Positions 1 through 64,000 of a stretch of DNA of 64,000 nucleotides are shown here, piece after piece; the first letter of the stretch is position 1, and each line of letters begins with the position of its first letter. Under the pieces are notes generated by a model, which made no database searches, had not been told where the DNA came from, and saw nothing but the letters and a program-made list of their open reading frames with translations. The DNA lies in contig NZ_OX424407.1 in NCBI RefSeq assembly GCF_949152215.1, forward strand, positions 1,120,530 to 1,184,529, given 5' to 3'. Made by a program: the position numbers and the translations under genes. The DNA comes from Lancefieldella sp. Marseille-Q7238. Lineage in GTDB: Bacteria > Actinomycetota > Coriobacteriia > Coriobacteriales > Atopobiaceae.

Positions 1-1
1 T

Positions 2-277
2 CTCGTGAATCCTCTTTTTGCATCCGGTCTTGACACAGAACTGCTCGACAACCTGGCCGTCAATCACGACATCTTTGTAACGCTCGAAGACGGTCAGCTG
101 GAAGGCGGTTGGGGCCAGACTCTTTCCTCCTACTTCGGCGGCTCCGATAAACGCGTGCTTAACTACGGCATCAAGAAGGGTTTCTACGATCGCTTCAAAG
201 CGGATGAGCTGCTGCGGGAAAATCGCCTTGAGCCGGAGCTTATTGTCGCTGACGTTCGCGCCGCTTTACAGCGCTAG
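2..277 (+). CDS. dxs: 1-deoxy-D-xylulose-5-phosphate synthase, C-terminal part (cut by window edge)
   Basis: The reading frame is open from base 2 to a TAG stop at 275-277; the 5' part lies outside the window, so no start codon is assigned. The visible 91 residues match the transketolase C-terminal domain of DXS. They contain the pattern VTLEDGQLEGGWG followed by a region ending in the usual short helix. DXS condenses pyruvate and glyceraldehyde 3-phosphate in the non-mevalonate isoprenoid pathway, using thiamine diphosphate bound by the missing N-terminal part. The family identity is reasonably clear from this domain, although other transketolase-like enzymes share the fold. It is followed by a repeat-rich non-coding stretch. 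Confidence 0.8.
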   Translation, partial: LVNPLFASGLDTELLDNLAVNHDIFVTLEDGQLEGGWGQTLSSYFGGSDKRVLNYGIKKGFYDRFKADELLRENRLEPELIVADVRAALQR

Positions 278-298
278 TGCGTGAAGCCTTGGAAAGGG

Positions 299-356
299 CG
301 TGGGTTACTCGAGAAGGATGTTGGCTATGCCGGAAGGACGTGGGTTACTCGAGAAG
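299..356. repeat. Short direct repeat, two copies, after dxs stop
   Basis: CGTGGGTTACTCGAGAAG occurs exactly at 299-316 and 339-356, a period of 40 bp that begins just after the dxs stop codon. A third, weaker copy (GCGGGTCACTC) follows at about 359-370. The function is unknown. Confidence 0.75.
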
Positions 357-369
357 AGCGCGGGTCACT

Positions 370-489
370 CCAAAAAAGTGTATGAGTTGTGATGAAGTTA
401 CTGCACAACTCCTAGAGTTTTTAGGAGTATTTATCACAACTGTCACCCTTATTAGGAGATTTCATATCACAACTCATGCCCTTTTTTGG
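370..489. repeat. Long imperfect inverted repeat upstream of the flavodiiron gene
   Basis: The left arm 370-393 and the right arm 466-489 are reverse complements over 24 bp with two mismatches; the core ATGAGTTGTGAT / ATCACAACTCAT is perfect. A third ATCACAACT copy lies at 433-441, and an inner hairpin (ACTCCTA/TTAGGAGT, about 408-427) lies between the arms. This could be a transcription terminator-like structure for dxs, an operator array for a regulator recognising AGTTGTGAT, or a decayed small mobile repeat. Confidence 0.65.
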
Positions 490-609
490 AATCGCCTCCA
501 GATAGTCTCGAAATCGCTCCCTCGTAATTGTCTGTCAAATGCTATGCTCATACTAGTAAAAGCGCTTTGGTCAGCTTTGCCCAGCTTGGATCAGTCTGGA
601 TTAGCTTCA

Positions 610-667
610 ACCAGCCCGGCCCAGCCGCAACCAGCTTGACCAGCCCGGCCCAGCCGCAACCAGCTTG
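610..667. repeat. 29-bp exact tandem duplication
   Basis: Two perfect 29-bp copies, rich in CCAGC/CCGGCC words, lie at 610-638 and 639-667. A partial third copy begins at 668, just upstream of the ribosome binding site of the next gene. Confidence 0.85.
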
Positions 668-702
668 ACCAGGACCAATCACCTAAAACCACGGAGGATC
701 GT

Positions 703-1893
703 ATGTTGAGCGCAGTGCAGATAAAACCAGGCGTCTATGCCGTTGGCGCTATTGACTGGAACGCACGAGAGTTCCACGGCTATACCACCGAGCAAGGCAT
801 CACATATAACGCGTATCTTATCCTAGACGAGAAGATCACGCTCATCGACACTGTCAAGTACACCATGACAGACGAGCTCATGCAGCGCATCCAAAGCATC
901 ATTGACCCGTCAAAGATTGACGTTGTGGTATGCAACCATATCGAAATGGACCATTCAAGTTCACTGCCGGCCGTTCTTAAAGCCGCGCCGAACGCCGCTG
1001 TCTATGCCTCCGCGCCGCAGGGTGTCAAGGAGCTCAAGGCCTTTTACGGTAAAGATCTTGAGGTCAACGGCGTAAAGACAGGGGATACTCTGAGCATTGG
1101 CAAACGTACCCTCCATTTTGTGCAGACGCCAATGGTGCACTGGCCCGACAACATGGTCACCTATTCCAATGCCGACAAGATTCTTTTCTCAAACGATGCG
1201 TTTGGCCAGCACTTCGCTTCGTCCACACGCTTTGATGACGAGAGCGACTACTGCGAGGTTATGAAGCAGGCGCGCAAATACTACGCCAATATCGTGCTGC
1301 CGTATAGCCGCCAGGCGGACGCTGCGGTGGGTGCGGTAAAGAAGCTGGGGCTGGAAAATATCGACATCATCGCGCCGGCTCATGGCGTTGCCTGGCGCTC
1401 TCATATCAAAGACATCATCGACTGCTATGAGGAGTGGACCTCAGGCAAGCTCAAAGAAAAAGCGCTGGTCGTGTACGACTCTATGTGGGGATCTACCGAT
1501 AAGATGGCGCGTGCTTTGGTAGACGGTTTTCTCGCGCACGGTATTCCTGTACAGCTTTGCGACCTTAAAGAAACGCACATCTCCAACGTCATGTATCACT
1601 TCCTTGACGCCAAGTATGTGTGTGTTGGTTCGCCTACGTTGAACTCCAAGTTTTTGCCTACGGTGAGCGGCTTTTTGACCTACATGACGGGTCTCTCGCC
1701 TCAAAACGACCACCGCGTCGGCTTTGCCTTCGGATCCTACGGCTGGGCTCCCCTTGGCCCTAAGATGGTCGAGGAAGAGCTGGAAAAAGCCGGGTTTATG
1801 ATGCCTCATGGCAAGGCGTATACCATCGGTTGGCTGCCTTCTGAAGAGGATCTTGCGGACGTTCGTGCGCAGGTCGAGAAACTCGTAGACTAG
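703..1893 (+). CDS. fprA: Flavodiiron protein (A-type flavoprotein)
   Basis: This is a 396-residue flavodiiron protein of normal family length. The N-terminal metallo-beta-lactamase-like domain carries the diiron ligands His79-x-Glu81-x-Asp83-His84, then His146, Asp165 and His227. From about residue 254 a flavodoxin domain follows, with an FMN phosphate loop around residues 259-269 (DSMWGSTDKMA). Such enzymes reduce O2 to water or NO to N2O in the cytoplasm of anaerobes, receiving electrons from rubredoxin or a reductase. Rubrerythrin at 43.1 kb is a likely partner in oxygen defence. The ATG at 703 has a GGAGG site 6-10 bases upstream. The gene is monocistronic, and a terminator hairpin follows. 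Confidence 0.93.
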   Translation: MLSAVQIKPGVYAVGAIDWNAREFHGYTTEQGITYNAYLILDEKITLIDTVKYTMTDELMQRIQSIIDPSKIDVVVCNHIEMDHSSSLPAVLKAAPNAAVYASAPQGVKELKAFYGKDLEVNGVKTGDTLSIGKRTLHFVQTPMVHWPDNMVTYSNADKILFSNDAFGQHFASSTRFDDESDYCEVMKQARKYYANIVLPYSRQADAAVGAVKKLGLENIDIIAPAHGVAWRSHIKDIIDCYEEWTSGKLKEKALVVYDSMWGSTDKMARALVDGFLAHGIPVQLCDLKETHISNVMYHFLDAKYVCVGSPTLNSKFLPTVSGFLTYMTGLSPQNDHRVGFAFGSYGWAPLGPKMVEEELEKAGFMMPHGKAYTIGWLPSEEDLADVRAQVEKLVD

Positions 1894-1905
1894 GCATGCG
1901 CTAGC

Positions 1906-1950
1906 CGACTGTGCACTTAGCTACCGTGCGTTTAGCGACCGTGCCTTTAG
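1906..1950. repeat. 15-bp tandem repeat, three copies, after the flavodiiron stop codon
   Basis: CGACTGTGCACTTAG, CTACCGTGCGTTTAG and CGACCGTGCCTTTAG follow each other without gaps at 1906-1920, 1921-1935 and 1936-1950, starting 12 bases after the stop codon. The copies are degenerate. They belong to a wider pattern of post-stop repeats in this window. Confidence 0.8.
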
Positions 1951-1994
1951 TTGGTTACGCTTTTATAAAGAATGTGTACGCAGAATGTACACGC

Positions 1995-2032
1995 AAAAGC
2001 TGCGTAGACGTACAATGTCTACGTGGCTTTTT
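1995..2032 (+). terminator. Rho-independent terminator of the flavodiiron gene
   Basis: AAAAGC (1995-2000) and CGTAGAC (2003-2009) pair with GTCTACG (2017-2023) and GCTTTT (2026-2031), with a 2x2 internal loop. The 3' arm ends in a T run (2028-2032). Confidence 0.7.
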
Positions 2033-2063
2033 AACTTCGACTAGGCAGGTGCCCATACCTTAG

Positions 2064-3401
2064 ATGGACGTAGCGTTAAGTATTTTAGTGACACTGCTTT
2101 TGACCTTGGCAAACGGCTATTTTTCGGCTTCCGAAATGGCGGTTGTGAGCGCGAGAAGAACCTCGCTTGAACCTGAGGCGGAGGAAGGTGACGAGCGTGC
2201 TCAGGCAGTGCTTGACCTGACTAATAACTCCGGCTCGTTTCTGGCGACGATTCAGGTGGCCATCACGCTGGTCGGTTTCGCGTCGTCTGCGTTTGCGGCA
2301 ACAAGCCTTTCCACTCCCTTTGGCAGCTGGCTGACAAGCATAGGCATGCCTGCAAACTTCTCGCACCCTACGGCAGTGGTCATTATCACCTTGGTACTCT
2401 CTTATTTCTCAACGGTCATCGGAGAGCTGGTGCCCAAGCAGATTGCCCTTACCAACGCCGAAAATGTCTCCAAGGCGGTTGTGGGTCCTATCCGCTTTTT
2501 CATGATGCTGGCAAAGCCGATTGTCTTTTTGACCTCGGCGTCTGCTAACGGCATCGCAAAACTTTTGGGTGTTGACGTGAACGAGGATCACCAGGACTTC
2601 TCCGAGGAAGAGCTTCGCTACATCGTCAAGGATTCCGATGAGCTGACCGAAGAAGAAAAGTCGATGATTCACGAGGTTATCGACATGGGCGATACGGTTG
2701 CTCGCGAGGTCATGGTGCCGCGGGTTGACCTGACCACCATGGAAGACACCTCAACGCTGTCGGAAGTTCTGGCGGTTATGCGTAAGACCGGCTATTCGCG
2801 CATACCCATCTATCACGATAACGTTGACCGCATTGTGGGCATCGCGCACATCAAAGACATTATTGAGCCCATGCTTGAGGAAAACGCTGGCGAGAAGCGC
2901 ATCGCGCAGTACGTCCGCGCGGCAGACTATATTCCGGACACCAAAGACATCATTCCGCTTCTTTCCGAGATGCAGTCTTCTCGTGATCAGATGGTCATTG
3001 TGGTAGACGAGTACGGCGGCACTGCTGGCGCCATTACCGTCGAGGACATTGTCGAGGAGATTGTCGGTGAGATTGCCGATGAGTTTGATCCCGACAACAA
3101 ATACCTGACGCAGCTGAGCGACAGAGAGTGGCTGGTAGACGGTCGCTTCTCGCTTGATGATGCTTTGGAACTTGGATGGCCTGTCGAGGATTCCGAGGAG
3201 TATGAGACCATTGCGGGCTTTGTGCTTGAGCTTGCGGACCGGTTGCCGCGGCCGGGGGATACCTTTGAGAAAGACGGCTGGCAGTTCCGTGTGCAGATGA
3301 TGCGTCGGCGCAGGCTGTCGCTTTTGCGGGTAACGGCTCCAGAGGTGCCCGAGCAATGCCAAAAAGACGAGAAATCTCATGAAGAGACTGGGGAATCATG
3401 A
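2064..3401 (+). CDS. CorC/HlyC (CNNM-type) membrane protein with CBS pair
   Basis: This is a 445-residue protein with the DUF21/CNNM architecture: about four hydrophobic segments within the first 170 residues (beginning ALSILVTLLLTLANGYFSAS), a pair of CBS domains from about 205 to 330, and a CorC_HlyC domain at about 350-430. Family members are linked to Mg2+/Co2+ homeostasis; the old name 'hemolysin' is misleading. The CBS pair probably senses nucleotides. The ATG at 2064 lacks a strong ribosome binding site (CAGGTG lies upstream). The gene stands alone between the fprA terminator and a 178-bp repeat-like gap of GCGTGA/GTGTGA words (about 3460-3530). Substrate and direction of transport cannot be told from sequence. 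Confidence 0.85.
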   Translation: MDVALSILVTLLLTLANGYFSASEMAVVSARRTSLEPEAEEGDERAQAVLDLTNNSGSFLATIQVAITLVGFASSAFAATSLSTPFGSWLTSIGMPANFSHPTAVVIITLVLSYFSTVIGELVPKQIALTNAENVSKAVVGPIRFFMMLAKPIVFLTSASANGIAKLLGVDVNEDHQDFSEEELRYIVKDSDELTEEEKSMIHEVIDMGDTVAREVMVPRVDLTTMEDTSTLSEVLAVMRKTGYSRIPIYHDNVDRIVGIAHIKDIIEPMLEENAGEKRIAQYVRAADYIPDTKDIIPLLSEMQSSRDQMVIVVDEYGGTAGAITVEDIVEEIVGEIADEFDPDNKYLTQLSDREWLVDGRFSLDDALELGWPVEDSEEYETIAGFVLELADRLPRPGDTFEKDGWQFRVQMMRRRRLSLLRVTAPEVPEQCQKDEKSHEETGES

Positions 3402-3579
3402 CCGCTAGCGGACATTCCAGCAGCGAAGCACTCTTTTTTACTACAATATGATGAGCGCGTGAAGCTAAAGTGTGAGTGTGAAACCAAGGCGTGGGTGTAA
3501 AGCGTGAGCGTGAGCGCGTGAAGCGAGACAAGAACAGTGCGTAAGGAATCCTTTCGCTTGAACAGGAAGAGGACGAAGC

Positions 3580-4614
3580 ATGGCAGGGTTAATTCACATC
3601 AAAAAAGTTGTCATTGGACCAAAAGTCCTTGACGCCACCATACAGTTGTCGGATGACGCGCCGCTGATGACCTCTGATGACGCGCTGGGAACCAGGCGTG
3701 TTGTCGATCTCATTCCGGGTGTCGAGAAGCACGTCTGTCTTGGAGATGCGGCTCCACAGTTCGGTGATGTTGTTCGTGACACGGAAGTGGCTCATCTGCT
3801 TGAGCATGTAACCGTTGAGCTGCTCGCCCTTACCAACCGCGCCGGCGATATTGCTTCCGGCCGCACTACGACACTTGATAACAGTCTCCGCCTGTTTGAG
3901 GTGAGCCTGGCATGTCCCGACGACGTGTTGGTAGCGGGAGCTCTTTCCAGCGCGGCGTGGATTTTGGACTGGGCATATGCTGGCGGCGAGGATCCCAAGC
4001 CCAACGTTGACGCTATTGTCCAGGGCCTGGTGGCTCTCGTTAAAAGCGTTGACGGCGAGGACGAATTGGAAGATGCTCCAGAGAGCGCTTCAGAAGATAC
4101 GCTAGAAGACGCGCCAGAAGAAGCAAGCCAGCATGAGGGCGCTTCTGACGGCTCCTATGCCGAGAAGGACGATGTAGCTGAGGTCGCTGAAGAGTTTATC
4201 GAGAAGGAGCTGGCAGAAGAGGCCGATTATGAGGCTTCAGGAGCATATGAGTATGAGGCGGATGGGAGTGACGACTCCGTTTCATACCGTGAGGGTCACG
4301 ACACCTCCGCCGGCGCTTCATTTTATGATGACCAATATGCGCGTGACGCTTCCGAAGATGATGATTACGTGGAAGATGATTGGTACGACGATCAGCAGTC
4401 CGATGGAGGAGCGCCTGCCGAAACGCACGAGCCGTATGTCGAAGAAGACGAGGACGCAGGTACGGCTGATGTCGCCGACGCAGCCGCCTCAGATGCGGAA
4501 GAGGATAAGGCCTCGGTCGATGAGTCTGACGCGCATGAGCGCAATTCATTTGATGACGATTTGCCAGACGACTGGAGTATGATTAACGTGCCAAGGCCGC
4601 GACCGGTTCGATAG
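3580..4614 (+). CDS. Stand-alone cyanophycin-synthetase N-domain-like protein with acidic tail
   Basis: This is a 344-residue protein in two parts. Residues 1-155 resemble the N domain of cyanophycin synthetase CphA1. The shared features are a region like LPxLxxHxC, then a HLLEHVTVEL block (His72, Glu75, His76, Glu80), then GRT and a terminal alanine-rich helix. The ATP-grasp and Mur-ligase domains of CphA are absent. From about residue 158 the protein is almost pure Asp/Glu/Ala/Ser with some Tyr, a long disordered acidic tail. The HxxEH pattern is the inverted-zincin signature, and the N domain of CphA has been reported to act as a hydrolase, so a peptidase-like role is possible. No cyanophycin synthetase or cyanophycinase is seen nearby. 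Start ATG 3580, preceded by AGGAAGAGGA. Confidence 0.6.
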   Translation: MAGLIHIKKVVIGPKVLDATIQLSDDAPLMTSDDALGTRRVVDLIPGVEKHVCLGDAAPQFGDVVRDTEVAHLLEHVTVELLALTNRAGDIASGRTTTLDNSLRLFEVSLACPDDVLVAGALSSAAWILDWAYAGGEDPKPNVDAIVQGLVALVKSVDGEDELEDAPESASEDTLEDAPEEASQHEGASDGSYAEKDDVAEVAEEFIEKELAEEADYEASGAYEYEADGSDDSVSYREGHDTSAGASFYDDQYARDASEDDDYVEDDWYDDQQSDGGAPAETHEPYVEEDEDAGTADVADAAASDAEEDKASVDESDAHERNSFDDDLPDDWSMINVPRPRPVR

Positions 4615-4678
4615 GCGCTCCAAGGCATTGTGTTTGGGAGGGAGAGCAGCAATCGCGCTGCCCCGATAGGAGGTTCCT

Positions 4679-5116
4679 ATGAGCAAGAAGTCCGCTGGGT
4701 TTTTAGTCGGTGCTATTTTTGGTGCGGCGGCAGGCGCTGCTGCCGGTCTGCTCCTTGCGCCGCGTCCGGGTGACGAGACCCGCGCAATGGCCGCTGACGC
4801 TGTCAATGATGCTTGGGATTCCGCACTCGATTCATATGAGCGCACTTCTCGCGTCGTGAGTGACCGCATTGGTGAGGTGCGCCCTGTGGTTGATCAAAAG
4901 ACCGACGAACTTCGTGCCAAGGTGGACCTTGCTCGGGAGCGTATGGATCAGCTGCGTGAGTCGCTGTCTGACGCCGTGACGTCCGCTTCGGAACAGGTGC
5001 AGCATAACGCCGAGGCTGTCGCGGATTCTGTTACGTCCTATACAACTCCCCATCCCTCTGAGGCCGAGGGCGTGACTATTGAGACGGTGACGTCTGAGCA
5101 CCCTGACGTTCACTAA
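4679..5116 (+). CDS. YtxH-family small membrane-associated protein
   Basis: This is a 145-residue protein. A glycine/alanine-rich hydrophobic segment at residues 7-27 is followed by LLLAPRPGDETR, the YtxH signature (membrane segment followed by APxxGxxTR). The remaining helical region (about 40-125) is amphipathic and probably a coiled coil, and the C-terminus is acidic. YtxH proteins are general-stress proteins of unknown molecular function. The start ATG 4679 has an excellent AGGAGG at 4670-4675. It lies 64 bp after the acidic-tail protein and upstream of the PRC-barrel gene, suggesting a small stress or envelope cluster. Confidence 0.8.
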   Translation: MSKKSAGFLVGAIFGAAAGAAAGLLLAPRPGDETRAMAADAVNDAWDSALDSYERTSRVVSDRIGEVRPVVDQKTDELRAKVDLARERMDQLRESLSDAVTSASEQVQHNAEAVADSVTSYTTPHPSEAEGVTIETVTSEHPDVH

Positions 5117-5154
5117 ACGTTCGCTTGGGCTGCCAGGTTATCAGTACGGTATTG

Positions 5155-5182
5155 AACGGGACGCTCGCAGCGCCCCGTTTTC
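5155..5182 (+). terminator. Hairpin after the YtxH gene
   Basis: AACGGG (5155-5160) pairs with CCCGTT (5174-5179), and the inner CGCT (5162-5165) pairs with AGCG; a short TTTTCT tail follows. It sits only about 20 bases before the next start, so it may attenuate rather than fully terminate. Confidence 0.5.
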
Positions 5183-5200
5183 TATAGGAAAGGTTTTCAT

Positions 5201-6160
5201 GTGAAGTCATCTGAGCTGGTCGGGGTCAAGGTCTATCTCCCTAAAAAACAAAGCAAGAAGGACAGCAAAAAGGGAATTCAGCGCTTTTCAAAGCTCGGCC
5301 GCGTTCATGTGGTGGTGTTTGATTCCGACTACCCGCGTGTAGTGGGCGTTATGGTCAAGCGTCCTGATATTGCAGGTATGGTTCACCGTGACGATATGTT
5401 CGTTGCCTTTGACGCGCTTTCAACCTTTGAGAAGGGTTTTTTGGTGGCGGACCCCGATGAGGCGCTGGACAAAAAAGCGATTGCGAGACTTGAGCTTGAC
5501 TGGGATCGCTGCATCATGTGGCATGGCATGCAGGCAGTCACCGAATCGGGAAAGGTTCTCGGTTTTGTGAGCGCCGCGGATTTCGACTCCGCTACCGGTG
5601 ACGTCAATGCCTTCCTAGTAGACAGCGGGTCTTCCGCGGCGGCTCTTATCGGCTCATTTGTAATTGAGCCCGAGTGGGTGCTGGGGTATCGCGATGACTC
5701 AATGATTCTTACGGCCGATGCGGAAAACGCCGGGCTTTCCGGTGGTCTTGCCGGTAAGGCAGGCGAGGGATACGCCGCCGCTGCCGCCAAGGGCTCTGAG
5801 CTGGCTGGAAAGGCGGGAAAAGCGGTATCTGCCGCAAGTGTGAAGGGCGGACGCTCGCTTGGACGCATGATTGGTAAAGCCAGGCGGGCTCTTGAAGACG
5901 CCTCTGAGTCCGATGATGCTGGTGGGCCACGGCCAGATCCGGTGCCTGTCGATGCTGTCGCGCTTGAAGCTCCTGCTGCCGAGAAGAGCCTTGATGGCGA
6001 TGTGTCTGAAGAACCTGTTAAGACTTACGCTCCGAAAGCGCACAAGCCGAGTAAGAAAGAAGCTCCCGACGACGTAGCAAAGAGCTTCGGCAAACAGCTG
6101 GGCCGCATGGGTAAGATGTTTTCTTCCTTTAAGGATGAGTTTGACGAGGCAAGTAAGTAG
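5201..6160 (+). CDS. PRC-barrel domain protein with alanine/glycine-rich C-terminal half
   Basis: This is a 319-residue soluble protein. Two PRC-barrel-like modules occupy roughly residues 1-95 and 100-175 (LGRVHVVVFDSDYPRVVGV and VLGFVSAADFDSATGDVNAF). An Ala/Gly/Lys repeat-like segment (about 178-225, recurring AGKAGE/GSELAGKAG) and a charged tail follow. PRC barrels serve in RNA processing, photosynthetic reaction centres and as regulatory adaptors; no specific function can be named. The start is GTG 5201, because the ATG at 5199 runs straight into TGA; TAGGAAAGG lies 8-16 bases upstream. It is convergent with the transporter operon, whose upstream gene also begins with a PRC barrel. Confidence 0.75.
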   Translation: MKSSELVGVKVYLPKKQSKKDSKKGIQRFSKLGRVHVVVFDSDYPRVVGVMVKRPDIAGMVHRDDMFVAFDALSTFEKGFLVADPDEALDKKAIARLELDWDRCIMWHGMQAVTESGKVLGFVSAADFDSATGDVNAFLVDSGSSAAALIGSFVIEPEWVLGYRDDSMILTADAENAGLSGGLAGKAGEGYAAAAAKGSELAGKAGKAVSAASVKGGRSLGRMIGKARRALEDASESDDAGGPRPDPVPVDAVALEAPAAEKSLDGDVSEEPVKTYAPKAHKPSKKEAPDDVAKSFGKQLGRMGKMFSSFKDEFDEASK

Positions 6161-6181
6161 CCGCGCGGTTTTTTGGGGTTC

Positions 6182-7594
6182 TTAAAGCCCCATGGCCTGC
6201 AAGACAAACATGACAATCGTTAAGACAATGACCGTCATGATGGTAAACCACGTCAGACCGTTCCAGATGCGACCGTTGGCAAACGCGCCCATGATGTGTT
6301 TGTCCGCTGCGATAATAACCATAAAGATGAGCAGGACAGGCAACAGGATTCCATTGATGACCTGGGCGACAAGCATGATGCCAAAAAGGCTGACGCCCGG
6401 AATTAGAATGACTGCGGCAGAAATAATCAACACCAGCGTGATGATGCCATGATAAAGAGGAGCCTCGGACCAGGTTCGGTCCGCGCCACGCTCCCAGCCG
6501 AATGCTTCGCAGATAGCGCTTGCAGTAATGCCGGGCAAAACACAGGCGGCAAGAAATGAAGCGCCAACCATGCCCAGAGCAAAGAGCGTTGAGGCGTACT
6601 GGCCCGCAAGGGGAACTAGCGCAGATGCCGCTTCCGCGGCGGAGTCCACGCGGATGCCAGCAGGGAAGAGGACCGTTCCTGTAGTCAGCATGATAAACCA
6701 GGTGATAATCTCCGCCAGTACAGCTCCGGCAATGTTGTCGGCGCGCTGCGCGGGAATGTCGCTGGTGTCCAGGTTCTTCTCGACAACGTTTGAGGCAACC
6801 AGGAACATCATGTAAGGGCTGATAGTGGTGCCGATGTTAGCCACCAAAAGCGAGATGTACGAAGGGTCGGTGGACATCTGCGGGATGGCCGTCACGCGGA
6901 GCGCTTCAAGCCAGTTGGGTTTCGCGAGGACGCCCGCTACGACATACGTCACAAAAATGCAGCTGATAGCCAAAAGAATCTTTTCGATGCGGCGATAAGA
7001 ACCTCCGACCGTGAGGATCCAGACGAGCAGGGCGCTGATGGACACCGATACATACGTTGGGATGCCGAAGAGGTCCATACTTGAAGCGATGCCCGCGAAT
7101 TCCGAGAAGGTTACGGCGATGTTTGAGATTAAAAGCGCGAACATCGCTACAGTTGAGAGACGGATGCCGAAGCGCTCACGTATGAGAGAAGCCAGACCCT
7201 TACCCGTGACACACCCCATGCGAGCAGAAGTTTCCTGCACAACGATAAGCAAAAAACACATGATGGGCACGGTCCAGAGCTGGGTGTAGCCGAAGGAGGC
7301 CCCAGCGCTGGAGTATGTTGCGATGCCACCGGCATCGTTACCGGCAAACGCCGCTAAAAGTCCCGGCCCCATTGCCATGAGGATGTACTTCCAGCTGTTC
7401 TTGTTGACCTCTGGCTGTCGGTGTTCAGCGGTGCTCGCGTTCTCACCGATGGAAGCAATGGATTTCGTACTGGGTTCTGTACCCAGCGCCGTGCCAAGCT
7501 TCGCGCCCGGCTCTACGCCAGGTGCTGCACCAGGTCCTACGCCAGGCGCCGCTCCGGCACCTTGTCCTACGCCCGGTTTCATGCCGCCGCTCAT
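6182..7594 (-). CDS. NRAMP-related divalent cation (probably Mg2+) transporter
   Basis: This is a 470-residue membrane protein with the SLC11/NRAMP fold (about 11 hydrophobic segments from residue 68). The transmembrane-1 DPGN motif reads NDAGG: the metal-binding Asp87 is kept, while Pro and Asn are lost. In transmembrane segment 6 the usual MPH is Ser259-Pro260-Tyr261, so the soft-metal-selecting methionine is missing. This matches the NRAMP-related magnesium transporters described from Eggerthella lenta, so Mg2+ (or Mn2+) uptake is more likely than Fe2+/Mn2+ uptake by a classical MntH. The N-terminal 45 residues are an unusual Gly/Pro/Ala repeat. Its start shares one base with the stop of the MgtE-like gene (TAATG), indicating translational coupling. 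Confidence 0.8.
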   Translation of the reverse strand: MSGGMKPGVGQGAGAAPGVGPGAAPGVEPGAKLGTALGTEPSTKSIASIGENASTAEHRQPEVNKNSWKYILMAMGPGLLAAFAGNDAGGIATYSSAGASFGYTQLWTVPIMCFLLIVVQETSARMGCVTGKGLASLIRERFGIRLSTVAMFALLISNIAVTFSEFAGIASSMDLFGIPTYVSVSISALLVWILTVGGSYRRIEKILLAISCIFVTYVVAGVLAKPNWLEALRVTAIPQMSTDPSYISLLVANIGTTISPYMMFLVASNVVEKNLDTSDIPAQRADNIAGAVLAEIITWFIMLTTGTVLFPAGIRVDSAAEAASALVPLAGQYASTLFALGMVGASFLAACVLPGITASAICEAFGWERGADRTWSEAPLYHGIITLVLIISAAVILIPGVSLFGIMLVAQVINGILLPVLLIFMVIIAADKHIMGAFANGRIWNGLTWFTIMTVIVLTIVMFVLQAMGL

Positions 7595-9474
7595 TACAGT
7601 ACCGTTCCCGCAACGGTCTGCAGAACGAAAAGACCGCCTGCAGCCGCCAGATACGTGACCACGGCGATGGCCATTGACGTAAGGGAAAGCGCGAAGCCTG
7701 AAGTTTCCTGGTTCTTCTCGTCACGGTGACGAAGAACAGAGAGGTAGACGGGGGTTAGAAGGAACGAGAGCAACGTTGAGATGGTTGCTGCTCCAAAGGC
7801 CGAGATGACCACATGGTGAATGGTGACGCCTGCGGGAACGTTGATGAGCCAGTTCATGATGACCGCGTCAAGACCAGCTCCGAGCGCGGCAGTGACGCCT
7901 GATACTAGAAGGCCTAAAAGCAGTGAGCGAAAACCAAAGCCCAGGATAGAAGGGGAGTCTTCGCTGCCTGGATCGTCTTCAAGGAAGAAGTTAGTAACGT
8001 AGCTGATGGTGTCATCTGCGAGGATAAGCGCGACAGGCATGGCGAGACAGGTAAAGAACACCAGCGTTGGGGCGATGCTTGTATTGAAGAACGCGGCTGC
8101 TGCTGCCGATGCTACGCCGGTGGCAATAATCCAGAAAAAAATCCAGACGTTGCGATGGAAGAACCAGATAACGTCGCGGCTGCGCTCGCTGCCCTCACTA
8201 TCAGAGCTTCCTCCTGCGATTTGCAGGTCTTCAGCGTGCTCTTCTTCAAGGACGTCCAGCGCGTCGTCGACGGTAACGATACCAAGCAGGCGCTGATCGT
8301 CCGAAACAACGGGCATGGCAAGCAGATTGTATTTGGCGATATTGCGCGCGACATCCTCCTGGTCGTCTTCGGGTGACGCGGTAACAAGGTTCTTGTTGGC
8401 AATCTCATCGAGCTTTTGGCTTTGGTCAGAGACGATAAGCTGATTTAAGGTGACGATGCCCGAAAGGCGGCCGTCTGAATCTGTGAGGTAAAGATAGCGC
8501 ACCGTCTCAAAGTCCTCGTCAAGGGCGCGCAGCCGCTCAAATGCGTATGCGACCGTCTGATCTTCCGGCAGTGAGAGCGCCTCCGAAGTCATAATACGAC
8601 CAGCGGTATCCTCACGGTATCCCAACAGCTGGCGGATAGCGCGCTGTTCCTTGACACCCATCAGGCGCAGGAGCTTCTCGGCACGGTCATAGCTTAGTTC
8701 GGATACCAGCTCAGCGGCATCGTCCGGATCCATCTCAGACAGGATGCGGGACGCCTCTTTTTCGTTCATGCCGCCGATGAGCTCAACGGCCATGGCGTCA
8801 TCGTTGAACTCCGCCATAGCGCCGGCACGTTGCTCGTCGTCAAGTTGCGCGAAGACCTGGCTGCGCAGACGGGAGTCCAGGCGCTCGATAATGTCGGCGA
8901 CATCGGCGGGGTGCAGCTCATCAAGGGTTTTGTGTGAGACGGACAGTTTGACGTTGGAGAGGTCGCGCTCCACAAGATCCATGTAGCTCCACGCGATGAT
9001 GCGCTCCGGTATGGGACGACCCATGGCGCGTGCGGCCCGGATGACAATCTTTTCAAGCTTTGGTGACAGGCTGCGCAAAAGTCCCCGCACGCCCACTTCC
9101 GCGCCAAGCAAACGAAGCTGTGTTGAACTGGTGTCGGAGAGCTTGAGATCGTTTACGCGGACAACGCGAATGCCGCGCGTGTCTACTATCTGCTTGTTGA
9201 GAATGTCGCGGGCGAGAAGTACCTCATTAGGTTGCAGGTACGAGAAACGAATCTCAGTAGAGGGTACCTTCAGCTTAATGGTGTCTTCATCGTAGGATTC
9301 CACGTACTTGCGCCAGGAAATCATAAGGGGCGTGCGGCCGGGTCCCATGAATGCGAGGGAAGTGATGCGGGGAAAAACCTCGCCGGTAGCAATGCCAAGA
9401 TCGGAAACGGTGCCGATCTTCTCGCCAAGTGAATCCATGACAGGATTTCCAAGAAGTTGAGAGAGATAAATCAT
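7594..9474 (-). CDS. PRC-barrel / MgtE N-domain / CBS membrane protein
   Basis: This is a 626-residue protein with, in order, a PRC barrel (about 1-90), an MgtE N-type helical superhelix (about 170-285, with repeated LxxMDPDDAAELVSEL-type helices), two CBS domains (about 290-415) and roughly five transmembrane segments (about 445-626). In true MgtE channels the N and CBS domains sense cytosolic Mg2+ and close the pore. Here the membrane part lacks a recognisable MgtE GGNxGxQ motif, so it may be a diverged channel or a sensor subunit. The start ATG at 9474 is chosen because AAAGGAG lies just upstream; an in-frame extension to 9507 has no such site. It is coupled to the NRAMP-related gene and preceded by a long structured leader. 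Confidence 0.78.
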   Translation of the reverse strand: MIYLSQLLGNPVMDSLGEKIGTVSDLGIATGEVFPRITSLAFMGPGRTPLMISWRKYVESYDEDTIKLKVPSTEIRFSYLQPNEVLLARDILNKQIVDTRGIRVVRVNDLKLSDTSSTQLRLLGAEVGVRGLLRSLSPKLEKIVIRAARAMGRPIPERIIAWSYMDLVERDLSNVKLSVSHKTLDELHPADVADIIERLDSRLRSQVFAQLDDEQRAGAMAEFNDDAMAVELIGGMNEKEASRILSEMDPDDAAELVSELSYDRAEKLLRLMGVKEQRAIRQLLGYREDTAGRIMTSEALSLPEDQTVAYAFERLRALDEDFETVRYLYLTDSDGRLSGIVTLNQLIVSDQSQKLDEIANKNLVTASPEDDQEDVARNIAKYNLLAMPVVSDDQRLLGIVTVDDALDVLEEEHAEDLQIAGGSSDSEGSERSRDVIWFFHRNVWIFFWIIATGVASAAAAAFFNTSIAPTLVFFTCLAMPVALILADDTISYVTNFFLEDDPGSEDSPSILGFGFRSLLLGLLVSGVTAALGAGLDAVIMNWLINVPAGVTIHHVVISAFGAATISTLLSFLLTPVYLSVLRHRDEKNQETSGFALSLTSMAIAVVTYLAAAGGLFVLQTVAGTVL

Positions 9475-9669
9475 GTGTGCTCCTTTGTGCGGCTTGCGCG
9501 CAGGCAAGCAGCGAACTTGCGATTACACCCCTGACGGTGCAATCAAGCACACCGTGAGGGGTCAGCGACTGTGAGGTCGGGGTTTCATGCTGACCTTTCT
9601 CCTTAATCTCTTTTTCTTTATGACAGGTCTCATGGCAGCGTTCTAACAACAGCTGCTCTGTCAATAATC
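9475..9669 (-). promoter_or_regulatory. Long structured 5' leader of the cation-transport operon
   Basis: Two strong hairpins compete. On the minus strand GGTCAGC (9595-9589) can pair with GCTGACC (9566-9560). The overlapping segment 9561-9550 can instead pair with 9539-9528 in a 12-bp stem with one mismatch (CCCCTCACGGTG against CACCGTCAGGGG). Mutually exclusive stems upstream of a transporter operon are typical of riboswitch or attenuator leaders. The primary sequence does not show the conserved M-box core, so any ligand is unknown. Confidence 0.5.
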
Positions 9670-9675
9670 AAGAGC

Positions 9676-9684
9676 ATTGTAACA
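9676..9684 (-). promoter_or_regulatory. Extended -10 promoter of the cation-transport operon
   Basis: On the minus strand the sequence TGTTACAAT is an extended -10 element, placing a start near 9669 and giving a leader of about 195 nt. No convincing -35 hexamer is present, as is usual for extended -10 promoters. Confidence 0.45.
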
Positions 9685-9775
9685 GCCATAGAAGGCGGCA
9701 ACGGCGAGAAACTTTTGTGATGTTTATTTTTACGATGAAGGCGCCGGTGGCCAAATCGACTTCCAGCGGGCGCCT

Positions 9776-10132
9776 TTAGTATTCGGGGTTATCCACCTCT
9801 ACCTTGTCAGATTCCTGGAACGGAGCAAGGGTGGATATCATGACCATGGTTTCGTCGTAGGGATTGTTGACATAATGAACTTCACCAGGCTCGATGTGAA
9901 TGAAGTCCCCAGCGGAAAGCGTGTGAACTTCACCATCGACAACGATATCAACCATACCGCGCAGAATATGGAAGTTCTCTTCCATGACATGATGATAATG
10001 CGCCTGGAAATTTTGCCCCGGCTGGAATTGGACGACCGCGTAATTCATACGGGGGCCTTTCATAAGGTATTTTGGTCCCGAGTCGCCAAAACGATACTCA
10101 AAATCGCTCTCATGCACGACAAACATAGACAT
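9776..10132 (-). CDS. Small cupin-domain protein
   Basis: This is a single-domain cupin of 118 residues. The metal-binding motif 1 is seen as His45-x-His47 (or His48) with Glu52, and motif 2 as PGEVHYVNN with His86. Small cupins of this kind are often isomerases, or bind sugars or metals; no substrate can be named. It lies 38 bp downstream of the lsrK remnant on the same strand and may have been part of the same operon before that operon collapsed. A GGCGCC inverted repeat beginning at its stop codon (9731-9778) probably acts as its terminator. Confidence 0.8.
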   Translation of the reverse strand: MSMFVVHESDFEYRFGDSGPKYLMKGPRMNYAVVQFQPGQNFQAHYHHVMEENFHILRGMVDIVVDGEVHTLSAGDFIHIEPGEVHYVNNPYDETMVMISTLAPFQESDKVEVDNPEY

Positions 10133-10170
10133 ATCCTTTCATGTGTGAGTTTTTGGATAGTAATCTGTCT

Positions 10171-10692
10171 TTACAGCCCCGGCGCTCTCCAGAGGCCCTT
10201 GGTTTTTCCGGCTTCAGACAATGCGAGCTGAGCCTGATACACTTCTTTCCATGTCTCATACAGTTTCTGGTAGACGGCATGATTATCCGCATTGGGCTCA
10301 AAGGTTTGTTCCCATCTGACAACACGCTTGGCTCCTTCGGCAATGCTGGGATATATGCCTACTCCGTATCCTGCGAGAATTGCCGCGCCAAGGGCTGTAG
10401 CCTCCTTGACTTCAGGGACACGAACGCGCTTGCCGCATACGTCTGCAAGAATATGGGCCCATAAGGGGCTTTTGGAAGCTCCTCCCGCAAAGACCAGTTC
10501 GTTTGGTTCGTTGCCGGTGGCGTCTTTGACCAGATCGATATGGCCTTTGACGAGAAACGCTGTGTTCTCAAGAATTGCGCGGTAGAACGTATACTTATTG
10601 AAGCGCTTGGCATCAAGCTCGAAATTAGTAAATGTAGGACTCGCGTGAGTCCAGTGAATGTAGTTCATTACATCGCTGAAGCAGCAAAGCAT
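10171..10692 (-). pseudogene. lsrK: Autoinducer-2 kinase remnant, C-terminal third only
   Basis: The 173 readable residues correspond to the last third of a FGGY-type AI-2 kinase of about 530 residues. Diagnostic stretches are FSDVMNYIHWTHASPTF, LVFAGGASKSPLW, PEVKEATALGAAI and the terminal LWRAPGL, which closely follow the C-terminus of Escherichia coli LsrK. The sugar-kinase N-terminal domain and half of the ATP-binding domain are missing, so it cannot be active. Similarity stops at about 10680, exactly where the lsrB remnant begins on the other strand. LsrK phosphorylates DPD (AI-2) after import. The remnant is otherwise intact, with no internal stop codons, suggesting recent loss or tolerance of the fragment. 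Confidence 0.88.
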
Positions 10693-10982
10693 CCCCGCAG
10701 TCCATCAAGTCCTACTGTGAGCATGGCACTATTTACAACTGGGGTCTTTGGGATTGCGCTGTTCAAGGCGCTATGGGCTGCTACGTTGCGGCATACCTCG
10801 CCGCTGGCAATGAAGTTAAGGTTGGCGATACCATTTCTATCCCGAGTATTGGCGATGTCAAGGTAGAGGCAAATGATTCCATTGCCGAAGGCGCCAAGAC
10901 TGCCGAGAAGAACAACGGCGTAGTACTTTTGCCTGAGCGCCTGGTATTCACAAAAGAGAACATGAATAATTACGCGTTCTAG
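10680..10982 (+). pseudogene. lsrB: AI-2 binding protein remnant, C-terminal quarter only
   Basis: The frame from 10680 to the stop at 980-982 reads through TIYNWGLWDCAVQG, VGDTISIPSIGDVKV and VVLLPERLVFTKENMNNYAF. This matches the last ~100 residues of the periplasmic AI-2 receptor LsrB (family ending VLLPERVIF...KYDF). The signal peptide, the whole first lobe and most of the second are missing. An in-frame ATG at 10773 could start a 69-residue peptide, but this would be a meaningless fragment. The 5' truncation point coincides with that of lsrK, so one deletion explains both fragments. lsrF follows on the same strand. Confidence 0.85.
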
Positions 10983-11119
10983 TATTCGGTTTAAGCATCC
11001 AAGCGCTTCTCGACACTGAGGTTGAGCGCTTAGACAGCTCATTTTGTTGTACCTTTCTGCGTCGCATCGGCTACTGCCTCTGCCGGTGCGTCGCAGATTC
11101 GCCTAAAGAAAGGATTCAT

Positions 11120-11998
11120 ATGGCTGATCTTGATGGCCTTAAAGTTGCTAAGGATTATCACGTTGATACTCCTTTCGCTAACGACCAAGGGTTTTATGTA
11201 AAGGGTGCGAATAATCTTGATTGGGGTATGCAGAAGCATCTTTCCAATATCTTTGACCCTAAGAGCGGCAATACGGTCATGTTCGCTTTTGATCATGGGT
11301 ATTTCATGGGCTCAACGGCCGGTCTTGAGCGTCTTGACTTGCTGCTTCCGCAGCTTGCTCCCTATGTTGATTGTTTTATGGGCACGCGAGGCGCGCTTCG
11401 TAGCTGTGTTCCTCCTCAAATATCCAAAGGTATCGCGCTTCGCGTGACTTCAGGCTCTTCGATGCTCCAGGCCGATCTTTCACATGAGGTCGTTGCTGTG
11501 GATATCGAGGACACTATCCGCATGAACGCCGACTGCATGGCTGTTCAAACATTTATCGGAGCTGACGGTCAGCTTTCCAGCATTGACAATCTGAGCCAAG
11601 TGGTCAATGCCGGTTTCCATTACAGCATTCCAACACTCGGTGTTTGTGCGGTTGGCAAAGATATGGAGCGTACGGGTCGTTTCTTCAAGCTGGCTACCCG
11701 CATCATTGCTGAGATGGGCGTCCAGATTGTGAAGACTTATGACTGCGAAGACTTTGAAGAGGTTGTAGCTGCTTGTCCGGTGCCGATTGTGGTTGCCGGT
11801 GGTAAGAAGCTGCCTGAGCGCGAGGCTCTCAACCTTGCTTATGACGTTATCAGGAAGGGTGCTCGTGGTGTTGACATGGGGCGCAATATCTTCCAGAGCA
11901 CCCACCCCTTACAGATGGCCGAGGCTGTTCGCAAGATTGTGCATGAAGGAGCAACTGACGCTGAGGCGTGGGAGTTCTTTGAGGACGCGACGCACTAA
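11120..11998 (+). CDS. lsrF: 3-hydroxy-2,4-pentadione-5-phosphate thiolase
   Basis: This is a 292-residue class I aldolase-like protein (DeoC/FbaB fold) of the length expected for LsrF. The Schiff-base lysine is visible at Lys205 in QIVKTYDC; other family stretches are MFAFDHGYFMG, MGTRGALRS and PVPIVVAGG. In the lsr pathway LsrF transfers an acetyl group from the isomerised AI-2 phosphate to coenzyme A. Here it is the only intact lsr gene. The kinase and receptor are remnants, and transporter, repressor and LsrG genes are not seen, so its substrate supply is unclear. Start ATG 11120 has AAAGAAAGGA upstream. A strong terminator follows. Confidence 0.88.
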   Translation: MADLDGLKVAKDYHVDTPFANDQGFYVKGANNLDWGMQKHLSNIFDPKSGNTVMFAFDHGYFMGSTAGLERLDLLLPQLAPYVDCFMGTRGALRSCVPPQISKGIALRVTSGSSMLQADLSHEVVAVDIEDTIRMNADCMAVQTFIGADGQLSSIDNLSQVVNAGFHYSIPTLGVCAVGKDMERTGRFFKLATRIIAEMGVQIVKTYDCEDFEEVVAACPVPIVVAGGKKLPEREALNLAYDVIRKGARGVDMGRNIFQSTHPLQMAEAVRKIVHEGATDAEAWEFFEDATH

Positions 11999-12049
11999 GC
12001 AGATTTCAACTCCGCTTCGCTAAGAGTTTTGCTATCTCCCTCTTCTCAT

Positions 12050-12089
12050 AGCGAGAAGCGCTTGGAACCTCAGGCGCTTCTCGCTTTTT
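12050..12089 (+). terminator. Strong terminator after lsrF, built from an inverted GCGAGAAG pair
   Basis: A perfect 12-bp stem AGCGAGAAGCGC (12050-12061) / GCGCTTCTCGCT (12074-12085) with a 12-nt loop is followed by TTTTTG. Both arms contain the octamer that is over-represented throughout the window. Confidence 0.9.
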
Positions 12090-12203
12090 GTTTACTAAGA
12101 GTGGATCGATAGCGTTGTACCATGATGGCCGCCTTACAATGTAGGGGTATACAGGACGTAGAATTGGAATCGTCAAACAATTTGGATTGAGGCTGGGGTC
12201 AAT

Positions 12204-13529
12204 ATGCAAACAGATACGCTGATTTTGATTGTTGCTGCTGCGGCTGCTGTTATGGCCGCTATTCTTGCGGGTATGACCTGGAGCCGTACGAGAGATTCCG
12301 CGGAGACTTTCGCTTCGCTCTCCACGACTATCAGTGAAAAAATTGATTCAGAGATGAAGCACACACGAGAGCAGTCCCAGGCGTCTATTGACGTGCTTGA
12401 TCGCAGACTTTCCGAAATGACAGGTAAAGTTAACGATGTGGAACGTGCGATGGGGGATTTCAGAACAAGCACAATTAAAGAACTCGGCGATGCTCGGGCT
12501 GCACAAGAGAAGAGCTACGCTGCCATGCAAACCGGCATCAGCGGGACTTTGAAGGGCGTCCAAGACAGTGTTTCTCGCCAGCTTATTGCTATTCGCGAGG
12601 ACAGCAGCAGGAGCCTTGAGCAGATTCGTGCCACCGTTGACGAGAAACTCCAGAAAACGCTGAATGACCGTATCAGCGAGTCGTTTAAGCTCGTCAACGA
12701 TCAGCTAGATTCTGTTTCCAAAGGGCTTGGCGAGATGCGCGGAATGGCGCAGAGTGTCGGTGATTTGCGCAAAGTCCTTTCCAACGTTAAGACCAGAGGC
12801 ATTGTTGGCGAGGTGCAGCTAGGAGCAATCCTTGAGGAGGTTCTTGCTCCAGAGCAGTATGAAACCAATGTGGCGACCGTTCCCGACAGCACCAATAGGG
12901 TTGAGTTTGCCGTCAAGATTCCCGGCAAGGACGATGAGTTTGTGTACCTGCCTATTGACGCAAAATTCCCTGGCGAGGCCTACGGACACCTGGAAGATGC
13001 GAAAGAAGCCGGCGACGCCGCGGCCATTGACGTCGCTTGGAAAGAACTGGAAACTCGTCTGAAAAGTGAGGCGAAAGACATCCACGAGAAGTATGTTGCC
13101 CCGCCGGCGACCACGTCATTCGCGGTTTTGTTTTTGCCCTTTGAGGGGCTGTATGCCGAGGTAGTGAATCGCACAGGTTTGGTCGAGCAGATTCAACGGG
13201 AGTGGCATATCAATATTGCCGGTCCGTCCACTATGGCAGCACTGCTCAACGCCCTGCAGATGGGATTTCAGACCGTGGCCATTCAAAAGCGTGCGGATGA
13301 GATACAAAAGGTGCTTGCGGCGGTCAAGGCGGAGCTGCCCAAGTATCGGCGTGAGCTTGAGAAGGCGCAGAAGCAGCTGAATACGGCATCGAAGACTATC
13401 GACGGGCTTGTTGGCACACGCACGCGGGCCATGGAGAAAACTCTCAAGGGCGTGACCGCCGTTGGTTCTTTGGATGAAGCAGACGGGCTTCTCGGCATTG
13501 AAGACCAGATGGATGACGGGGACGAGTAG
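12204..13529 (+). CDS. rmuC: RmuC-family DNA recombination protein
   Basis: This is a 441-residue protein. An N-terminal membrane anchor (residues 1-20, LILIVAAAAAVMAAILAGM) is followed by a long coiled coil (about 25-170) and then the RmuC nuclease-like domain (about 190-400). The latter contains the characteristic GIVGEVQLGAILEEVLAPEQY and YLPIDAKFPGEAY. RmuC proteins limit recombination at inverted or short repeats and in E. coli act in phage defence; the core is related to PD-(D/E)xK nucleases. Start ATG 12204 has GAGGCTGGGGTC upstream, a weak site. The next gene follows 31 bp later. Confidence 0.88.
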   Translation: MQTDTLILIVAAAAAVMAAILAGMTWSRTRDSAETFASLSTTISEKIDSEMKHTREQSQASIDVLDRRLSEMTGKVNDVERAMGDFRTSTIKELGDARAAQEKSYAAMQTGISGTLKGVQDSVSRQLIAIREDSSRSLEQIRATVDEKLQKTLNDRISESFKLVNDQLDSVSKGLGEMRGMAQSVGDLRKVLSNVKTRGIVGEVQLGAILEEVLAPEQYETNVATVPDSTNRVEFAVKIPGKDDEFVYLPIDAKFPGEAYGHLEDAKEAGDAAAIDVAWKELETRLKSEAKDIHEKYVAPPATTSFAVLFLPFEGLYAEVVNRTGLVEQIQREWHINIAGPSTMAALLNALQMGFQTVAIQKRADEIQKVLAAVKAELPKYRRELEKAQKQLNTASKTIDGLVGTRTRAMEKTLKGVTAVGSLDEADGLLGIEDQMDDGDE

Positions 13530-13560
13530 CTACGACAATGCATGAAAGGGCATAGCAACC

Positions 13561-14228
13561 ATGGAATTTATTCTTGATACCGCTATTTGGATGCTGTAAA
13601 GAAGCTCGATGAGTTACTAACTGTTGCCGGCGTGACTACCAATCCCACAATTATTGCCAAGAGTGGTAAGAGCCCTGAAGATGTTATCCGGCAATTCGCG
13701 GAGTATTTGCATCCTGAGCAGAAATTCTTTGTCCAGACAGTTTCAACAGAGTATAAAAAGATGCTGGAAGAGGCCCGTTACATTTGCAGCCTTCGTCCCA
13801 AAAACACATATGTCAAGATTCCTGTTACCCACACAGGTTACAAGGCGATAAAAAAGCTGAAATCTGAGGGTCTTGGCGTTCTGGCAACAGCCATCTATTC
13901 TGCTGATGAGGCCTTTTTGGCAGCGTTGAATGGAGCTGACTATCTGGCTCCCTATGTCAACCGCATGTGCAATTATGGCGATGGCATCGGGCAGGTCATA
14001 GATTTGCTTCAGATGCTTGAGACCCAGGGATTGAACTCGAAGGTCATTGCCGCGTCATTTAAGAATGCCGAGCAGGTTCACACTCTTATCACTGCTGGCA
14101 TTCAGGCAGTGACTGTTCCACCTGAAATCGCCTATACGATGATCGGTCATCCTGGAACTGAGATTGCCGTTAAGGAGTTTACTAAGAACTGGCAGGCTAC
14201 TTACGGTCGTGATTCTCTGAGAGGCTAG
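13561..14228 (+). pseudogene. Fructose-6-phosphate aldolase / transaldolase-like gene with a one-base deletion
   Basis: ATG 13561 begins with the family N-terminus MEFILDTA, but the frame then hits TAA at 13597-13599. The remaining 213 codons continue in another frame from TTG 13587 (DAVKKLDELLTVAGVTTNPTI). Reinserting a single A at about 13585 restores D-T-A-N-L-D-A-V, the family consensus. The Schiff-base lysine is intact in TYVKIPVT (Lys86 of the restored protein), as is the C-terminal domain. Fsa/TalC enzymes join dihydroxyacetone or a similar donor to glyceraldehyde 3-phosphate. Without the first beta strand, which carries the conserved Asp6, a product started at TTG 13587 would probably be inactive. 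A sequencing error at this site is the main alternative. Confidence 0.82.
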
Positions 14229-14558
14229 CAACTTGTCAGAGAACTTGTTGCACTTTCATTTCTTCATACATGAGGCGATGCTATTAGACTCTTGGTTCCG
14301 CTTTCCGTAGCTTTCCGTTTTCTCCGACTTTGAAGTTCTTTGCCTCTTCGCATCAATTTTGGCGGAGATAATTTCTCACATAAAAACCTTATACAAAGAC
14401 ACTTAGATTATGTATATAAACTTGACATAGGGGGAATAACCTCAACCGTAAAGCAGAAACACCGCAGGCGTGGTGTGGAGAAAAGTCCTGTTGGAGAGGT
14501 AGTTTCATAACAAGGGGCTTCTCGCCAACTGAGCCTGCAAAGGAAAGGAACACTAACT
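14229..14558 (+). other. Upstream region of the dnaK operon
   Basis: These 330 bases contain no gene. A weak hairpin GCAAC/GTTGC (14227-14251) may end the preceding gene. The shared heat-shock box lies at 14398-14409, AT-rich promoter-like sequence at 14410-14430 includes TTGACA, and one CTTCTCGCC copy lies at 14518-14526. The distance from the box to the dnaK start (about 150 bp) implies a long untranslated leader. Confidence 0.6.
14398..14409 (+). promoter_or_regulatory. Candidate heat-shock operator upstream of dnaK
   Basis: GACACTTAGATT is identical to the box upstream of clpB (21571-21582) and differs at two positions from the box upstream of hsp20 (25721-25732). A weaker, AT-rich inverted partner (ATATAA) follows 5 bases later. 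It is not the canonical actinobacterial HAIR element CTTGAGT-N7-ACTCAAG. HspR, encoded in this operon, is the obvious candidate binder. Confidence 0.6.
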
Positions 14559-16472
14559 ATGGGAAAGATTCTTGGTATCGACCTTGGCACCACCAACTCG
14601 GCTATGGCCGTCCTTGAGGGCGGAGAGCCGACTATTATTGTGAATGCTGAGGGAGATCGTACTACTCCGTCGGTCGTGGGCTTCCGCGCTGACGGCGACC
14701 GCATTGTTGGTAAAGCGGCAAAGAACCAGGCTGTCACCAATCCGGTGAACACTGTGTTCTCCATTAAGCGCTTCATGGGCCGCAAGTTTGACGAGGTTCA
14801 GTCCGAGATGAAGACCGTTCCGTACAAGGTCAAGTCCGGTACTGACGGTCGCGCGGTCGTGGAGATTGAGGGCACCGATTATACGCCTGAGCAAATCAGC
14901 GCCATGATTCTCTCAAAGATGAAGGCTGATGCCGAGAAGTACCTCGGTGAGAAAGTGACCGACGCTGTCATCACTGTTCCTGCCTACTTCAATGACTCTC
15001 AGCGTCAGGCAACCAAAGACGCTGGTAAAATCGCCGGCCTCAACGTTCAGCGTATTGTCAACGAGCCGACGGCAGCCGCTCTTGCCTATGGTCTTGATAA
15101 GAAAGATAAGGATCAGAAAGTTCTCGTCTTCGACCTTGGTGGCGGCACCTTTGACGTCTCGCTTCTTGATCTTGCCGACGGCGTTGTTGAGGTTCTTGCT
15201 ACCAATGGCGACAACCACCTCGGTGGCGATGACTGGGACCAGCGCGTGATTGACTGGCTTGCCGATAAGTTCAACTCCGACAACGGCATTGATCTTCGCA
15301 AGGATCCTATGGCGCTTCAGCGCCTGAAGGAGGCTGCGGAGAACGCCAAGAAGGAGCTCTCAAGTGCTCAGCAAGCACAGATTAACCTGCCATTTATTAC
15401 CGCCGACGCAACCGGTCCTAAGCACCTTGACTATACGCTGACTCGCGCTGAGTTTGAGCGCATTACGCGTGATCTGCTTGATCGCTGCAAGACTCCAGTA
15501 ACCAAGGCACTCCAGGACGCCGGTCTCCAGATTTCCAGCGTTGATGAGGTTATTCTTGTCGGTGGCTCCACTCGTATGCCTGCCGTTCAGGATCTTGTAA
15601 AGACCATGACCGGCAAGCAGCCCAATATGTCCGTGAACCCGGACGAAGTTGTTGCTGACGGCGCGGCTGTTCAGGGCGGCGTTCTGACCGGTGACGTTTC
15701 CGGCATCCTGCTTCTGGATGTTACCCCGCTTTCCCTTGGCGTTGAGACCATGGGCGGCGTGATGACCAAGATGATTGACCGCAACACCACCATTCCGACG
15801 TCCAAGACCGAGATTTACTCCACGGCCGCTGATAACCAGACGTCCGTTGAGATTAACGTCCTGCAGGGCGAGCGCGAGATGGCTGCGGACAACAAGTCGC
15901 TCGGTAAGTTCAACCTGACCGGCATTCCGGCTGCTCGTCGTGGTACCCCGCAGATTGAGGTTACCTTTGATATCGACGCCAACGGCATCGTGAAGGTCAC
16001 CGCAAAGGACAAGGCAACGGGCAAGTCCCAGGAGATTACCATCTCCGGCTCCACGGCGCTTTCTGATGACGAAGTCGATCGCATGGTCAAGGACGCCGAG
16101 TCCCACGCTGAGGAAGACAAGAAGCGTAAGGACGAGATTGAGATTCGCAACCAGACCGACTCGCTTGCGTACGGCACCGAGCAGACCCTGAAAGATCTGG
16201 GCGATAAGGTCCCCGAGGATCAGAAGAAGGCTACCGAGGAGGCCGTCGCTGAGGCTCGCAAGGCGCTTGAGGGCACCGATATCGAGGCTATCAAGGCGGC
16301 TGGCGAGAAGCTCCAGGAGGTTGGACACAAGCTCGCCGAGGTGGCGTACGCTGACGCCCAAGCTCAGACCGCTGGCTCCGATAACGCCTCTGCCGACAAC
16401 GCCAACGCGGCTGACGGTGATGTTGAAGACGCTGATTACGAGGTTGTTGACGACGATAAGTCTCAGAACTAA
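14559..16472 (+). CDS. dnaK: Molecular chaperone DnaK (Hsp70)
   Basis: This is a 637-residue Hsp70 of standard length. The nucleotide-binding domain starts [13 protein letters not shown] and contains the phosphate loops [13 protein letters not shown] and [12 protein letters not shown]. The linker [12 protein letters not shown] leads to the substrate-binding domain and a helical lid, ending in an Ala/Asp-rich tail. It folds nascent and stress-damaged proteins with GrpE and DnaJ, encoded immediately downstream. The starting ATG has AAAGGAAAGG upstream. It is the first gene of dnaK-grpE-dnaJ-hspR, the actinobacterial order in which HspR represses its own operon. Confidence 0.98.
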
Positions 16473-16609
16473 GTCGCGGGCGGAAGGGCTTCTCGCCGCT
16501 GCCGTACAGCAAACGGGCGGATAGAGAGCGAGCAAAAGCAATGACGTTCGCATCGGGGAGGTGGCCGGCTTTGATTGGCTGCCTCCCTCACATATAGAAG
16601 GAGGGTGAC

Positions 16610-17512
16610 GTGAACGTGCCAATCGATGAAGTGGGCAAAGATGCCAAGGGAGGCAATGACGCCGCTTTTGAGAATGAGAACAACGGAAGCGCTCAGACGG
16701 GTGCTGCGGGCGTAGATGGCGCTGCGGTGACTGGCGCTGCCGGCGTAGATGGTGACGCAGTAGCTGGCGCTGCCGGCGCGGTCGCTGTTGACAGCCTTGA
16801 TGAGCAGGCCATGGTTGAAGAAGCTATCCGCCGCGGAGAAGAGCAGGCGGAACGCGAGATTGCGGAAGACGCCAACAAAGCGCGCGCTGAACGAGATGCT
16901 TTACAGTCTCAGCTTGACTCTATGGCCGATCAGATTGAGGCTGCCAAAAAGGAGGCCTCAGAAGCTACTGACAGGTTCATGCGCTTGCAGGCTGACTGGG
17001 ATAACTATCGCCGCCGTACGGCTCAGGAGCGCTTGGATGAGCGCGAGCGTGCAACGGAGAAGCTGGTAATCGAACTCCTGCCGGTCATTGATGACTTAGA
17101 GCGTGCAATAGAGCATGCCGACAATTTGACAGACTCGCAGTCGGTGCAGTTTGTTGAAGGCGTTTCGGCAGTGAAGAACAAGCTTGTGGGCGTGCTCAAC
17201 AAAGAGGGCGTCAACGTGATTGATCCTGCCGGCGAGGCATTTGATCCGCTGTCACATCAGGCGGTCGGCCAGGTCGAGGACGCTGAAGCCTACGATGAGA
17301 GTGTTGCGCAGGTGTATCAGAAGGGTTATCGCATGGGTGGCAAGGTTATCCGTACCGCTATGGTAACGGTAACCCACGGCGGCCCTAAGCGCCCTGAACA
17401 GGACGCGGCGGAAGCTTCCGGTAGCCACGGCATGACAGGCAGCTCTGACAATGGTGCCAATGCCGACGGTTCCAAAAACGCCGAGTCCGGTGATGACAAG
17501 AGCAAGAAGTAA
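16610..17512 (+). CDS. grpE: Nucleotide exchange factor GrpE
   Basis: This is a 300-residue protein, longer than typical GrpE (about 200) because of disordered ends. The first 65 residues contain an in-frame 33-bp tandem DNA repeat (16700-16783) that encodes GAAGVDG-type units. A coiled coil (about 80-140) and the GrpE head domain follow, with DNYRRRTAQER, ELLPVIDDLERA and the signature ending YRMGGKVIRTAMV. GrpE releases ADP from DnaK. The start is GTG 16610, behind GAAGGAGGG. The 137-bp gap after dnaK contains a CTTCTCGCC copy at 16489-16497 and may hold a processing or attenuation signal. Confidence 0.95.
   Translation: MNVPIDEVGKDAKGGNDAAFENENNGSAQTGAAGVDGAAVTGAAGVDGDAVAGAAGAVAVDSLDEQAMVEEAIRRGEEQAEREIAEDANKARAERDALQSQLDSMADQIEAAKKEASEATDRFMRLQADWDNYRRRTAQERLDERERATEKLVIELLPVIDDLERAIEHADNLTDSQSVQFVEGVSAVKNKLVGVLNKEGVNVIDPAGEAFDPLSHQAVGQVEDAEAYDESVAQVYQKGYRMGGKVIRTAMVTVTHGGPKRPEQDAAEASGSHGMTGSSDNGANADGSKNAESGDDKSKK
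16700..16783 (+). repeat. 33-bp in-frame tandem repeat inside grpE
   Basis: Units at 16700-16732 and 16733-16765, plus a partial third unit to about 16783, each begin GGYGCTGCSGGCG. They encode repeated Gly-Ala-Ala-Gly segments in the disordered N-terminus of GrpE. Copy number could vary between strains. Confidence 0.8.
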
Positions 17513-17547
17513 GTAAAGTTTTTTATGAGAGGAGGTCGTGCTGAATC

Positions 17548-18480
17548 ATGGCCGGAAAGAAAACATTTTATGACGTTCTGGGGGTGAAGCGCGACGCCTC
17601 GAAGAGCGATATTCAAAAAGCCTTTCGCAAGCTTGCCGCTAAGTATCATCCTGATGCGGGTGGCGATGAGAAAAAGTTTAAGGAGATTTCTGAGGCGTAC
17701 AACACGCTCTCAGATGAGTCTAAGCGCAAGGAATACGACCAAATGCTCATGTTTGGCGGCATTCCCGGCTCGGGCTTTGGCGGTCGCGGCACGCAGGGTG
17801 GCTATACCTATACCACCAACGTTGATGGCGCCGATTTTGCCGATATTTTTGGCGGCATGGGTGGCATGGGCGGCTTTGATTTCTCGTCTATCTTCGGCGG
17901 CGGTAGAGCTACCGCTAACAGGCCGTCTGCCGGCGGAGATTTGACGATGTCCGTTCAAGTGAGCTTTAACGAAGCTCTCAAAGGTACTTCTCGCAAAGCA
18001 ACCTATCGCATCCCTTCAACGGGAGAGGAGCAGACGCTTACTATCAAAGTGCCTGCGGGCGCTTATGACGGCATGAAACTCAGGTATAAGAAGCGCGGTG
18101 AGTACGGGAGCAACGGCGGACAGCGTGGCAACTTGGTGGTTTCCATTAAAGTTGATGAGCATCCGCTGTTTAAGCGTGACGGCGCGGACGTGCGTATGGA
18201 GCTGCCTATCAGCATGTATGAAGCAGCTTTGGGCGCGACGGTTGAGGTGCCTACGCCTGACGGAACAACGGTCCGCCTGAAGGTTCCCGCCGGTACGCAG
18301 AACGGCAAGACGTTCAGGTTCCGTGAGCTGGGCGCGCCGCGCGTGAAGAATCCGGAGTCCCGTGGCGCTTTGTACGTGTCGGTCAAGGTAAAAATTCCTA
18401 CAAGACTGACCAAAAAGGAGCGCGAAGCGTTGGAATCTTTGAAGAATGACGACGCGCGTAGCTACCGAAAGGATGTGTAA
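17548..18480 (+). CDS. dnaJ: DnaJ-type co-chaperone without zinc finger (CbpA-like)
   Basis: This is a 310-residue J-protein. Residues 1-70 form the J domain with His34-Pro35-Asp36. A Gly/Phe-rich linker with GGMGGMGGF repeats follows (about 70-120), then two beta-sandwich substrate-binding domains. The CxxCxGxG zinc-finger repeats of classical DnaJ are absent, so it is of the DnaJ2/CbpA class. It stimulates the DnaK ATPase and delivers substrates. It is the only J-protein in the operon, 35 bp after grpE, with GAGAGGAGG upstream of ATG 17548. A classical DnaJ may be encoded elsewhere. Confidence 0.93.
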   Translation: MAGKKTFYDVLGVKRDASKSDIQKAFRKLAAKYHPDAGGDEKKFKEISEAYNTLSDESKRKEYDQMLMFGGIPGSGFGGRGTQGGYTYTTNVDGADFADIFGGMGGMGGFDFSSIFGGGRATANRPSAGGDLTMSVQVSFNEALKGTSRKATYRIPSTGEEQTLTIKVPAGAYDGMKLRYKKRGEYGSNGGQRGNLVVSIKVDEHPLFKRDGADVRMELPISMYEAALGATVEVPTPDGTTVRLKVPAGTQNGKTFRFRELGAPRVKNPESRGALYVSVKVKIPTRLTKKEREALESLKNDDARSYRKDV

Positions 18481-18483
18481 GCG

Positions 18484-18948
18484 ATGGCGCGCAAGAGTGA
18501 CGAGAATCGCAAAAGTCGGGAAAGTCGCAATAAGCCGCTGTATATGATCAGCGTTGCAGCCGAGCTCACCGGCATGCATCCGCAGACGCTGCGCGTGTAT
18601 GAGCAGAAAGGCCTGGTCAATCCGGGCCGATCTCGCGGCAATACCCGTCTGTACTCGCGTGCGGATATCGACCGGCTCAATCTTGTGGCAAAGCTGACAG
18701 ACGAGGGCATCAATCTTGCCGGCGTTGTGCGCATCCTTGATATGCGTGAGCGCGCTGTCGAGAAGGACGATGAGATCGATGAGCTCCGCGCTCGCGTTCG
18801 TGAGCTTGAAGATGAGCTGCATGAATATAAAATGCGCGAGCGCATCACTTCGCTTGCCCGCTACGAGGAGTCAAGTCCCGAGCAGATCATGCAGCGTCTT
18901 TTAGGCATGTCTTCAGATTCTGATCCTGAGGATACGAAAGAGGTATAG
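18484..18948 (+). CDS. hspR: Heat-shock repressor HspR (MerR family)
   Basis: This is a 154-residue MerR-type regulator. The winged helix-turn-helix spans about residues 19-90, with [20 protein letters not shown] and the HspR-typical [17 protein letters not shown] coiled-coil dimerisation region (about 90-130) and an acidic tail follow. Actinobacterial HspR represses dnaK, clpB and its own gene, with DnaK acting as co-repressor. It starts four bases after dnaJ ends, so it is the last gene of the operon. Candidate sites are the shared boxes at 14398, 21571 and 25721. Confidence 0.93.
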
Positions 18949-19053
18949 TGCCTATAGTCTCGGGAGAAGAAGAGCGAGTTAGGACGCAAAGGCCATAGAG
19001 GCGTGCACCATAGGGATGCGCACCGCAGGCTAACTTCGGAGAAGGGGAAGTGC

Positions 19054-20700
19054 ATGCTGAGATATCTCTATCTGAATCAAAAAGGCAAACTCATTCTCTT
19101 TGTTGTTTTCTCCCTCCTAAGCAGTTTGTTTGAAATAGCGCTTTCATATGTGATGCTGCAGTCCGTTGACCTTGCCGTGAGCGGTCAGCTTTCGGATGCC
19201 TTGAACTACGGGCTTTGGTTTGCCCTGTATATTGCTTGTTACTTCTTTGTGGATCTGCTCTGCAGGCACCTTCGCTGGGCGGTGCTTCGCGGCAGCCAGA
19301 CAAATTTGCGTGATGATCTTATGCAACAGATCCTCAAGCAGCCTGTTCCTGAATTTCATACGCACAATACTGCTCAGTGGCTTTCCGTACTTACCAATGA
19401 TCTTGATCTGCTTGACGAGACCTATTTTCGTGTCTTTGTCGATACGCTGGTGGATATTTTCTCCGGCGTCGTCAGCTTGGCGATCCTTCTGTTCATATCA
19501 CCGTGGCTTGCACTCTTTATTCTCGCTATGATCGCCGTTCAGATGCTGATTCCTAAGTTTATGGCGCCTCGTATTTCCAAAAGGCGAGCAGAGCAGTCTA
19601 AGTCGGCAGAGCGTTTTACGGTCACCGCCAACGAGCATCTTGAGGGCTTTGACCTCCTGAGAAGCTTCCATCTTAGTGAGGCTTCGCGAGAGGCAATGAG
19701 TGAGGCAAACCGGAGTTGGGAAGAGAGCAGGTTTCAGGCGCGCTATGTGAGTTCGCTGGCACGCCTGCTTTCCTTTACCGTAGGCCAGATCATCTACATC
19801 GGCATTTACTTCATCGGAGCCATCCTCACTCTTCAGGGTCTGATGACAGTCGGCATGATGGTGGCGGCTTCTCAGCTTGTGGTCTACATTGCAAGCCCCA
19901 TCCAAAATGTCAGCGATGCCATCACTGATATGCGTGGCGCCAAGGAGATCATCAGGAAGTTCCGCGCTCTTCTCGATAGGAAGGACTCTGCTGAAGACGG
20001 AACAAGAGATATCCCCTCGCAGTTCTCAAGCCTTACTGCAGACCATGTTTTTTACAGTTACGATAAAGAGCGTCCTATCCTATCGGATATCAGCTTCAGC
20101 CTTGAGCGCGGCGGCAAGTATCTTCTTGAGGGAGATTCCGGAAGCGGCAAGACTACACTGATCCATCTGCTGATCGATGCGCTGCAGCCGGACAAAGGGC
20201 AGATCCTTTTGGACGGACATCCCATCAAAGAGTATAAAAGCGAGAAGTATGCCCGCTTTATCATCCCCTGTTCTCAGCAGACCTTCATTTTTAACGCAAG
20301 TATCCGAGACAATATCACTTTATTCCAGAAGACTTTTAGCGACGAAGAGGTAATTGTTGCTCTCAAGCAATCGGGCTTTGAGGAGATCCTCACGCGATAT
20401 CCGGAGGGTCTGGATCACCTGATCCACCAGTCGGGAAGCAGTCTTTCCGGGGGAGAGAGGCAAAGGCTGGCGCTGGCCCGCATCTTCCTCTTCAAGCCTC
20501 AGATCGTGATCTATGACGAAAGCTTTGCGCACCTGGACGCCGCATCGGTTCAAAGTTTGATTGATGCGGTGATGGCGGATACGGACAGGACCGTTATCAT
20601 GACGTCTCATCAGGTAACGCCTGAGATCAGAAAGCGTTTCCGGTCTCTTGTTCTGAGGAATGGGGATGTCCGAGAGCAGGGTAAGGACGACTGCCGCTAA
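19054..20700 (+). CDS. ABC-type exporter, fused membrane and ATPase domains
   Basis: This is a 548-residue half-transporter. Residues 1-310 contain six transmembrane helices. The ATPase domain follows, with Walker A GDSGSGKTT (about 358-366), Q-loop CSQQ, signature LSGGERQRLALAR (about 464), Walker B IVIYDE (about 484-489) and the switch histidine in MTSHQ. All catalytic residues are present, so a homodimeric exporter is likely; the substrate is unknown. The start ATG 19054 is preferred over an upstream in-frame GTG at 19003 because GGAGAAGGGG precedes it. It separates hspR from the toxin-antitoxin pair. Confidence 0.88.
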   Translation: MLRYLYLNQKGKLILFVVFSLLSSLFEIALSYVMLQSVDLAVSGQLSDALNYGLWFALYIACYFFVDLLCRHLRWAVLRGSQTNLRDDLMQQILKQPVPEFHTHNTAQWLSVLTNDLDLLDETYFRVFVDTLVDIFSGVVSLAILLFISPWLALFILAMIAVQMLIPKFMAPRISKRRAEQSKSAERFTVTANEHLEGFDLLRSFHLSEASREAMSEANRSWEESRFQARYVSSLARLLSFTVGQIIYIGIYFIGAILTLQGLMTVGMMVAASQLVVYIASPIQNVSDAITDMRGAKEIIRKFRALLDRKDSAEDGTRDIPSQFSSLTADHVFYSYDKERPILSDISFSLERGGKYLLEGDSGSGKTTLIHLLIDALQPDKGQILLDGHPIKEYKSEKYARFIIPCSQQTFIFNASIRDNITLFQKTFSDEEVIVALKQSGFEEILTRYPEGLDHLIHQSGSSLSGGERQRLALARIFLFKPQIVIYDESFAHLDAASVQSLIDAVMADTDRTVIMTSHQVTPEIRKRFRSLVLRNGDVREQGKDDCR

Positions 20701-20706
20701 GGTTTC

Positions 20707-20735
20707 TTGACATAGTTGTAATACATGAATACACT
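20707..20735 (+). promoter_or_regulatory. Promoter of the toxin-antitoxin pair with overlapping palindrome
   Basis: TTGACA (20707-20712), a 17-bp spacer and TACACT (20730-20735) form a good vegetative promoter. The imperfect palindrome TGTAATACATGAATACA (20717-20733) covers the spacer and -10, where an autoregulating antitoxin would bind. Confidence 0.65.
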
Positions 20736-20765
20736 GTTGTTCACAGGTTCTCGTAAGGAGGAGCT

Positions 20766-21107
20766 ATGGATAGCATCGTAACTGCTCGCATTCCCGTTGA
20801 GGTAAAAAATCAGGTTTCCGGGATCCTTGAGTCCCTTGGATCAAATACCACAAAGCTCATCAATGCTGCCTTTGATTATGTCCTTGCTACCGGAGAACTT
20901 CCCTGTGCCGAGAAGCCCGTTGAGTCCAAACCTTCTTCCAAGACAAAGATTCGTAAATTGAGCAAGGGAGATCAAGAAGACCTTGCGCGGCTTTTTAAGA
21001 AGATCTCGACACCTGCTCCTGCATCGTTTTGGAAGGAAGTAGGAGGCAGCACATACAAAGAGGCAGTCAGCGAGTGGAAGACGAAAGACTATGAGACTCT
21101 TGGTTGA
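20766..21107 (+). CDS. RelB/DinJ-type antitoxin
   Basis: This is a 113-residue protein. The first ~45 residues form a ribbon-helix-helix DNA-binding unit (SIVTARIPVEVKNQVSGILESLG, then KLINAAFDYVLATGELP) typical of the RelB/DinJ family. The Lys/Ser-rich remainder probably wraps the toxin. Start ATG 20766 has GTAAGGAGGAG upstream. The last 17 bases overlap the toxin gene, which couples their translation. The antitoxin neutralises the PIN toxin and, with it, represses the promoter just upstream. Confidence 0.85.
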   Translation: MDSIVTARIPVEVKNQVSGILESLGSNTTKLINAAFDYVLATGELPCAEKPVESKPSSKTKIRKLSKGDQEDLARLFKKISTPAPASFWKEVGGSTYKEAVSEWKTKDYETLG

Positions 21108-21537
21108 TACCAACGTGCTTCTAGACATCTTTCTGGCGAGAGAGCCCTTTGTTGCAGATGCAAGAAAGCTGCTTGTCATGGAGCAATTTCGTGATGCGGA
21201 ACTGTGGACATCAGCTCAGTCATATACCGATTTGTTTTATATCGGCGCTAAAGCGCACGGTCCTGAACGTATGCAAAAGATGACGGAAGAAGCCCTTCCC
21301 CTATTCAAGATTTGTTCTCTAGAGCAAACAGATATTCGCGCCGCGCTTGCCGCAGGCTGGAAAGATTTTGAGGATTGTCTTATCTGGCGTGTCGCAAAGA
21401 AGGTGAAAGCGGACTATATTATTACGAGAAATACGCGCGACTTCTCCCGTTCAACTATTCCAGCGCTGACTCCTTCTGAGTTCTTCTCGCGTATCGAATC
21501 TGAGTTTCACCTTGCCTATGATGAGGCGCCAGTCTAA
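21091..21537 (+). CDS. PIN-domain toxin (VapC-like ribonuclease)
   Basis: This is a 148-residue PIN domain. The acidic Mg2+-binding residues are visible: Asp6 in LLVDTNVLLD, Asp92/Asp95 in KDFEDCLIW, and Asp117 in ITRNTRDF. PIN toxins cut tRNA or rRNA and stop translation when the antitoxin is degraded. The pairing of a RelB/DinJ-type antitoxin with a PIN toxin is a known mixed arrangement. The module sits between an ABC exporter and clpB, within a block of heat-shock genes. Confidence 0.87.
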   Translation: MRLLVDTNVLLDIFLAREPFVADARKLLVMEQFRDAELWTSAQSYTDLFYIGAKAHGPERMQKMTEEALPLFKICSLEQTDIRAALAAGWKDFEDCLIWRVAKKVKADYIITRNTRDFSRSTIPALTPSEFFSRIESEFHLAYDEAPV

Positions 21538-21570
21538 TGTCTGGGTTACTACTCTAAAATCTAATACATA

Positions 21571-21582
21571 GACACTTAGATT
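21571..21582 (+). promoter_or_regulatory. Candidate heat-shock operator upstream of clpB
   Basis: GACACTTAGATT is identical to the box upstream of dnaK, followed by TTCTGTATATATC. It lies 70 bp before the clpB start codon. Confidence 0.6.
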
Positions 21583-21651
21583 TTCTGTATATATCCCTAT
21601 AAATCGGGAACAATATGTTCTGATAAATACCGAGTACAAGGGGATGATTAT

Positions 21652-24237
21652 ATGAGAGTTGATAAGTGGGCAGTAACTGCCCAAGAGGCGCTGCAAGGGG
21701 CTTTGAGCATCGCAAGCGATGCCGAGGCTTCCGAGATAGCTCCTATACATTTGCTTAAGGCGCTGCTTGACAGTAATGAGCGTAACCTTCGCTCCATTTT
21801 GGAAAAGGTCGGCGCTGACCCTGAAGCCATTGAAGCGCAGGTGGATGACGCTATCGGTCGTGCGCCTCATATAAGCGGGGGAACGCAGATCAGTCTTGGG
21901 AACGAGCTGGTCAAAGTGACCAACGAGGCTGAAAAACTTGCTACTAAGCTAGGGGATTCCTATGTGACGTCCGAGCATCTGCTGACAGCGCTGGCTAACG
22001 ACAAGTCTGAGGCCGGCCGTATCTTACGCAATGCCGGCGTGACTGCTAAGCGCGTGGAAGAGGTCTACAATGAGCTCCGCGGTGATGAACGTGTGACTTC
22101 GCAAGATGCGAAGCCTGAGTTTGAAGCGCTGGAACATTACGGCCGCAACGTGACAGATCTCGCTCGTCAGGGCAAACTTGATCCGGTCATCGGTCGTGTG
22201 GAAGAGATTCGCCGCACCATCCAGGTGCTGAGTCGCCGTACCAAGAACAACCCCGTGCTTATCGGTGAGCCTGGCGTTGGCAAAACCGCCATCGTTGAAG
22301 GACTGGCGGAGCGCATAGTATCCGGAGACGTTCCCTCGACACTGCGCGATAAAGAGTTGGTTGAACTTGACATGTCAGCGCTGGTAGCAGGAGCAAAGTA
22401 TCGCGGCGAGTTTGAGGACCGCTTGAAGAGCGTGGTGAAAGAGGTCAGCAAGTCCGACGGTCATATCATTCTCTTCATTGACGAGCTCCACACCATTGTG
22501 GGTGCGGGCGCTACCGAGGGTTCCATGGATGCCGGCAATATCCTGAAACCGGCGCTTGCCCGCGGTGAGCTGCGCGCTATTGGCGCCACTACGCTTGACG
22601 AGTACCGTAAATACATCGAGAAGGACGCGGCCTTGGCACGCCGATTCCAGACCGTGCTGGTCTCCGAACCCTCTGTTGAGGACACTATCTCAATCTTGCG
22701 TGGTCTGAAGGAAAAGTACGAGCAGCATCATCGCGTCCGCATTACGGACTCCGCGCTCGTGGCAGCCGCCGATCTCTCGAACCGCTACATTTCTGATCGT
22801 TTCATGCCTGATAAGGCTATCGACCTGGTTGATGAGGCAGCAAGCCGCCTGCGCATGGAGCTTGATTCGATGCCTTCCGATATCGATGCGGTTGATCGCC
22901 AGCTGACTCAGATGCAGATCGAGGAGCAGGCGCTGATGAAGGAAGAGGACGCCGCATCAAAGGAGCGTCTTGAGGCTCTGCGTGAGGAAATTGCCACAAC
23001 GCGAGAAAAACTTGATGGCATGAAGGCTAACTGGCAAAACGAGCGCAGCGCTATCGATAAGGTCCAGGAACTCAAAGCTCAGATGGAGGATGCCCGCACG
23101 CAGATGGATCGTGCTACCCGTGACGGAGACCTTGCACGTGCCTCCGAGCTTCGCTACAGCACGATCCCCGAGCTTCAGCGTCAATATGATGAAGCCGAGA
23201 AGGCGCTTCTCGCCAAACAGGAAGATGGCGGACTCCTGAAAGAGGAAGTCACCACAGATGAGATTGCTGAGGTGGTGTCATCGTGGACCGGTGTTCCCGT
23301 ATCAAAGATGATGCAGGGCGAGATGGACAAGCTCAAGAATCTTGAGAGCCAGCTTCACCTGCGTGTTATTGGTCAGGATGAAGCGGTATCTGCGGTTTCG
23401 GCAGCGGTCCGCAGGAGCCGTGCAGGCCTTGCTGATCCTAATCGTCCGCTGGGCAGCTTCTTCTTTTTGGGGCCGACCGGCGTTGGCAAGACCGAGCTGG
23501 CAAAAGCGCTGGCCGAGCTCTTGTTTGATGACGAGCGCTCGCTGATTCGTATCGACATGTCCGAATACATGGAGAAATTCTCGGTGCAGCGTCTGATCGG
23601 AGCGCCTCCTGGATATGTGGGTTATGACGAGGGCGGTCAGCTGACCGAGGCCGTGCGTCGCCATCCGTATTCTGTGGTATTGCTGGATGAGATGGAAAAG
23701 GCTCATCCTGATGTATTCAACGTGCTGCTGCAGGTGCTCGACGATGGCCGTCTGACTGACGGGCAAGGCCGCGTGGTGAGCTTCAAGAATACGATTATCA
23801 TCATGACCAGCAACGTTGGCTCCCAGTTCATTGCTGGGGCGGGTGCTTCCGGAATGAACGAAGAGACGCGTAAGCAGGTTATGGACGCGCTGCGAGGCGC
23901 ATTCCGCCCGGAGTTTTTGAACCGTATCGATGACGTGGTTATCTTCCAGCCGCTTGGCTTGAACGATATCGAGAAGATTGTGGACATCCAACTTAAGGAC
24001 GTCCGTGCACGTCTGGCGCGGGAGCGCATGACACTTAAGCTCTCTGATGCCGCAGTGCAATCCCTGGCGCTCGACGGTTTGGACCCTGTGTACGGCGCGC
24101 GTCCTTTGAAGCGGTTGATTCAGCGGCGCGTTGTTGACCAGGTGGCAAACCTCATCATTGCCGGCGAGCTTCATGAGGGCGACACTGTTCTCATTGATAC
24201 CGACGATGACGGGAACCTTGTGGCACATCGCGCTTAG
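21652..24237 (+). CDS. clpB: ATP-dependent disaggregase ClpB (Hsp104 family)
   Basis: This is an 861-residue protein of full length. The order is N domain (1-145), first AAA+ module with Walker A GEPGVGKT, a long coiled-coil middle domain (about 410-530) that marks ClpB rather than ClpC, second AAA+ module with [19 protein letters not shown], and C-terminal D2-small domain. It threads aggregated proteins through its hexameric ring and hands them to DnaK. Start ATG 21652 follows AAGGGGATGATTAT. It has its own promoter region with the shared heat-shock box. Two GCGAGAAG-type octamers flank its end (23206 and 24258). Confidence 0.98.
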
Positions 24238-24295
24238 CGTGAGATTGGCGCATTGTGGCGAGAAGGGCAGTGGAAGTGAAGCGAGGAGGCTGCGC

Positions 24296-24607
24296 GTGAA
24301 GCGTGATTGCGTGAAAGACAACCTGACAAACGTTGACGACGCATCCCAAGAAACTCTTCGTGACACTGTTGTTGTGAACGATGGTGGGAAATCCACGCCC
24401 TTCTCGCCAGGGACATTGGTACCGGACAAGGACTCCGCGCAAAAGAATTCCGCGAAAAGGCCAAACGTACATAGGCCTGTCAAAAAGGTACAGGCGCAGC
24501 GGTCGGAATATATTCGTGCTGAAAACGAAGACGATGATGGGTATGATCCCTATTCCGACCGTCGCCCTGAGCCCGAGCCGCTGTTTGAGCGGGATCCCTG
24601 GATGTAA
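24296..24607 (+). CDS. Small charged protein of unknown function
   Basis: This is a 103-residue hydrophilic protein with no recognised domain. Its N-terminal half is polar and its C-terminus is strongly patterned: RAENEDDDGYDPYSDRRPEP, then EPLFERDPWM at the very end. This suggests a conserved tail motif. The start GTG 24296 is chosen because GAGGAGG (24283-24289) lies six bases upstream; the frame is also open further 5', inside clpB, but that part reads as antisense-like sequence. The gene lies 58 bp after clpB. A CTTCTCGCC copy at 24400-24408 is in the coding region. It could be a stress-related accessory protein, but nothing visible proves this. Confidence 0.5.
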   Translation: MKRDCVKDNLTNVDDASQETLRDTVVVNDGGKSTPFSPGTLVPDKDSAQKNSAKRPNVHRPVKKVQAQRSEYIRAENEDDDGYDPYSDRRPEPEPLFERDPWM

Positions 24608-24703
24608 GGGTTTTGTGCTGTAGGCGTGCTAGTTTCGGCGCACTAGTTTGGTTGCAGTGGTTTTGGCGCACTAACTGTCGTGCGAATAGATACAATTCCT
24701 AAA

Positions 24704-24741
24704 TGTTGGCTCTGTCCCATAATTGTGGTACAGAGCCAACA
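24704..24741. repeat. 38-bp near-perfect palindrome
   Basis: TGTTGGCTCTGT (24704-24715) and ACAGAGCCAACA (24730-24741) are perfect inverted repeats; the inner CCA/TGG extends the symmetry. There is no T run, so it is not a standard terminator. It resembles abutted insertion-sequence ends or a large operator. Confidence 0.75.
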
Positions 24742-24857
24742 TAGCCAAATATCAATTTGATTTCTTTGAGTTGCCGTCAAATGAACAGCTCATCGAATGA
24801 GTAGCTTGCTAAGCGGATGTTGTAAGGCTATTGTTGTGAGGCTATATACGATGCGTG

Positions 24858-24910
24858 CACGCTTCGCTACCTGACCACGCTTCGCCACCTAACCCGCTTC
24901 GCTACCTGAC
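24858..24910. repeat. 18-bp tandem repeat, three copies
   Basis: CACGCTTCGCTACCTGAC, CACGCTTCGCCACCTAAC and CCGCTTCGCTACCTGAC are adjacent at 24858-24875, 24876-24893 and 24894-24910. The last copy overlaps the stop codon of the minus-strand gene ending at 24902, so the array extends that gene's 3' end. Confidence 0.85.
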
Positions 24911-25594
24911 GGCAGATCCCCAGTTGGCTGACATCCATGTCCACAGGAAATATGCGACGATGGCAATAATGACAAGCACTACGACAGCTGCAATCAGAGA
25001 ACCCGCGTGCATACGACGTTCCTTCTTTACGAAGATATCGCGCTGCCCCTTAGGGACTTGCAGGTATTGTCCGTAATGGAGATCTTTTCTGAGCTGCGCG
25101 ATCTCAGCGTTGGATCGTTTCCAACTTCTGCTGCTGTGGCCATGATGCACCTTGCCAATGGTAAAGCTGGATTCATGAGCGGCAGAGGCTTCATCTTCTT
25201 CACCACGGGCAAAGTCGTTGATGGGTTCTACAGTCTTGTGCGCTCGACGCTTACGAACATAATGCGTGCCCTTGTGTGCATCATCGGCGGAGAGCTCGTT
25301 ATGGCCGTGATCATGAGACGGTGCAATGTCATCCTCAAGAGTTTCTTCAAAGGAAGTCTCTCCGGAAAAAGCCTCAATCGTTTCGTATTCTTCTTCGACT
25401 GCCTGCTCAGCGGTATCAGTATGTTCTGCATCGAAATGGTGGCTCGATGGAGCTTCTTGGCCCGATGAAGTCTCTTGGGGAATAGTATGAGTCATTGATT
25501 CCTCATCAAGTATCTGGCCCGCGTCAGCAGGGAGCTTTTCATGAGAATTTGTAGTTTGGTCCACGTTAACCTCCGTGGTTGAGCGGTTACCCAT
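24902..25594 (-). CDS. Acidic protein with a single C-terminal membrane anchor, function unknown
   Basis: This is a 230-residue protein. About 180 residues are hydrophilic, rich in Glu, Asp and His, with no recognised domain. A basic segment (GQRDIFVKKERRMHAG) follows, then one hydrophobic helix (SLIAAVVVLVIIAIVAYFLW) close to the C-terminus, so the soluble part should face the cytoplasm in a tail-anchored manner. The start ATG at 25594 has an AGG upstream on the minus strand. It is divergent from hsp20, sharing a 260-bp intergenic region. It could be a cell-envelope scaffold, but no function can be assigned. Confidence 0.65.
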   Translation of the reverse strand: MGNRSTTEVNVDQTTNSHEKLPADAGQILDEESMTHTIPQETSSGQEAPSSHHFDAEHTDTAEQAVEEEYETIEAFSGETSFEETLEDDIAPSHDHGHNELSADDAHKGTHYVRKRRAHKTVEPINDFARGEEDEASAAHESSFTIGKVHHGHSSRSWKRSNAEIAQLRKDLHYGQYLQVPKGQRDIFVKKERRMHAGSLIAAVVVLVIIAIVAYFLWTWMSANWGSAVR

Positions 25595-25720
25595 TGCACT
25601 ATTCTAATCCATGGGCGCCCAGCTGTCTTGCGATGAGTTAAAAGAGGGGTTTAGAACTTGAGGATGATCTGAATCCCCAGGTATTCTCGTCAGTAAAATC
25701 GCTGGAATATATGAGTTAAT

Positions 25721-25732
25721 AACACTTAGATA
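25721..25732 (+). promoter_or_regulatory. Candidate heat-shock operator upstream of hsp20
   Basis: AACACTTAGATA shares ACACTTAGAT with the boxes before dnaK and clpB. It is followed directly by the 10-bp perfect palindrome AACATATGTT (25732-25741). It lies about 123 bp before the hsp20 start. Confidence 0.58.
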
Positions 25733-25767
25733 ACATATGTTATACAGGCTGAGAAATTTTCAAAATC

Positions 25768-25797
25768 TTGATTAAACTTCCTTGGATTGGGCATATA
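25768..25797 (+). promoter_or_regulatory. Possible promoter of hsp20
   Basis: TTGATT (25768-25773), an 18-bp spacer and CATATA (25792-25797) form a plausible vegetative promoter, placed just downstream of the shared heat-shock box so that a bound repressor could block access. Confidence 0.45.
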
Positions 25798-25854
25798 GAA
25801 CAATGAACAACGGAGTGCCAGAGATGGCACATTACCAGCAAAGGAGTGGTTTTG

Positions 25855-26283
25855 ATGAATGGTATGGTTCCTTTTGATCGTTACGCGCGCGGGTTAAGTA
25901 ATTGGCCTTTCGGCGGAAGCCTTGAGAGCTTCTTCGATTCGCCGTTCTCGTCCACAAGCTCTGAAGCATTTCCAATGAACGTTGAAGACGCAGGAGAGAA
26001 GTATGTGGTGACCGCAGAGCTCCCCGGTCTTTCTCGTGAGGACATCGACGTTGAGTTGAATGAGGGTCGTCTGTCCATTACTGCTGAGCACAAGGAATCC
26101 GACGAGGAAAAGGGTAAGAATTACCTGCATAAGGAATCCTCTGAGTGGCGTGCGACTCGCGGTGTGTATCTGAAGGATGCGGCGACACAGGGTTTGAGCG
26201 CAAAACTCGATAACGGCGTGTTGACGATTTCCGTTCCAAAGCAGGACGAGAAAGCAAACGTTACCAAGATTTCTATTGACTAA
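25855..26283 (+). CDS. Small heat-shock protein (Hsp20 / alpha-crystallin family)
   Basis: This is a 142-residue holdase. The alpha-crystallin domain spans about residues 38-130, with VTAELPGLSREDIDVELNEG and the conserved GVLTISVPK. The short N-terminal arm ends in a phenylalanine-rich segment. The C-terminus (NVTKISID) carries an I-x-I motif used for oligomerisation. It binds unfolding proteins until ClpB and DnaK refold them. Start ATG 25855 is chosen because AAAGGAG lies eight bases upstream; an in-frame GTG at 25846 overlaps that site. It is monocistronic, with a strong terminator. Confidence 0.93.
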   Translation: MNGMVPFDRYARGLSNWPFGGSLESFFDSPFSSTSSEAFPMNVEDAGEKYVVTAELPGLSREDIDVELNEGRLSITAEHKESDEEKGKNYLHKESSEWRATRGVYLKDAATQGLSAKLDNGVLTISVPKQDEKANVTKISID

Positions 26284-26362
26284 GGCGGTTTGAATCGAGA
26301 GTCTTAACGAGAATCTGAGGAGTTAGAAAGACTTTCGTGCGTTTCTTTCCCAACAGCATCTC

Positions 26363-26397
26363 AAAGCGGCTTGAAGCAAAACTTCGAGCCGCTTTTT
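26363..26397 (+). terminator. Terminator of hsp20
   Basis: AAAGCGGCTTGAAG (26363-26376) pairs with CTTCGAGCCGCTTT (26382-26395), with one mismatch and a 5-nt loop, followed by TTTTTG. Confidence 0.88.
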
Positions 26398-26447
26398 GTT
26401 TTCCTGCTTAGTTTCCCGCTTAGTTTTCCGCTTACATAGCCCGCCCA

Positions 26448-26533
26448 GGAGGCGTGCACTCCCAGAAGATACTTATGAGGCAATCTGTCCGGGAGGCGCC
26501 AATCCCTAGAGGATGCTTATGGGGCAATCTTGA
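26448..26533. repeat. Imperfect tandem duplication at the 3' end of the MBL hydrolase gene
   Basis: Two ~43-bp copies (26448-26490 and 26491-26533) share GGAGGCG, a CCCnnAnAnGATnCTTATG core and GGCAATCT. The second copy contains the last codons and stop of the minus-strand gene; the first is a decayed copy beyond the stop. Upstream, 12-bp CTTAGTTTCCCG-like units also repeat three times (26407-26435). Confidence 0.65.
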
Positions 26534-27336
26534 CTGGCGACAAGAATACGCAGGCCGGTGTCGGTACGGGCTTGTGTGAAGATGTCATTCTCAGGTTTGG
26601 CGTCAAGCGCGGCGGCAAGGGTGCGCACGGCAATACTTGGCTGGTTGTTCTCGCGTGAAAGATGCATACCCACGACCGCCTCTGTGCAATCGCTCACGAG
26701 CTCCATAACCGCGTGAGCTGCCTGTTCGTTTGAGAGGTGACCGCAAGGCCCTCCCACGCGGCTTTTAAGCATTTGCGGATAGGGTCCTGTGGCAAGCATG
26801 TGCTCATCATGGTTTGATTCGAGCGCCAAAATGCGCGCGCCCGCAAGGCGTAGAAGGGCGTCGTCGGTCAGAACGCCCGTGTCTGTGCAATAACCGATAC
26901 TATCTGTCTCAAGGTCCTTCTCGTCAAAGAGACTGAAGCGCATGCCGATAGGTTCGGCGACATCGTGCGACGTAGGAAAGGCGTGGACGGCAATCTCACC
27001 GATATGGGTAACACTGTCGCGAGCAATCTCGGAAAATGTAATGCCGGTCGTGCCCGCCCGGCCGGAAAGAACCTGCGCGGTGCCTGGCGTGGTAAAAACA
27101 GGAACGTCAAAGCAATTTGAAAATACGCGGAGACCGGAAACGTGGTCAGAATGTTCGTGAGTGATGAAAACAGCAGCTACGCGGCGCATATTGACGTGCA
27201 TTTCATCCGCCCGGCGCAGCAGTTCTCGCTTTGAAAGACCGCAGTCCACAAGGATGCTGGTTCTTGGCCCTTCGACAATGGCGGCGTTTCCACCTGAGCC
27301 ACTGGCAAGGATGTGCAGATGAATTTGGGGTGCCAT
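26506..27336 (-). CDS. Metallo-beta-lactamase-fold hydrolase (YycJ/WalJ-like)
   Basis: This is a 276-residue single-domain metallohydrolase. The zinc motif THEHSDH is intact at about residues 60-66, preceded by SGSGGNAAIVEG and VDCGLS and followed by the later ligand histidines (PTSHD, ALESNHDE). YycJ/WalJ proteins are probable 5'-3' exonucleases linked in Firmicutes to the WalRK operon; no WalRK genes are near here. It is divergently transcribed from tilS. The 3' end carries an imperfect duplication of its final codons. Confidence 0.85.
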   Translation of the reverse strand: MAPQIHLHILASGSGGNAAIVEGPRTSILVDCGLSKRELLRRADEMHVNMRRVAAVFITHEHSDHVSGLRVFSNCFDVPVFTTPGTAQVLSGRAGTTGITFSEIARDSVTHIGEIAVHAFPTSHDVAEPIGMRFSLFDEKDLETDSIGYCTDTGVLTDDALLRLAGARILALESNHDEHMLATGPYPQMLKSRVGGPCGHLSNEQAAHAVMELVSDCTEAVVGMHLSRENNQPSIAVRTLAAALDAKPENDIFTQARTDTGLRILVASQDCPISIL

Positions 27337-27430
27337 AGAGTCCTTCGTGATTTAAACTTGCTTTAAACTGTGAGTAACGCTCAAAGTATATATAGTAGCG
27401 ACATATACAAATTAGTGTTTGCGAGGTGCC

Positions 27431-28996
27431 GTGCCAACAGTTTCACGTCGATACGCTCCGTCCGCTTCCGACGCTTTGCCTGAGGGCGCTCCTGTGGTGC
27501 TGATGGTTTCAGGTGGCGCGGATTCGACGGCTTTGCTGGTCATGGCAGCGACAGAGGCGCTGGATCTTCAAGACGGTCGCGGACCTGTGAAACTCGCGCT
27601 TGACCGCCTGTGCGTTCTTCACATCAATCATCAGCTTCGTGGCGTAGACGCCGAGAAGGACGAGGAGTTTGTACGGTCCCTTTCCGCCCAATACGGCATT
27701 GCGTGTGTCGTACGCAGGCTGGATATCGCGCGTATCGCGGCGGACGAGCGACTGAACGTTGAGGATGCCGGTCGCCGCGCGCGCTATGAGGAGGCAAATC
27801 GGCTGGCAAATGAGTTGTGTGCCAGCGCCGGCGTGCCGCGATCGGCCGCTCGCATTGTGACCGCGCATAACGCCAATGACCGCGCGGAAACCTTTCTTAT
27901 GAACGTGACGCGCGGAACGGGCGTCTCGGGACTCGCGTCTATCCCGCGCCGTCGCAATCGCATTGTGCGCCCTCTTTTGAGCCGGACGCACCTTGAGCTG
28001 TGCAACTATCTTGTTGAGCGTGGAATTTCGTGGCGAGAAGACCTTACGAATGTCAATACCTACTATCTGCGCTCGTACGTTCGCCATCAGGTAGTGCCGC
28101 GTCTTGAGGCGAGAAATCCGCGCGTGCTTTCCGCTATTGCGGGAACGTGCGACATCGTATCTGATGAGGATGCGTACCTGAACGGCGTCGCGACACGCCG
28201 TCTGCGGGAGCTGCTGATGCATGAGAGCAAAGGTTACCTGATGCTCAACGCGGCGCAGTTGGCAGTAACTGAGGTGGTGATTGCGCGCCGTGTGGTGCGA
28301 ATTGCGGCAAAACTGCTGACAGATGATCCGCGCTTGGAAGCGCATCACGTTGAAAGCGTTCTTGAAGCGGTGGCTGCGGGCAGAGGCTCGGTCAATCTGC
28401 CGCGTGATATTCAAGCTCGCGTTTCATATGGGACGCTTGCGCTTACGCGGACAGATCAGGAAGAGGAGCAAACGCACATTTCAAACGGCGCGCCATCTGC
28501 CTGGCTACCTGTTCCCGGGATGGTGCAGCTTTCAGAGGGCCGAACGCTTCGCGCACGGCTCATTCCGGTAGAGCATGGCCTTGATGTCGTTTCATTTGCG
28601 CAGGCGCATGGACGCGAATGGCTGGGAGAATCCGTGCTGCTTGACGCGGGTGCCGCGGGAATCGACGGTACGCATGGTGGCCGGCTCTGGGCAGGTCCTC
28701 CGCAGCCGGGAGACGTTCTCTGCCCTTTGGGTATGCACGGACAGTCAAAAAAACTTTCTGACCTGCTGAGTGCTTCTCGCCTCCCGCTTATCGAGCGCAA
28801 TAGGGTGCCCATTGTGCACACATCGCCGAAAGGCCGCATCGTATGGGTTGCGGGAATTCGCGCTGATGAGCGATCAAAATGTACGCAAGATACAAAACTG
28901 CTGCTAGAATTAAGTCTTCACGAAGAGCCGTTAGGATTGCCGGACGGAGGTATCGGAGGCGTTGGAAGCACTGAAAATACCGAAAGCGCCGGATAG
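27431..28996 (+). CDS. tilS: tRNA(Ile)-lysidine synthase
   Basis: This protein of about 521 residues is an N-type ATP pyrophosphatase. The PP-loop reads MVSGGADSTALL (about residues 25-36), followed by LHINHQLRG and TAHNANDRAET motifs. A TilS substrate-binding region and a C-terminal domain (about 400-500, PPQPGDVLCPLG) follow. It converts C34 of tRNA(Ile2) CAU to lysidine so the tRNA reads AUA codons, an essential function. The start is uncertain: GTG 27431 behind CGAGGTGCC is preferred, with TTG 27419 as an alternative. hpt follows 24 bp downstream, the common tilS-hpt pairing; ftsH, often third, is missing. Confidence 0.92.
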   Translation: MPTVSRRYAPSASDALPEGAPVVLMVSGGADSTALLVMAATEALDLQDGRGPVKLALDRLCVLHINHQLRGVDAEKDEEFVRSLSAQYGIACVVRRLDIARIAADERLNVEDAGRRARYEEANRLANELCASAGVPRSAARIVTAHNANDRAETFLMNVTRGTGVSGLASIPRRRNRIVRPLLSRTHLELCNYLVERGISWREDLTNVNTYYLRSYVRHQVVPRLEARNPRVLSAIAGTCDIVSDEDAYLNGVATRRLRELLMHESKGYLMLNAAQLAVTEVVIARRVVRIAAKLLTDDPRLEAHHVESVLEAVAAGRGSVNLPRDIQARVSYGTLALTRTDQEEEQTHISNGAPSAWLPVPGMVQLSEGRTLRARLIPVEHGLDVVSFAQAHGREWLGESVLLDAGAAGIDGTHGGRLWAGPPQPGDVLCPLGMHGQSKKLSDLLSASRLPLIERNRVPIVHTSPKGRIVWVAGIRADERSKCTQDTKLLLELSLHEEPLGLPDGGIGGVGSTENTESAG

Positions 28997-29020
28997 ACAC
29001 ATTGGCTGAGAGGAGCCGTT

Positions 29021-29569
29021 ATGACGGAAACGCATCCCGATATCGAGGAGATCTTGCTGTCAGAGGATGAGATACAAGAGGTTGTCAAACGTGTGGGCGG
29101 AGAGATTACTCGTGATTATGCGGATAAGAATCCTCTGGTCATTGCCGTGCTTCGCGGCGCTGTTGTGTTTATGGCTGATGTGATGCGCGCCATTACCTGC
29201 CCTATGTCTATCGATTTCATGGCTGTTTCAAGCTATGCCGATGGTGTGAAAAGCTCGGGAGTTGTCCGCATCGTAAAGGATCTTGACACCAAAATTGAGG
29301 GACGTGACGTGCTTATCGTCGAAGACATTCTCGACTCAGGGCTTACCCTTTCCTACCTCATGCGTATGCTGCAGTCGCGCAATCCCAAGTCGATTGAAAT
29401 TGCGGCGTTTTTGGTAAAGGACATCGAGGGCAAGAGTCCGGCGGTGACGCCGCGCTACGTGGGAGCTCATGTTCCCAATGCCTTTGTGGTTGGGTATGGT
29501 CTTGACTATGCCGAAAGGTATCGCAACCTTCCATACGTGGGCGTTCTTAAGCCGTCGGTGTACGAGTAA
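29021..29569 (+). CDS. hpt: Hypoxanthine phosphoribosyltransferase
   Basis: This is a 182-residue type I phosphoribosyltransferase. The PRPP-binding loop reads VLIVEDILDSGLTLSYL (about residues 92-108), an early flexible-loop region includes SSYADGVKSSG, and a C-terminal VGYGLDYAERYRNLPY completes the active site. It salvages hypoxanthine and guanine into IMP and GMP. Start ATG 29021 has GAGAGGAG upstream. It is co-directional with tilS and the aminotransferase and probably in one operon. Confidence 0.95.
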   Translation: MTETHPDIEEILLSEDEIQEVVKRVGGEITRDYADKNPLVIAVLRGAVVFMADVMRAITCPMSIDFMAVSSYADGVKSSGVVRIVKDLDTKIEGRDVLIVEDILDSGLTLSYLMRMLQSRNPKSIEIAAFLVKDIEGKSPAVTPRYVGAHVPNAFVVGYGLDYAERYRNLPYVGVLKPSVYE

Positions 29570-29593
29570 GTCTGGAAGAGCGGGGGAGTTGTC

Positions 29594-30787
29594 ATGGGCA
29601 TCAATCAAACAAACCTGGGGTACGGACAAGCGAAGTCTGTCATTCGCGATATAGCCGAGTTCGCCGCACGGCGTCGCGAAGAGATTGGCGCCGAAAACGT
29701 CTTTGACTTCTCTATCGGCAATCCGTCAGTGCCCGCTCCGCTCGCGGTTCGCGCTTCTATTGAACATGCTATGACGCTTCCGCCACAGGCAGTTCACTCA
29801 TATACGGCTTCTATCGGCACGCCTGCCGCTCGTGCAGCGGTGGCTGCCTCGTTGTGCCGTCGCTTTGGCGCTGCTGCCGCAACGGCAGCCGATGTCATCA
29901 TGACATGTGGAGCCGCCGCTTCGGTTTCAATGGCAATCAATGCTGTGGTTGTGCCCGGTGATGAGGTTATCGTTATCGCACCGTATTTTCCTGAGTATCG
30001 CGTTTGGATTGAGCATGCGGGAGCTTCTTGCGTTGAAGTTCTCGCTGACGAGAAAACCTTCCAAATCGACATTGAGAGACTTTCCGCGGCGATTACGCCT
30101 CAAACGAAAGCTGTCATAGTAAACTCACCCAACAACCCGGTTGGAGCGGTATATACGCGCCGGAATCTGGATATGCTCGCCGACGCGCTGCATGAGCGTC
30201 AGACTGCGTTGGGAACTGACATCTATCTGATTTCGGATGAGCCGTACCGCGAGATTGTGTATGGAGATGTAGACGTTCCTTGGATTCCTGAAGTATATGA
30301 CCGCACGATTGTGTGCTACTCCTACTCCAAGGCATTATCGCTGCCCGGAGAGCGTATCGGCTGGGTATTCGTTCCACCTACAAATCCCGAGCATGACGAA
30401 GTATATGCTGCTTGCGCGGGTGCTGCTCGCGCTTTGGGGTTCGTGTGTGCCCCGTCCCTGTTCCAATTGGTGTTGGTTGATTGCGTCGATGAACCCGCTG
30501 ATATTGAGGCATACGCGCGGAATCGCGATGTGCTGACGCAGGGACTTTCTGATCTGGGCTACGAATATGTTCAGCCTGACGGAGCTTTCTATCTGTGGGT
30601 TAAAGCTCCTGGCGATGACGCGCAGAAATTCTGCGAGCGTGCGCGCGCATACGAATTGCTGCCGGTTCCTTCAGATTCATTCGGTTGCCCCGGTTGGCTC
30701 CGCGTCAGTTATTGCGTGCCGTACGACATATGCGTCAATTCTCTTGCGGCATGGAAAAAAGCTGCCGAGGAGTGTGGCGTCCAGTAG
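29594..30787 (+). CDS. PLP-dependent class I/II aminotransferase
   Basis: This is a 397-residue fold-type I aminotransferase. Visible are NSPNNPVGAVYT (substrate/cofactor region), ISDEPYREIVYG (Asp that contacts the pyridine nitrogen), and YSYSKALSLPGERIGW with the PLP lysine at about residue 247. The last domain has a conserved RVSYC arginine. Substrate specificity (aspartate, alanine or aromatic) cannot be decided by eye; the closest resemblance is to AspC-like aminotransferases of anaerobes. ATG 29594 lies behind GGGGGAG, 24 bp after hpt. Confidence 0.88.
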   Translation: MGINQTNLGYGQAKSVIRDIAEFAARRREEIGAENVFDFSIGNPSVPAPLAVRASIEHAMTLPPQAVHSYTASIGTPAARAAVAASLCRRFGAAAATAADVIMTCGAAASVSMAINAVVVPGDEVIVIAPYFPEYRVWIEHAGASCVEVLADEKTFQIDIERLSAAITPQTKAVIVNSPNNPVGAVYTRRNLDMLADALHERQTALGTDIYLISDEPYREIVYGDVDVPWIPEVYDRTIVCYSYSKALSLPGERIGWVFVPPTNPEHDEVYAACAGAARALGFVCAPSLFQLVLVDCVDEPADIEAYARNRDVLTQGLSDLGYEYVQPDGAFYLWVKAPGDDAQKFCERARAYELLPVPSDSFGCPGWLRVSYCVPYDICVNSLAAWKKAAEECGVQ

Positions 30788-30820
30788 ATGTTCGCAAGGC
30801 GCTTGTAAGGAAGGGTTGCT

Positions 30821-31624
30821 ATGCGCATACTTTGCGATGTACATACACATACGATGTATTCGCGCCACGCGTACTCCACAATGGAGGAGAACGTCCGAAT
30901 GGCCGCTGAGCAGGGTTTTGAGCTGCTGGGCTTGACAGATCACTTCTCGTCAATGCTGTTTGACGAGCAAACACTGAAGAACTTCCAATTCTTTCTGAAC
31001 CTTACTATTGTTCCTGAGGCCTGGCAGGGTGTGCGCATTTTGTGCGGCTGCGAAGTGGATATTGTCGATCTTGAAGGGCATTTGTTTGCCTGGGATATTG
31101 CTGCCGACACCGCTATAAACGGCGATAAATTCGGCCACGCTCACAGTCTTGGCGAGCTTGTGCTTTCCCGCTGTGATTACGCGGTCGCAAGCATTCACGG
31201 AAAAGATTGGGCATGTGGAGCAACGCCCGCTCAAGTGACGCAAATGTATGTGAACGTGCTTGACAATCCGCATGTGCTTATTCTGGGTCACCTGGGCCGG
31301 AGCTTCCTTGATTTTGAGATAGATACACTGATTCGCGAGTGTCGCGACCGCGGCAAGCTGATTGAGATGAACGAGGCGACGTATGCGGCGGGTCCTGCTC
31401 CGGAGAAACAGGCGAGGTGCCGCCTCATCGCTGAGCGCTGCGCAGAACTTGGCTGCATGGTTTCATTTGGATCGGACGCGCACATTGCGACGCGTATTGC
31501 GCATGCGAATCACATATCCAACCTGCTTGATGAGGTTCACTTTCCTGAGGAGCTCATGGCCTGCCGGGACGCTAAGACGTTTTTGAAGGTAAAGCAAGAG
31601 GCCGGTGTCGAAACGGATTTCTAA
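30821..31624 (+). CDS. PHP-domain phosphatase (YcdX-like)
   Basis: This is a 267-residue trinuclear metal hydrolase of the PHP superfamily. The N-terminal CDVHTHTMYSRHA (His8, His10) and GLTDHFSS supply metal ligands. Later come CGCEVDIVD, ASIHG, and the final GSDAH with ARG/ASN residues typical of this family. YcdX-type enzymes act on small phosphorylated compounds, but the physiological substrate is not evident. It is the last gene of the tilS-hpt-aminotransferase run and convergent with exoA. Confidence 0.85.
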   Translation: MRILCDVHTHTMYSRHAYSTMEENVRMAAEQGFELLGLTDHFSSMLFDEQTLKNFQFFLNLTIVPEAWQGVRILCGCEVDIVDLEGHLFAWDIAADTAINGDKFGHAHSLGELVLSRCDYAVASIHGKDWACGATPAQVTQMYVNVLDNPHVLILGHLGRSFLDFEIDTLIRECRDRGKLIEMNEATYAAGPAPEKQARCRLIAERCAELGCMVSFGSDAHIATRIAHANHISNLLDEVHFPEELMACRDAKTFLKVKQEAGVETDF

Positions 31625-31717
31625 GGATAAATTTGCCGCTGCAAGTGACTTCGTTGCCGAGAGTGTAGACCATCTCAGGCGCGCGTTATCGACAGTATCT
31701 GAGGCAGGCTATAATCC

Positions 31718-32587
31718 CTACAGCTCTATCGTCAGCTCCACTGGGCAGTGATCGCTGCCGTAGACTTCGTTCAAGATGGACGCGCCGGTTATCCGCTCGG
31801 CGATGCGGTCGCTTACCAAAAAGTAATCAATGCGCCAGCCGGCGTTGTTTTTGCGGGCGTTGAACCGGTAACTCCACCAACTGTAGGCTCCGGTAACGTC
31901 AGGATGACGGTAGCGGAAGGTGTCAGTAAAGCCCGCGTCAAGAAGCTTGGTGAAACTCTCCCGCTCTTCATCGGAAAACCCTGCGTTCTTACGGTTGCTG
32001 CTGGGATTTTTCAGATCGATCTCATGGTGGGCAACATTGAAGTCGCCGCAGGTAATGACAGGTTTCTGTTGAGAAAGACCTGCGAGAAAGTCACGGTATC
32101 GAGCGTCCCAGACCAATCGCTCATCGAGGCGCGCAAGCTGGTCTTTAGAGTTGGGTGTATAGACGTCGACAAACCAAAACTTCGCAAATTCCAAAGCGCA
32201 AATACGCCCCTCATCATCCGCAACGGGAGAATCGATGTGGCGAACTACCTGCAGAGGTTCTTCTCGCGAAAAAACGGCGGTACCTGAATATCCCTTGCGC
32301 TCGGCATAATTCCAAGTTTGATAATAACCGGGAATTTCGAGGTCAACCTGACCTTCCTGCAGTTTGGTCTCTTGGATGGCAAAGATATCGGCGTCAATGG
32401 TTTCAAGAACTTCGATAAACGATGGATCCTTCTTTAAGACGGCTCGCAGTCCGTTGACGTTCCACGAGGCGAGGGTATATTCGCGGGTCTTTGAGCTATC
32501 AGTGACAGGGGCCTCTGCCGCGTTGTGCGTTGATGCGCTGTGTGCCAGGGCGGTTTGCGATTGGTTGCAAGGTGATGGAGCGCTCAT
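31718..32587 (-). CDS. exoA: Exodeoxyribonuclease III (AP endonuclease)
   Basis: This is a 289-residue exonuclease-endonuclease-phosphatase fold enzyme. Catalytic motifs are LASWNVNGLRA, IFAIQETKLQ (metal-binding Glu), CGDFNVAH, DYFLVSD and the terminal GSDHCPVEL with the catalytic His. It cuts abasic sites and removes damaged 3' ends during base excision repair. About 35 N-terminal residues before the core are unconserved; a later start is possible, but no better ribosome binding site is evident. It is convergent with the PHP gene and divergent from folP-folK. Confidence 0.95.
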   Translation of the reverse strand: MSAPSPCNQSQTALAHSASTHNAAEAPVTDSSKTREYTLASWNVNGLRAVLKKDPSFIEVLETIDADIFAIQETKLQEGQVDLEIPGYYQTWNYAERKGYSGTAVFSREEPLQVVRHIDSPVADDEGRICALEFAKFWFVDVYTPNSKDQLARLDERLVWDARYRDFLAGLSQQKPVITCGDFNVAHHEIDLKNPSSNRKNAGFSDEERESFTKLLDAGFTDTFRYRHPDVTGAYSWWSYRFNARKNNAGWRIDYFLVSDRIAERITGASILNEVYGSDHCPVELTIEL

Positions 32588-32712
32588 GATTTCTCACTTC
32601 CGTAGGCGATAACAAAACTATGGTAAATGAGAGAACACGCAAAAACCTCTACAATGGAAATGTTTATGACAAGCGCACCGGAGTCGGGACGCACTCGTGC
32701 AAGGAGGCCTTC

Positions 32713-34149
32713 ATGCTGAGGCAAAGCTATACGACATGGCAATGCGGTAACCACACACTTTCCCTTGCCCGCCCGCGAATTATGGGCATTTTGAATGTGA
32801 CGCCTGACTCGTTTTCTGACGGTGGCGAGAATATCAATGTAAAGACGGCGGTCAAACGTGGTCTCCAGATGCTCGATGAAGGAGCCGACATCATTGACGT
32901 TGGCGGCGAGTCTACAAGACCTGGGCATACACCGGTGGATTCAAGGGAAGAGGCTGAGCGTGTTGTTCCTGTGGTTCGCGAGCTTCTTAAAGCAGGGGCT
33001 TTAGTATCCGTTGATACGCGCCATGCCGAAGTGGCGCGTATGTGCATTCGCTTAGGCGCACAGATTATCAATGACGTTTCAGGCTTTACCGACCCTGAAA
33101 TGGTCAACGTCGCCGCAGACTCCAAGTGCGGCTGCATTGTAATGCACTGGAACAAGGAAGGCTTGGGAGCGCATATTGAGCGTAAGCGTGTCGCCCTTGA
33201 CGACAGCAGGCCGGCTCGGCCTGAAAGCGCCCGTTCTCTGACATCGCAGCGCCGCTTTACGCTGCCCGAAGAGGCGCCCATCATGCGCCAGATTATGGGC
33301 TTTTTGGGAGATCAGGCGCGCGTTTTGATGCGCGCAGGCGTTTCTCATGACCGCATCTGCATCGATCCCGGTCCTGGCTTTGATAAGTTCGCCGATGAGG
33401 ATATCGTTATCCAGCGCGCGACGCGCTCGATGGTGTCTATGGGGTATCCGCTGCTCTGCGCGGTGTCTCGCAAACGGTTTGTGGGCGCGGTATCCGGAGT
33501 TGCGGCGGCGGTTGATCGTGATTTCGCGACGCAGGCTATCTGCATTGCCGCCATCACTAATGGCGCGAGAATCCTGCGCGTTCATGACGTGGCTGGAGCC
33601 GCTCAAGCCGTTAATTCTTTCTGGGCGATGACTCAAAAAGATCCGCGTCAGGGCTTTGTGGCGCTCGGTTCGAATGTGGGCGATCGAGTGGCGTATTTGG
33701 CTCGTGCAACGCAGCTTATCGATGAGATTCCTCTGACCTGCGTGGTTTCTGTAAGCCACGCGTACGAGACGGAGCCCGCATATGGCATTGCAACGCCGGT
33801 TGCCAACGCTGTGGCGGAGATTCGTACAGAACTACATCCGCTGGTGCTCTTGGGTGAGCTGCTCAAAGTTGAAGATGCCCTTGATCGTATCCGTAAGCCT
33901 GGCGAGGAGGGACACGGTCCGCGTACCATCGACTGTGACCTGCTCTGGGTTGAAGGTGAGGAACATGCGGGCAAGCGTCTGACGCTGCCGCATCCGCGTC
34001 TTGGCGAGCGCGATTACGTGCTTGTTCCCATGGAAGATTTGATGCACGATCCCGTTCGCTTCCTGACGCACAGCGGCGTTGAAGTTGTTCACGCGGACCA
34101 GCGCGTTGGTCACGTGACCGCCGACCTCGGCGATATTACGTGGGAGTAG
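32713..34149 (+). CDS. folP: Fused dihydropteroate synthase - HPPK
   Basis: This is a 478-residue bifunctional folate enzyme. Residues 1-310 are dihydropteroate synthase, with IMGILNVTPDSFSDGG, IIDVGGESTRPG, INDVSGF and CIDPGPGFDKF. A charged insertion of about 25 residues (around 155-185) breaks the usual loop after MHWN. Residues about 315-478 are HPPK (FolK), with ALGSNVGDR, YETEPAYG and GPRTIDCDLLW carrying both Mg2+-binding aspartates. The order FolP-FolK joins the pyrophosphorylation and condensation steps. No folB (dihydroneopterin aldolase) is adjacent. ATG 32713 follows AAGGAGG at 32701-32707; an in-frame ATG at 32620 has no ribosome binding site. Confidence 0.92.
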   Translation: MLRQSYTTWQCGNHTLSLARPRIMGILNVTPDSFSDGGENINVKTAVKRGLQMLDEGADIIDVGGESTRPGHTPVDSREEAERVVPVVRELLKAGALVSVDTRHAEVARMCIRLGAQIINDVSGFTDPEMVNVAADSKCGCIVMHWNKEGLGAHIERKRVALDDSRPARPESARSLTSQRRFTLPEEAPIMRQIMGFLGDQARVLMRAGVSHDRICIDPGPGFDKFADEDIVIQRATRSMVSMGYPLLCAVSRKRFVGAVSGVAAAVDRDFATQAICIAAITNGARILRVHDVAGAAQAVNSFWAMTQKDPRQGFVALGSNVGDRVAYLARATQLIDEIPLTCVVSVSHAYETEPAYGIATPVANAVAEIRTELHPLVLLGELLKVEDALDRIRKPGEEGHGPRTIDCDLLWVEGEEHAGKRLTLPHPRLGERDYVLVPMEDLMHDPVRFLTHSGVEVVHADQRVGHVTADLGDITWE

Positions 34150-34155
34150 CGCGGT

Positions 34156-34881
34156 ATGGGTATGAGCGTTCTTGACGAGGCTGTCGAGCTTGCCAGAAGT
34201 GGTGGTCAAGCTGGTGAATTTGTGGCTGGTAAACATGCCGAGAGGCACGCGGAGAAAGCCAACGATGACAGAGACGCCAAAAACGCCGCTCGGGGCGAGA
34301 AGAACCTTGAGTTTGCGGTGATTCTTCGTCCCGATATTTCTATGCAGCAGATAACAGGCGTTCCCTATGTCGCGGCATATGGGCTGGTAAAGAACCTCAA
34401 AGGCTCCATTTCGAATATCGGCATCGCATGGCCATATGGCATCGTTGTCAAAGATGCGCCTTTTGGAGTTGTGCAGACGCGTGCCGGCTATACGGATGGT
34501 ATGTTTGTTGTGTGTGGAATCTCATTCGACCTGAGGTGTCTTGATGCAAAGGGGCTTTTCGAGGCGGAGACGCTTCTCGCCGCAAAAGTGCTTGAACCGG
34601 CGGCTCTTGCAAAGGCGATTGTGTCTGCCGTGGACGTTTGGGCCAGCGACAGCAGGGCGGGTCGCGCTGCAGCAGGACCCCTCGCACCTATCCTGAGCGA
34701 TTACTTTGACGTGATACCGCTTCTTGGACACAAGGTTGATGTGGTCTATCCTAACGGTAACGTAGCGTATACGGCGCGTTTTGGCGGCGTGGACGTATGG
34801 GGTCGTGCGATTCTTGTAGGCGCTGACGACAAAGAAACCGTTATCACTCCCGAACAAGCGTCTATCCGCGCTTCCAGATGA
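34156..34881 (+). CDS. Degenerate biotin-protein-ligase-like protein
   Basis: This is a 241-residue protein that follows the layout of BirA's catalytic and C-terminal domains. Seen are EAVELARSGGQAGEFV, LEFAVILRPD, IGIAWPYGIVV, FGVVQTRAGYTDGMFVVCGISFDL, and a small beta-barrel end with VDVWGRAILV. The biotin-binding glycine/arginine loop (GRGRxGR) is replaced by an Ala/Glu/Lys stretch (about 27-48). The catalytic motif KWPND reads A91-W-P-Y-G, so the key lysine and Asp/Asn are lost. Ligase activity is therefore unlikely. It overlaps the end of coaX by 20 bp, and birA-coaX neighbourhoods are common, which supports the assignment. It may be a regulator or a decaying paralogue. Confidence 0.65.
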   Translation: MGMSVLDEAVELARSGGQAGEFVAGKHAERHAEKANDDRDAKNAARGEKNLEFAVILRPDISMQQITGVPYVAAYGLVKNLKGSISNIGIAWPYGIVVKDAPFGVVQTRAGYTDGMFVVCGISFDLRCLDAKGLFEAETLLAAKVLEPAALAKAIVSAVDVWASDSRAGRAAAGPLAPILSDYFDVIPLLGHKVDVVYPNGNVAYTARFGGVDVWGRAILVGADDKETVITPEQASIRASR

Positions 34882-35629
34882 GATAAATGCCGCGTAGCGT
34901 AAGCTCCTGATCCACCACGTCAAACACATCGGTTGCCACGCTGACGGTTTTTGCAAGGCCGCCCGTGGCAATAACCTTTGCGCCGGTGATACCGGGTTCA
35001 CGCAAAATGCGGGCTACCAGGCCTTCCGCCTGCGCAGCCGCGCCGATGACTAAGCCGGACTGGACAGCGCTTTCGGTGTCGTTGCCCAAAGCTGACGCGG
35101 GGGCCTCGATGGGGATGCTGGAAAGTTTTGCGGCGCGCTCAAAAAGCGCGTTTGCGGATAGTATGAGGCCGGGTGAAATGGCGCCGCCGCGATACGCGCC
35201 TGAATCGTCTACTACGTCGATATTCGTAGCGGTGCCAAAGTCTACGACCACAACAGGGGATCCGTAGCGTTCGCGGGCGGCGACGGCGTTGGCGATGCGG
35301 TCGGCTCCAACGCGTTCGGGATGTGGCATGTGTACGGGGACTCCCGTATTTGAGGCGGCGCTGACAGCAATGAGCGGCCGGTCAAGGAGTGCTTCAAAGC
35401 AACGTTTCCACGCGCGGGAGACGGCGGGCACCACGCAGGCGATTCCTCCGGCAGTGATGTCGTTAAGCGAGAAACCATCTTTCATAAAGAATGTAAAGAG
35501 ACGACCGTGCAGCATATCGGCTGTTTCAGTAGTATCGGTGGACATGCGCCAGCCGTGAAGCATCTGGCCCTTCTCGTCAAAAAGGCCAAGGGTCGTTTGA
35601 GTATTGCCTACGTCAATAGCTAAAAACAT
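34862..35629 (-). CDS. coaX: Type III pantothenate kinase
   Basis: This is a 255-residue ASKHA-fold kinase. Family motifs are [15 protein letters not shown] (phosphate 1), [25 protein letters not shown] (phosphate 2) and [16 protein letters not shown]. CoaX phosphorylates pantothenate in the first step of coenzyme A synthesis and, unlike type I/II enzymes, needs a monovalent cation. Its last 20 bases overlap the 3' end of the convergent biotin-ligase-like gene. Upstream it is divergent from rpmE. Confidence 0.95.
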
Positions 35630-35688
35630 GTCGCCTCCGTGTAAAGTAGGAAAGAGTTCATTCTATCCTAGCGAAACCGCGGGGACTC

Positions 35689-35738
35689 TGCTATACTCAG
35701 TCGGCTATTCCCTTGCTCTGGTCGGAAACCAGAGCCGA
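35689..35738 (+). promoter_or_regulatory. rpmE promoter (extended -10) and leader hairpin
   Basis: TGCTATACT (35689-35697) is an extended -10 element, giving a leader of about 50 nt. Within it GCTCTGGT (35715-35722) and ACCAGAGC (35728-35735) form a perfect 8-bp hairpin with loop CGGAA, just before the ribosome binding site TAAGGAG. This fits an autoregulatory L31 leader; such leaders have been described for several phyla including Coriobacteria. Confidence 0.6.
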
Positions 35739-35753
35739 TGTAAGGAGTCCTGT

Positions 35754-36179
35754 ATGAAGCAAGGAATTCATCCTGAGTATGTAGAGTGCACGGTTCGCTG
35801 CACCTGCGGCAACACGTGGACTACCCGCGCTACCGTTCCTGAAATGCGCGTTGACCTCTGCGATAAGTGCCACCCGTTCTATACCGGTCAGCAGAAGCTC
35901 GTTGACACCGGCGGTCGCGTCCAGCGTTTCTCCGACAAGTTCGGCGAGGCCGCTTCCGCTCGTCTTGGAGCGGCAAAGGCTGCCAAGGAGGCAAAGGCCG
36001 CAAAGGCTGCCGAGCAAGAGGCCGCTCGTAAGGCTGCTGCTGAGGCGAAGGCCGCGGAGAAAGCAAAGCGCGCTGCGGAGTTTGCGAAGAACGCTCCCGC
36101 TGCTCCTGCTGAGGAGCCCGCAACAGAGCCTGAGACGCCCGTTGAGACTGCTGAGACACCTGCAGAGTCCGCGGAGTAA
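35754..36179 (+). CDS. rpmE: Ribosomal protein L31 with long C-terminal extension
   Basis: This is a 141-residue protein; typical L31 is 65-90 residues. The first ~72 residues are L31 of the zinc-binding type ([27 protein letters not shown], then [11 protein letters not shown]), with cysteines placed for one Zn2+. The remaining ~70 residues form an Ala/Lys/Glu-rich segment with [15 protein letters not shown]-type repeats and then a Pro/Glu/Thr tail. It sits on the ribosome's central protuberance bridging the subunits. Start ATG 35754 follows TAAGGAG; a 50-codon upstream extension in frame is not used because it contains the leader. Confidence 0.93.
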
Positions 36180-36214
36180 TCACGTCACGTTTTGTGAACT
36201 AAGCAATGCACGTT

Positions 36215-36243
36215 AAAGGAGCGGCTTCGGCTGCTCCTTTTTT
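36215..36243 (+). terminator. Terminator of rpmE
   Basis: AAAGGAGC-GGC pairs with GCTGCTCCTTT around a TTCG tetraloop and is followed by TTTTTT. This is a textbook intrinsic terminator. Confidence 0.92.
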
Positions 36244-36322
36244 ATGAGGTCGTTTCTGGCGAGAAGAGCGCGGAGACTGATGGGTATACTTAATATGTTC
36301 ACTCGAGCGCGTCGGAGGACGT

Positions 36323-38635
36323 ATGGAATCGCTGTATACAAAGTATCGACCGCAAACATTTGAGCAGGTCGTTGGTCAGAAACATGTTGTTGAGACGTTA
36401 AAGCGTGCGGTGCTTGAAGGCAAAGTCAGCCACGCTTATTTGTTTTGCGGTCCGCGAGGAACCGGCAAGACGACTATGGCCCGTCTGCTGGCAAAAGCGC
36501 TGCTTTGTCGCAAGGCGCCCGGTCAGCTTCCCGACGGTACCTGCGAAGAATGTCGTTTCATTGCGGCCGGCACGCATCCCGATGTAGTAGAGATTGATGC
36601 CGCGTCCAATACGGGCGTTGACAACGTTCGTGAGGAAATCATTTCTCGCGCAAATTATGCGCCGGTAAGAGGTAAGGGCAAGGTCTATATCATCGACGAG
36701 GTCCATATGCTGACCACGGCCGCGTTCAATGCTTTGCTTAAGACGCTTGAGGAGCCTCCCGCGCACGTAACCTTTGTTTTATGCACAACTGACCCTCAAA
36801 AAGTGTTGGGAACTGTTTTATCCCGCGTGCAGCGATTTGACTTTCACGCGATTGGAAATGAGGACATGCTGGAGCACTTGCAGTATGTGTGTGAGGCCGA
36901 GGGTTTCCGCTTTGACGTTCGAGCGCTTGAGCTGATTGTCCGCCACGCCCGCGGCGGTATGCGTGATGCGCTGACCTCTCTGGAGCAGCTTTCTGTCTTT
37001 GGCGATGGAGAAGTTGCTCTTGCTATTGCTCAGGACTTTTTAGGGGAGGCGTCAGGCTCACTTTTGGCTCATGTGTCCATGGCAATCGCCAAGCGTGATG
37101 TTGCGACCCTCTTTGATCAGGTCAATACGCTGGTAAACGCTGGCCGCGATGTGCTGCAGTTTACCCGGGAACTTGCAGCTCATGTGCGTAACGCCTACGT
37201 TATGGCGGCCGTTGGTGTTGATGCGGCTGCTCTCACCGTGACTGATGACGAGCGGGCGCAGCTCGCGCAGGAAATTTCCGCGTATGGTTCTGTAGATAGG
37301 CTCGCTCGTGTTCTGACGATACTCGGCGACGCCTCAAGTCAGATGCGTACAGCCTCCAATCAGCGGCTGGTGCTTGAAATCGCGTGCACACGCCTAGCGC
37401 GACCTGAAGTTGATTTGACTTTGGAATCACTTGCCGAGCGCGTAGCTGATGTAGAGCGCAAGCTGGAAAAAGCTGCTGCTTCTGGCTCTGTGCCCGCACC
37501 GATGCCTGCACCGGTACCAGCATCCGCTCATACACCGGCACCCACGACCGTGTCTACGCCTAAGTCCGCACCCGTATCAGAGCCCGCATCTATACCGGTA
37601 CCTACACCTGCGCCTACCACTGCGTCTACGCCTAAGTCTGCATCAGCACCTACGCCAGCGTCCACTGCTACACCTGCGCCTCAGCCAATCTCGGAGCTAG
37701 CCTCTGCCACTCCGCGCCCGTCTGCAAACGATGAAGCGACTCTAACGCGTACGTGGAAAGAGATTATCAAACAGTACATCGCAAAAGCTCCCGCCCACGG
37801 TGCCCTACTACAGGGCTCCACGCTCGCGTCGGACGATGGTTCTCATTTGCTTGTTCTTCTCCCTAAAGGTTCTGAGTTCGCAACGGCGATGCTGGAGCGA
37901 GAAGAGATTAAAAGGGAGCTTTTAGCGCTTATCGAGCAGACCTTGGGGACGCGGAGCATCGCGTACGGCGAGTCTTCGCTTCAAAATAAGGCGATTGCAG
38001 ACGCGCAGCGGAACTTTGCTTCTCCACCTTCAGGAGAACTGCCGAGAAGTAGCATGGAGCCGGCAGCACCCGTTCCGTCTCCCGTGCAGGCTTCAGGCTC
38101 GTCTCCGCGCGCGGCGTCTAACTCCGTGCAGGAGACTGCACCCAAGGAAGGCTCGTCTGAGTTTCCTTTGCCGTGGGACGAAGCCTCCGCGGCTCCTGCG
38201 CCTCAATCCACATCCGCGACAGCACCATCCGTACCTGCAGTAGTGCAATCCGTGTCGATGACGGCGCCACAGTCCGTACCTACGGCAACTCAGGCGCCTG
38301 CGATACCAATGACAGAGCCTGCTCCTGCAAAAGAAATAAAACCAACAGCTAAGGCTTCCAATCCAGGCCCTACACCTGTTCAACCTGAGGTTTCCGAAGT
38401 CGCCGGTGAACTCACGGTTTCCGAACGCGCTGCTGAAACGGCTTCGTCCTTTGGCTCTTCTGCGGAGACTCCCTCTGGCGACAAGCATATGTCATCGAGT
38501 GAAATCGCTGAGCGCTCGGCGCTTCCAAAAGATCTCAGCAGCGTAGCTTCAATGCTTGAAGAGGTGTTTGGGCCTGCTGTTTCCGTTTCATTTGAATCAA
38601 ACGATGAAGTATCTGCCAATGATAAGGAGAACTAA
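36323..38635 (+). CDS. dnaX: DNA polymerase III subunits gamma and tau
   Basis: This is a 770-residue clamp-loader ATPase. Residues 1-230 are the AAA+ domain, with Walker A GPRGTGKTTMARLL, a zinc module (CRKAPGQLPDGTCEECRF) and Walker B IIDEVHML. The collar domain runs to about 380. A very long Pro/Ala/Thr/Ser linker (about 390-475) with repeated PAPTT-STPKSA units follows, then a tau-like domain (about 480-560) and a second disordered tail. It loads the sliding clamp at the replication fork. Start ATG 36323 follows CGGAGGACGT. The stop codon overlaps the start of ybaB (TAATG), marking the classic dnaX-ybaB-recR operon. Confidence 0.97.
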   Translation: MESLYTKYRPQTFEQVVGQKHVVETLKRAVLEGKVSHAYLFCGPRGTGKTTMARLLAKALLCRKAPGQLPDGTCEECRFIAAGTHPDVVEIDAASNTGVDNVREEIISRANYAPVRGKGKVYIIDEVHMLTTAAFNALLKTLEEPPAHVTFVLCTTDPQKVLGTVLSRVQRFDFHAIGNEDMLEHLQYVCEAEGFRFDVRALELIVRHARGGMRDALTSLEQLSVFGDGEVALAIAQDFLGEASGSLLAHVSMAIAKRDVATLFDQVNTLVNAGRDVLQFTRELAAHVRNAYVMAAVGVDAAALTVTDDERAQLAQEISAYGSVDRLARVLTILGDASSQMRTASNQRLVLEIACTRLARPEVDLTLESLAERVADVERKLEKAAASGSVPAPMPAPVPASAHTPAPTTVSTPKSAPVSEPASIPVPTPAPTTASTPKSASAPTPASTATPAPQPISELASATPRPSANDEATLTRTWKEIIKQYIAKAPAHGALLQGSTLASDDGSHLLVLLPKGSEFATAMLEREEIKRELLALIEQTLGTRSIAYGESSLQNKAIADAQRNFASPPSGELPRSSMEPAAPVPSPVQASGSSPRAASNSVQETAPKEGSSEFPLPWDEASAAPAPQSTSATAPSVPAVVQSVSMTAPQSVPTATQAPAIPMTEPAPAKEIKPTAKASNPGPTPVQPEVSEVAGELTVSERAAETASSFGSSAETPSGDKHMSSSEIAERSALPKDLSSVASMLEEVFGPAVSVSFESNDEVSANDKEN

Positions 38636-38973
38636 TGGCTAAAGGTGGATTTAACAGGGGCGGCATGAACCGCAACCAGATGATGGCTCAAGCGCGTAAG
38701 ATGCAGGAGCAATTGCTGGCAGCGCAGGAAAAGGCCGCATTGGCGCTGCATACGGCAAGCGCCGGCGGTGGAGCGGTCAAGGTCACCGTATCGGGTGATT
38801 TACGCCTCACGGACTTGCAGATTGATCCCGAAGTTTTGGATCCGGAGGACGTTGAGATGCTTCAGGACATGATTCTTGCTGCCACAAATGACGCTCTCGA
38901 AACTGCCGAAAAGGCGGCAAGCCAGGCGATGAGTTCGGTCACGGGTGGATTGAACATTCCGGGGCTCTTTTAA
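38635..38973 (+). CDS. ybaB: Nucleoid-associated protein YbaB/EbfC
   Basis: This is a 112-residue small DNA-binding protein with the YbaB core: [19 protein letters not shown], then [29 protein letters not shown], and a C-terminal alpha helix ending [14 protein letters not shown]. It forms dimers that bind and bend DNA. It is tightly coupled on both sides: its ATG overlaps the dnaX stop, and its stop overlaps the recR start. Confidence 0.95.
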
Positions 38974-39584
38974 TGGCGTTTGATTTGACAAATGACGGAC
39001 GCTCGCTCCAGCGTCTCTTGGATGAGCTGGGGCGTCTTCCCGGTATTGGTCCTAAGTCCGCGCAGCGTATCGCGTACTATCTGCTTGAGACGGACTCCGA
39101 AGAAGCGCGTCGCCTGGCCAATGCGATTCTTGAGGTAAAGCAACAGGTGCATTTTTGTCCTACCTGCTTCAACTATGCAACGCGGGAAGAGTGCGATATT
39201 TGCTCGGATGGCTCCCGCGACCGTTCGGCGATTTGCGTGGTGTCTGAGCCGCGTGACGTTTCAGCTATTGAGCGCACGGGCGTGTACCACGGCCTCTACC
39301 ATGTGCTCGGCGGCGTCATTTCTCCGATGGATAAAATCGGTCCGGAGCAGCTTCATATACGGGAATTGCTTGCCCGCTTGGCAGACGGAACGGTGCAAGA
39401 GGTGCTTCTCGCCACAAATCCCGACGTAGAGGGAGAAACTACTGCCACATATCTCGCGCGCATCATCGCGCCTTTGGGAGTAAAGGTGTCGCGTCTGGCG
39501 AGCGGTTTGCCCGTTGGCGGTGATTTGGAGTACGCTGATGAGGTAACGCTTGGCCGCGCCATTGAAGCGCGTCGCGAAGTGTAA
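38973..39584 (+). CDS. recR: Recombination mediator RecR
   Basis: This is a 203-residue protein. The helix-hairpin-helix at the N-terminus ([20 protein letters not shown]) is followed by a four-cysteine zinc finger ([16 protein letters not shown]) and a TOPRIM domain ([32 protein letters not shown]). With RecO it loads RecA onto gapped DNA. It is the last gene of dnaX-ybaB-recR, starting in the overlap TAATG at 38971-38975. One copy of CTTCTCGCC (39405-39413) lies within the TOPRIM region. Confidence 0.96.
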
Positions 39585-39601
39585 GCGATAAAGGAGTTTT
39601 C

Positions 39602-40294
39602 ATGGCAAACCACATGGCGGGTCGAAACCATATAGAGACTGAAACCGATGACGAGAAGACCCCGCGGGTATCGCCGGTAAAGCCGGGAGATATCACTACG
39701 ATTCATGCGGGCCAGGGCGCCCATATGGCTCGCGAGAAGATCGCGGATGTTGGAGAAGAGCCGGGTTTGAAAAACCGCCGTCGCACGGTTCTGCTCGTAA
39801 TAGCAACAATCGTGGCCCTCATCGTCCTCTTTTTTGTGGTGCGCTGCGCGGTATCCTCTCCTGAGCCCGCTCCCGCTACGAAGACTCAGCAGAGCGATTC
39901 AGCCTATTCAGGTGAAAAGCAGCAGGACAAACAAGACGCGGACGGCACCATTACGTACCAAGGCTCAAAATATGCTATTGAGAAGCAGTCTGACGGTAAG
40001 TACGGCATTACACGCGATGGCGGTTCGGGCAATACAACGGTGGTATTTGAGGTCGATGGCACGCCGGTCAACCTCATGCTGTACAACGGAACAATCTTGG
40101 TTCCCGAGAATAACAATGGAAAATGGGACGTGGTAGCGTATACGATTGGTGATGGCGCCCTGCCGGTGCTGGTTGCCGACAAGGACGGCAATGTTGTCGG
40201 TGGCACGGGCACGATTGAGTCCGCTGAACTTGACGGAGCGTCTCTGAAGGTGACCGATTCAAACGGCACTACCACTAACGTCGCCCTCGAATAA
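39602..40294 (+). CDS. Single-pass membrane protein with extracellular beta-rich domain, function unknown
   Basis: This is a 230-residue protein: about 55 charged cytoplasmic residues, the basic RRRT, one membrane helix (VLLVIATIVALIVLFFVV), then an extracellular part. The latter begins with a Ser/Pro/Lys/Gln linker and ends in a domain (about 110-230) rich in Gly, Thr and beta-strand patterns (ITYQGSKYAIEK, VVFEVDGTPVNLMLYNG, SLKVTDSNGTTTNVAL). No family is recognised. It follows recR by 17 bp behind AAAGGAG and may share its transcript. Confidence 0.7.
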   Translation: MANHMAGRNHIETETDDEKTPRVSPVKPGDITTIHAGQGAHMAREKIADVGEEPGLKNRRRTVLLVIATIVALIVLFFVVRCAVSSPEPAPATKTQQSDSAYSGEKQQDKQDADGTITYQGSKYAIEKQSDGKYGITRDGGSGNTTVVFEVDGTPVNLMLYNGTILVPENNNGKWDVVAYTIGDGALPVLVADKDGNVVGGTGTIESAELDGASLKVTDSNGTTTNVALE

Positions 40295-40449
40295 ACGTTG
40301 CTCTCGAATAATGTCGCCTTTAAATAGGCTTTACCAGCGGTTGTATAGGTGTTTAAGGGGCGGTTCTGGAAAAAACTTGAATTCACCGGAAATCTTGCTA
40401 GACATAAGGGAACTTTCCCTGTAAACTTTCAATTCGCGCAAAGGCGTCC

Positions 40450-40523
<74 letters not shown>

Positions 40524-40537
40524 CCATTGCAACTTCA

Positions 40538-40559
40538 GCCTCCTTTGGGAGGCTTTTTT
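40538..40559 (+). terminator. Terminator of tRNA-Asp
   Basis: GCCTCC (40538-40543), loop TTTG and GGAGGC (40548-40553) are followed by TTTTTT. Confidence 0.92.
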
Positions 40560-40836
40560 CTTAGCGGGCTTCCGCAGGCTGTAGGGTCAAAAAATCAGCA
40601 GGCGCAGAATTGAGAAGGCCGGCAGGCCGCCCATCGAGGGAGCCCTGCAAAAAGAGCGGAAAACCGAAATCGGAGCTCCGACATAGCTTCGCATGTAAAG
40701 GGCGTATTTCGGATACGCATGGGAATATGTGTTATGGCGTGGTATCATTTCTTGCCGACAAAAAGAAGCCGGGACTGCGGGGCAACGTTGGCCGCACGCC
40801 GCCGGGCGGGTCTGCGAGAAAGGCGGTGAGGTACGC

Positions 40837-41514
40837 GTGGAGCATACAAGGAAAGTGGCTGTTTTTGATTTTGATGGTACGGTTATTTCCGGCCAATCAG
40901 GTTTTTTGTTCGCGGCGTACCTGTATCGCCAGCATATTTCATCATTAGCGCGAACGCTTCGGTTGGCCTGGTGGGGCATTCGCTATAAGTTCCATTTGCC
41001 GCAACGCCAGGAGGAAGCTCGAGAACTTGTTGTCGGAGCTCTGACGGAAATGAGCGCCGCGCAGGCGGATGAAGTCATGTGCTCATTTTATCAAGATGTC
41101 ATTGCGCCGAGATTTCGTCCTGAAGCGCTTGCTGCCGCTGAGCGGTATCGCAGTGAAGGGTACGTCGTTCTTCTCGTTTCGGCGACATTTGTTCCTATCG
41201 CCGAGCTTGCAGCTGCGCATTTGGGAGCCGACGGTTTTATGGCCACACGGATGCAGATTGCAAACGGCCATTATACCAGCCATGTCTTAGGGTCCGTTAT
41301 TGAGGGTGCCGAAAAACCGCGTGCAGTTGAACGTTGGTGTGATGAGCATTTGGGCGCTGGGGCATGGAAGATTGTCGTTGCCTACGGAGATCACTATTCC
41401 GACGTTCCTCTTCTGGAGCAGGCGCAGGCAGCTCACGCGGTCTGTCCCGGTCCTACGCTGGCAAAAATTGCCCGTCAGCGCGGGTGGGAGGTTCTCAATT
41501 GGTCATCGGCGTAA
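40837..41514 (+). CDS. HAD-superfamily IB phosphatase (SerB-like)
   Basis: This is a 225-residue haloacid-dehalogenase hydrolase. Motif I is VAVFDFDGTV (about residues 7-16), motif II LLVSATF, motif III the Lys in EKPRAVERW, and motif IV VVAYGDHYSDVPLL. A helical cap lies between motifs I and II. This is the subclass IB layout shared by phosphoserine phosphatases and related lipid or sugar phosphatases; the substrate is not evident. GTG 40837 is preferred as start because GGTGAGG lies just upstream and the motif then begins at the expected position. Confidence 0.85.
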   Translation: MEHTRKVAVFDFDGTVISGQSGFLFAAYLYRQHISSLARTLRLAWWGIRYKFHLPQRQEEARELVVGALTEMSAAQADEVMCSFYQDVIAPRFRPEALAAAERYRSEGYVVLLVSATFVPIAELAAAHLGADGFMATRMQIANGHYTSHVLGSVIEGAEKPRAVERWCDEHLGAGAWKIVVAYGDHYSDVPLLEQAQAAHAVCPGPTLAKIARQRGWEVLNWSSA

Positions 41515-41607
41515 GACGGTGAAGCTGAGCGATTGCTACGCCCGCAAACGGGCATGGTGCCTGTGAGAGGGCAACGCCTCGCATGAGGCTGGGGAGGACA
41601 GAACGAC

Positions 41608-42141
41608 ATGGAAATTTCAAGAAAAACCGATTACGCTTTGCGTATTTTGAGTGTTTTGATAAAACGGCCGGAAGAGATAGTTTCGGTTCGCGATGCGGCC
41701 GAATCATGCGGTATTCCGTATTCGTTCGCCCGATCTGTTCAGCATAGTTTAGTGAACGCGGGGATTATCGCGTCCACACGCGGCTCTCGAGGTGGTATGA
41801 CGCTTGCCATTGATCCCGATGCGACAACCCTGCTTACGGTGGTTGAAGCAGTTCAAGGCCCTGTTCTGATTTCCGACTGCGAATCGGCGGGTCCCGATAA
41901 TACGCCCTGCCCGCGCAAGCCTTCCTGTTTTTTCAATCCCGTCTGGTGTAATGCCGAAAAGATACTCAGGACCTATTTCGCGTCGATTGCGCTTTCGCAG
42001 ATTGTGAAGGAAGGTCTGGTGCCTGAACCGAATGGTGGATTTAAGCTGGTGAAAAACGAGACCGCGCTTCGGCTGGAAGAGATACAAGATCAAGTGGAAG
42101 ACATTGTCGCTTCTTCACGAAACGCGGGTCAAATTGGCTAA
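41608..42141 (+). CDS. Rrf2-family transcription regulator
   Basis: This is a 177-residue winged-helix regulator. The start MEISRKTDYALRILSVL and the recognition region (IPYSFARSVQHSLVNAGIIASTRGSRGGMTLA) are typical. A cluster of four cysteines (SDC, NTPC, KPSC, PVWC; about residues 91-111) is placed where IscR and NsrR hold an iron-sulfur cluster, so redox or iron sensing is likely. Start ATG 41608 has GGGGAGGAC upstream. The mutY-like gene overlaps its end, and rubrerythrin follows, suggesting an oxidative-stress unit. Confidence 0.87.
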   Translation: MEISRKTDYALRILSVLIKRPEEIVSVRDAAESCGIPYSFARSVQHSLVNAGIIASTRGSRGGMTLAIDPDATTLLTVVEAVQGPVLISDCESAGPDNTPCPRKPSCFFNPVWCNAEKILRTYFASIALSQIVKEGLVPEPNGGFKLVKNETALRLEEIQDQVEDIVASSRNAGQIG

Positions 42142-43090
42142 AAAGAATTCCGAGGTTCTTGTCGACAAAGTCGGCAGCATGAGTGGCGTGCCGAGCGATG
42201 GCGCGCCGAACGCGCATGAGGATGCTGAAAGCCTTGCAGAGTTTCGAGCTCTTGTGCTGGAGTATGGACGAAAGCTGTATCGAGATCTTCCGTGGCGCCG
42301 GACGCGTGACCCCTATGCCATTTGGATTTCTGAGGTTATGCTGCAGCAAACGCAGGTGAGTCGTGTAGACGGACGCTGGCAGCGATGGCTTGAGCGATTT
42401 CCGTCAGTCGATGCTCTGGCTGCTGCCAGTCCCGCTGACGTTCTTGAGGAGTGGCAGGGTCTTGGATATAACCGCCGAGCACTTTCGCTTCATAAGGCTG
42501 CGCAGATGCTTTCCAAAACCGGCGGAGCACTGCCTCAGGAAGTAGGGGAGCTTGTCAGACTTCCCGGTATCGGATCTGCTACGGCTGCCGGTATTCGGGC
42601 GTTTGCCCTCAATCTGCACGGGATTTATCTGGAGACCAATGTGCGAACGGTTTTTCTGCACGAGTTGTATCCCGAAGCCGAAGGAGTTCCCGACTCAGAG
42701 CTTGTTCCGCTGGTAGATGCGACCTGTCCGGCTGACGATCCTCTGAATGAGCACGCGGATGATAATCCAAGAGCCTGGTATTATGCGCTTCTCGATTATG
42801 GCGCGTGGCTTAAGAAAACCATTCCCAATCCAAGTAGACGCTCAAAGGCTCATGCGCGACAGTCGAAGTTCGAAGGGTCACATCGCCAGAAGCGCGCCGA
42901 ATTGCTACGTCTTGTTTTGTCCCATCGCGGCGAAGGTGGCGCGACAGCCGAAACCCTGTCAAAAGAGCTTGCCGCCGTTGAGCGAGAGGCCGGCCGAGAG
43001 AGCGTGACTATGGGCGCTACCCTGGACTTACTTGAAGAGCTCACAAAAGAAGGTTTTTGTCATCGTCAAGGTGACATTTGGCGTTCATAG
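42104..43090 (+). CDS. mutY: MutY-like adenine DNA glycosylase lacking the iron-sulfur cluster
   Basis: This protein of about 328 residues is a HhH-GPD glycosylase. The MutY hallmark SEVMLQQTQV with the catalytic Glu is present, as are LEEWQGLGYNRRA and the helix-hairpin-helix LPGIGSATAAGI. Two deviations are seen. The region that should carry the four-cysteine 4Fe-4S loop reads GAWLKKTIPNPSRRSKAHAR, without cysteines. The catalytic Asp of the VDGNV motif appears as Glu in LETNV. The C-terminal 8-oxoG-recognition domain is short. The start is uncertain (TTG 42104, TTG 42134 or ATG 42179). It overlaps the Rrf2 gene. Confidence 0.75.
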   Translation: MSLLHETRVKLAKKNSEVLVDKVGSMSGVPSDGAPNAHEDAESLAEFRALVLEYGRKLYRDLPWRRTRDPYAIWISEVMLQQTQVSRVDGRWQRWLERFPSVDALAAASPADVLEEWQGLGYNRRALSLHKAAQMLSKTGGALPQEVGELVRLPGIGSATAAGIRAFALNLHGIYLETNVRTVFLHELYPEAEGVPDSELVPLVDATCPADDPLNEHADDNPRAWYYALLDYGAWLKKTIPNPSRRSKAHARQSKFEGSHRQKRAELLRLVLSHRGEGGATAETLSKELAAVEREAGRESVTMGATLDLLEELTKEGFCHRQGDIWRS

Positions 43091-43147
43091 CGGGTATAAT
43101 GCGCATGACGCTTTGGCCATTCCGGTCAAAGCAGGAGAGGAGAAAAA

Positions 43148-43693
43148 ATGGCTGTTGATTTTGAGAATTCTCAGACAAAGAAGAATCTTGAGGCCGCGTT
43201 TGCTGGCGAGTCCCAGGCGTGCGTCAAGTATGGCTTCTATGCCAAGCAGGCGTCAAAAGACGGGTACCAGCAGATTGCCGATATCTTCAACGAGACGTCC
43301 GGCAACGAGAACGTTCACGCTAAGCTTTGGTTTAAGTACCTTCACGACGGCAAGGTTCCCGAGACCGCAGAGGCTCTGAAGGACGCCGCCGCAGGTGAGA
43401 ACTACGAGTGGACCACGATGTATGCCGATTTCGCCAAGACCGCTGAGGAGGAGGGCTTCAAGGAGATAGCCGCGAAGATGCGTCTTGTCGGCGAGATTGA
43501 GAAGACTCACGATGAGCGCTACAACAAGCTTCTTGAGCGTGTCGAGTCCGGCGAAGTCTTTGAGCGCCCCGGTGTTAAGGTGTGGCAGTGCCTCAAGTGC
43601 GGTCACCTGCACGTTGGCCCGACTGCGCCAAAGGTGTGCCCTGTGTGCGGTCACCCGCAGGGATATTTCCAAGAGCGCGCGCTTAACTACTAA
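43148..43693 (+). CDS. rbr: Rubrerythrin
   Basis: This is a 181-residue protein. The N-terminal four-helix domain carries the diiron ligands ([32 protein letters not shown]). The C-terminal rubredoxin domain has two CxxC knuckles (CLKCGH and CPVCGH) for one iron. Rubrerythrin reduces hydrogen peroxide in anaerobes and cooperates with flavodiiron proteins. Start ATG 43148 has GGAGAGGAG upstream. A strong terminator follows. Confidence 0.96.
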
Positions 43694-43747
43694 GCCTTAG
43701 GCTCAGTCTTACAAGCTCAGCCTTGCGAGACAGAGTAACGGCTATTC

Positions 43748-43781
43748 AAAAAGAGGCGTCCTTTTTGGGGCGCCTCTTTTG
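43748..43781. terminator. Terminator between rubrerythrin and nth
   Basis: AAAAAGAGGCG (43748-43758) pairs with CGCCTCTTTT (43771-43780) around a 12-nt loop. The A tract and T tract on either side allow it to serve both convergent genes. Confidence 0.88.
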
Positions 43782-43833
43782 CTGTTATGATCTGCAGTTC
43801 TTACTCATTTGCTGTCATGACCTGCAGTTTCAC

Positions 43834-44541
43834 TTATGAAGATGATCTGCGCCTGGAGTTCTTCTCGCCGCCTCCTTTGAACCAGCGATTGGGTTGTTCA
43901 AAGGAGGGACAGATGTCTGCAAGCGGGCATGTCTCACAGGAAGGATTTCGGGCGGAGCACGTCTCGCGGCCAAAGTGGATCCATTCTTCATTAACGTCTT
44001 TCCAAAGCTTTCGCGGTAAAAGTGCGAGAAGATCCTGCTCAGCCGCAAGAGGAGTAGCGGCGGAGGTAAGTCGCAGGCGAGAAGCGATGCGGTAAACGTG
44101 CGTATCAACGGCAATGCCATCGACGGTATCAAACATCTTATTGAGCACAATATTAGCGGTCTTGCGGCCAACGCCCGGAAGCTTGACGAGGTCATTCATG
44201 GTGTTTGGAACTTCTCCGCCGTAGTCGGCTACAAGCATTTGAGCCATCTCAACGCAGTGGCTCGCTTTCGCGCGCCAAAATCCGATGGTGCGAATGAGTT
44301 CTCCGACTTCGGCCTTGCTTGCTGATGCCATCGCGACAGGATCAGGCCAGCGCTTGAACAGTTCAGGCGTTACCTTGTTGACGGCGGCGTCGGTGGTTTG
44401 CGCCGAGAGCATGACCGCTACAAGCAGCGTATAGGCGCTGCGGTAATCGAGCGCACTTTCAACGTGTGGATATAAAGCGTGCAAACGACGGCACGTTTCT
44501 ATGCCGCGCTCGCGCTTCAGTTTCTTAGTTTCTCGGGGCAT
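43834..44541 (-). CDS. nth: Endonuclease III
   Basis: This is a 235-residue HhH-GPD DNA glycosylase/AP lyase. Visible are VMLSAQTTDAAVNKV, LPGVGRKTANIVLNKMF with the catalytic Lys in the hairpin, and VDTHVYRIASRL with the catalytic Asp. The full 4Fe-4S loop is present (Cys-x6-Cys-x2-Cys-x5-Cys: CSARNPSCETCPLADIC). It removes oxidised pyrimidines. The intact cluster here contrasts with the cluster-less MutY-like protein 0.8 kb away. Three copies of the over-represented octamer lie in this gene (43861, 44024, 44077). Confidence 0.95.
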   Translation of the reverse strand: MPRETKKLKRERGIETCRRLHALYPHVESALDYRSAYTLLVAVMLSAQTTDAAVNKVTPELFKRWPDPVAMASASKAEVGELIRTIGFWRAKASHCVEMAQMLVADYGGEVPNTMNDLVKLPGVGRKTANIVLNKMFDTVDGIAVDTHVYRIASRLRLTSAATPLAAEQDLLALLPRKLWKDVNEEWIHFGRETCSARNPSCETCPLADICPSFEQPNRWFKGGGEKNSRRRSSS

Positions 44542-44999
44542 GATCTCTCCCTTGCGGCGCTCGCGTATGCCTCAGCCTGGCTTCTCACCCTGAGCGTGAC
44601 AGTTACCTTAAGCTTGACAGCCCACCCTCAGCCTGGCGTCTTGCAAGCGCAAGCGCTTGGACGTTCTCTGACACTCCTTCAGTATCATAGCGAAATCAAT
44701 CGTTTCAAATGGATTGACGCGTGGCAATCATTGGCCAAGACAAAATCGCGAGGCGCGGCTAATCCGGATAGAAAAAAATTCAGCTTATTTCAGCTCCTGG
44801 CGGAATTTCTGTGTCGATACGAAAAATAGAAAATTTTTGTTCTTGTTATCCACCGAGGTTAATCGACCGTTGAGCGCATTTCTGAATCAGATAGTTACAC
44901 AATTAACTAAGCTTGAATAAACATCTGTGCAACTGTCATAGAATAGGATATGCGTGGCCTTTGGGGAGCGGCGTTGCCCGGTCTGGGCTGGAGGTTTAT
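44542..44999. other. Intergenic region upstream of the glycogen cluster
   Basis: These 458 bases hold no convincing gene. A 10-bp palindrome CAAGCGCTTG (44650-44659) inside a GCAAGCGC repeat resembles LacI-family operators, and AT-rich sequence at 44815-44950 probably contains the glgB promoter. No unambiguous -35/-10 pair was found. Confidence 0.45.
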
Positions 45000-47042
45000 A
45001 TGAAAGTGAAGGATAGCTCGCTGTATGTAACAAAAGATGACATCTATCTCTTTGGGAAAGGTGAGTGGCATCAGAGTTACGAGAAGCTCGGCGCGCATGC
45101 GGCGATAGATGATGACGGTGTTGAGGGCTATCACTTTGCTGTTTGGGCGCCCAACGCGCTGTCAGTTTCCGTTGTCGGAGAGTTCAACGACTGGAATGAT
45201 CAGATCAACCAGATGACGCGTACCCTGACGGGCGGCATTTGGGAAACGTTCATTCCTGAGGTCAGTGAGGATGCGCTCTATAAGTATGCCGTTGAATCGG
45301 CGGGCGGCGAGATGATGCTCAAGGCAGATCCCTACGCCTTTTATGCGGAAATCCCCGCGGGAACAGCGTCACGCACGGCAGATTTTACCAGTCATACATG
45401 GAAAGATAAGAAATGGCTTACCGCCCGCAAAAAGCGCGATTTTCTCGCGAGTCCGCTTAACATCTTTGAAGTGCATCTGGGAAGCTGGAAGCGACATGCT
45501 GACGGACTTGACGGCAACGGTCCGGGTGGCGACACACCTGAGACTATGGGCGGCAGCTTCCTGACGTATGACGAGCTTTCAGTCGAGCTGGTGTCCTACG
45601 TTAAGGAGATGGGCTATACCCATATCGAGCTGCTGCCGGTTATGGAACACCCCTATGACGGCTCTTGGGGCTATCAGGTAACGGGCTATTTTGCTCCCAC
45701 CTCGCGATACGGAACTCCTCAGCAGTTCATGCATTTTATCGATGCCTGCCATGAGGCTGGTATCGGAGTCATTCTTGACTGGGTTCCCGGGGGCTTTTGT
45801 CGAGATGCGCACGGACTGGTGCGCTTCGATGGCGAGAAGCTCTTTGAGCGAGAAGAGCATCCCAACTGGGGCACCTACAAATTCGATTATGGACGCGGAG
45901 AAGTACGCAGCTTCCTCATTTCCAACCTGCTCTGGTGGCTTGACACCTACCATGCTGATGGTATTCGCATGGATGGCGTTACCAGCATGCTGTATCTGAA
46001 TTTTGGCATTGATGATCCCGCTCGTAAGCGCTTCAACGAAGAGGGCACTGAAGAAGATAAGCAGGCTATTGAATTTGTGCGCCAGTGCAACGTGACGGCG
46101 CAAACGGACCACCCCGATGTGCTCATGATTGCCGAGGAGTCAACGGCGTGGCCGCTGGTAACCTATCCTCCCTCTGTCGGAGGCCTTGGCTTCCATCTCA
46201 AGTGGGATATGGGTTGGATGAACGATACACTGCACTATTGCCAGACGGACTTTCCGTTCCGTCCCGGCAATCATCGCCTGCTGACGTTCTCAACGATGTA
46301 CCAGTTCAATGAAAATTTTGTGCTTCCGCTCAGCCATGACGAGGTTGTCCACGGCAAGTGCAGCCTGATTACACGCATGCCTGGCGATTGGTGGCGTCAG
46401 TTTGCCGGTATGCGCGCGCTGGCTCTGTATCAGATGACCCATTCGGGCGCTAAGCTCAACTTCATGGGCAACGAAATCGCGCAGTTTATCGAGTGGCGCT
46501 ACTACGAGGGGATTCAGTACTTCCTTACGGAGGAGTACCAGACTCACGCCGGCCAACAGCGCTTCATTGCCGCCCTCAATCATTTCTACGCCAGCCACCC
46601 GGCTCTTTGGCAGCACGCTTATGACGAGTTGGGATTTGAATGGATCGACGCTGACAACAACAACCAGTCTATCGTTACATTCATCCGTCGTGGCGAGAAG
46701 CCCAAGGATGACCTTGTGGTACTTCTGAACTTTGATGTCGCCGCGCATGAAGATTTTCGTTTGGGTATGCCCCGCGCCGGCCAATGGAGCGAGGTTTTCA
46801 ACTCTGATATGGAAGAGTATGGCGGCTCGGGCGTTGTCAATACGGGCAAGCTGACTACCGAAGAAGAGACGTGGAATGGCCGCGATCAGTCGCTGGTCGT
46901 CCGGGTACCGCCGCTCGGTGGTATGATTTTGGCGTACGAGGGGCCCTTGCCCAAGAAGACCGATAAAGAAAAGAAGGTGACAAGTACTACTCGCCGAAAA
47001 GCTACGAGCGCTTCTCGCCGTAAGCCGAAAAAGAAGAAGTAG
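45000..47042 (+). CDS. glgB: 1,4-alpha-glucan branching enzyme
   Basis: This is a 680-residue GH13 enzyme. An N-terminal CBM48-like domain (about 25-115, HFAVWAPNALSVSVVGEFNDW) precedes the catalytic barrel. The barrel has GIRMDGVTSMLY (nucleophile Asp), MIAEESTAWP (acid/base Glu) and PLSHDEVVHGKCSL (transition-state Asp). It makes alpha-1,6 branches in glycogen. The last 28 residues are strongly basic (TTRRKATSASRRKPKKKK), unusual for GlgB. ATG 45000 is chosen because GGAGG lies five bases upstream. It is the first gene of the glycogen cluster, with glgP 77 bp downstream. Confidence 0.96.
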   Translation: MKVKDSSLYVTKDDIYLFGKGEWHQSYEKLGAHAAIDDDGVEGYHFAVWAPNALSVSVVGEFNDWNDQINQMTRTLTGGIWETFIPEVSEDALYKYAVESAGGEMMLKADPYAFYAEIPAGTASRTADFTSHTWKDKKWLTARKKRDFLASPLNIFEVHLGSWKRHADGLDGNGPGGDTPETMGGSFLTYDELSVELVSYVKEMGYTHIELLPVMEHPYDGSWGYQVTGYFAPTSRYGTPQQFMHFIDACHEAGIGVILDWVPGGFCRDAHGLVRFDGEKLFEREEHPNWGTYKFDYGRGEVRSFLISNLLWWLDTYHADGIRMDGVTSMLYLNFGIDDPARKRFNEEGTEEDKQAIEFVRQCNVTAQTDHPDVLMIAEESTAWPLVTYPPSVGGLGFHLKWDMGWMNDTLHYCQTDFPFRPGNHRLLTFSTMYQFNENFVLPLSHDEVVHGKCSLITRMPGDWWRQFAGMRALALYQMTHSGAKLNFMGNEIAQFIEWRYYEGIQYFLTEEYQTHAGQQRFIAALNHFYASHPALWQHAYDELGFEWIDADNNNQSIVTFIRRGEKPKDDLVVLLNFDVAAHEDFRLGMPRAGQWSEVFNSDMEEYGGSGVVNTGKLTTEEETWNGRDQSLVVRVPPLGGMILAYEGPLPKKTDKEKKVTSTTRRKATSASRRKPKKKK

Positions 47043-47119
47043 AGACTCGTCTACGTGTCTAAGAGTGATACAACAGAAGGCGCGTAACGTGTTGGTTGAG
47101 GAGTTATTTTTGGAGAACC

Positions 47120-49546
47120 ATGGCATCGGAAAAGATTTTTAAAGATAAGCAGGATTTTGAAGAGCAGTATCGCGCTCTGTGCGTGTTAGTGCTGGGAAAG
47201 GAATTTGACGTCTGCACCAATCAAGAGCGGTATTCCATTTTAGCAAGACTCATTGCTTCCAAATCCCGTGCTATCGCAGCCGAATGCCATCCCGTGAAGG
47301 CTAAAAAAGTCTATTACTTCTCGCTTGAGTTTTTGCTTGGACCATTGCTTGACAACTATCTTTTGAACTACGGCCTTCGAGATCTCGTGGCTGACGCCGT
47401 CGAGGATATGGGTTCTTCACTTGAGGTACTGATTAAACAAGAGGTTGATCCGGGTCTTGGTAACGGCGGCCTTGGTCGTCTCGCCGCCTGTTTTCTTGAT
47501 TCTATGGCGCATGAGGGTATGGCCGGCTATGGCAATGGCATGCGTTACCGTTACGGCCTCTTCCGTCAGGAAATCAAGGGCGGGCGCCAGGTTGAGCGTA
47601 CCGATAACTGGCTGGCAAACGGCTTTCCATGGGAGTCGCGCAAAGATGACTCCAGCGTCGTAGTGCGTTTTGGCGGAGATGTCATTCGCCATCAGGACGA
47701 ATCCGGTCGTTTTTGGTTTACCCAGGAAGGTGGTGAGCCTGTTCGAGCAGTGCCGTATGATGTCCCCATTGTTGGTTATGGCGGAAAAACGGTGAATAAA
47801 CTGCGCCTTTGGTCTGCTGAGCCCTACGAGGAGGACTTTGATCTGGACGCCTTCAACGAAGGCGATTACGCGCGCGCCAATGCGTTCCGCTCAGATGTCG
47901 AGGCAATCTCAACTATCCTGTACCCAAATGACGCGGGAGAGCACGGGCGTATTCTCCGCCTCAAGCAGGAGTATCTGTTTGTCAGCGCCGGCTTGCAGTC
48001 GATTTTGCGCACCTATGTGGCTGAGTTTGGCGAGGATTGGGATGCCTTCGGTGAGCGCGTATGCATCCACACGAATGATACGCACCCTGCTATGTGTGGA
48101 CCTGAGCTCATGCGTTTGCTCGTTGATGAGCATGGATTGGACTTTGACCGGGCCTTTACGATTGCCTGTTCGGCTATTTCGTATACCAACCATACCGTTA
48201 TGCCTGAAGCGCTGGAAAAGTGGCCTATAGAAACCTTCCGTCATCTGTTGCCGCGCCTCTATATGATTATCGAAGAGGTCGATCGCCGGTATCGCGAAAA
48301 GCTCATGCATGAGGAAGGCAACGCCGACCTTCTCGCATCGACCGCGGTGCTTTGGGACGGCCAGGTGCGCATGGCCCATCTTTCCATTCTGTTTGCGCAT
48401 TCGGTCAACGGCGTCTCCGACCTACATACCAGCATTCTTGAGCAGAGCGTTTTGCGTGATTTTTATCGCCTTCGCCCGGAGATTTTCAACAACAAGACCA
48501 ATGGCGTATGCCACCGTCGGTTCCTAGCCGAGGCCAATCCCGCGTATGCGAAGCTCATTACCGACGCCATCGGTACTGGTTGGCTTGATGACGCCAATGA
48601 GCTTGAGCGCTTGATTCCCTACGAGCAGGACGCGTCGTTCCTTGACAGTATGGAAGAGGCAAAGCGTGCCGAGAAGGAGCGTCTTGCCGCCTATATCGCT
48701 GAGACCGCGGGTATTCAGGTAGACACAAAGACTATCTTTGACGTACAGGTCAAACGATTCCATGCGTACAAGAGGCAGCTCCTGAACGTATTCAAGATTT
48801 TGGATCTCTACAACCGTATGTTGGACGATCAGAATTTCAGGCCTGCGCCAACCACCTTTATTTTCTCGGGCAAGGCAGCTCAGAGCTATACGCTTGCCAA
48901 GGAGGTCATTCGCCTCATCAATTCGGTTGCCGATGTCATTAACAATGACTCGCGTATCGAAGGCCGCTTGAAGATTGCCTTCGTGCCTAACTTTGCGGTT
49001 TCAAATGCTCAACTCATTTACCCTGCAACTGAGATTTCGGAGCAGATTTCCGTGGCCGGCGCCGAAGCTTCAGGTACCTCCAATATGAAGCTTATGATGA
49101 ACGCCGCCATTACGCTTGGTACCTACGATGGTTCAAATGTTGAGATTTCCCAGCTTGTTGGGGAGAATAACATCAAGATATTCGGGCTCCGCGCGCATGA
49201 GGTGGAGGAGCTCTACGCCTCTGGCTCATATTTTGCCTGGGATCAGGTGAATGCGGACCCCGGTCGTTTAGGGCGCATCGTTACCATGCTTACCGATGGT
49301 TCGCTTGCGGGTCTTTCCGGTAACTTTGAATCTATCCGCGATTATCTTATGGCTGGAAACGATCACGACTTAGTGCTGAAAGATTTTTATTCGTACGTTG
49401 ACTCATGGGAAGAGTTGACGGCCTCGTACAAAGACCGTCGCGCTTGGAACGCCGCGGCTCTGCACAATACTGCAAAGGCCGGGTTCTTCTCGAGCGATCG
49501 CACCATACGTGAGTATATGCACGATATTTGGAATGTTGGGGAGTAA
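47120..49546 (+). CDS. glgP: Glycogen phosphorylase
   Basis: This 808-residue GT35 enzyme is of family length. The PLP lysine is at about residue 656 in EASGTSNMKLMMNAAITLGTYDG-type sequence. Upstream are the dimer and active-site stretches LGNGGLGRLAACFLDS and HTNDTHPAM. It releases glucose 1-phosphate from glycogen ends. ATG 47120 has TGGAG just upstream; the in-frame TTG at 47096 is less likely. It lies between glgB and glgC, so synthesis and breakdown are encoded together. Confidence 0.97.
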   Translation: MASEKIFKDKQDFEEQYRALCVLVLGKEFDVCTNQERYSILARLIASKSRAIAAECHPVKAKKVYYFSLEFLLGPLLDNYLLNYGLRDLVADAVEDMGSSLEVLIKQEVDPGLGNGGLGRLAACFLDSMAHEGMAGYGNGMRYRYGLFRQEIKGGRQVERTDNWLANGFPWESRKDDSSVVVRFGGDVIRHQDESGRFWFTQEGGEPVRAVPYDVPIVGYGGKTVNKLRLWSAEPYEEDFDLDAFNEGDYARANAFRSDVEAISTILYPNDAGEHGRILRLKQEYLFVSAGLQSILRTYVAEFGEDWDAFGERVCIHTNDTHPAMCGPELMRLLVDEHGLDFDRAFTIACSAISYTNHTVMPEALEKWPIETFRHLLPRLYMIIEEVDRRYREKLMHEEGNADLLASTAVLWDGQVRMAHLSILFAHSVNGVSDLHTSILEQSVLRDFYRLRPEIFNNKTNGVCHRRFLAEANPAYAKLITDAIGTGWLDDANELERLIPYEQDASFLDSMEEAKRAEKERLAAYIAETAGIQVDTKTIFDVQVKRFHAYKRQLLNVFKILDLYNRMLDDQNFRPAPTTFIFSGKAAQSYTLAKEVIRLINSVADVINNDSRIEGRLKIAFVPNFAVSNAQLIYPATEISEQISVAGAEASGTSNMKLMMNAAITLGTYDGSNVEISQLVGENNIKIFGLRAHEVEELYASGSYFAWDQVNADPGRLGRIVTMLTDGSLAGLSGNFESIRDYLMAGNDHDLVLKDFYSYVDSWEELTASYKDRRAWNAAALHNTAKAGFFSSDRTIREYMHDIWNVGE

Positions 49547-49607
49547 GTTTGGAGTTGTAACGTAAGTGTCGCTCTCTGTACGTTGGGGGATATGGGAGGA
49601 GATTGAC

Positions 49608-50753
49608 ATGAGTAAAAGGGAATGTTTGGCAATGCTTTTGGCTGGCGGACAAGGAAGCCGCCTCGGAGCGCTGACCAGTAGTGTCGCAAAGCCGGCTGTT
49701 TCGTTTGGAGGCAAATTCCGCATTATTGACTTTGCGCTTTCCAACTGCACAAACTCGGGTATCTCAACGGTGGGCGTATTGACCCAATATCGCCCTTATC
49801 TCTTGCACTCCTACATCGGCACCGGTAGCGCATGGGATTTGGATGAGCTTGGCGGAGGCGTTTCCGTTTTGCCGCCGTTCTCAACGCAAAAGGGTGGCGC
49901 GTGGTATGAAGGCACGGCTGACGCCGTTACCCAAAATATCGGTTATATCGAGCAGAACAAAAGTGAGTATGTGCTGATTCTTTCGGGCGATCAGCTGTAC
50001 CGTATGGATTATGGCGAAATGCTTGCCTGCCATAAGGAGCACAACGCGGACCTTACTATTGCCGTCATGCCGGTGCCATGGGAAGAAGCTTCTCGCTTCG
50101 GCATTATCACTATCGATGACGATGGCCGCATTACTAAGTTTTCCGAGAAGCCCACGCACCCCGATTCCAACTTGGCGTCAATGGGCATTTATATCTTCTC
50201 TACCGATCTTTTGATTGAGGCGCTGAAGGTTGATGCTCTTGACCAGCAGTCAACGCATGACTTTGGCAAAGATGTTATTCCGCGTCTTTTAGACGAGGGG
50301 AAGCGTCTGTATACCTATCGCTTTGAAGGTTTCTGGCGTGATGTCGGCACGATTTCCAGCTATCACGAGACCAGCATGGATTTGCTGGGGCCGGAGCCTG
50401 CCTTTGACATCTTTACCTCAGATTTTCCCATTCTCTCAAACGCTTCCACCCGCCCGCCCGCGTATGTTGGCCCGTACGGCAGGGTTGAGGACTGTCTTAT
50501 CGGCAATGGTTGCATCATCAACGGCACTGCTCACCATTCAATCCTTTCCACTGACGCGGTAATTGAAGCGGGAGCTCGTGTTGTCGATTCGGTGCTGTTG
50601 CCAGGCGCTCACGTCAAAGCTGGAGCGCAAGTTGTCCGCGCCATCATGGGAGAGAACTCCACTGTTGAAGAAAACGTACAGGTGGGAAGCGTGGACCAGA
50701 CAAAGGATACTGCCGTTATCGGTAATGACGTTGTGGTAGGAAGGGGTGAGTAG
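49608..50753 (+). CDS. glgC: Glucose-1-phosphate adenylyltransferase, catalytic subunit
   Basis: This is a 381-residue nucleotidyltransferase. The ATP-binding [16 protein letters not shown] is intact, and the [10 protein letters not shown] and GTADAVTQN motifs follow. The C-terminal left-handed beta-helix (about 290-381) has hexapeptide-like repeats. It makes ADP-glucose, the committed step of glycogen synthesis. ATG 49608 lies behind GGAGGAGATTG. It is followed one base after its stop by glgD, its paralogue, with which it should form a heterotetramer, as in Bacillus. Confidence 0.96.
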
Positions 50754-50754
50754 C

Positions 50755-51849
50755 ATGAAAAAAACAATCGGTCTGATTACATGCAACTACTCATCAAAGC
50801 ATACTGAACTTTCAAATGAAGTACGCCCCATCGCGTCAATGCCGTTCCTCGGCCGCTACCGTTTGGTTGACTTTGCCCTGTCCAATCTGGTCAATTGCGG
50901 CATTCGCACGGTCGGTGTCATTATGCCTTTCAATTACCGCTCACTGATTGACCACATCGGATCCGGTAAGGCATGGGGGCTTGACCGTAAAACTGGTGGA
51001 CTTTTCGTATTGCCTGGTTCAGCCTTTGGAACTTCTCGCACAGGCGCGCGCTTCCTGCTTCGCGATTTGATGACAAACCGCGTCTATCTTGAGCGCTCCA
51101 CCGCTGATTACGTGGTGTATACAAGCGCTAACTTTGTTTACAACTTCGACCTCAATAAGATGCAGGAACACCACATCGCTTCCGACGCTGACATTACGGT
51201 GCTCTGCAATGAGGCTCAAGGTCCCAACGTGGACGCGACGGCGTTTGAAGTTGACGATGAGGGATACGTCGTTGGCATGCATAATTCAGTCAATCACGGT
51301 GATGTTCAGTCACTTGACTGCTTCATCATTTCGCGCACAAAACTCATGGAGATGCTTGACTGGTACGCCGCGACGGATTACCTAGATCTCTTTGAGGCGC
51401 TCAGGTCGGATTACGGCCGCGTCAAAGTTCAGACGTACTTCTTTAACGGCTATGCGCGCGGAATTTTTGACAAAGACTCACTCTATTATGCCAATATGGA
51501 TGCCCTGAATCCTGACGTTGCCGCCAAGCTGTTCCCCGATGGCAATATTAAGACGAAGGCTCACGACACCGCTCCCGCAAAGTTTGAGATTGGCTCCAGC
51601 GTGACCAATTCAATGATTTCCGCAGGTTGCCGCATTTACGGCACGGTTACCGGCTCCGTTTTGGGTCGTAAGGTTATCGTTGAGCCTGGAGCTGTCATCC
51701 GCGATTCCATCGTGATGCAAAGCTGTATCGTCAAGAGCGGCGCCGTCATCGACCGCGCTATTGTTGACCGTGACAATGTCGTTCAAAGTGATACGGAGCT
51801 TCATGGTACGCCGGAGCATATCCTTATCCGTAAAAAGTATACGGAGTAG
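50755..51849 (+). CDS. glgD: Glucose-1-phosphate adenylyltransferase, regulatory-type subunit
   Basis: This is a 364-residue paralogue of GlgC. The catalytic GGxGxRL loop is replaced by CNYSSKHTELSNEVRPIASM, while the fold-defining RYRLVDFALSN and the C-terminal beta-helix (SVTNSMISAGCRIYGTV) remain. This is the GlgD pattern: little or no activity alone, but it raises that of GlgC. GlgC/GlgD pairs are typical of Firmicutes and unusual among actinobacteria. ATG 50755 starts one base after the glgC stop, behind GGGGTGAG. Confidence 0.94.
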   Translation: MKKTIGLITCNYSSKHTELSNEVRPIASMPFLGRYRLVDFALSNLVNCGIRTVGVIMPFNYRSLIDHIGSGKAWGLDRKTGGLFVLPGSAFGTSRTGARFLLRDLMTNRVYLERSTADYVVYTSANFVYNFDLNKMQEHHIASDADITVLCNEAQGPNVDATAFEVDDEGYVVGMHNSVNHGDVQSLDCFIISRTKLMEMLDWYAATDYLDLFEALRSDYGRVKVQTYFFNGYARGIFDKDSLYYANMDALNPDVAAKLFPDGNIKTKAHDTAPAKFEIGSSVTNSMISAGCRIYGTVTGSVLGRKVIVEPGAVIRDSIVMQSCIVKSGAVIDRAIVDRDNVVQSDTELHGTPEHILIRKKYTE

Positions 51850-51945
51850 GAAACGCGAGAGACGTTGGCTGTAAGAGCGCATCTAGCATGTTTGCTGAGG
51901 TGAATATGGAGCGCAAAAAAACATAACAGCTCGAGAAGTTTTTAT

Positions 51946-51969
51946 CTACCCCGGTTTCGGCCGGGGTAG
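51946..51969 (+). promoter_or_regulatory. GC-rich hairpin between glgD and glgA
   Basis: CTACCCCGG (51946-51954) and CCGGGGTAG (51961-51969) form a perfect 9-bp stem with loop TTTCGG. No T run follows, so it may be an mRNA stability or processing element, or a weak terminator, before glgA. Confidence 0.6.
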
Positions 51970-52022
51970 TGCGGTAAAATGAGTACTTGCAAGTATGACA
52001 ACAATAGTGAGAGGTACGGTTC

Positions 52023-53522
52023 ATGGCACGCACAACAAGGAGAAGAAAGCTTAAGGTTCTTTTTTCGGCTTCTGAAGTTGTTCCCTTTTCAAAGACCGGC
52101 GGTCTTGGCGATGTAGCGGGTTCGCTGCCAAGCGCGTTGAAGCATGTAGGGGCAAAAGTTGCTGTCATCTCACCCCTGTACAAGACCATCGCACCCGAAT
52201 GGCGCGAAAAGATGACCAAGGTTGCCGAGCTCTATGTGCCACTTGCTTGGAGAGAGGCGTACTGCGGCCTGTATCATCTTGTTCATGAAAATGTCGATTG
52301 CTACTTCGTTGACAATGAGTCGTACTTTGGCAGGGACGCCCTCTACGGCTTTTTTGATGATGGCGAGCGATTCGCGTTTTTCTCAAAGGCAATCTGTGAG
52401 GTAATCGCGCATGTGCCTGAACTCGCCTGCGATATCCTGCATTGCAACGACTGGCAAACAGCGTTGGCACCTGTCTTTTTGCGCGAGTTTTACAGGGGTA
52501 TTCCCGTGTGCGATAACGTTCGCACGGTCTTCTCGGTACATAACGTAAAGTTCCAGGGTCAGTTTACCGATGAAATGCTTGCAGACCCCTTGGGGCTTGC
52601 TGACATCCCTGCCGCGGCGGGGCAGCTCCGTTGCGACGAGCGTTCCATCAACTTTATGCAGGGAGCACTGCTGTACTCGGATTATCTGAGTACGGTCAGC
52701 CCCACCTATGCGCTTGAGCTGCAGATGCCGTTTTACGGCGAGGGCATGGACCCCATTTTCCGTCGCCGTCATGAAGCGCTGCGCGGCATCTTGAATGGTA
52801 TAGACATTGCCGCATGGTCGCCGGCAAACGATCCCTTTACACCCGCGCGCTTCTCGGCAAAGAAGATGGAAGGCAAGGCGGAGTGCAAGCGTCTTCTGCA
52901 AGAGGAGCTTGGGCTTGAAGTCAATCCTGACATCCCCTTGATTGTGATGGTCACGCGCCTGACTGACCAAAAGGGCATGGGCTTGGTGAGCTATGCCATG
53001 GACCGCATCATATGCGCCGGTGCCGAGGTGGCAATCTTGGGTACGGGCGATCAGAAATACGAGGACGATCTGCGCTACTTTGACGGACACTACGGCAACC
53101 GCATGGCCGCTCGCCTGCAGTTTGACGTGGCGCTTTCGCATCGTATGTATGCCGGCGCCGATATGTTTTTGATGCCTTCGGAGTTTGAGCCGTGCGGGCT
53201 CTCTCAAATGATTTCGATGCGCTACGGAACCCTTCCCATTGTGCGTGAAACGGGAGGCTTGGCTGATTCCGTCAGACCCTACAACCAATTTACGGGAGAG
53301 GGAACCGGCTTCAGCTTCGCGAACATGAACGCGGACGAAATGGCTGATGTGGTTTGTTTTGCCTGCGATGTGTACTGCAATCATCGCGACGCGTGGGACA
53401 AGCTAGTTGAGCAAGCGATGGCCGCTGACTTCAGCTGGCATACGGCCGCCAATGATTATCTCGACATGTATCATTGGCTCCACCCGGAGGTAATCCGTTA
53501 TACCAGGCGCAGGGATTGGTAA
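52023..53522 (+). CDS. glgA: Glycogen synthase
   Basis: This is a 499-residue GT5 enzyme. The N-terminal KTGGLGDVAGSLP (about residues 24-36) binds ADP-glucose. The second Rossmann domain has VTRLTDQKGM and the C-terminal catalytic ExxxxxGLSQMISMRYGTLP region (PSEFEPCGLSQMISM, with the conserved Glu). It elongates alpha-1,4 chains. Start ATG 52023 has GAGAGGT upstream. It ends one base before the amylase/glucanotransferase gene, so the two are cotranscribed. Confidence 0.96.
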   Translation: MARTTRRRKLKVLFSASEVVPFSKTGGLGDVAGSLPSALKHVGAKVAVISPLYKTIAPEWREKMTKVAELYVPLAWREAYCGLYHLVHENVDCYFVDNESYFGRDALYGFFDDGERFAFFSKAICEVIAHVPELACDILHCNDWQTALAPVFLREFYRGIPVCDNVRTVFSVHNVKFQGQFTDEMLADPLGLADIPAAAGQLRCDERSINFMQGALLYSDYLSTVSPTYALELQMPFYGEGMDPIFRRRHEALRGILNGIDIAAWSPANDPFTPARFSAKKMEGKAECKRLLQEELGLEVNPDIPLIVMVTRLTDQKGMGLVSYAMDRIICAGAEVAILGTGDQKYEDDLRYFDGHYGNRMAARLQFDVALSHRMYAGADMFLMPSEFEPCGLSQMISMRYGTLPIVRETGGLADSVRPYNQFTGEGTGFSFANMNADEMADVVCFACDVYCNHRDAWDKLVEQAMAADFSWHTAANDYLDMYHWLHPEVIRYTRRRDW

Positions 53523-53523
53523 T

Positions 53524-56500
53524 ATGCAGGCTTTTCACAGCACTTCGCTGGCAGCGTACCGTCAGCCGTTCGGCGCGGTTCGTCTTGGCGAAAACGTTAC
53601 GCTTTCTATTGCCGTTTGGGGCGATGACGTGCGGGGCTGTTCTCTCAGGCTCTGGATTGAAGGCAATGGCGAGAAGTGCCTCTCCATGCAGCGGACTGCT
53701 CGCTCTGCGGTTGATGATGGCGTAGTCAGCCAAGTTGTTGACGCGCGGCGTGTTGGCTTTGGCGCGGCGTACGCTTCCTGCGTTCCCGCCGACGCCGTAC
53801 TCTTCTCGGTGTCGTTTGCTCCCGATACTACAGGTATTGTGTGGTATCGCTTTGAGATTGAGGCATCGGACGGCGCTGTGTGGAAGTACGGCGCCCGCGA
53901 AGGATGGGTTACCGGTGTAGGCGATTTCGCTTTCGGCGAACCGCCCTCATTTCAGTTGACGGTGTATAGGCCGCGCAAGGTCTGTCCCACCTGGTATGAA
54001 AAGGGTATCGCGTACCAGATATTTCCCGACCGCTTCGCGCGCGGCGCTGACTGGCGCAGGCGAACTCGCGCGGCGCTTGATAAACCGCACCGCGGGCCAC
54101 AGCGTGAGCTGATAGAAGATTGGGACCGCACACCTAGCTATGCGCGGGATGAAAACAGCCGTATCCTCAAATGGGATTTTTACGGCGGTACGCTGGAAGG
54201 CATTACGGAAAAGCTGGACTATCTTCAGGCGCTGGGTATCACCATCATCTATCTCAATCCTATCTTTGAAGCGGCCAGCAATCACCGCTATGATACAGCC
54301 GATTATCTTGCCATCGATCCTATTTTGGGCGATGAAGCATCGTTCAAGACACTGTGTCGTGAAGCAAAAGCCCGCGGCATTTCCATTATTTTGGACGGCG
54401 TCTTCAACCATACGGGAGCGGATTCCCGTTACTTTAATCGTGAACACAACTACTCCGACATAGGCGCTTGTCAGGGCGAGAAGTCGCCCTATGCGGATTG
54501 GTTTACGCTTGCGGAAGACGGATCGTACGCAAGTTGGTGGGGTGTTGACGACCTTCCCGACGTCAATGAGACCAGCCGATCATTCCGTGATTTCATCTGC
54601 GGAAAGGATGGCGTCGTGCGCCGCTGGATTCGTGCCGGTGCGCGCGGTTGGCGTCTCGATGTGGCAGATGAGCTTTCCGATGAATTTCTCGCCGAGATTC
54701 ATGAGGCAGCTTTGGCTGAGCGCTCTGACGCGGTAGTAATCGGTGAAGTATGGGAAGACGCCAGCAACAAACGCGCTTACGGCGAACTCAAGCGCTATTT
54801 TGCCGACAATGAGCTTGACGGCACCATGAACTATCCCTTGCGCTCTGGGGTGCTTAAGTACCTGCGTAGCGAGATTTCCGCCTATGAGCTGGCTCAACGC
54901 CTTGAAGAGCTCCGGGAGAACTATCCGAAGCACGCGTTTTTCTCGTCACTCAATCTTATGGGAAGTCATGATCGCGCGCGCATTATGACCATTTTGAGCG
55001 GCGCTCCTTATTCGCGTACGGCTCCCGCGGAGACGCAGGAATTTCCCCTCTCGTCCGATGAGCGCGGCCTTGGTAAGAGCCGCTTATGGGCGGCGAGCGT
55101 CATTCAGATGACCATGCCAGGTGTACCGTGCGTGTATTACGGCGATGAGTGGGGCCTCGAAGGAAACCGTGACCCCTACAATCGCGCGACGATGCCCTGG
55201 GGTCAGGAGGACGACGGGGTGCGCGGCGCTTCTCGCCATGGCGACAAGGACTGTGCTGCCATCTATCGCAATTCGATTGCTCTGCGCAAGATAGTCCCCG
55301 TGCTAACCAGCGGTGAATTTGAACCATTTGCGCCCAATGAGGATGTTTTCGGATTTTGGCGCTACAACGGGACGCGCGAACAACATGCTGATGTACTTCA
55401 CGATCCGGAGGAACGGGTCTGCGTGCTTATCAACAGGAGCCTCTCCAAGGTTCAAAATATTCGCGTTCCCATTGCGCCTGGCATGCAAGTCAGTGATATC
55501 ATCACCGGACAGGTGCTTGAGGTTCGTAACGATTCCGTAGAAGTGTTCATGTGGCCGCTTGGCACCACGATTTTGCACATACACCGTCCGCGTCGCCTGC
55601 AGCGTCCCATGAAGCGCGGTATGGGCGTTCTCGCGCATATTACCTCACTTCCGGACAAGCTGAATGCTCCGTATGTGTCCCAGGGGGCAACTATTGGTTC
55701 TGATGCCCATCGGTTTGTCGACTGGCTGGAAGAGGCTGGTCAAATGTACTGGCAGATTTTGCCCGTAAATCCGACGGATGAGTGCGGCTCTCCGTATGCG
55801 GGTCTTTCTGCTTTTGCTGGAAACGCTTCCCTGCTTGACGGAGGAGCCAGCGGCGCCCTTGAGCGCTTTGAGGCCCTTGAGCGCAACACGGTTTTCCGTT
55901 ATAGCTATCAGGAATTCTGCAAGAAAAACGCCTATTGGCTGGAGCCGTACGCTGTCTTTCGCGCCCTGAAGGATACCTTTGGGGAAGACGTGGCGTGGCA
56001 AGACTGGCCAGAAGAATACAGGAGCTATACTCCGGAATTGGCGGCCCGCGCCGGCGTAAGAGAAGGCGCCGAACGCCGGCGCCGTATTCAGTTTATGTTT
56101 GAACGCGAATGGCATGAATTGCGTGATTACGCGCATAAGCACGGAGTTCAAATCATTGGCGACATGCCCATGTTTGTTTCGGCGGATTCCGCTGACGTAT
56201 GGGCGCATCCGGAGATTTTTGATTTGGACGCGGAGGGGCGCATAGCTTCTCAGCCGGGTACCCCGCCCGATTCGTTTGCTCCGGAGGGTCAGCTCTGGGG
56301 CAATCCCGCATACCGCTGGGACGTGTTGAAGCAGCAGGGGTACGCGTGGTGGATGCAGCGCTTTGAGCGTTCCTTTGACCTGTACGGCTATACGCGTCTT
56401 GACCATTTTCTGGGATTTATCTCGTATTACGATATTCCGTCCGGACATACGGCCGCAGACGGTTCCGATCTTTTTGGACCCGGACTCGACCTGTTCCAGG

Positions 56501-56994
56501 AGGCGCATAGACGCTTTGGCGAGCTGCCCTTCATTGCCGAAGACCTTGGCTCCGTGACGCCTGCAGTTCGCGCGCTTTTGGCGGAGACAGGTATTCCCGG
56601 CATGTCGGTGGCGGTGTTTGCCGATGGAGACCCCCGCGAGCATTTTGTGGCGCCGCCTGAGACGGTGCTCTACACCTCAACGCACGACACCTCGACACTC
56701 GCTGGTCATATCAAGCGCCGTTTCACTTTTCCCGATACAGAGGATGCGGCCGTAAACGGTTTGGCTGACGAGAAGACCCTTGAGCTGTTTAACGCTGTGG
56801 TTGAGCACGTGCTGTCGGTTCCGAATGACGTGGCCATACTGCCTTTGCAAGACGTACTGGGGCTGGACGATTCCGCTCGCATGAATGTGCCGGGGACCTG
56901 CAAGGACAATTGGGTTTGGAGATGCCCGCCTGAACTCCTGACTCATGATGCCGCTGAAAAACTGAGGGCCTTGGCGCGGCGCGGCGCTCGTTAG
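53524..56994 (+). CDS. Fused GH13 alpha-amylase / GH77 4-alpha-glucanotransferase
   Basis: This is a 1156-residue two-enzyme fusion. Residues 1-125 resemble the N domain of neopullulanases (CBM34-like). Residues 130-610 form a GH13 barrel with YQIFPDRFARG, DGVFNHTGADS, RGWRLDVADE (nucleophile Asp near 378), VVIGEVWED (Glu near 408) and MGSHDRAR (Asp near 482). From about 690, MKRGMGVLAHITSLP opens a GH77 (MalQ) domain, with YTRLDHFLGF (Asp near 959), FIAEDLGSVTP (Glu near 1005) and STHDTSTLAG. All catalytic residues are present in both halves. The product probably trims and re-ligates glycogen-derived dextrins. No signal peptide is present, so it acts in the cytoplasm. Confidence 0.93.
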   Translation: MQAFHSTSLAAYRQPFGAVRLGENVTLSIAVWGDDVRGCSLRLWIEGNGEKCLSMQRTARSAVDDGVVSQVVDARRVGFGAAYASCVPADAVLFSVSFAPDTTGIVWYRFEIEASDGAVWKYGAREGWVTGVGDFAFGEPPSFQLTVYRPRKVCPTWYEKGIAYQIFPDRFARGADWRRRTRAALDKPHRGPQRELIEDWDRTPSYARDENSRILKWDFYGGTLEGITEKLDYLQALGITIIYLNPIFEAASNHRYDTADYLAIDPILGDEASFKTLCREAKARGISIILDGVFNHTGADSRYFNREHNYSDIGACQGEKSPYADWFTLAEDGSYASWWGVDDLPDVNETSRSFRDFICGKDGVVRRWIRAGARGWRLDVADELSDEFLAEIHEAALAERSDAVVIGEVWEDASNKRAYGELKRYFADNELDGTMNYPLRSGVLKYLRSEISAYELAQRLEELRENYPKHAFFSSLNLMGSHDRARIMTILSGAPYSRTAPAETQEFPLSSDERGLGKSRLWAASVIQMTMPGVPCVYYGDEWGLEGNRDPYNRATMPWGQEDDGVRGASRHGDKDCAAIYRNSIALRKIVPVLTSGEFEPFAPNEDVFGFWRYNGTREQHADVLHDPEERVCVLINRSLSKVQNIRVPIAPGMQVSDIITGQVLEVRNDSVEVFMWPLGTTILHIHRPRRLQRPMKRGMGVLAHITSLPDKLNAPYVSQGATIGSDAHRFVDWLEEAGQMYWQILPVNPTDECGSPYAGLSAFAGNASLLDGGASGALERFEALERNTVFRYSYQEFCKKNAYWLEPYAVFRALKDTFGEDVAWQDWPEEYRSYTPELAARAGVREGAERRRRIQFMFEREWHELRDYAHKHGVQIIGDMPMFVSADSADVWAHPEIFDLDAEGRIASQPGTPPDSFAPEGQLWGNPAYRWDVLKQQGYAWWMQRFERSFDLYGYTRLDHFLGFISYYDIPSGHTAADGSDLFGPGLDLFQEAHRRFGELPFIAEDLGSVTPAVRALLAETGIPGMSVAVFADGDPREHFVAPPETVLYTSTHDTSTLAGHIKRRFTFPDTEDAAVNGLADEKTLELFNAVVEHVLSVPNDVAILPLQDVLGLDDSARMNVPGTCKDNWVWRCPPELLTHDAAEKLRALARRGAR

Positions 56995-56995
56995 A

Positions 56996-57090
56996 GAAAA
57001 CTGTGGCCGAAACTGCCGGTCGAGACCGCGGCTGAAACCGTGGTCGAAACTGCTGATCGAAACTGCGGCTGAAACCGCGGGCGAAACCGT
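56996..57090. repeat. 12-13-bp degenerate tandem repeat, eight units
   Basis: Units of the form GAAACYGYGGYC follow each other from 56996 to 57090 (starts at 56996, 57009, 57022, 57034, 57046, 57059, 57071 and 57083). They begin immediately after the stop codon of the fusion gene. It is not a CRISPR array: there are no spacers. Confidence 0.88.
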
Positions 57091-57167
57091 TACAATAGCA
57101 ATCCAATCTAATCAGGTGTAGCCCGCGTGTTTTTACATGTGGGCTTTTGCCGCGTTAAGGAGTCTTT

Positions 57168-60100
57168 GTGTTTATCAATCGAGTTGCTCAGCGCCTGTTA
57201 TCCGCTCCCGAACTTGCAGCCTGTATGCGCGTGCTGTCGGAAGGCAAAGACGCTACGTTAGCTGTGGCGCAAGGCGCTCGCACGTTGGTGCTCGCGTCCG
57301 TCTGGGCGCACAACCCGCGGCCGACCGTGCTGGTGGTGGCCGGTGAGGAAGCGGCTAATCGTAGTGCTCGCGCTCTCGCGGCGTGGCTCGGCAATGACGT
57401 GGTCTTGAGGTATCCTGAACGTCGCGACTACCCTTGGTCGGAAACCGCGCCGGACGACGCTCTTATCGGCATGCGCTGTCATGCGATTGCTCGCCTTGCT
57501 GCGGGCGAGAAGTGCGTCGTGGTCGCAAGCGCCCGTGCACTTTTGCGCCGGGTTCCTCCGGTGGGCTCGGGCTACTGTATGCCCAGTACGTTTTCTATAG
57601 GCGATGTCGTGCCTTTTGAAGAGGTGCCTGCGCTTCTGGTAGGCATGGGGTATGCCGACACCGGCGCGGCGGATGTTCCCGGCTCGTTTCATGTGCATGG
57701 CGACACGGTCGATATATTTCCCGCCCAGTTCAGCAGTGCAGTGCGCTTGGAATTTTTCGGTGACGAGATTGATCGCATTCGTCGCATGGTAGCCGCTACC
57801 GGCCAGACCATCGGCGAGCTTGAATCGGTGACGGTAGTCCCGTGCCGTGAGTTGGCCCTTACTGCAGAGACTATCCGCAATGCTGAGGCGGCATTGTATA
57901 ACCGCGCTCAGGAGAATAGCGCGATAGCTGCGGACTTAGAGCTCATTCAGCGCGGAGCTTCCGTTTCGACGCTTGAGCGCTATCTGCCCATCCTATATGG
58001 TACAACGGCGAATCCCCTGGAACACATTGCGGCTGAAACCCTCGTGGTTCTCTCCGAACCCCGCTCACTTTTTGACGACTGTCAGCGAGCTATGGATGAG
58101 ATTGCATCCGCCGCGCAAACGGCGAAGGTTAAACTCGACGGGCTGTACACCATGCCAAGAGAGCTGGATTTCGGAAAGCAGCAGCGCTTTTCTTTTGCTT
58201 CGCTTTTGCGTGCGGGCGGTCAGGTTACAGCGGAACTTGCGGTACACAGGCCCTCTATTGCCGGATCGGACGCTAAGCTGCTCAGCTGCGTTCGTCAGCT
58301 GGTTCATGACAATGATGTTGTCGTCTTTGCTGTTCCGGATAGAGCTGCCCGTGAGCATATGATGTCTCATTTCAGCGATGAAAGCATACCGTTTGAAGTG
58401 TCTTTAGGCACGTCAAAAGAAAATATCCCAAAACAGGATATTTCGTATACTACTCTGAAACGCGGCAGGGTGACATTTACCGATGCTCCGGTTCCAGCGG
58501 GCATCATTGTACCTTCGGCAGACCTTGCCGTATTATCCGTTTCGGATCTTACCGTTCGCTCTGCTCGCAGCCATCGCCGCTCCAGGCGCGTCGACCCTAC
58601 CAGTGTTACGTTTCCTTTCAAGCCGGGCGACTACGTTGTTCACGCTAAACACGGTATTGCCTACTTCAAGGAGATTGTACGAGAAGAAGCTGCGGGCAGG
58701 ATGCGTGATTACTTCCTGCTTGAGTATGCGCAGGGCGACAAGCTTTACGTTCCCTTTGAGCAGGTTGACCGGCTGACAAGATATGTAGGACCTGATGGCG
58801 CCGCTCCAAGGCTGACTCGCCTGAGTACAGCTGACTGGTCTCGAGCCACGGCAAAAGCGCGCAAATCCGCTAAAAAACTAGCATTTGACCTGGTTGATCT
58901 CTATACGCGCCGTGCCTCAGTGCCGGGGTATGCGTTTTCCTTTGATACTCCCGCGCAGGAAGAGATGGAAGCTGCTTTTCCTTATCCAATGACACCCGAT
59001 CAAGAGAGCGCGATTGCGGATATCAAGCTTGACATGGAAGCGCAAAAGCCTATGGATCGGCTGCTCTGCGGCGATGTGGGATTTGGCAAGACAGAGGTTG
59101 CGTTGCGTGCTGCATTCAAGGCATGCCAGGACGGCCGTCAAGTCATGATTTTGTGTCCTACTACCATTTTGGCTCAGCAGCATTTTGAGACGTTCTTCTC
59201 GCGCTTTGCCCCCTTTGGCCTGCGTGTGGCGGTACTTTCCCGTTTTGTTACGCCTGCGCGGCAACGGCGGGCGCTGGAGGGCTTTGCGGACGGTTCGGTG
59301 AATGTTTTGGTGGGAACTCATCGTTTGCTGTCGGCGGATGTGAACCCTCACGACCTGGGACTTGTCATCGTTGATGAGGAGCAGCGTTTTGGGGTCCAGC
59401 ATAAAGAGCAGCTTAAAAATATGCGCGAACAGGTTGATGTACTGACGCTTTCCGCGACACCCATTCCTCGTACCATGCAGATGGCTATGAGTGGTGTGCG
59501 CGACATGAGCCTTATCATGACGCCTCCTCCGGGCAGAAAGCCGGTCAAAGTGATGGTAGGGGAGTACGACCCCGACCTTGTGTCCGCTGCTATTAGGGCT
59601 GAACTCGCGCGAGAAGGACAGGTGTATTACGTCTCCAACCGCGTTACTACTATCGATGACGCTGTGAGTCGCGTGGCGGAGGCGGCGCCGGAAGCGCGCG
59701 TAGGCGTAGCCCACGGCCAAATGAATGCTCGCGAGGTAGAAGACGTGATGCTGCGTTTTCAGGAACATGAGATAGATGTCTTGGTAGCGACAACTATTAT
59801 TGAATCAGGCATCGATAATCCGCACACCAACACGTTGATCATCGAAGACTCGGAACGTTTGGGCTTAGCCCAGCTCTACCAGCTGAAGGGACGCGTTGGT
59901 CGAGGCCGGCAGCAGGCGTACGCGTACTTTATGTTCCCTGCGGAGATGCCGCTTACCGAAGAAGCAACAGCGCGCTTGACCGCCATCAACGAGTATCAAG
60001 ATCTCGGTAGCGGCATGAGGATTGCCATGCGCGACCTTGAGATTCGCGGTGCGGGTTCGCTTATGGGCGCTGAGCAGCACGGTAATCTCTCCGGAGTGGG

Positions 60101-60719
60101 CTTTGATCTCTTTACGCAGATGCTTGGCGAGGCTGTTGCCGAAGCGCGCGGGGAGACCCCCGATATCGAACAGGCAGAGGTGACCCTCAATTTGCCCGCC
60201 GATTTCTTCTTGGATGAAGAATATCTACCAGAGGTTGACCGGCGCGTGCTGGTGTATCGCCGTTTGGCGGCCGCTTGGGATCTTGCGGATGTGGATGAGA
60301 TACAGCAGGAGACGGAGGAGCGCTTTGGTGCGTTGCCTCTTGCCGGCAAGAATCTCTTCGACCGCGCGCGGATACGTATCCGCGCAGAACGGCTCGGTTT
60401 GGCCTCGATTTCGCTTACCGGAGGACGCCTTGTGTACCAAGGAATCAAGATTCCCCGTGAGCAGGCGCTCAAGTTCAAAGCACGCGGTGCCATCTACTAT
60501 CCCAAGTCCGAAAAACTTGGCTATCCATTCCGACACAAAGATGAACAGCTTATGCCTGCGGCTTTGGGTGTTCTCGAAGAGCTTGGCGGAGACGATGAGG
60601 AGTTCGACAGCGATGAGGCGTCCGGCGGTAATGAGATGTCCAGGGGTGGCGGAACGCTCGGCAGTAATGCTGTGCCTAACGGCGGCAAAGCGCTCGGCGA
60701 TAACGAGGCGGAAAAGTAA
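57168..60719 (+). CDS. mfd: Transcription-repair coupling factor
   Basis: This is an 1183-residue translocase. The UvrB-like N-terminal half lacks nuclease and helicase motifs. An RNA-polymerase-interacting CarD-like domain (about 475-545, FKPGDYVVHAKHGIAYF) follows. The SF2 motor contains LLCGDVGFGKTEVALRA, CPTTILAQQHF, DEEQRFG and QLKGRVGRG, and a C-terminal TRCF domain follows it. The C-terminal 50 residues are Gly/Asn/Glu-rich and poorly conserved. It removes stalled polymerase and recruits UvrA. The start is GTG 57168, with TAAGGAG upstream. An imperfect inverted repeat follows the stop. Confidence 0.97.
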   Translation: MFINRVAQRLLSAPELAACMRVLSEGKDATLAVAQGARTLVLASVWAHNPRPTVLVVAGEEAANRSARALAAWLGNDVVLRYPERRDYPWSETAPDDALIGMRCHAIARLAAGEKCVVVASARALLRRVPPVGSGYCMPSTFSIGDVVPFEEVPALLVGMGYADTGAADVPGSFHVHGDTVDIFPAQFSSAVRLEFFGDEIDRIRRMVAATGQTIGELESVTVVPCRELALTAETIRNAEAALYNRAQENSAIAADLELIQRGASVSTLERYLPILYGTTANPLEHIAAETLVVLSEPRSLFDDCQRAMDEIASAAQTAKVKLDGLYTMPRELDFGKQQRFSFASLLRAGGQVTAELAVHRPSIAGSDAKLLSCVRQLVHDNDVVVFAVPDRAAREHMMSHFSDESIPFEVSLGTSKENIPKQDISYTTLKRGRVTFTDAPVPAGIIVPSADLAVLSVSDLTVRSARSHRRSRRVDPTSVTFPFKPGDYVVHAKHGIAYFKEIVREEAAGRMRDYFLLEYAQGDKLYVPFEQVDRLTRYVGPDGAAPRLTRLSTADWSRATAKARKSAKKLAFDLVDLYTRRASVPGYAFSFDTPAQEEMEAAFPYPMTPDQESAIADIKLDMEAQKPMDRLLCGDVGFGKTEVALRAAFKACQDGRQVMILCPTTILAQQHFETFFSRFAPFGLRVAVLSRFVTPARQRRALEGFADGSVNVLVGTHRLLSADVNPHDLGLVIVDEEQRFGVQHKEQLKNMREQVDVLTLSATPIPRTMQMAMSGVRDMSLIMTPPPGRKPVKVMVGEYDPDLVSAAIRAELAREGQVYYVSNRVTTIDDAVSRVAEAAPEARVGVAHGQMNAREVEDVMLRFQEHEIDVLVATTIIESGIDNPHTNTLIIEDSERLGLAQLYQLKGRVGRGRQQAYAYFMFPAEMPLTEEATARLTAINEYQDLGSGMRIAMRDLEIRGAGSLMGAEQHGNLSGVGFDLFTQMLGEAVAEARGETPDIEQAEVTLNLPADFFLDEEYLPEVDRRVLVYRRLAAAWDLADVDEIQQETEERFGALPLAGKNLFDRARIRIRAERLGLASISLTGGRLVYQGIKIPREQALKFKARGAIYYPKSEKLGYPFRHKDEQLMPAALGVLEELGGDDEEFDSDEASGGNEMSRGGGTLGSNAVPNGGKALGDNEAEK

Positions 60720-60748
60720 CGGCCACATATCTTGTGAAGCTTTCGTAG

Positions 60749-60798
60749 CGAGAAGACCGTGCGGCCGAAGGAATTGCTGCATACACGCGGTCTTCTCG
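60749..60798 (+). terminator. Hairpin after mfd carrying a variant octamer pair
   Basis: CGAGAAGACCG (60749-60759) and CGGTCTTCTCG (60788-60798) form a perfect 11-bp stem with a 28-nt loop. The left arm contains GCGAGAAG, and the right arm contains the one-base variant CTTCTCGT. There is only a weak TATATA tail. Confidence 0.6.
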
Positions 60799-60802
60799 TA
60801 TA

Positions 60803-60896
60803 TATGCGAACGAATAAATTCTACCTGTATGTAGTTGACTTTATGCGAACGAATAAATATTATAGTGTGTAAGCGATATATATGCGTTCGTATATA
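60803..60896 (+). promoter_or_regulatory. hipBA promoter and operators
   Basis: The 17-bp sequence TATGCGAACGAATAAAT occurs exactly at 60803-60819 and 60842-60858. A related inverted copy (ATATATGCGTTCGTATATA, about 60876-60896) lies next to the gene. The promoter is TTGACT (60835-60840), a 17-bp spacer and TATTAT (60858-60863). The second operator copy fills the spacer exactly, so bound HipB would block RNA polymerase. Confidence 0.8.
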
Positions 60897-60906
60897 TGGG
60901 GTGGAT

Positions 60907-61122
60907 ATGCAAGGTATTACAAGTCCGGAGGACCTGGGGAAACTTATCCGGAAGGTACGCAAAAGCCAGAATTTGACACAGCTTGACCTTGCTAATGTCG
61001 CAGGAGTGGGTAGTACGTTTATCTCTCAGTTGGAACGCGGCAAGACGACGGCCGAGCTCGGACGAACCATCAAAGTTTTAACGGTACTCGGTCTAGATCT
61101 CTATGCGGAGGTGCGTTCCTGA
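60907..61122 (+). CDS. hipB: HipB-type antitoxin (Xre family)
   Basis: This is a 71-residue helix-turn-helix protein with LGKLIRKVRKSQNLTQLDLA, AGVGSTFISQLERGKTTAELG and a final beta strand (DLYAEVRS) that forms the dimer lid. The start is ATG 60907 behind GGGGTGG; an upstream in-frame extension would include the operator region. HipB neutralises HipA and represses the promoter containing the TATGCGAACGAATAAAT operators. Its stop overlaps the hipA start (TGATG). Confidence 0.9.
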   Translation: MQGITSPEDLGKLIRKVRKSQNLTQLDLANVAGVGSTFISQLERGKTTAELGRTIKVLTVLGLDLYAEVRS

Positions 61123-62414
61123 TGACTGAGCTGGAGGTGTATCGGCTTTCTTTTGATGTTCCCGTTCATGTAGGCACGATTGTGTCACGTGAAGCGGATG
61201 GAACGAAATTTTTTGCCTATAGCGAAACATATATACATGACAAAGACGCCATTGCGATTTCCGAGTCACTTCCTTTAGACAAACGGCACTATGCTGAAGA
61301 GGAATTCAGGCCTTACTTTGAGGGCTTGCTTCCTGAATATGAAGCTCGCTCAATACTTTGTCAGGAACTTCAGATCAACGAACATGATTACCTTACCTTG
61401 CTTGGCGTATGTGGCCATGATTGTATTGGCGATGTTGTGATTCGCGAGGCTGCTGAGTCTTTTGAAAGGGAGGCTTTTTCATATCAAGCGCTGACGGAGC
61501 AAGAGTTAAAAAACATCTTTAAGACTGACAGGTCGACCGCTTTCGAGAATATAGTTTCGAGGCTTTCCTTAGCGGGAACGCAGTTAAAAACAGGACTTAC
61601 CTATACAACCGACACAGATTTATCAAAATCAGGATGGTTGAAGCCAAAGGGACTTGCGGCTGCCAGCCATATCATGAAGATAAGCGACGTGAGAGATATT
61701 CCTGAAATAGAGTATGTGTGTATGAAAGCGGCAAAAGCGTGTGGACTGTCGGTGGCAGATGTTTCGCTTGAGAATTTTGGGAGACAAGTCCTCGCGGTCA
61801 AGAGGTTTGATCGCCATGTAAGCCAGTCAAATCAAACGGTTAAGGTCATTCGATTTCATCAGGAAGATTTGGCGCAGGCCTTTGGGGTAACGTCCGCATC
61901 AAAATACGCGGAACTTCCAGGAGGTAGCGTTGCGGCTATTGCGGAGATGCTCCGGAGATATACCGCGCAGCCGGCAAGAGAAATAACAAAGTTTGTACAA
62001 ATGCTTTGCTTTACCTACTTGATTGGCGATTGCGATTCGCATCTCAAGAATTACTCGCTGCTTTGGAATAGCGAATCGCGCCGACCGGTGTTTTCTCCGG
62101 CATATGACTTGGTATGCACTACGCGCTTTGAGCGGTTTAGTCGTGAGATGGCCTTTGACTTTGGGGGAGAGCGGCTTATAGACAATATTGATGCGCATAC
62201 CTTCGATCAACTTGCAAAAGATCTTGGCATTACTTCAAGGATGGTTAAACAAATTGCAAAACCATTAGTGGAGGCGGTTCAGCCTGAACTTATGAACGCG
62301 GGGCTTGGCAACTACGGCCGAGTGTTTGATTCAACCTATAGTGTCGCTGAAGACATTGTCGATGATTGTCTTCCTCGCGTGCGCGTGTTGGAGACATTCT
62401 GTACTTCTCGGTAG
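61122..62414 (+). CDS. hipA: HipA-type serine/threonine kinase toxin
   Basis: This is a 430-residue full-length HipA. The N-terminal subdomain (about 1-105) has FEGLLPEYEARSIL, the phosphate-binding region SLAGTQLKTGL (about residues 148-158), and the activation-region lysine in VKRFDRH. The catalytic loop is GDCDSHLKNYSLLWN and the metal-binding motif is SPAYDLVCT. E. coli HipA phosphorylates glutamyl-tRNA synthetase and induces dormancy. The protein has no disrupted motif, so the toxin is probably functional. The base composition is less GC-rich than that of its neighbours, compatible with acquisition by transfer. Confidence 0.92.
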   Translation: MTELEVYRLSFDVPVHVGTIVSREADGTKFFAYSETYIHDKDAIAISESLPLDKRHYAEEEFRPYFEGLLPEYEARSILCQELQINEHDYLTLLGVCGHDCIGDVVIREAAESFEREAFSYQALTEQELKNIFKTDRSTAFENIVSRLSLAGTQLKTGLTYTTDTDLSKSGWLKPKGLAAASHIMKISDVRDIPEIEYVCMKAAKACGLSVADVSLENFGRQVLAVKRFDRHVSQSNQTVKVIRFHQEDLAQAFGVTSASKYAELPGGSVAAIAEMLRRYTAQPAREITKFVQMLCFTYLIGDCDSHLKNYSLLWNSESRRPVFSPAYDLVCTTRFERFSREMAFDFGGERLIDNIDAHTFDQLAKDLGITSRMVKQIAKPLVEAVQPELMNAGLGNYGRVFDSTYSVAEDIVDDCLPRVRVLETFCTSR

Positions 62415-62587
62415 AAAAATCTCGTATTGTGCCGGCGACTTCATCCGGTTTTGCTAGAGCCTATCACCTGAATAGGAGTATCCATCCAAGGGTATCCCGA
62501 TAACTGGTATGAAAAGTGTGTTGAAAGCCTGTTTCTGCAGAACAGGTAAGGCGGCAACTCAAGAACTGAAAGGAAGTCCTGTTACCC
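62415..62587 (+). other. Leader region of htpG
   Basis: The 173-bp gap contains an imperfect hairpin CCTGTT (62528-62533) / AACAGG (62541-62546) about 42 bases before the htpG start codon. No copy of the ACACTTAGAT box seen before dnaK, clpB and hsp20 is visible here, so htpG may be controlled differently. Confidence 0.5.
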
Positions 62588-64000
62588 ATGAAGCAATTTA
62601 AGACCGAAAGCAAGAAACTGCTTGATCTTATGATCAACTCCATCTACACCAATCGTGAGATTTTCCTGCGCGAACTCATTTCCAACGCCTCAGACGCGCT
62701 CGACAAGCTTTCCTTTGAAAGCCTCATCAAAAAAGACGTTAACGTGACGGATGCTCTGGCAATCAACCTTGCTTTCGATAAAGATGCCCGAACCATCACG
62801 GTAAGCGACAACGGCATCGGCATGACAAAAGACGAACTCGACAAGAATCTCGGTACTATCGCGCACTCCGGTTCCGAGCAGTTCAAGGAAGAAAATTCCG
62901 ACCATCAGGGCGACAATATCGACATCATCGGTCAATTTGGCGTCGGCTTTTACTCCAGCTTCATGATTGCTCAAAAAGTTCGCGTGATGAGCCGCGCGTA
63001 TGGCAAGAAGTGCGCCTATGTCTGGGAGTCTGACGGCGTGCATGGGTATACCGTTGCAGAAGCAACAGACGCCGACCTGCCCGAATCTTTACGCGCCGAC
63101 AGCTCGCACGGCACGGTCATAACGCTGTTCCTCCGCCCCTCTACCGAGGCAGAAGATACCGATCAGTTCCTCTCGGAGTGGAAGCTGCGCGAACTCGTGC
63201 GCCATTATTCAAACTACGTGCGCTATCCCATTCAGATGATGGTCGAGAAGAGCCGCGAGCTTCCCAAGCCAGAGGACGCCGGCGACGATTATACGCCGCA
63301 GTATGAGCAGTATCAGGAGCTTGAAACCATCAACTCGATGACGCCCATTTGGAAAAAGCGTTCGAGTGAGGTCGAACAAAGCGACTATGACGAGTTCTAT
63401 AAGGCAACCTTCCATGACTGGGAGAATCCCGCGCGTACGGTGTCGTTCCATGCCGAAGGCGCGCTCTCCTATGACGCGCTGCTCTTCATTCCCAGTCGCG
63501 TACCGTTTGACCTTTACAGCAAGGATTACGAGAAGGGCCTGGCGCTCTACACCTCCAACGTTTTGATTCAGGAGAAGTGCGCCGATCTTTTGCCCGACTG
63601 CTACAACTTTGTCCGCGGCGTCGTCGATTCTCCCGACGTAACCCTCAATATTTCCCGTGAGACCCTGCAGCAAAACTCTCAGCTGAAGGCCATTGCCCGA
63701 CGCGTTGAGAAGAAAATCACATCCGAGCTTGAAGCCATGAGGGACAGTGATCGTCCCGCCTATGAACAGTTCTTTGAGAACTTCGGCAGGGGACTCAAGT
63801 TTGGCATCTACAGCTCTTACGGTGCCAAGGCGGATGAGCTTGCCGACCTCCTGCTGTTCTGGTCCGCTCGAGAAAAGAAGCTGGTAACGCTCAAAGAATA
63901 CGCCCAGAATCGGAGTGAGGGCCAAGAGAAGATTTACTACGCCGCGGGAACTGACCGCGAGCGTCTCGCCAACATGCCGGTTGTGAAAAACGCTCTTGCC
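62588..64000 (+). CDS. htpG: Chaperone protein HtpG (Hsp90), 5' part (cut by window edge)
   Basis: 471 codons are visible and the frame is still open at the window end, so the gene is incomplete here. The GHKL ATPase domain shows FLRELISNASDALDK, VSDNGIGM, and GQFGVGFYSSFM. The middle domain follows, with GVVDSPDVTLNISRETLQQ, including the conserved arginine. Hsp90 remodels client proteins with DnaK. ATG 62588 follows AAAGGAAGTCC. It is downstream of hipA on the same strand but with its own leader. Confidence 0.97.
   Translation, partial: MKQFKTESKKLLDLMINSIYTNREIFLRELISNASDALDKLSFESLIKKDVNVTDALAINLAFDKDARTITVSDNGIGMTKDELDKNLGTIAHSGSEQFKEENSDHQGDNIDIIGQFGVGFYSSFMIAQKVRVMSRAYGKKCAYVWESDGVHGYTVAEATDADLPESLRADSSHGTVITLFLRPSTEAEDTDQFLSEWKLRELVRHYSNYVRYPIQMMVEKSRELPKPEDAGDDYTPQYEQYQELETINSMTPIWKKRSSEVEQSDYDEFYKATFHDWENPARTVSFHAEGALSYDALLFIPSRVPFDLYSKDYEKGLALYTSNVLIQEKCADLLPDCYNFVRGVVDSPDVTLNISRETLQQNSQLKAIARRVEKKITSELEAMRDSDRPAYEQFFENFGRGLKFGIYSSYGAKADELADLLLFWSAREKKLVTLKEYAQNRSEGQEKIYYAAGTDRERLANMPVVKNALA

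Follow-up and report, generated by a model that had tools for sequence, protein, structure and literature searches.

How does an AI-2 uptake (lsr) locus come to consist of an intact lsrF preceded by the tail ends of lsrK and lsrB, which face each other from opposite strands with their 5' parts gone? This arrangement occurs in a 64,000-nucleotide stretch of the Lancefieldella sp. Marseille-Q7238 genome (the whole stretch analysed, hereafter the window). The initial annotation explained it by a single deletion that left the C-terminal third of the AI-2 kinase LsrK, the C-terminal quarter of the receptor LsrB and an intact LsrF behind them. This description of the surviving parts is accurate, and both stumps are indeed free of internal stops. 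One gene had been left out, a conserved cupin gene that is part of the locus but lies just outside the annotated segment (10171-11998). Two intact genes, the cupin gene and lsrF, are left at the scar. The features of the locus are as follows:

9776-10132, minus strand: intact cupin gene (118 aa), directly downstream of lsrK; Cupin_2 E 3e-18; identical to F0494 (see below)
10171-10695, minus strand: 3' stump of lsrK (AI-2 kinase), last 174 of 543 codons; NF008187 positions 350-521 of 521, E 5e-63, and alignment with F0494 lsrK
10689-10695, no strand: deletion junction, the lone copy of a 7-bp direct repeat (GCATCCC); exact match to positions 2653-2659 and 9570-9576 of the F0494 locus (L035)
10689-10982, plus strand: 3' stump of lsrB (AI-2 receptor), last 97 of 375 codons; NF011937 positions 248-340 of 340, E 2e-25 (frame 10695-10982), and alignment with F0494 lsrB
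11120-11998, plus strand: intact lsrF (3-hydroxy-5-phosphonooxypentane-2,4-dione thiolase); NF006081 full length, 399 bits against a cut-off of 297, E 9e-120
12050-12085, plus strand: terminator-like hairpin 3' of lsrF, a 16-pair stem followed by a T-run, from a consensus scan only

As called, the open reading frame of the lsrK stump spans 10171-10692 (minus strand). The lsrB stump has no signal peptide, and its first in-frame ATG, GTG or TTG is at 10773. A fused or new reading frame joining both stumps across the junction is ruled out by their opposite strands.

Scanning genome contigs with LsrF uncovered an intact parent locus, of the kind that the initial annotation had recommended looking for. 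It belongs to Atopobium sp. oral taxon 199 F0494 (Coriobacteriia; L035), another strain of this species, which is represented by these two genomes. In F0494, the cupin gene, lsrK (543 aa) and lsrR (311 aa) lie on the minus strand, followed by lsrA, lsrC, lsrD, lsrB (375 aa) and lsrF on the plus strand. Aligned with this locus, the window lacks 6,917 bp and is otherwise equal to it; window 8037-10695 corresponds to L035 1-2659 (99.8% identity) and window 10689-18000 to L035 9570-16881 (99.4% identity). Both endpoints are thereby defined. The window sequence follows F0494 up to L035:2659 and continues as F0494 from L035:9570 onwards, with GCATCCC common to both, and this repeat is present once at the window junction versus once at each deletion end in F0494. 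The junction contains no extra DNA, neither stump has a frameshift, and collinearity with F0494 extends to the 7-bp repeat from either side. The stumps do meet, as had been read from the sequence, although at 10689-10695 by alignment with F0494 rather than at 10680-10692. A single deletion also explains the layout as proposed; removing 6,917 bp between the two GCATCCC repeats turns the F0494 locus into the window exactly. We consider it almost certain that the locus is the scar of one recent deletion in the lsr locus, in one of the two strains compared in this species.

In the ancestor, cupin-lsrK-lsrR would have been transcribed divergently from lsrA-lsrC-lsrD-lsrB-lsrF. The loss of lsrR, lsrA, lsrC and lsrD, of the divergent promoter region, and of the 5' two-thirds of lsrK and 5' three-quarters of lsrB would then be due to recombination or replication slippage involving one GCATCCC copy in lsrK and another in lsrB. 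At random breakpoint pairs in both arms, a shared stretch of at least 7 bp occurs with a frequency of 0.0005. Direct repeats of up to 14 bp are present between the arms, but the deletion used none of these longer ones. The ends were perhaps brought together by a 12-bp inverted repeat beside them, as CTGCGGGGATGC at the left end and GCATCCCCGCAG at the right end are exact reverse complements of each other. There are 1,245 direct-repeat pairs of seven bases between the arms, and the used pair alone has an inverted match of 12 bp no more than 30 bp away. Because this match is unique to the used pair, slippage or template switching aided by inverted pairing seems a reasonable mechanism, although the pairing was noticed post hoc.

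The intact, collinear order is also found in a sister Atopobium (L036), in A. deltae (L037) and in the other complete Atopobiaceae loci; among these, no gene order incompatible with a single deletion was seen. Since the sister species and other Atopobiaceae genera are intact and collinear, the comparison indicates that the intact state is ancestral and the deletion derived. A profile search of 140 Atopobiaceae genomes found LsrK over the cut-off in 16, and among the genomes listed, only the window genome has the C-terminal LsrK remnant alone. The stumps differ from F0494 by 1 base and lsrF by 1 silent base, the LsrF proteins being 100% identical. The suggestion that the event may be recent is supported by this close similarity. 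With two genomes of the species compared, the deletion may even have arisen during culture passage.

We also asked whether the lost genes are present elsewhere in the genome, a single contig of 1,599,921 bases with 99% completeness. Neither a full-length lsrK or lsrB nor any lsrA, lsrC, lsrD or lsrR was found elsewhere in this 1.6-Mb contig; the initial annotation had pointed to full-length duplicates as evidence against its reading and to lsrACDR as genes to look for. Searches with the deleted DNA and with the kinase, binding-protein and permease families gave no second copy of the lost genes. The deleted segment matched the rest of the genome in short stretches only, with no long match, and for lsrR a DNA search of the genome found nothing beyond short chance-level stretches. 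The only other FGGY kinase in the genome reaches 71 bits, where the cut-off is 528, and no LsrB was found in the genome outside the stump, using both the binding-protein family and the deleted-segment DNA. The remaining permeases of the LsrC/D superfamily resolve to a galactose (Mgl) and a branched-chain amino acid (Liv) system, together with two systems of BMP/B6 type. A ribose-type importer was rejected as an alternative AI-2 route, the nearest system being Mgl. Of the components of functional lsr uptake, LsrB, LsrA/C/D, LsrK and LsrR are missing, while the LsrF thiolase is present. As luxS is present and no other copy of the lost genes was found, the strain probably still makes AI-2, but neither imports nor phosphorylates it via the Lsr route.

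The deletion also removed the lsrR-lsrA intergenic region, the expected site of lsr promoters. A consensus scan of the plus strand upstream of lsrF gave one sigma-70-like site only, no better than those in shuffled sequences, and lsrF is probably without its operon promoter. The LsrF substrate derives from phospho-AI-2. Because Lsr import and phosphorylation are lost, LsrF and the cupin would both be without their normal substrate, which agrees with the earlier remark that LsrF has no visible substrate supply. Given its need for a substrate derived from phospho-AI-2, LsrF would most likely be an idle remnant, and lsrF appears to be in early decay. That lsrF is still intact follows from how young the event is and gives no reason to assume another role.

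It has to be considered that the surviving LsrF and cupin were instead selected for a reduced function, acting on an LsrK-independent substrate (phospho-AI-2 made by a different route, or a different keto-sugar phosphate). Neither gene is disrupted and their protein sequences are unchanged relative to F0494, but the deletion is so young that this says little about selection. Reduced loci do exist in some Firmicutes (L045, L046, L047, L057, L081 and L102), where cupin-lsrK is directly divergent from lsrF with no lsrR or lsrACDB nearby; however, these loci keep a full-length lsrK. Within the Atopobiaceae, a genome with 6% contamination contains a possible orphan lsrF (G016:C3:3674-4543), with neither an over-cut-off LsrK nor a cupin. 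The failure to see a plausible lsrF promoter in the window also speaks against a retained function, which we consider unlikely, and we continue to regard LsrF as most likely an idle remnant.

An assembly or cloning artefact in the window genome is very improbable. Relative to F0494, a 1-base frameshift is present near 13584 in a fructose-6-phosphate aldolase-like gene (fsa), which could hint at such an error, but there are only about five single-base indels versus F0494 in 64 kb, a 7-bp repeat should not confuse an assembler, and the genome is one contig with 99% completeness. Stepwise decay, in which several separate deletions or rearrangements gave this net junction, is more improbable still: the locus is patchy in the lineage, with both lsrF and an over-cut-off lsrK absent from two other species of the genus (G001 and G003), but the clean junction and collinear flanks described above argue against it.

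Beyond this single deletion, the two strains differ at several other places. The fsa gene (window 13561-14228, plus strand) is frameshifted after codon 8 and intact in F0494. Thus, no more than about 3 kb from the junction, a second gene of sugar-phosphate metabolism is broken. In dnaK (window 15023-15410), about 20 base differences are clustered, with few elsewhere nearby; this looks like a short homologous recombination tract. At window 20663-20704, F0494 has about 1.4 kb extra, including a frame resembling part of an ABC-transporter ATPase. Indels of 13-40 bp relative to F0494 occur at window 364, 634, 1936, 3510, 24458, 24636 and 24877, several of them at short tandem repeats.

The cupin gene is closely tied to lsrK. 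In all 68 lsr loci with enough flanking DNA (68/68), lsrK is followed directly by the cupin gene in the same orientation. Across the 140 Atopobiaceae genomes, a profile search placed strong cupin matches (>200 bits) in the window genome and in precisely those 16 whose LsrK exceeds the cut-off, although these 17 genomes are related and the coincidence does not represent 17 independent events. Two weaker relatives (121 and 136 bits) are found in other genomes of the family. A cupin match at 1e-20 is present in 6 of 72,556 plasmid records, and it lies directly beside lsrK where its position was seen (L. paracasei NZ_CP064315 and Salmonella NZ_CP092913 and NZ_LN868945; three of the six records examined). 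Deinococcus psychrotolerans has a more distant cupin after lsrK (36% identity over 101 residues).

The cupin is predicted to have an all-beta, single-domain fold (pLDDT 88), and residues H45, H47, E51, E52 and H86 are invariant in 67 sequences. Its two motifs supply the His, His, Glu and His ligands of a metal-dependent cupin, and metal binding is predicted. Among its closest solved relatives are the archaeal cupin phosphomannose isomerases (7zvm, 7zvy) and KdgF, which resemble it in fold and single-domain size at about 19-24% identity. It matches cupin families only, with no match to the LsrG families NF007791 and PF03992. Of 13 genomes whose lsr loci are cupin-linked, 12 have no PF03992 match, in a search that detected the control set in E. 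coli, and no LsrG-family gene was found in the window genome (PF03992 search) or in F0494. The gene that follows lsrK in Thalassospira, Ensifer, Sinorhizobium and Alloyangia is annotated as 'antibiotic biosynthesis monooxygenase'. Its products in the first three (Alloyangia being outside this test) score 104-121 bits against the LsrG model NF007791, just below its cut-off of 135.

We tentatively propose that the cupin belongs to the core of the lsr loci of Coriobacteriia and Firmicutes without having been recognised as such, and that it may be a non-homologous replacement of LsrG, isomerising phospho-AI-2 to the LsrF substrate from the slot after lsrK in which several Alphaproteobacteria carry an LsrG homologue. 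A mutarotase or other processing role is an alternative to a phospho-AI-2 isomerase. A strict replacement of LsrG is weakened by Salmonella enterica, whose lsr locus (lsrKR / lsrACDBFG) has a cupin directly after lsrK, 41% identical to that of the window, but also has LsrG, so the cupin is not the sole candidate for the LsrG step there. Judged by its number, the Salmonella lsrK-adjacent cupin is probably STM4071, which was grouped with the lsr genes under AI-2 metabolism in an expression table of a fabR mutant (PMC4804515). The lsr systems of SGB009/BVAB2 and SGB080, both vaginal bacteria, have been reported to lack lsrG (PMC11306104). Our literature search, with most subscription journals outside its scope, found no relevant paper linking lsrF or lsrK with a cupin, and an earlier report is possible.

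The locus of E. coli K-12 has the same divergent layout and gene order as F0494 (lsrKR / lsrACDBFG, quoted correctly in the initial annotation), with proteins 34-53% identical. However, E. coli K-12 has lsrG and no cupin, whereas the window lineage has a cupin after lsrK and no lsrG was found; of the E. coli genes, the window keeps only lsrF intact. Several other bacteria have lost lsr genes. The locus is absent in most E. coli of phylogroup B2, including strain 83972, which keeps luxS (PMC12263705); E. coli BL21 lacks lsrRK and one Shigella flexneri strain lacks lsrFG (PMC3420918); and lsr pseudogenes are known in strains of the Bacillus cereus group, as are lsr deletions in Photorhabdus strains (PMC2561040). 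The lsr-negative or partial E. coli, Photorhabdus and B. cereus group strains resemble the window in showing loss or breakage at the strain level, in 83972 also with luxS kept. The scar itself is therefore ordinary, as intraspecies loss of lsr is already known elsewhere. Unlike those strains, the window has an intact sibling and exactly known endpoints, and it belongs to the Coriobacteriia rather than the Enterobacteria or Bacilli.

Here, we describe a natural strain pair of one oral species, with and without Lsr uptake, in which the change is defined to the base. Such a pair could show the role of AI-2 uptake in a commensal outside the Enterobacteria. For the step that a missing lsrG leaves vacant, the cupin would be a concrete candidate.
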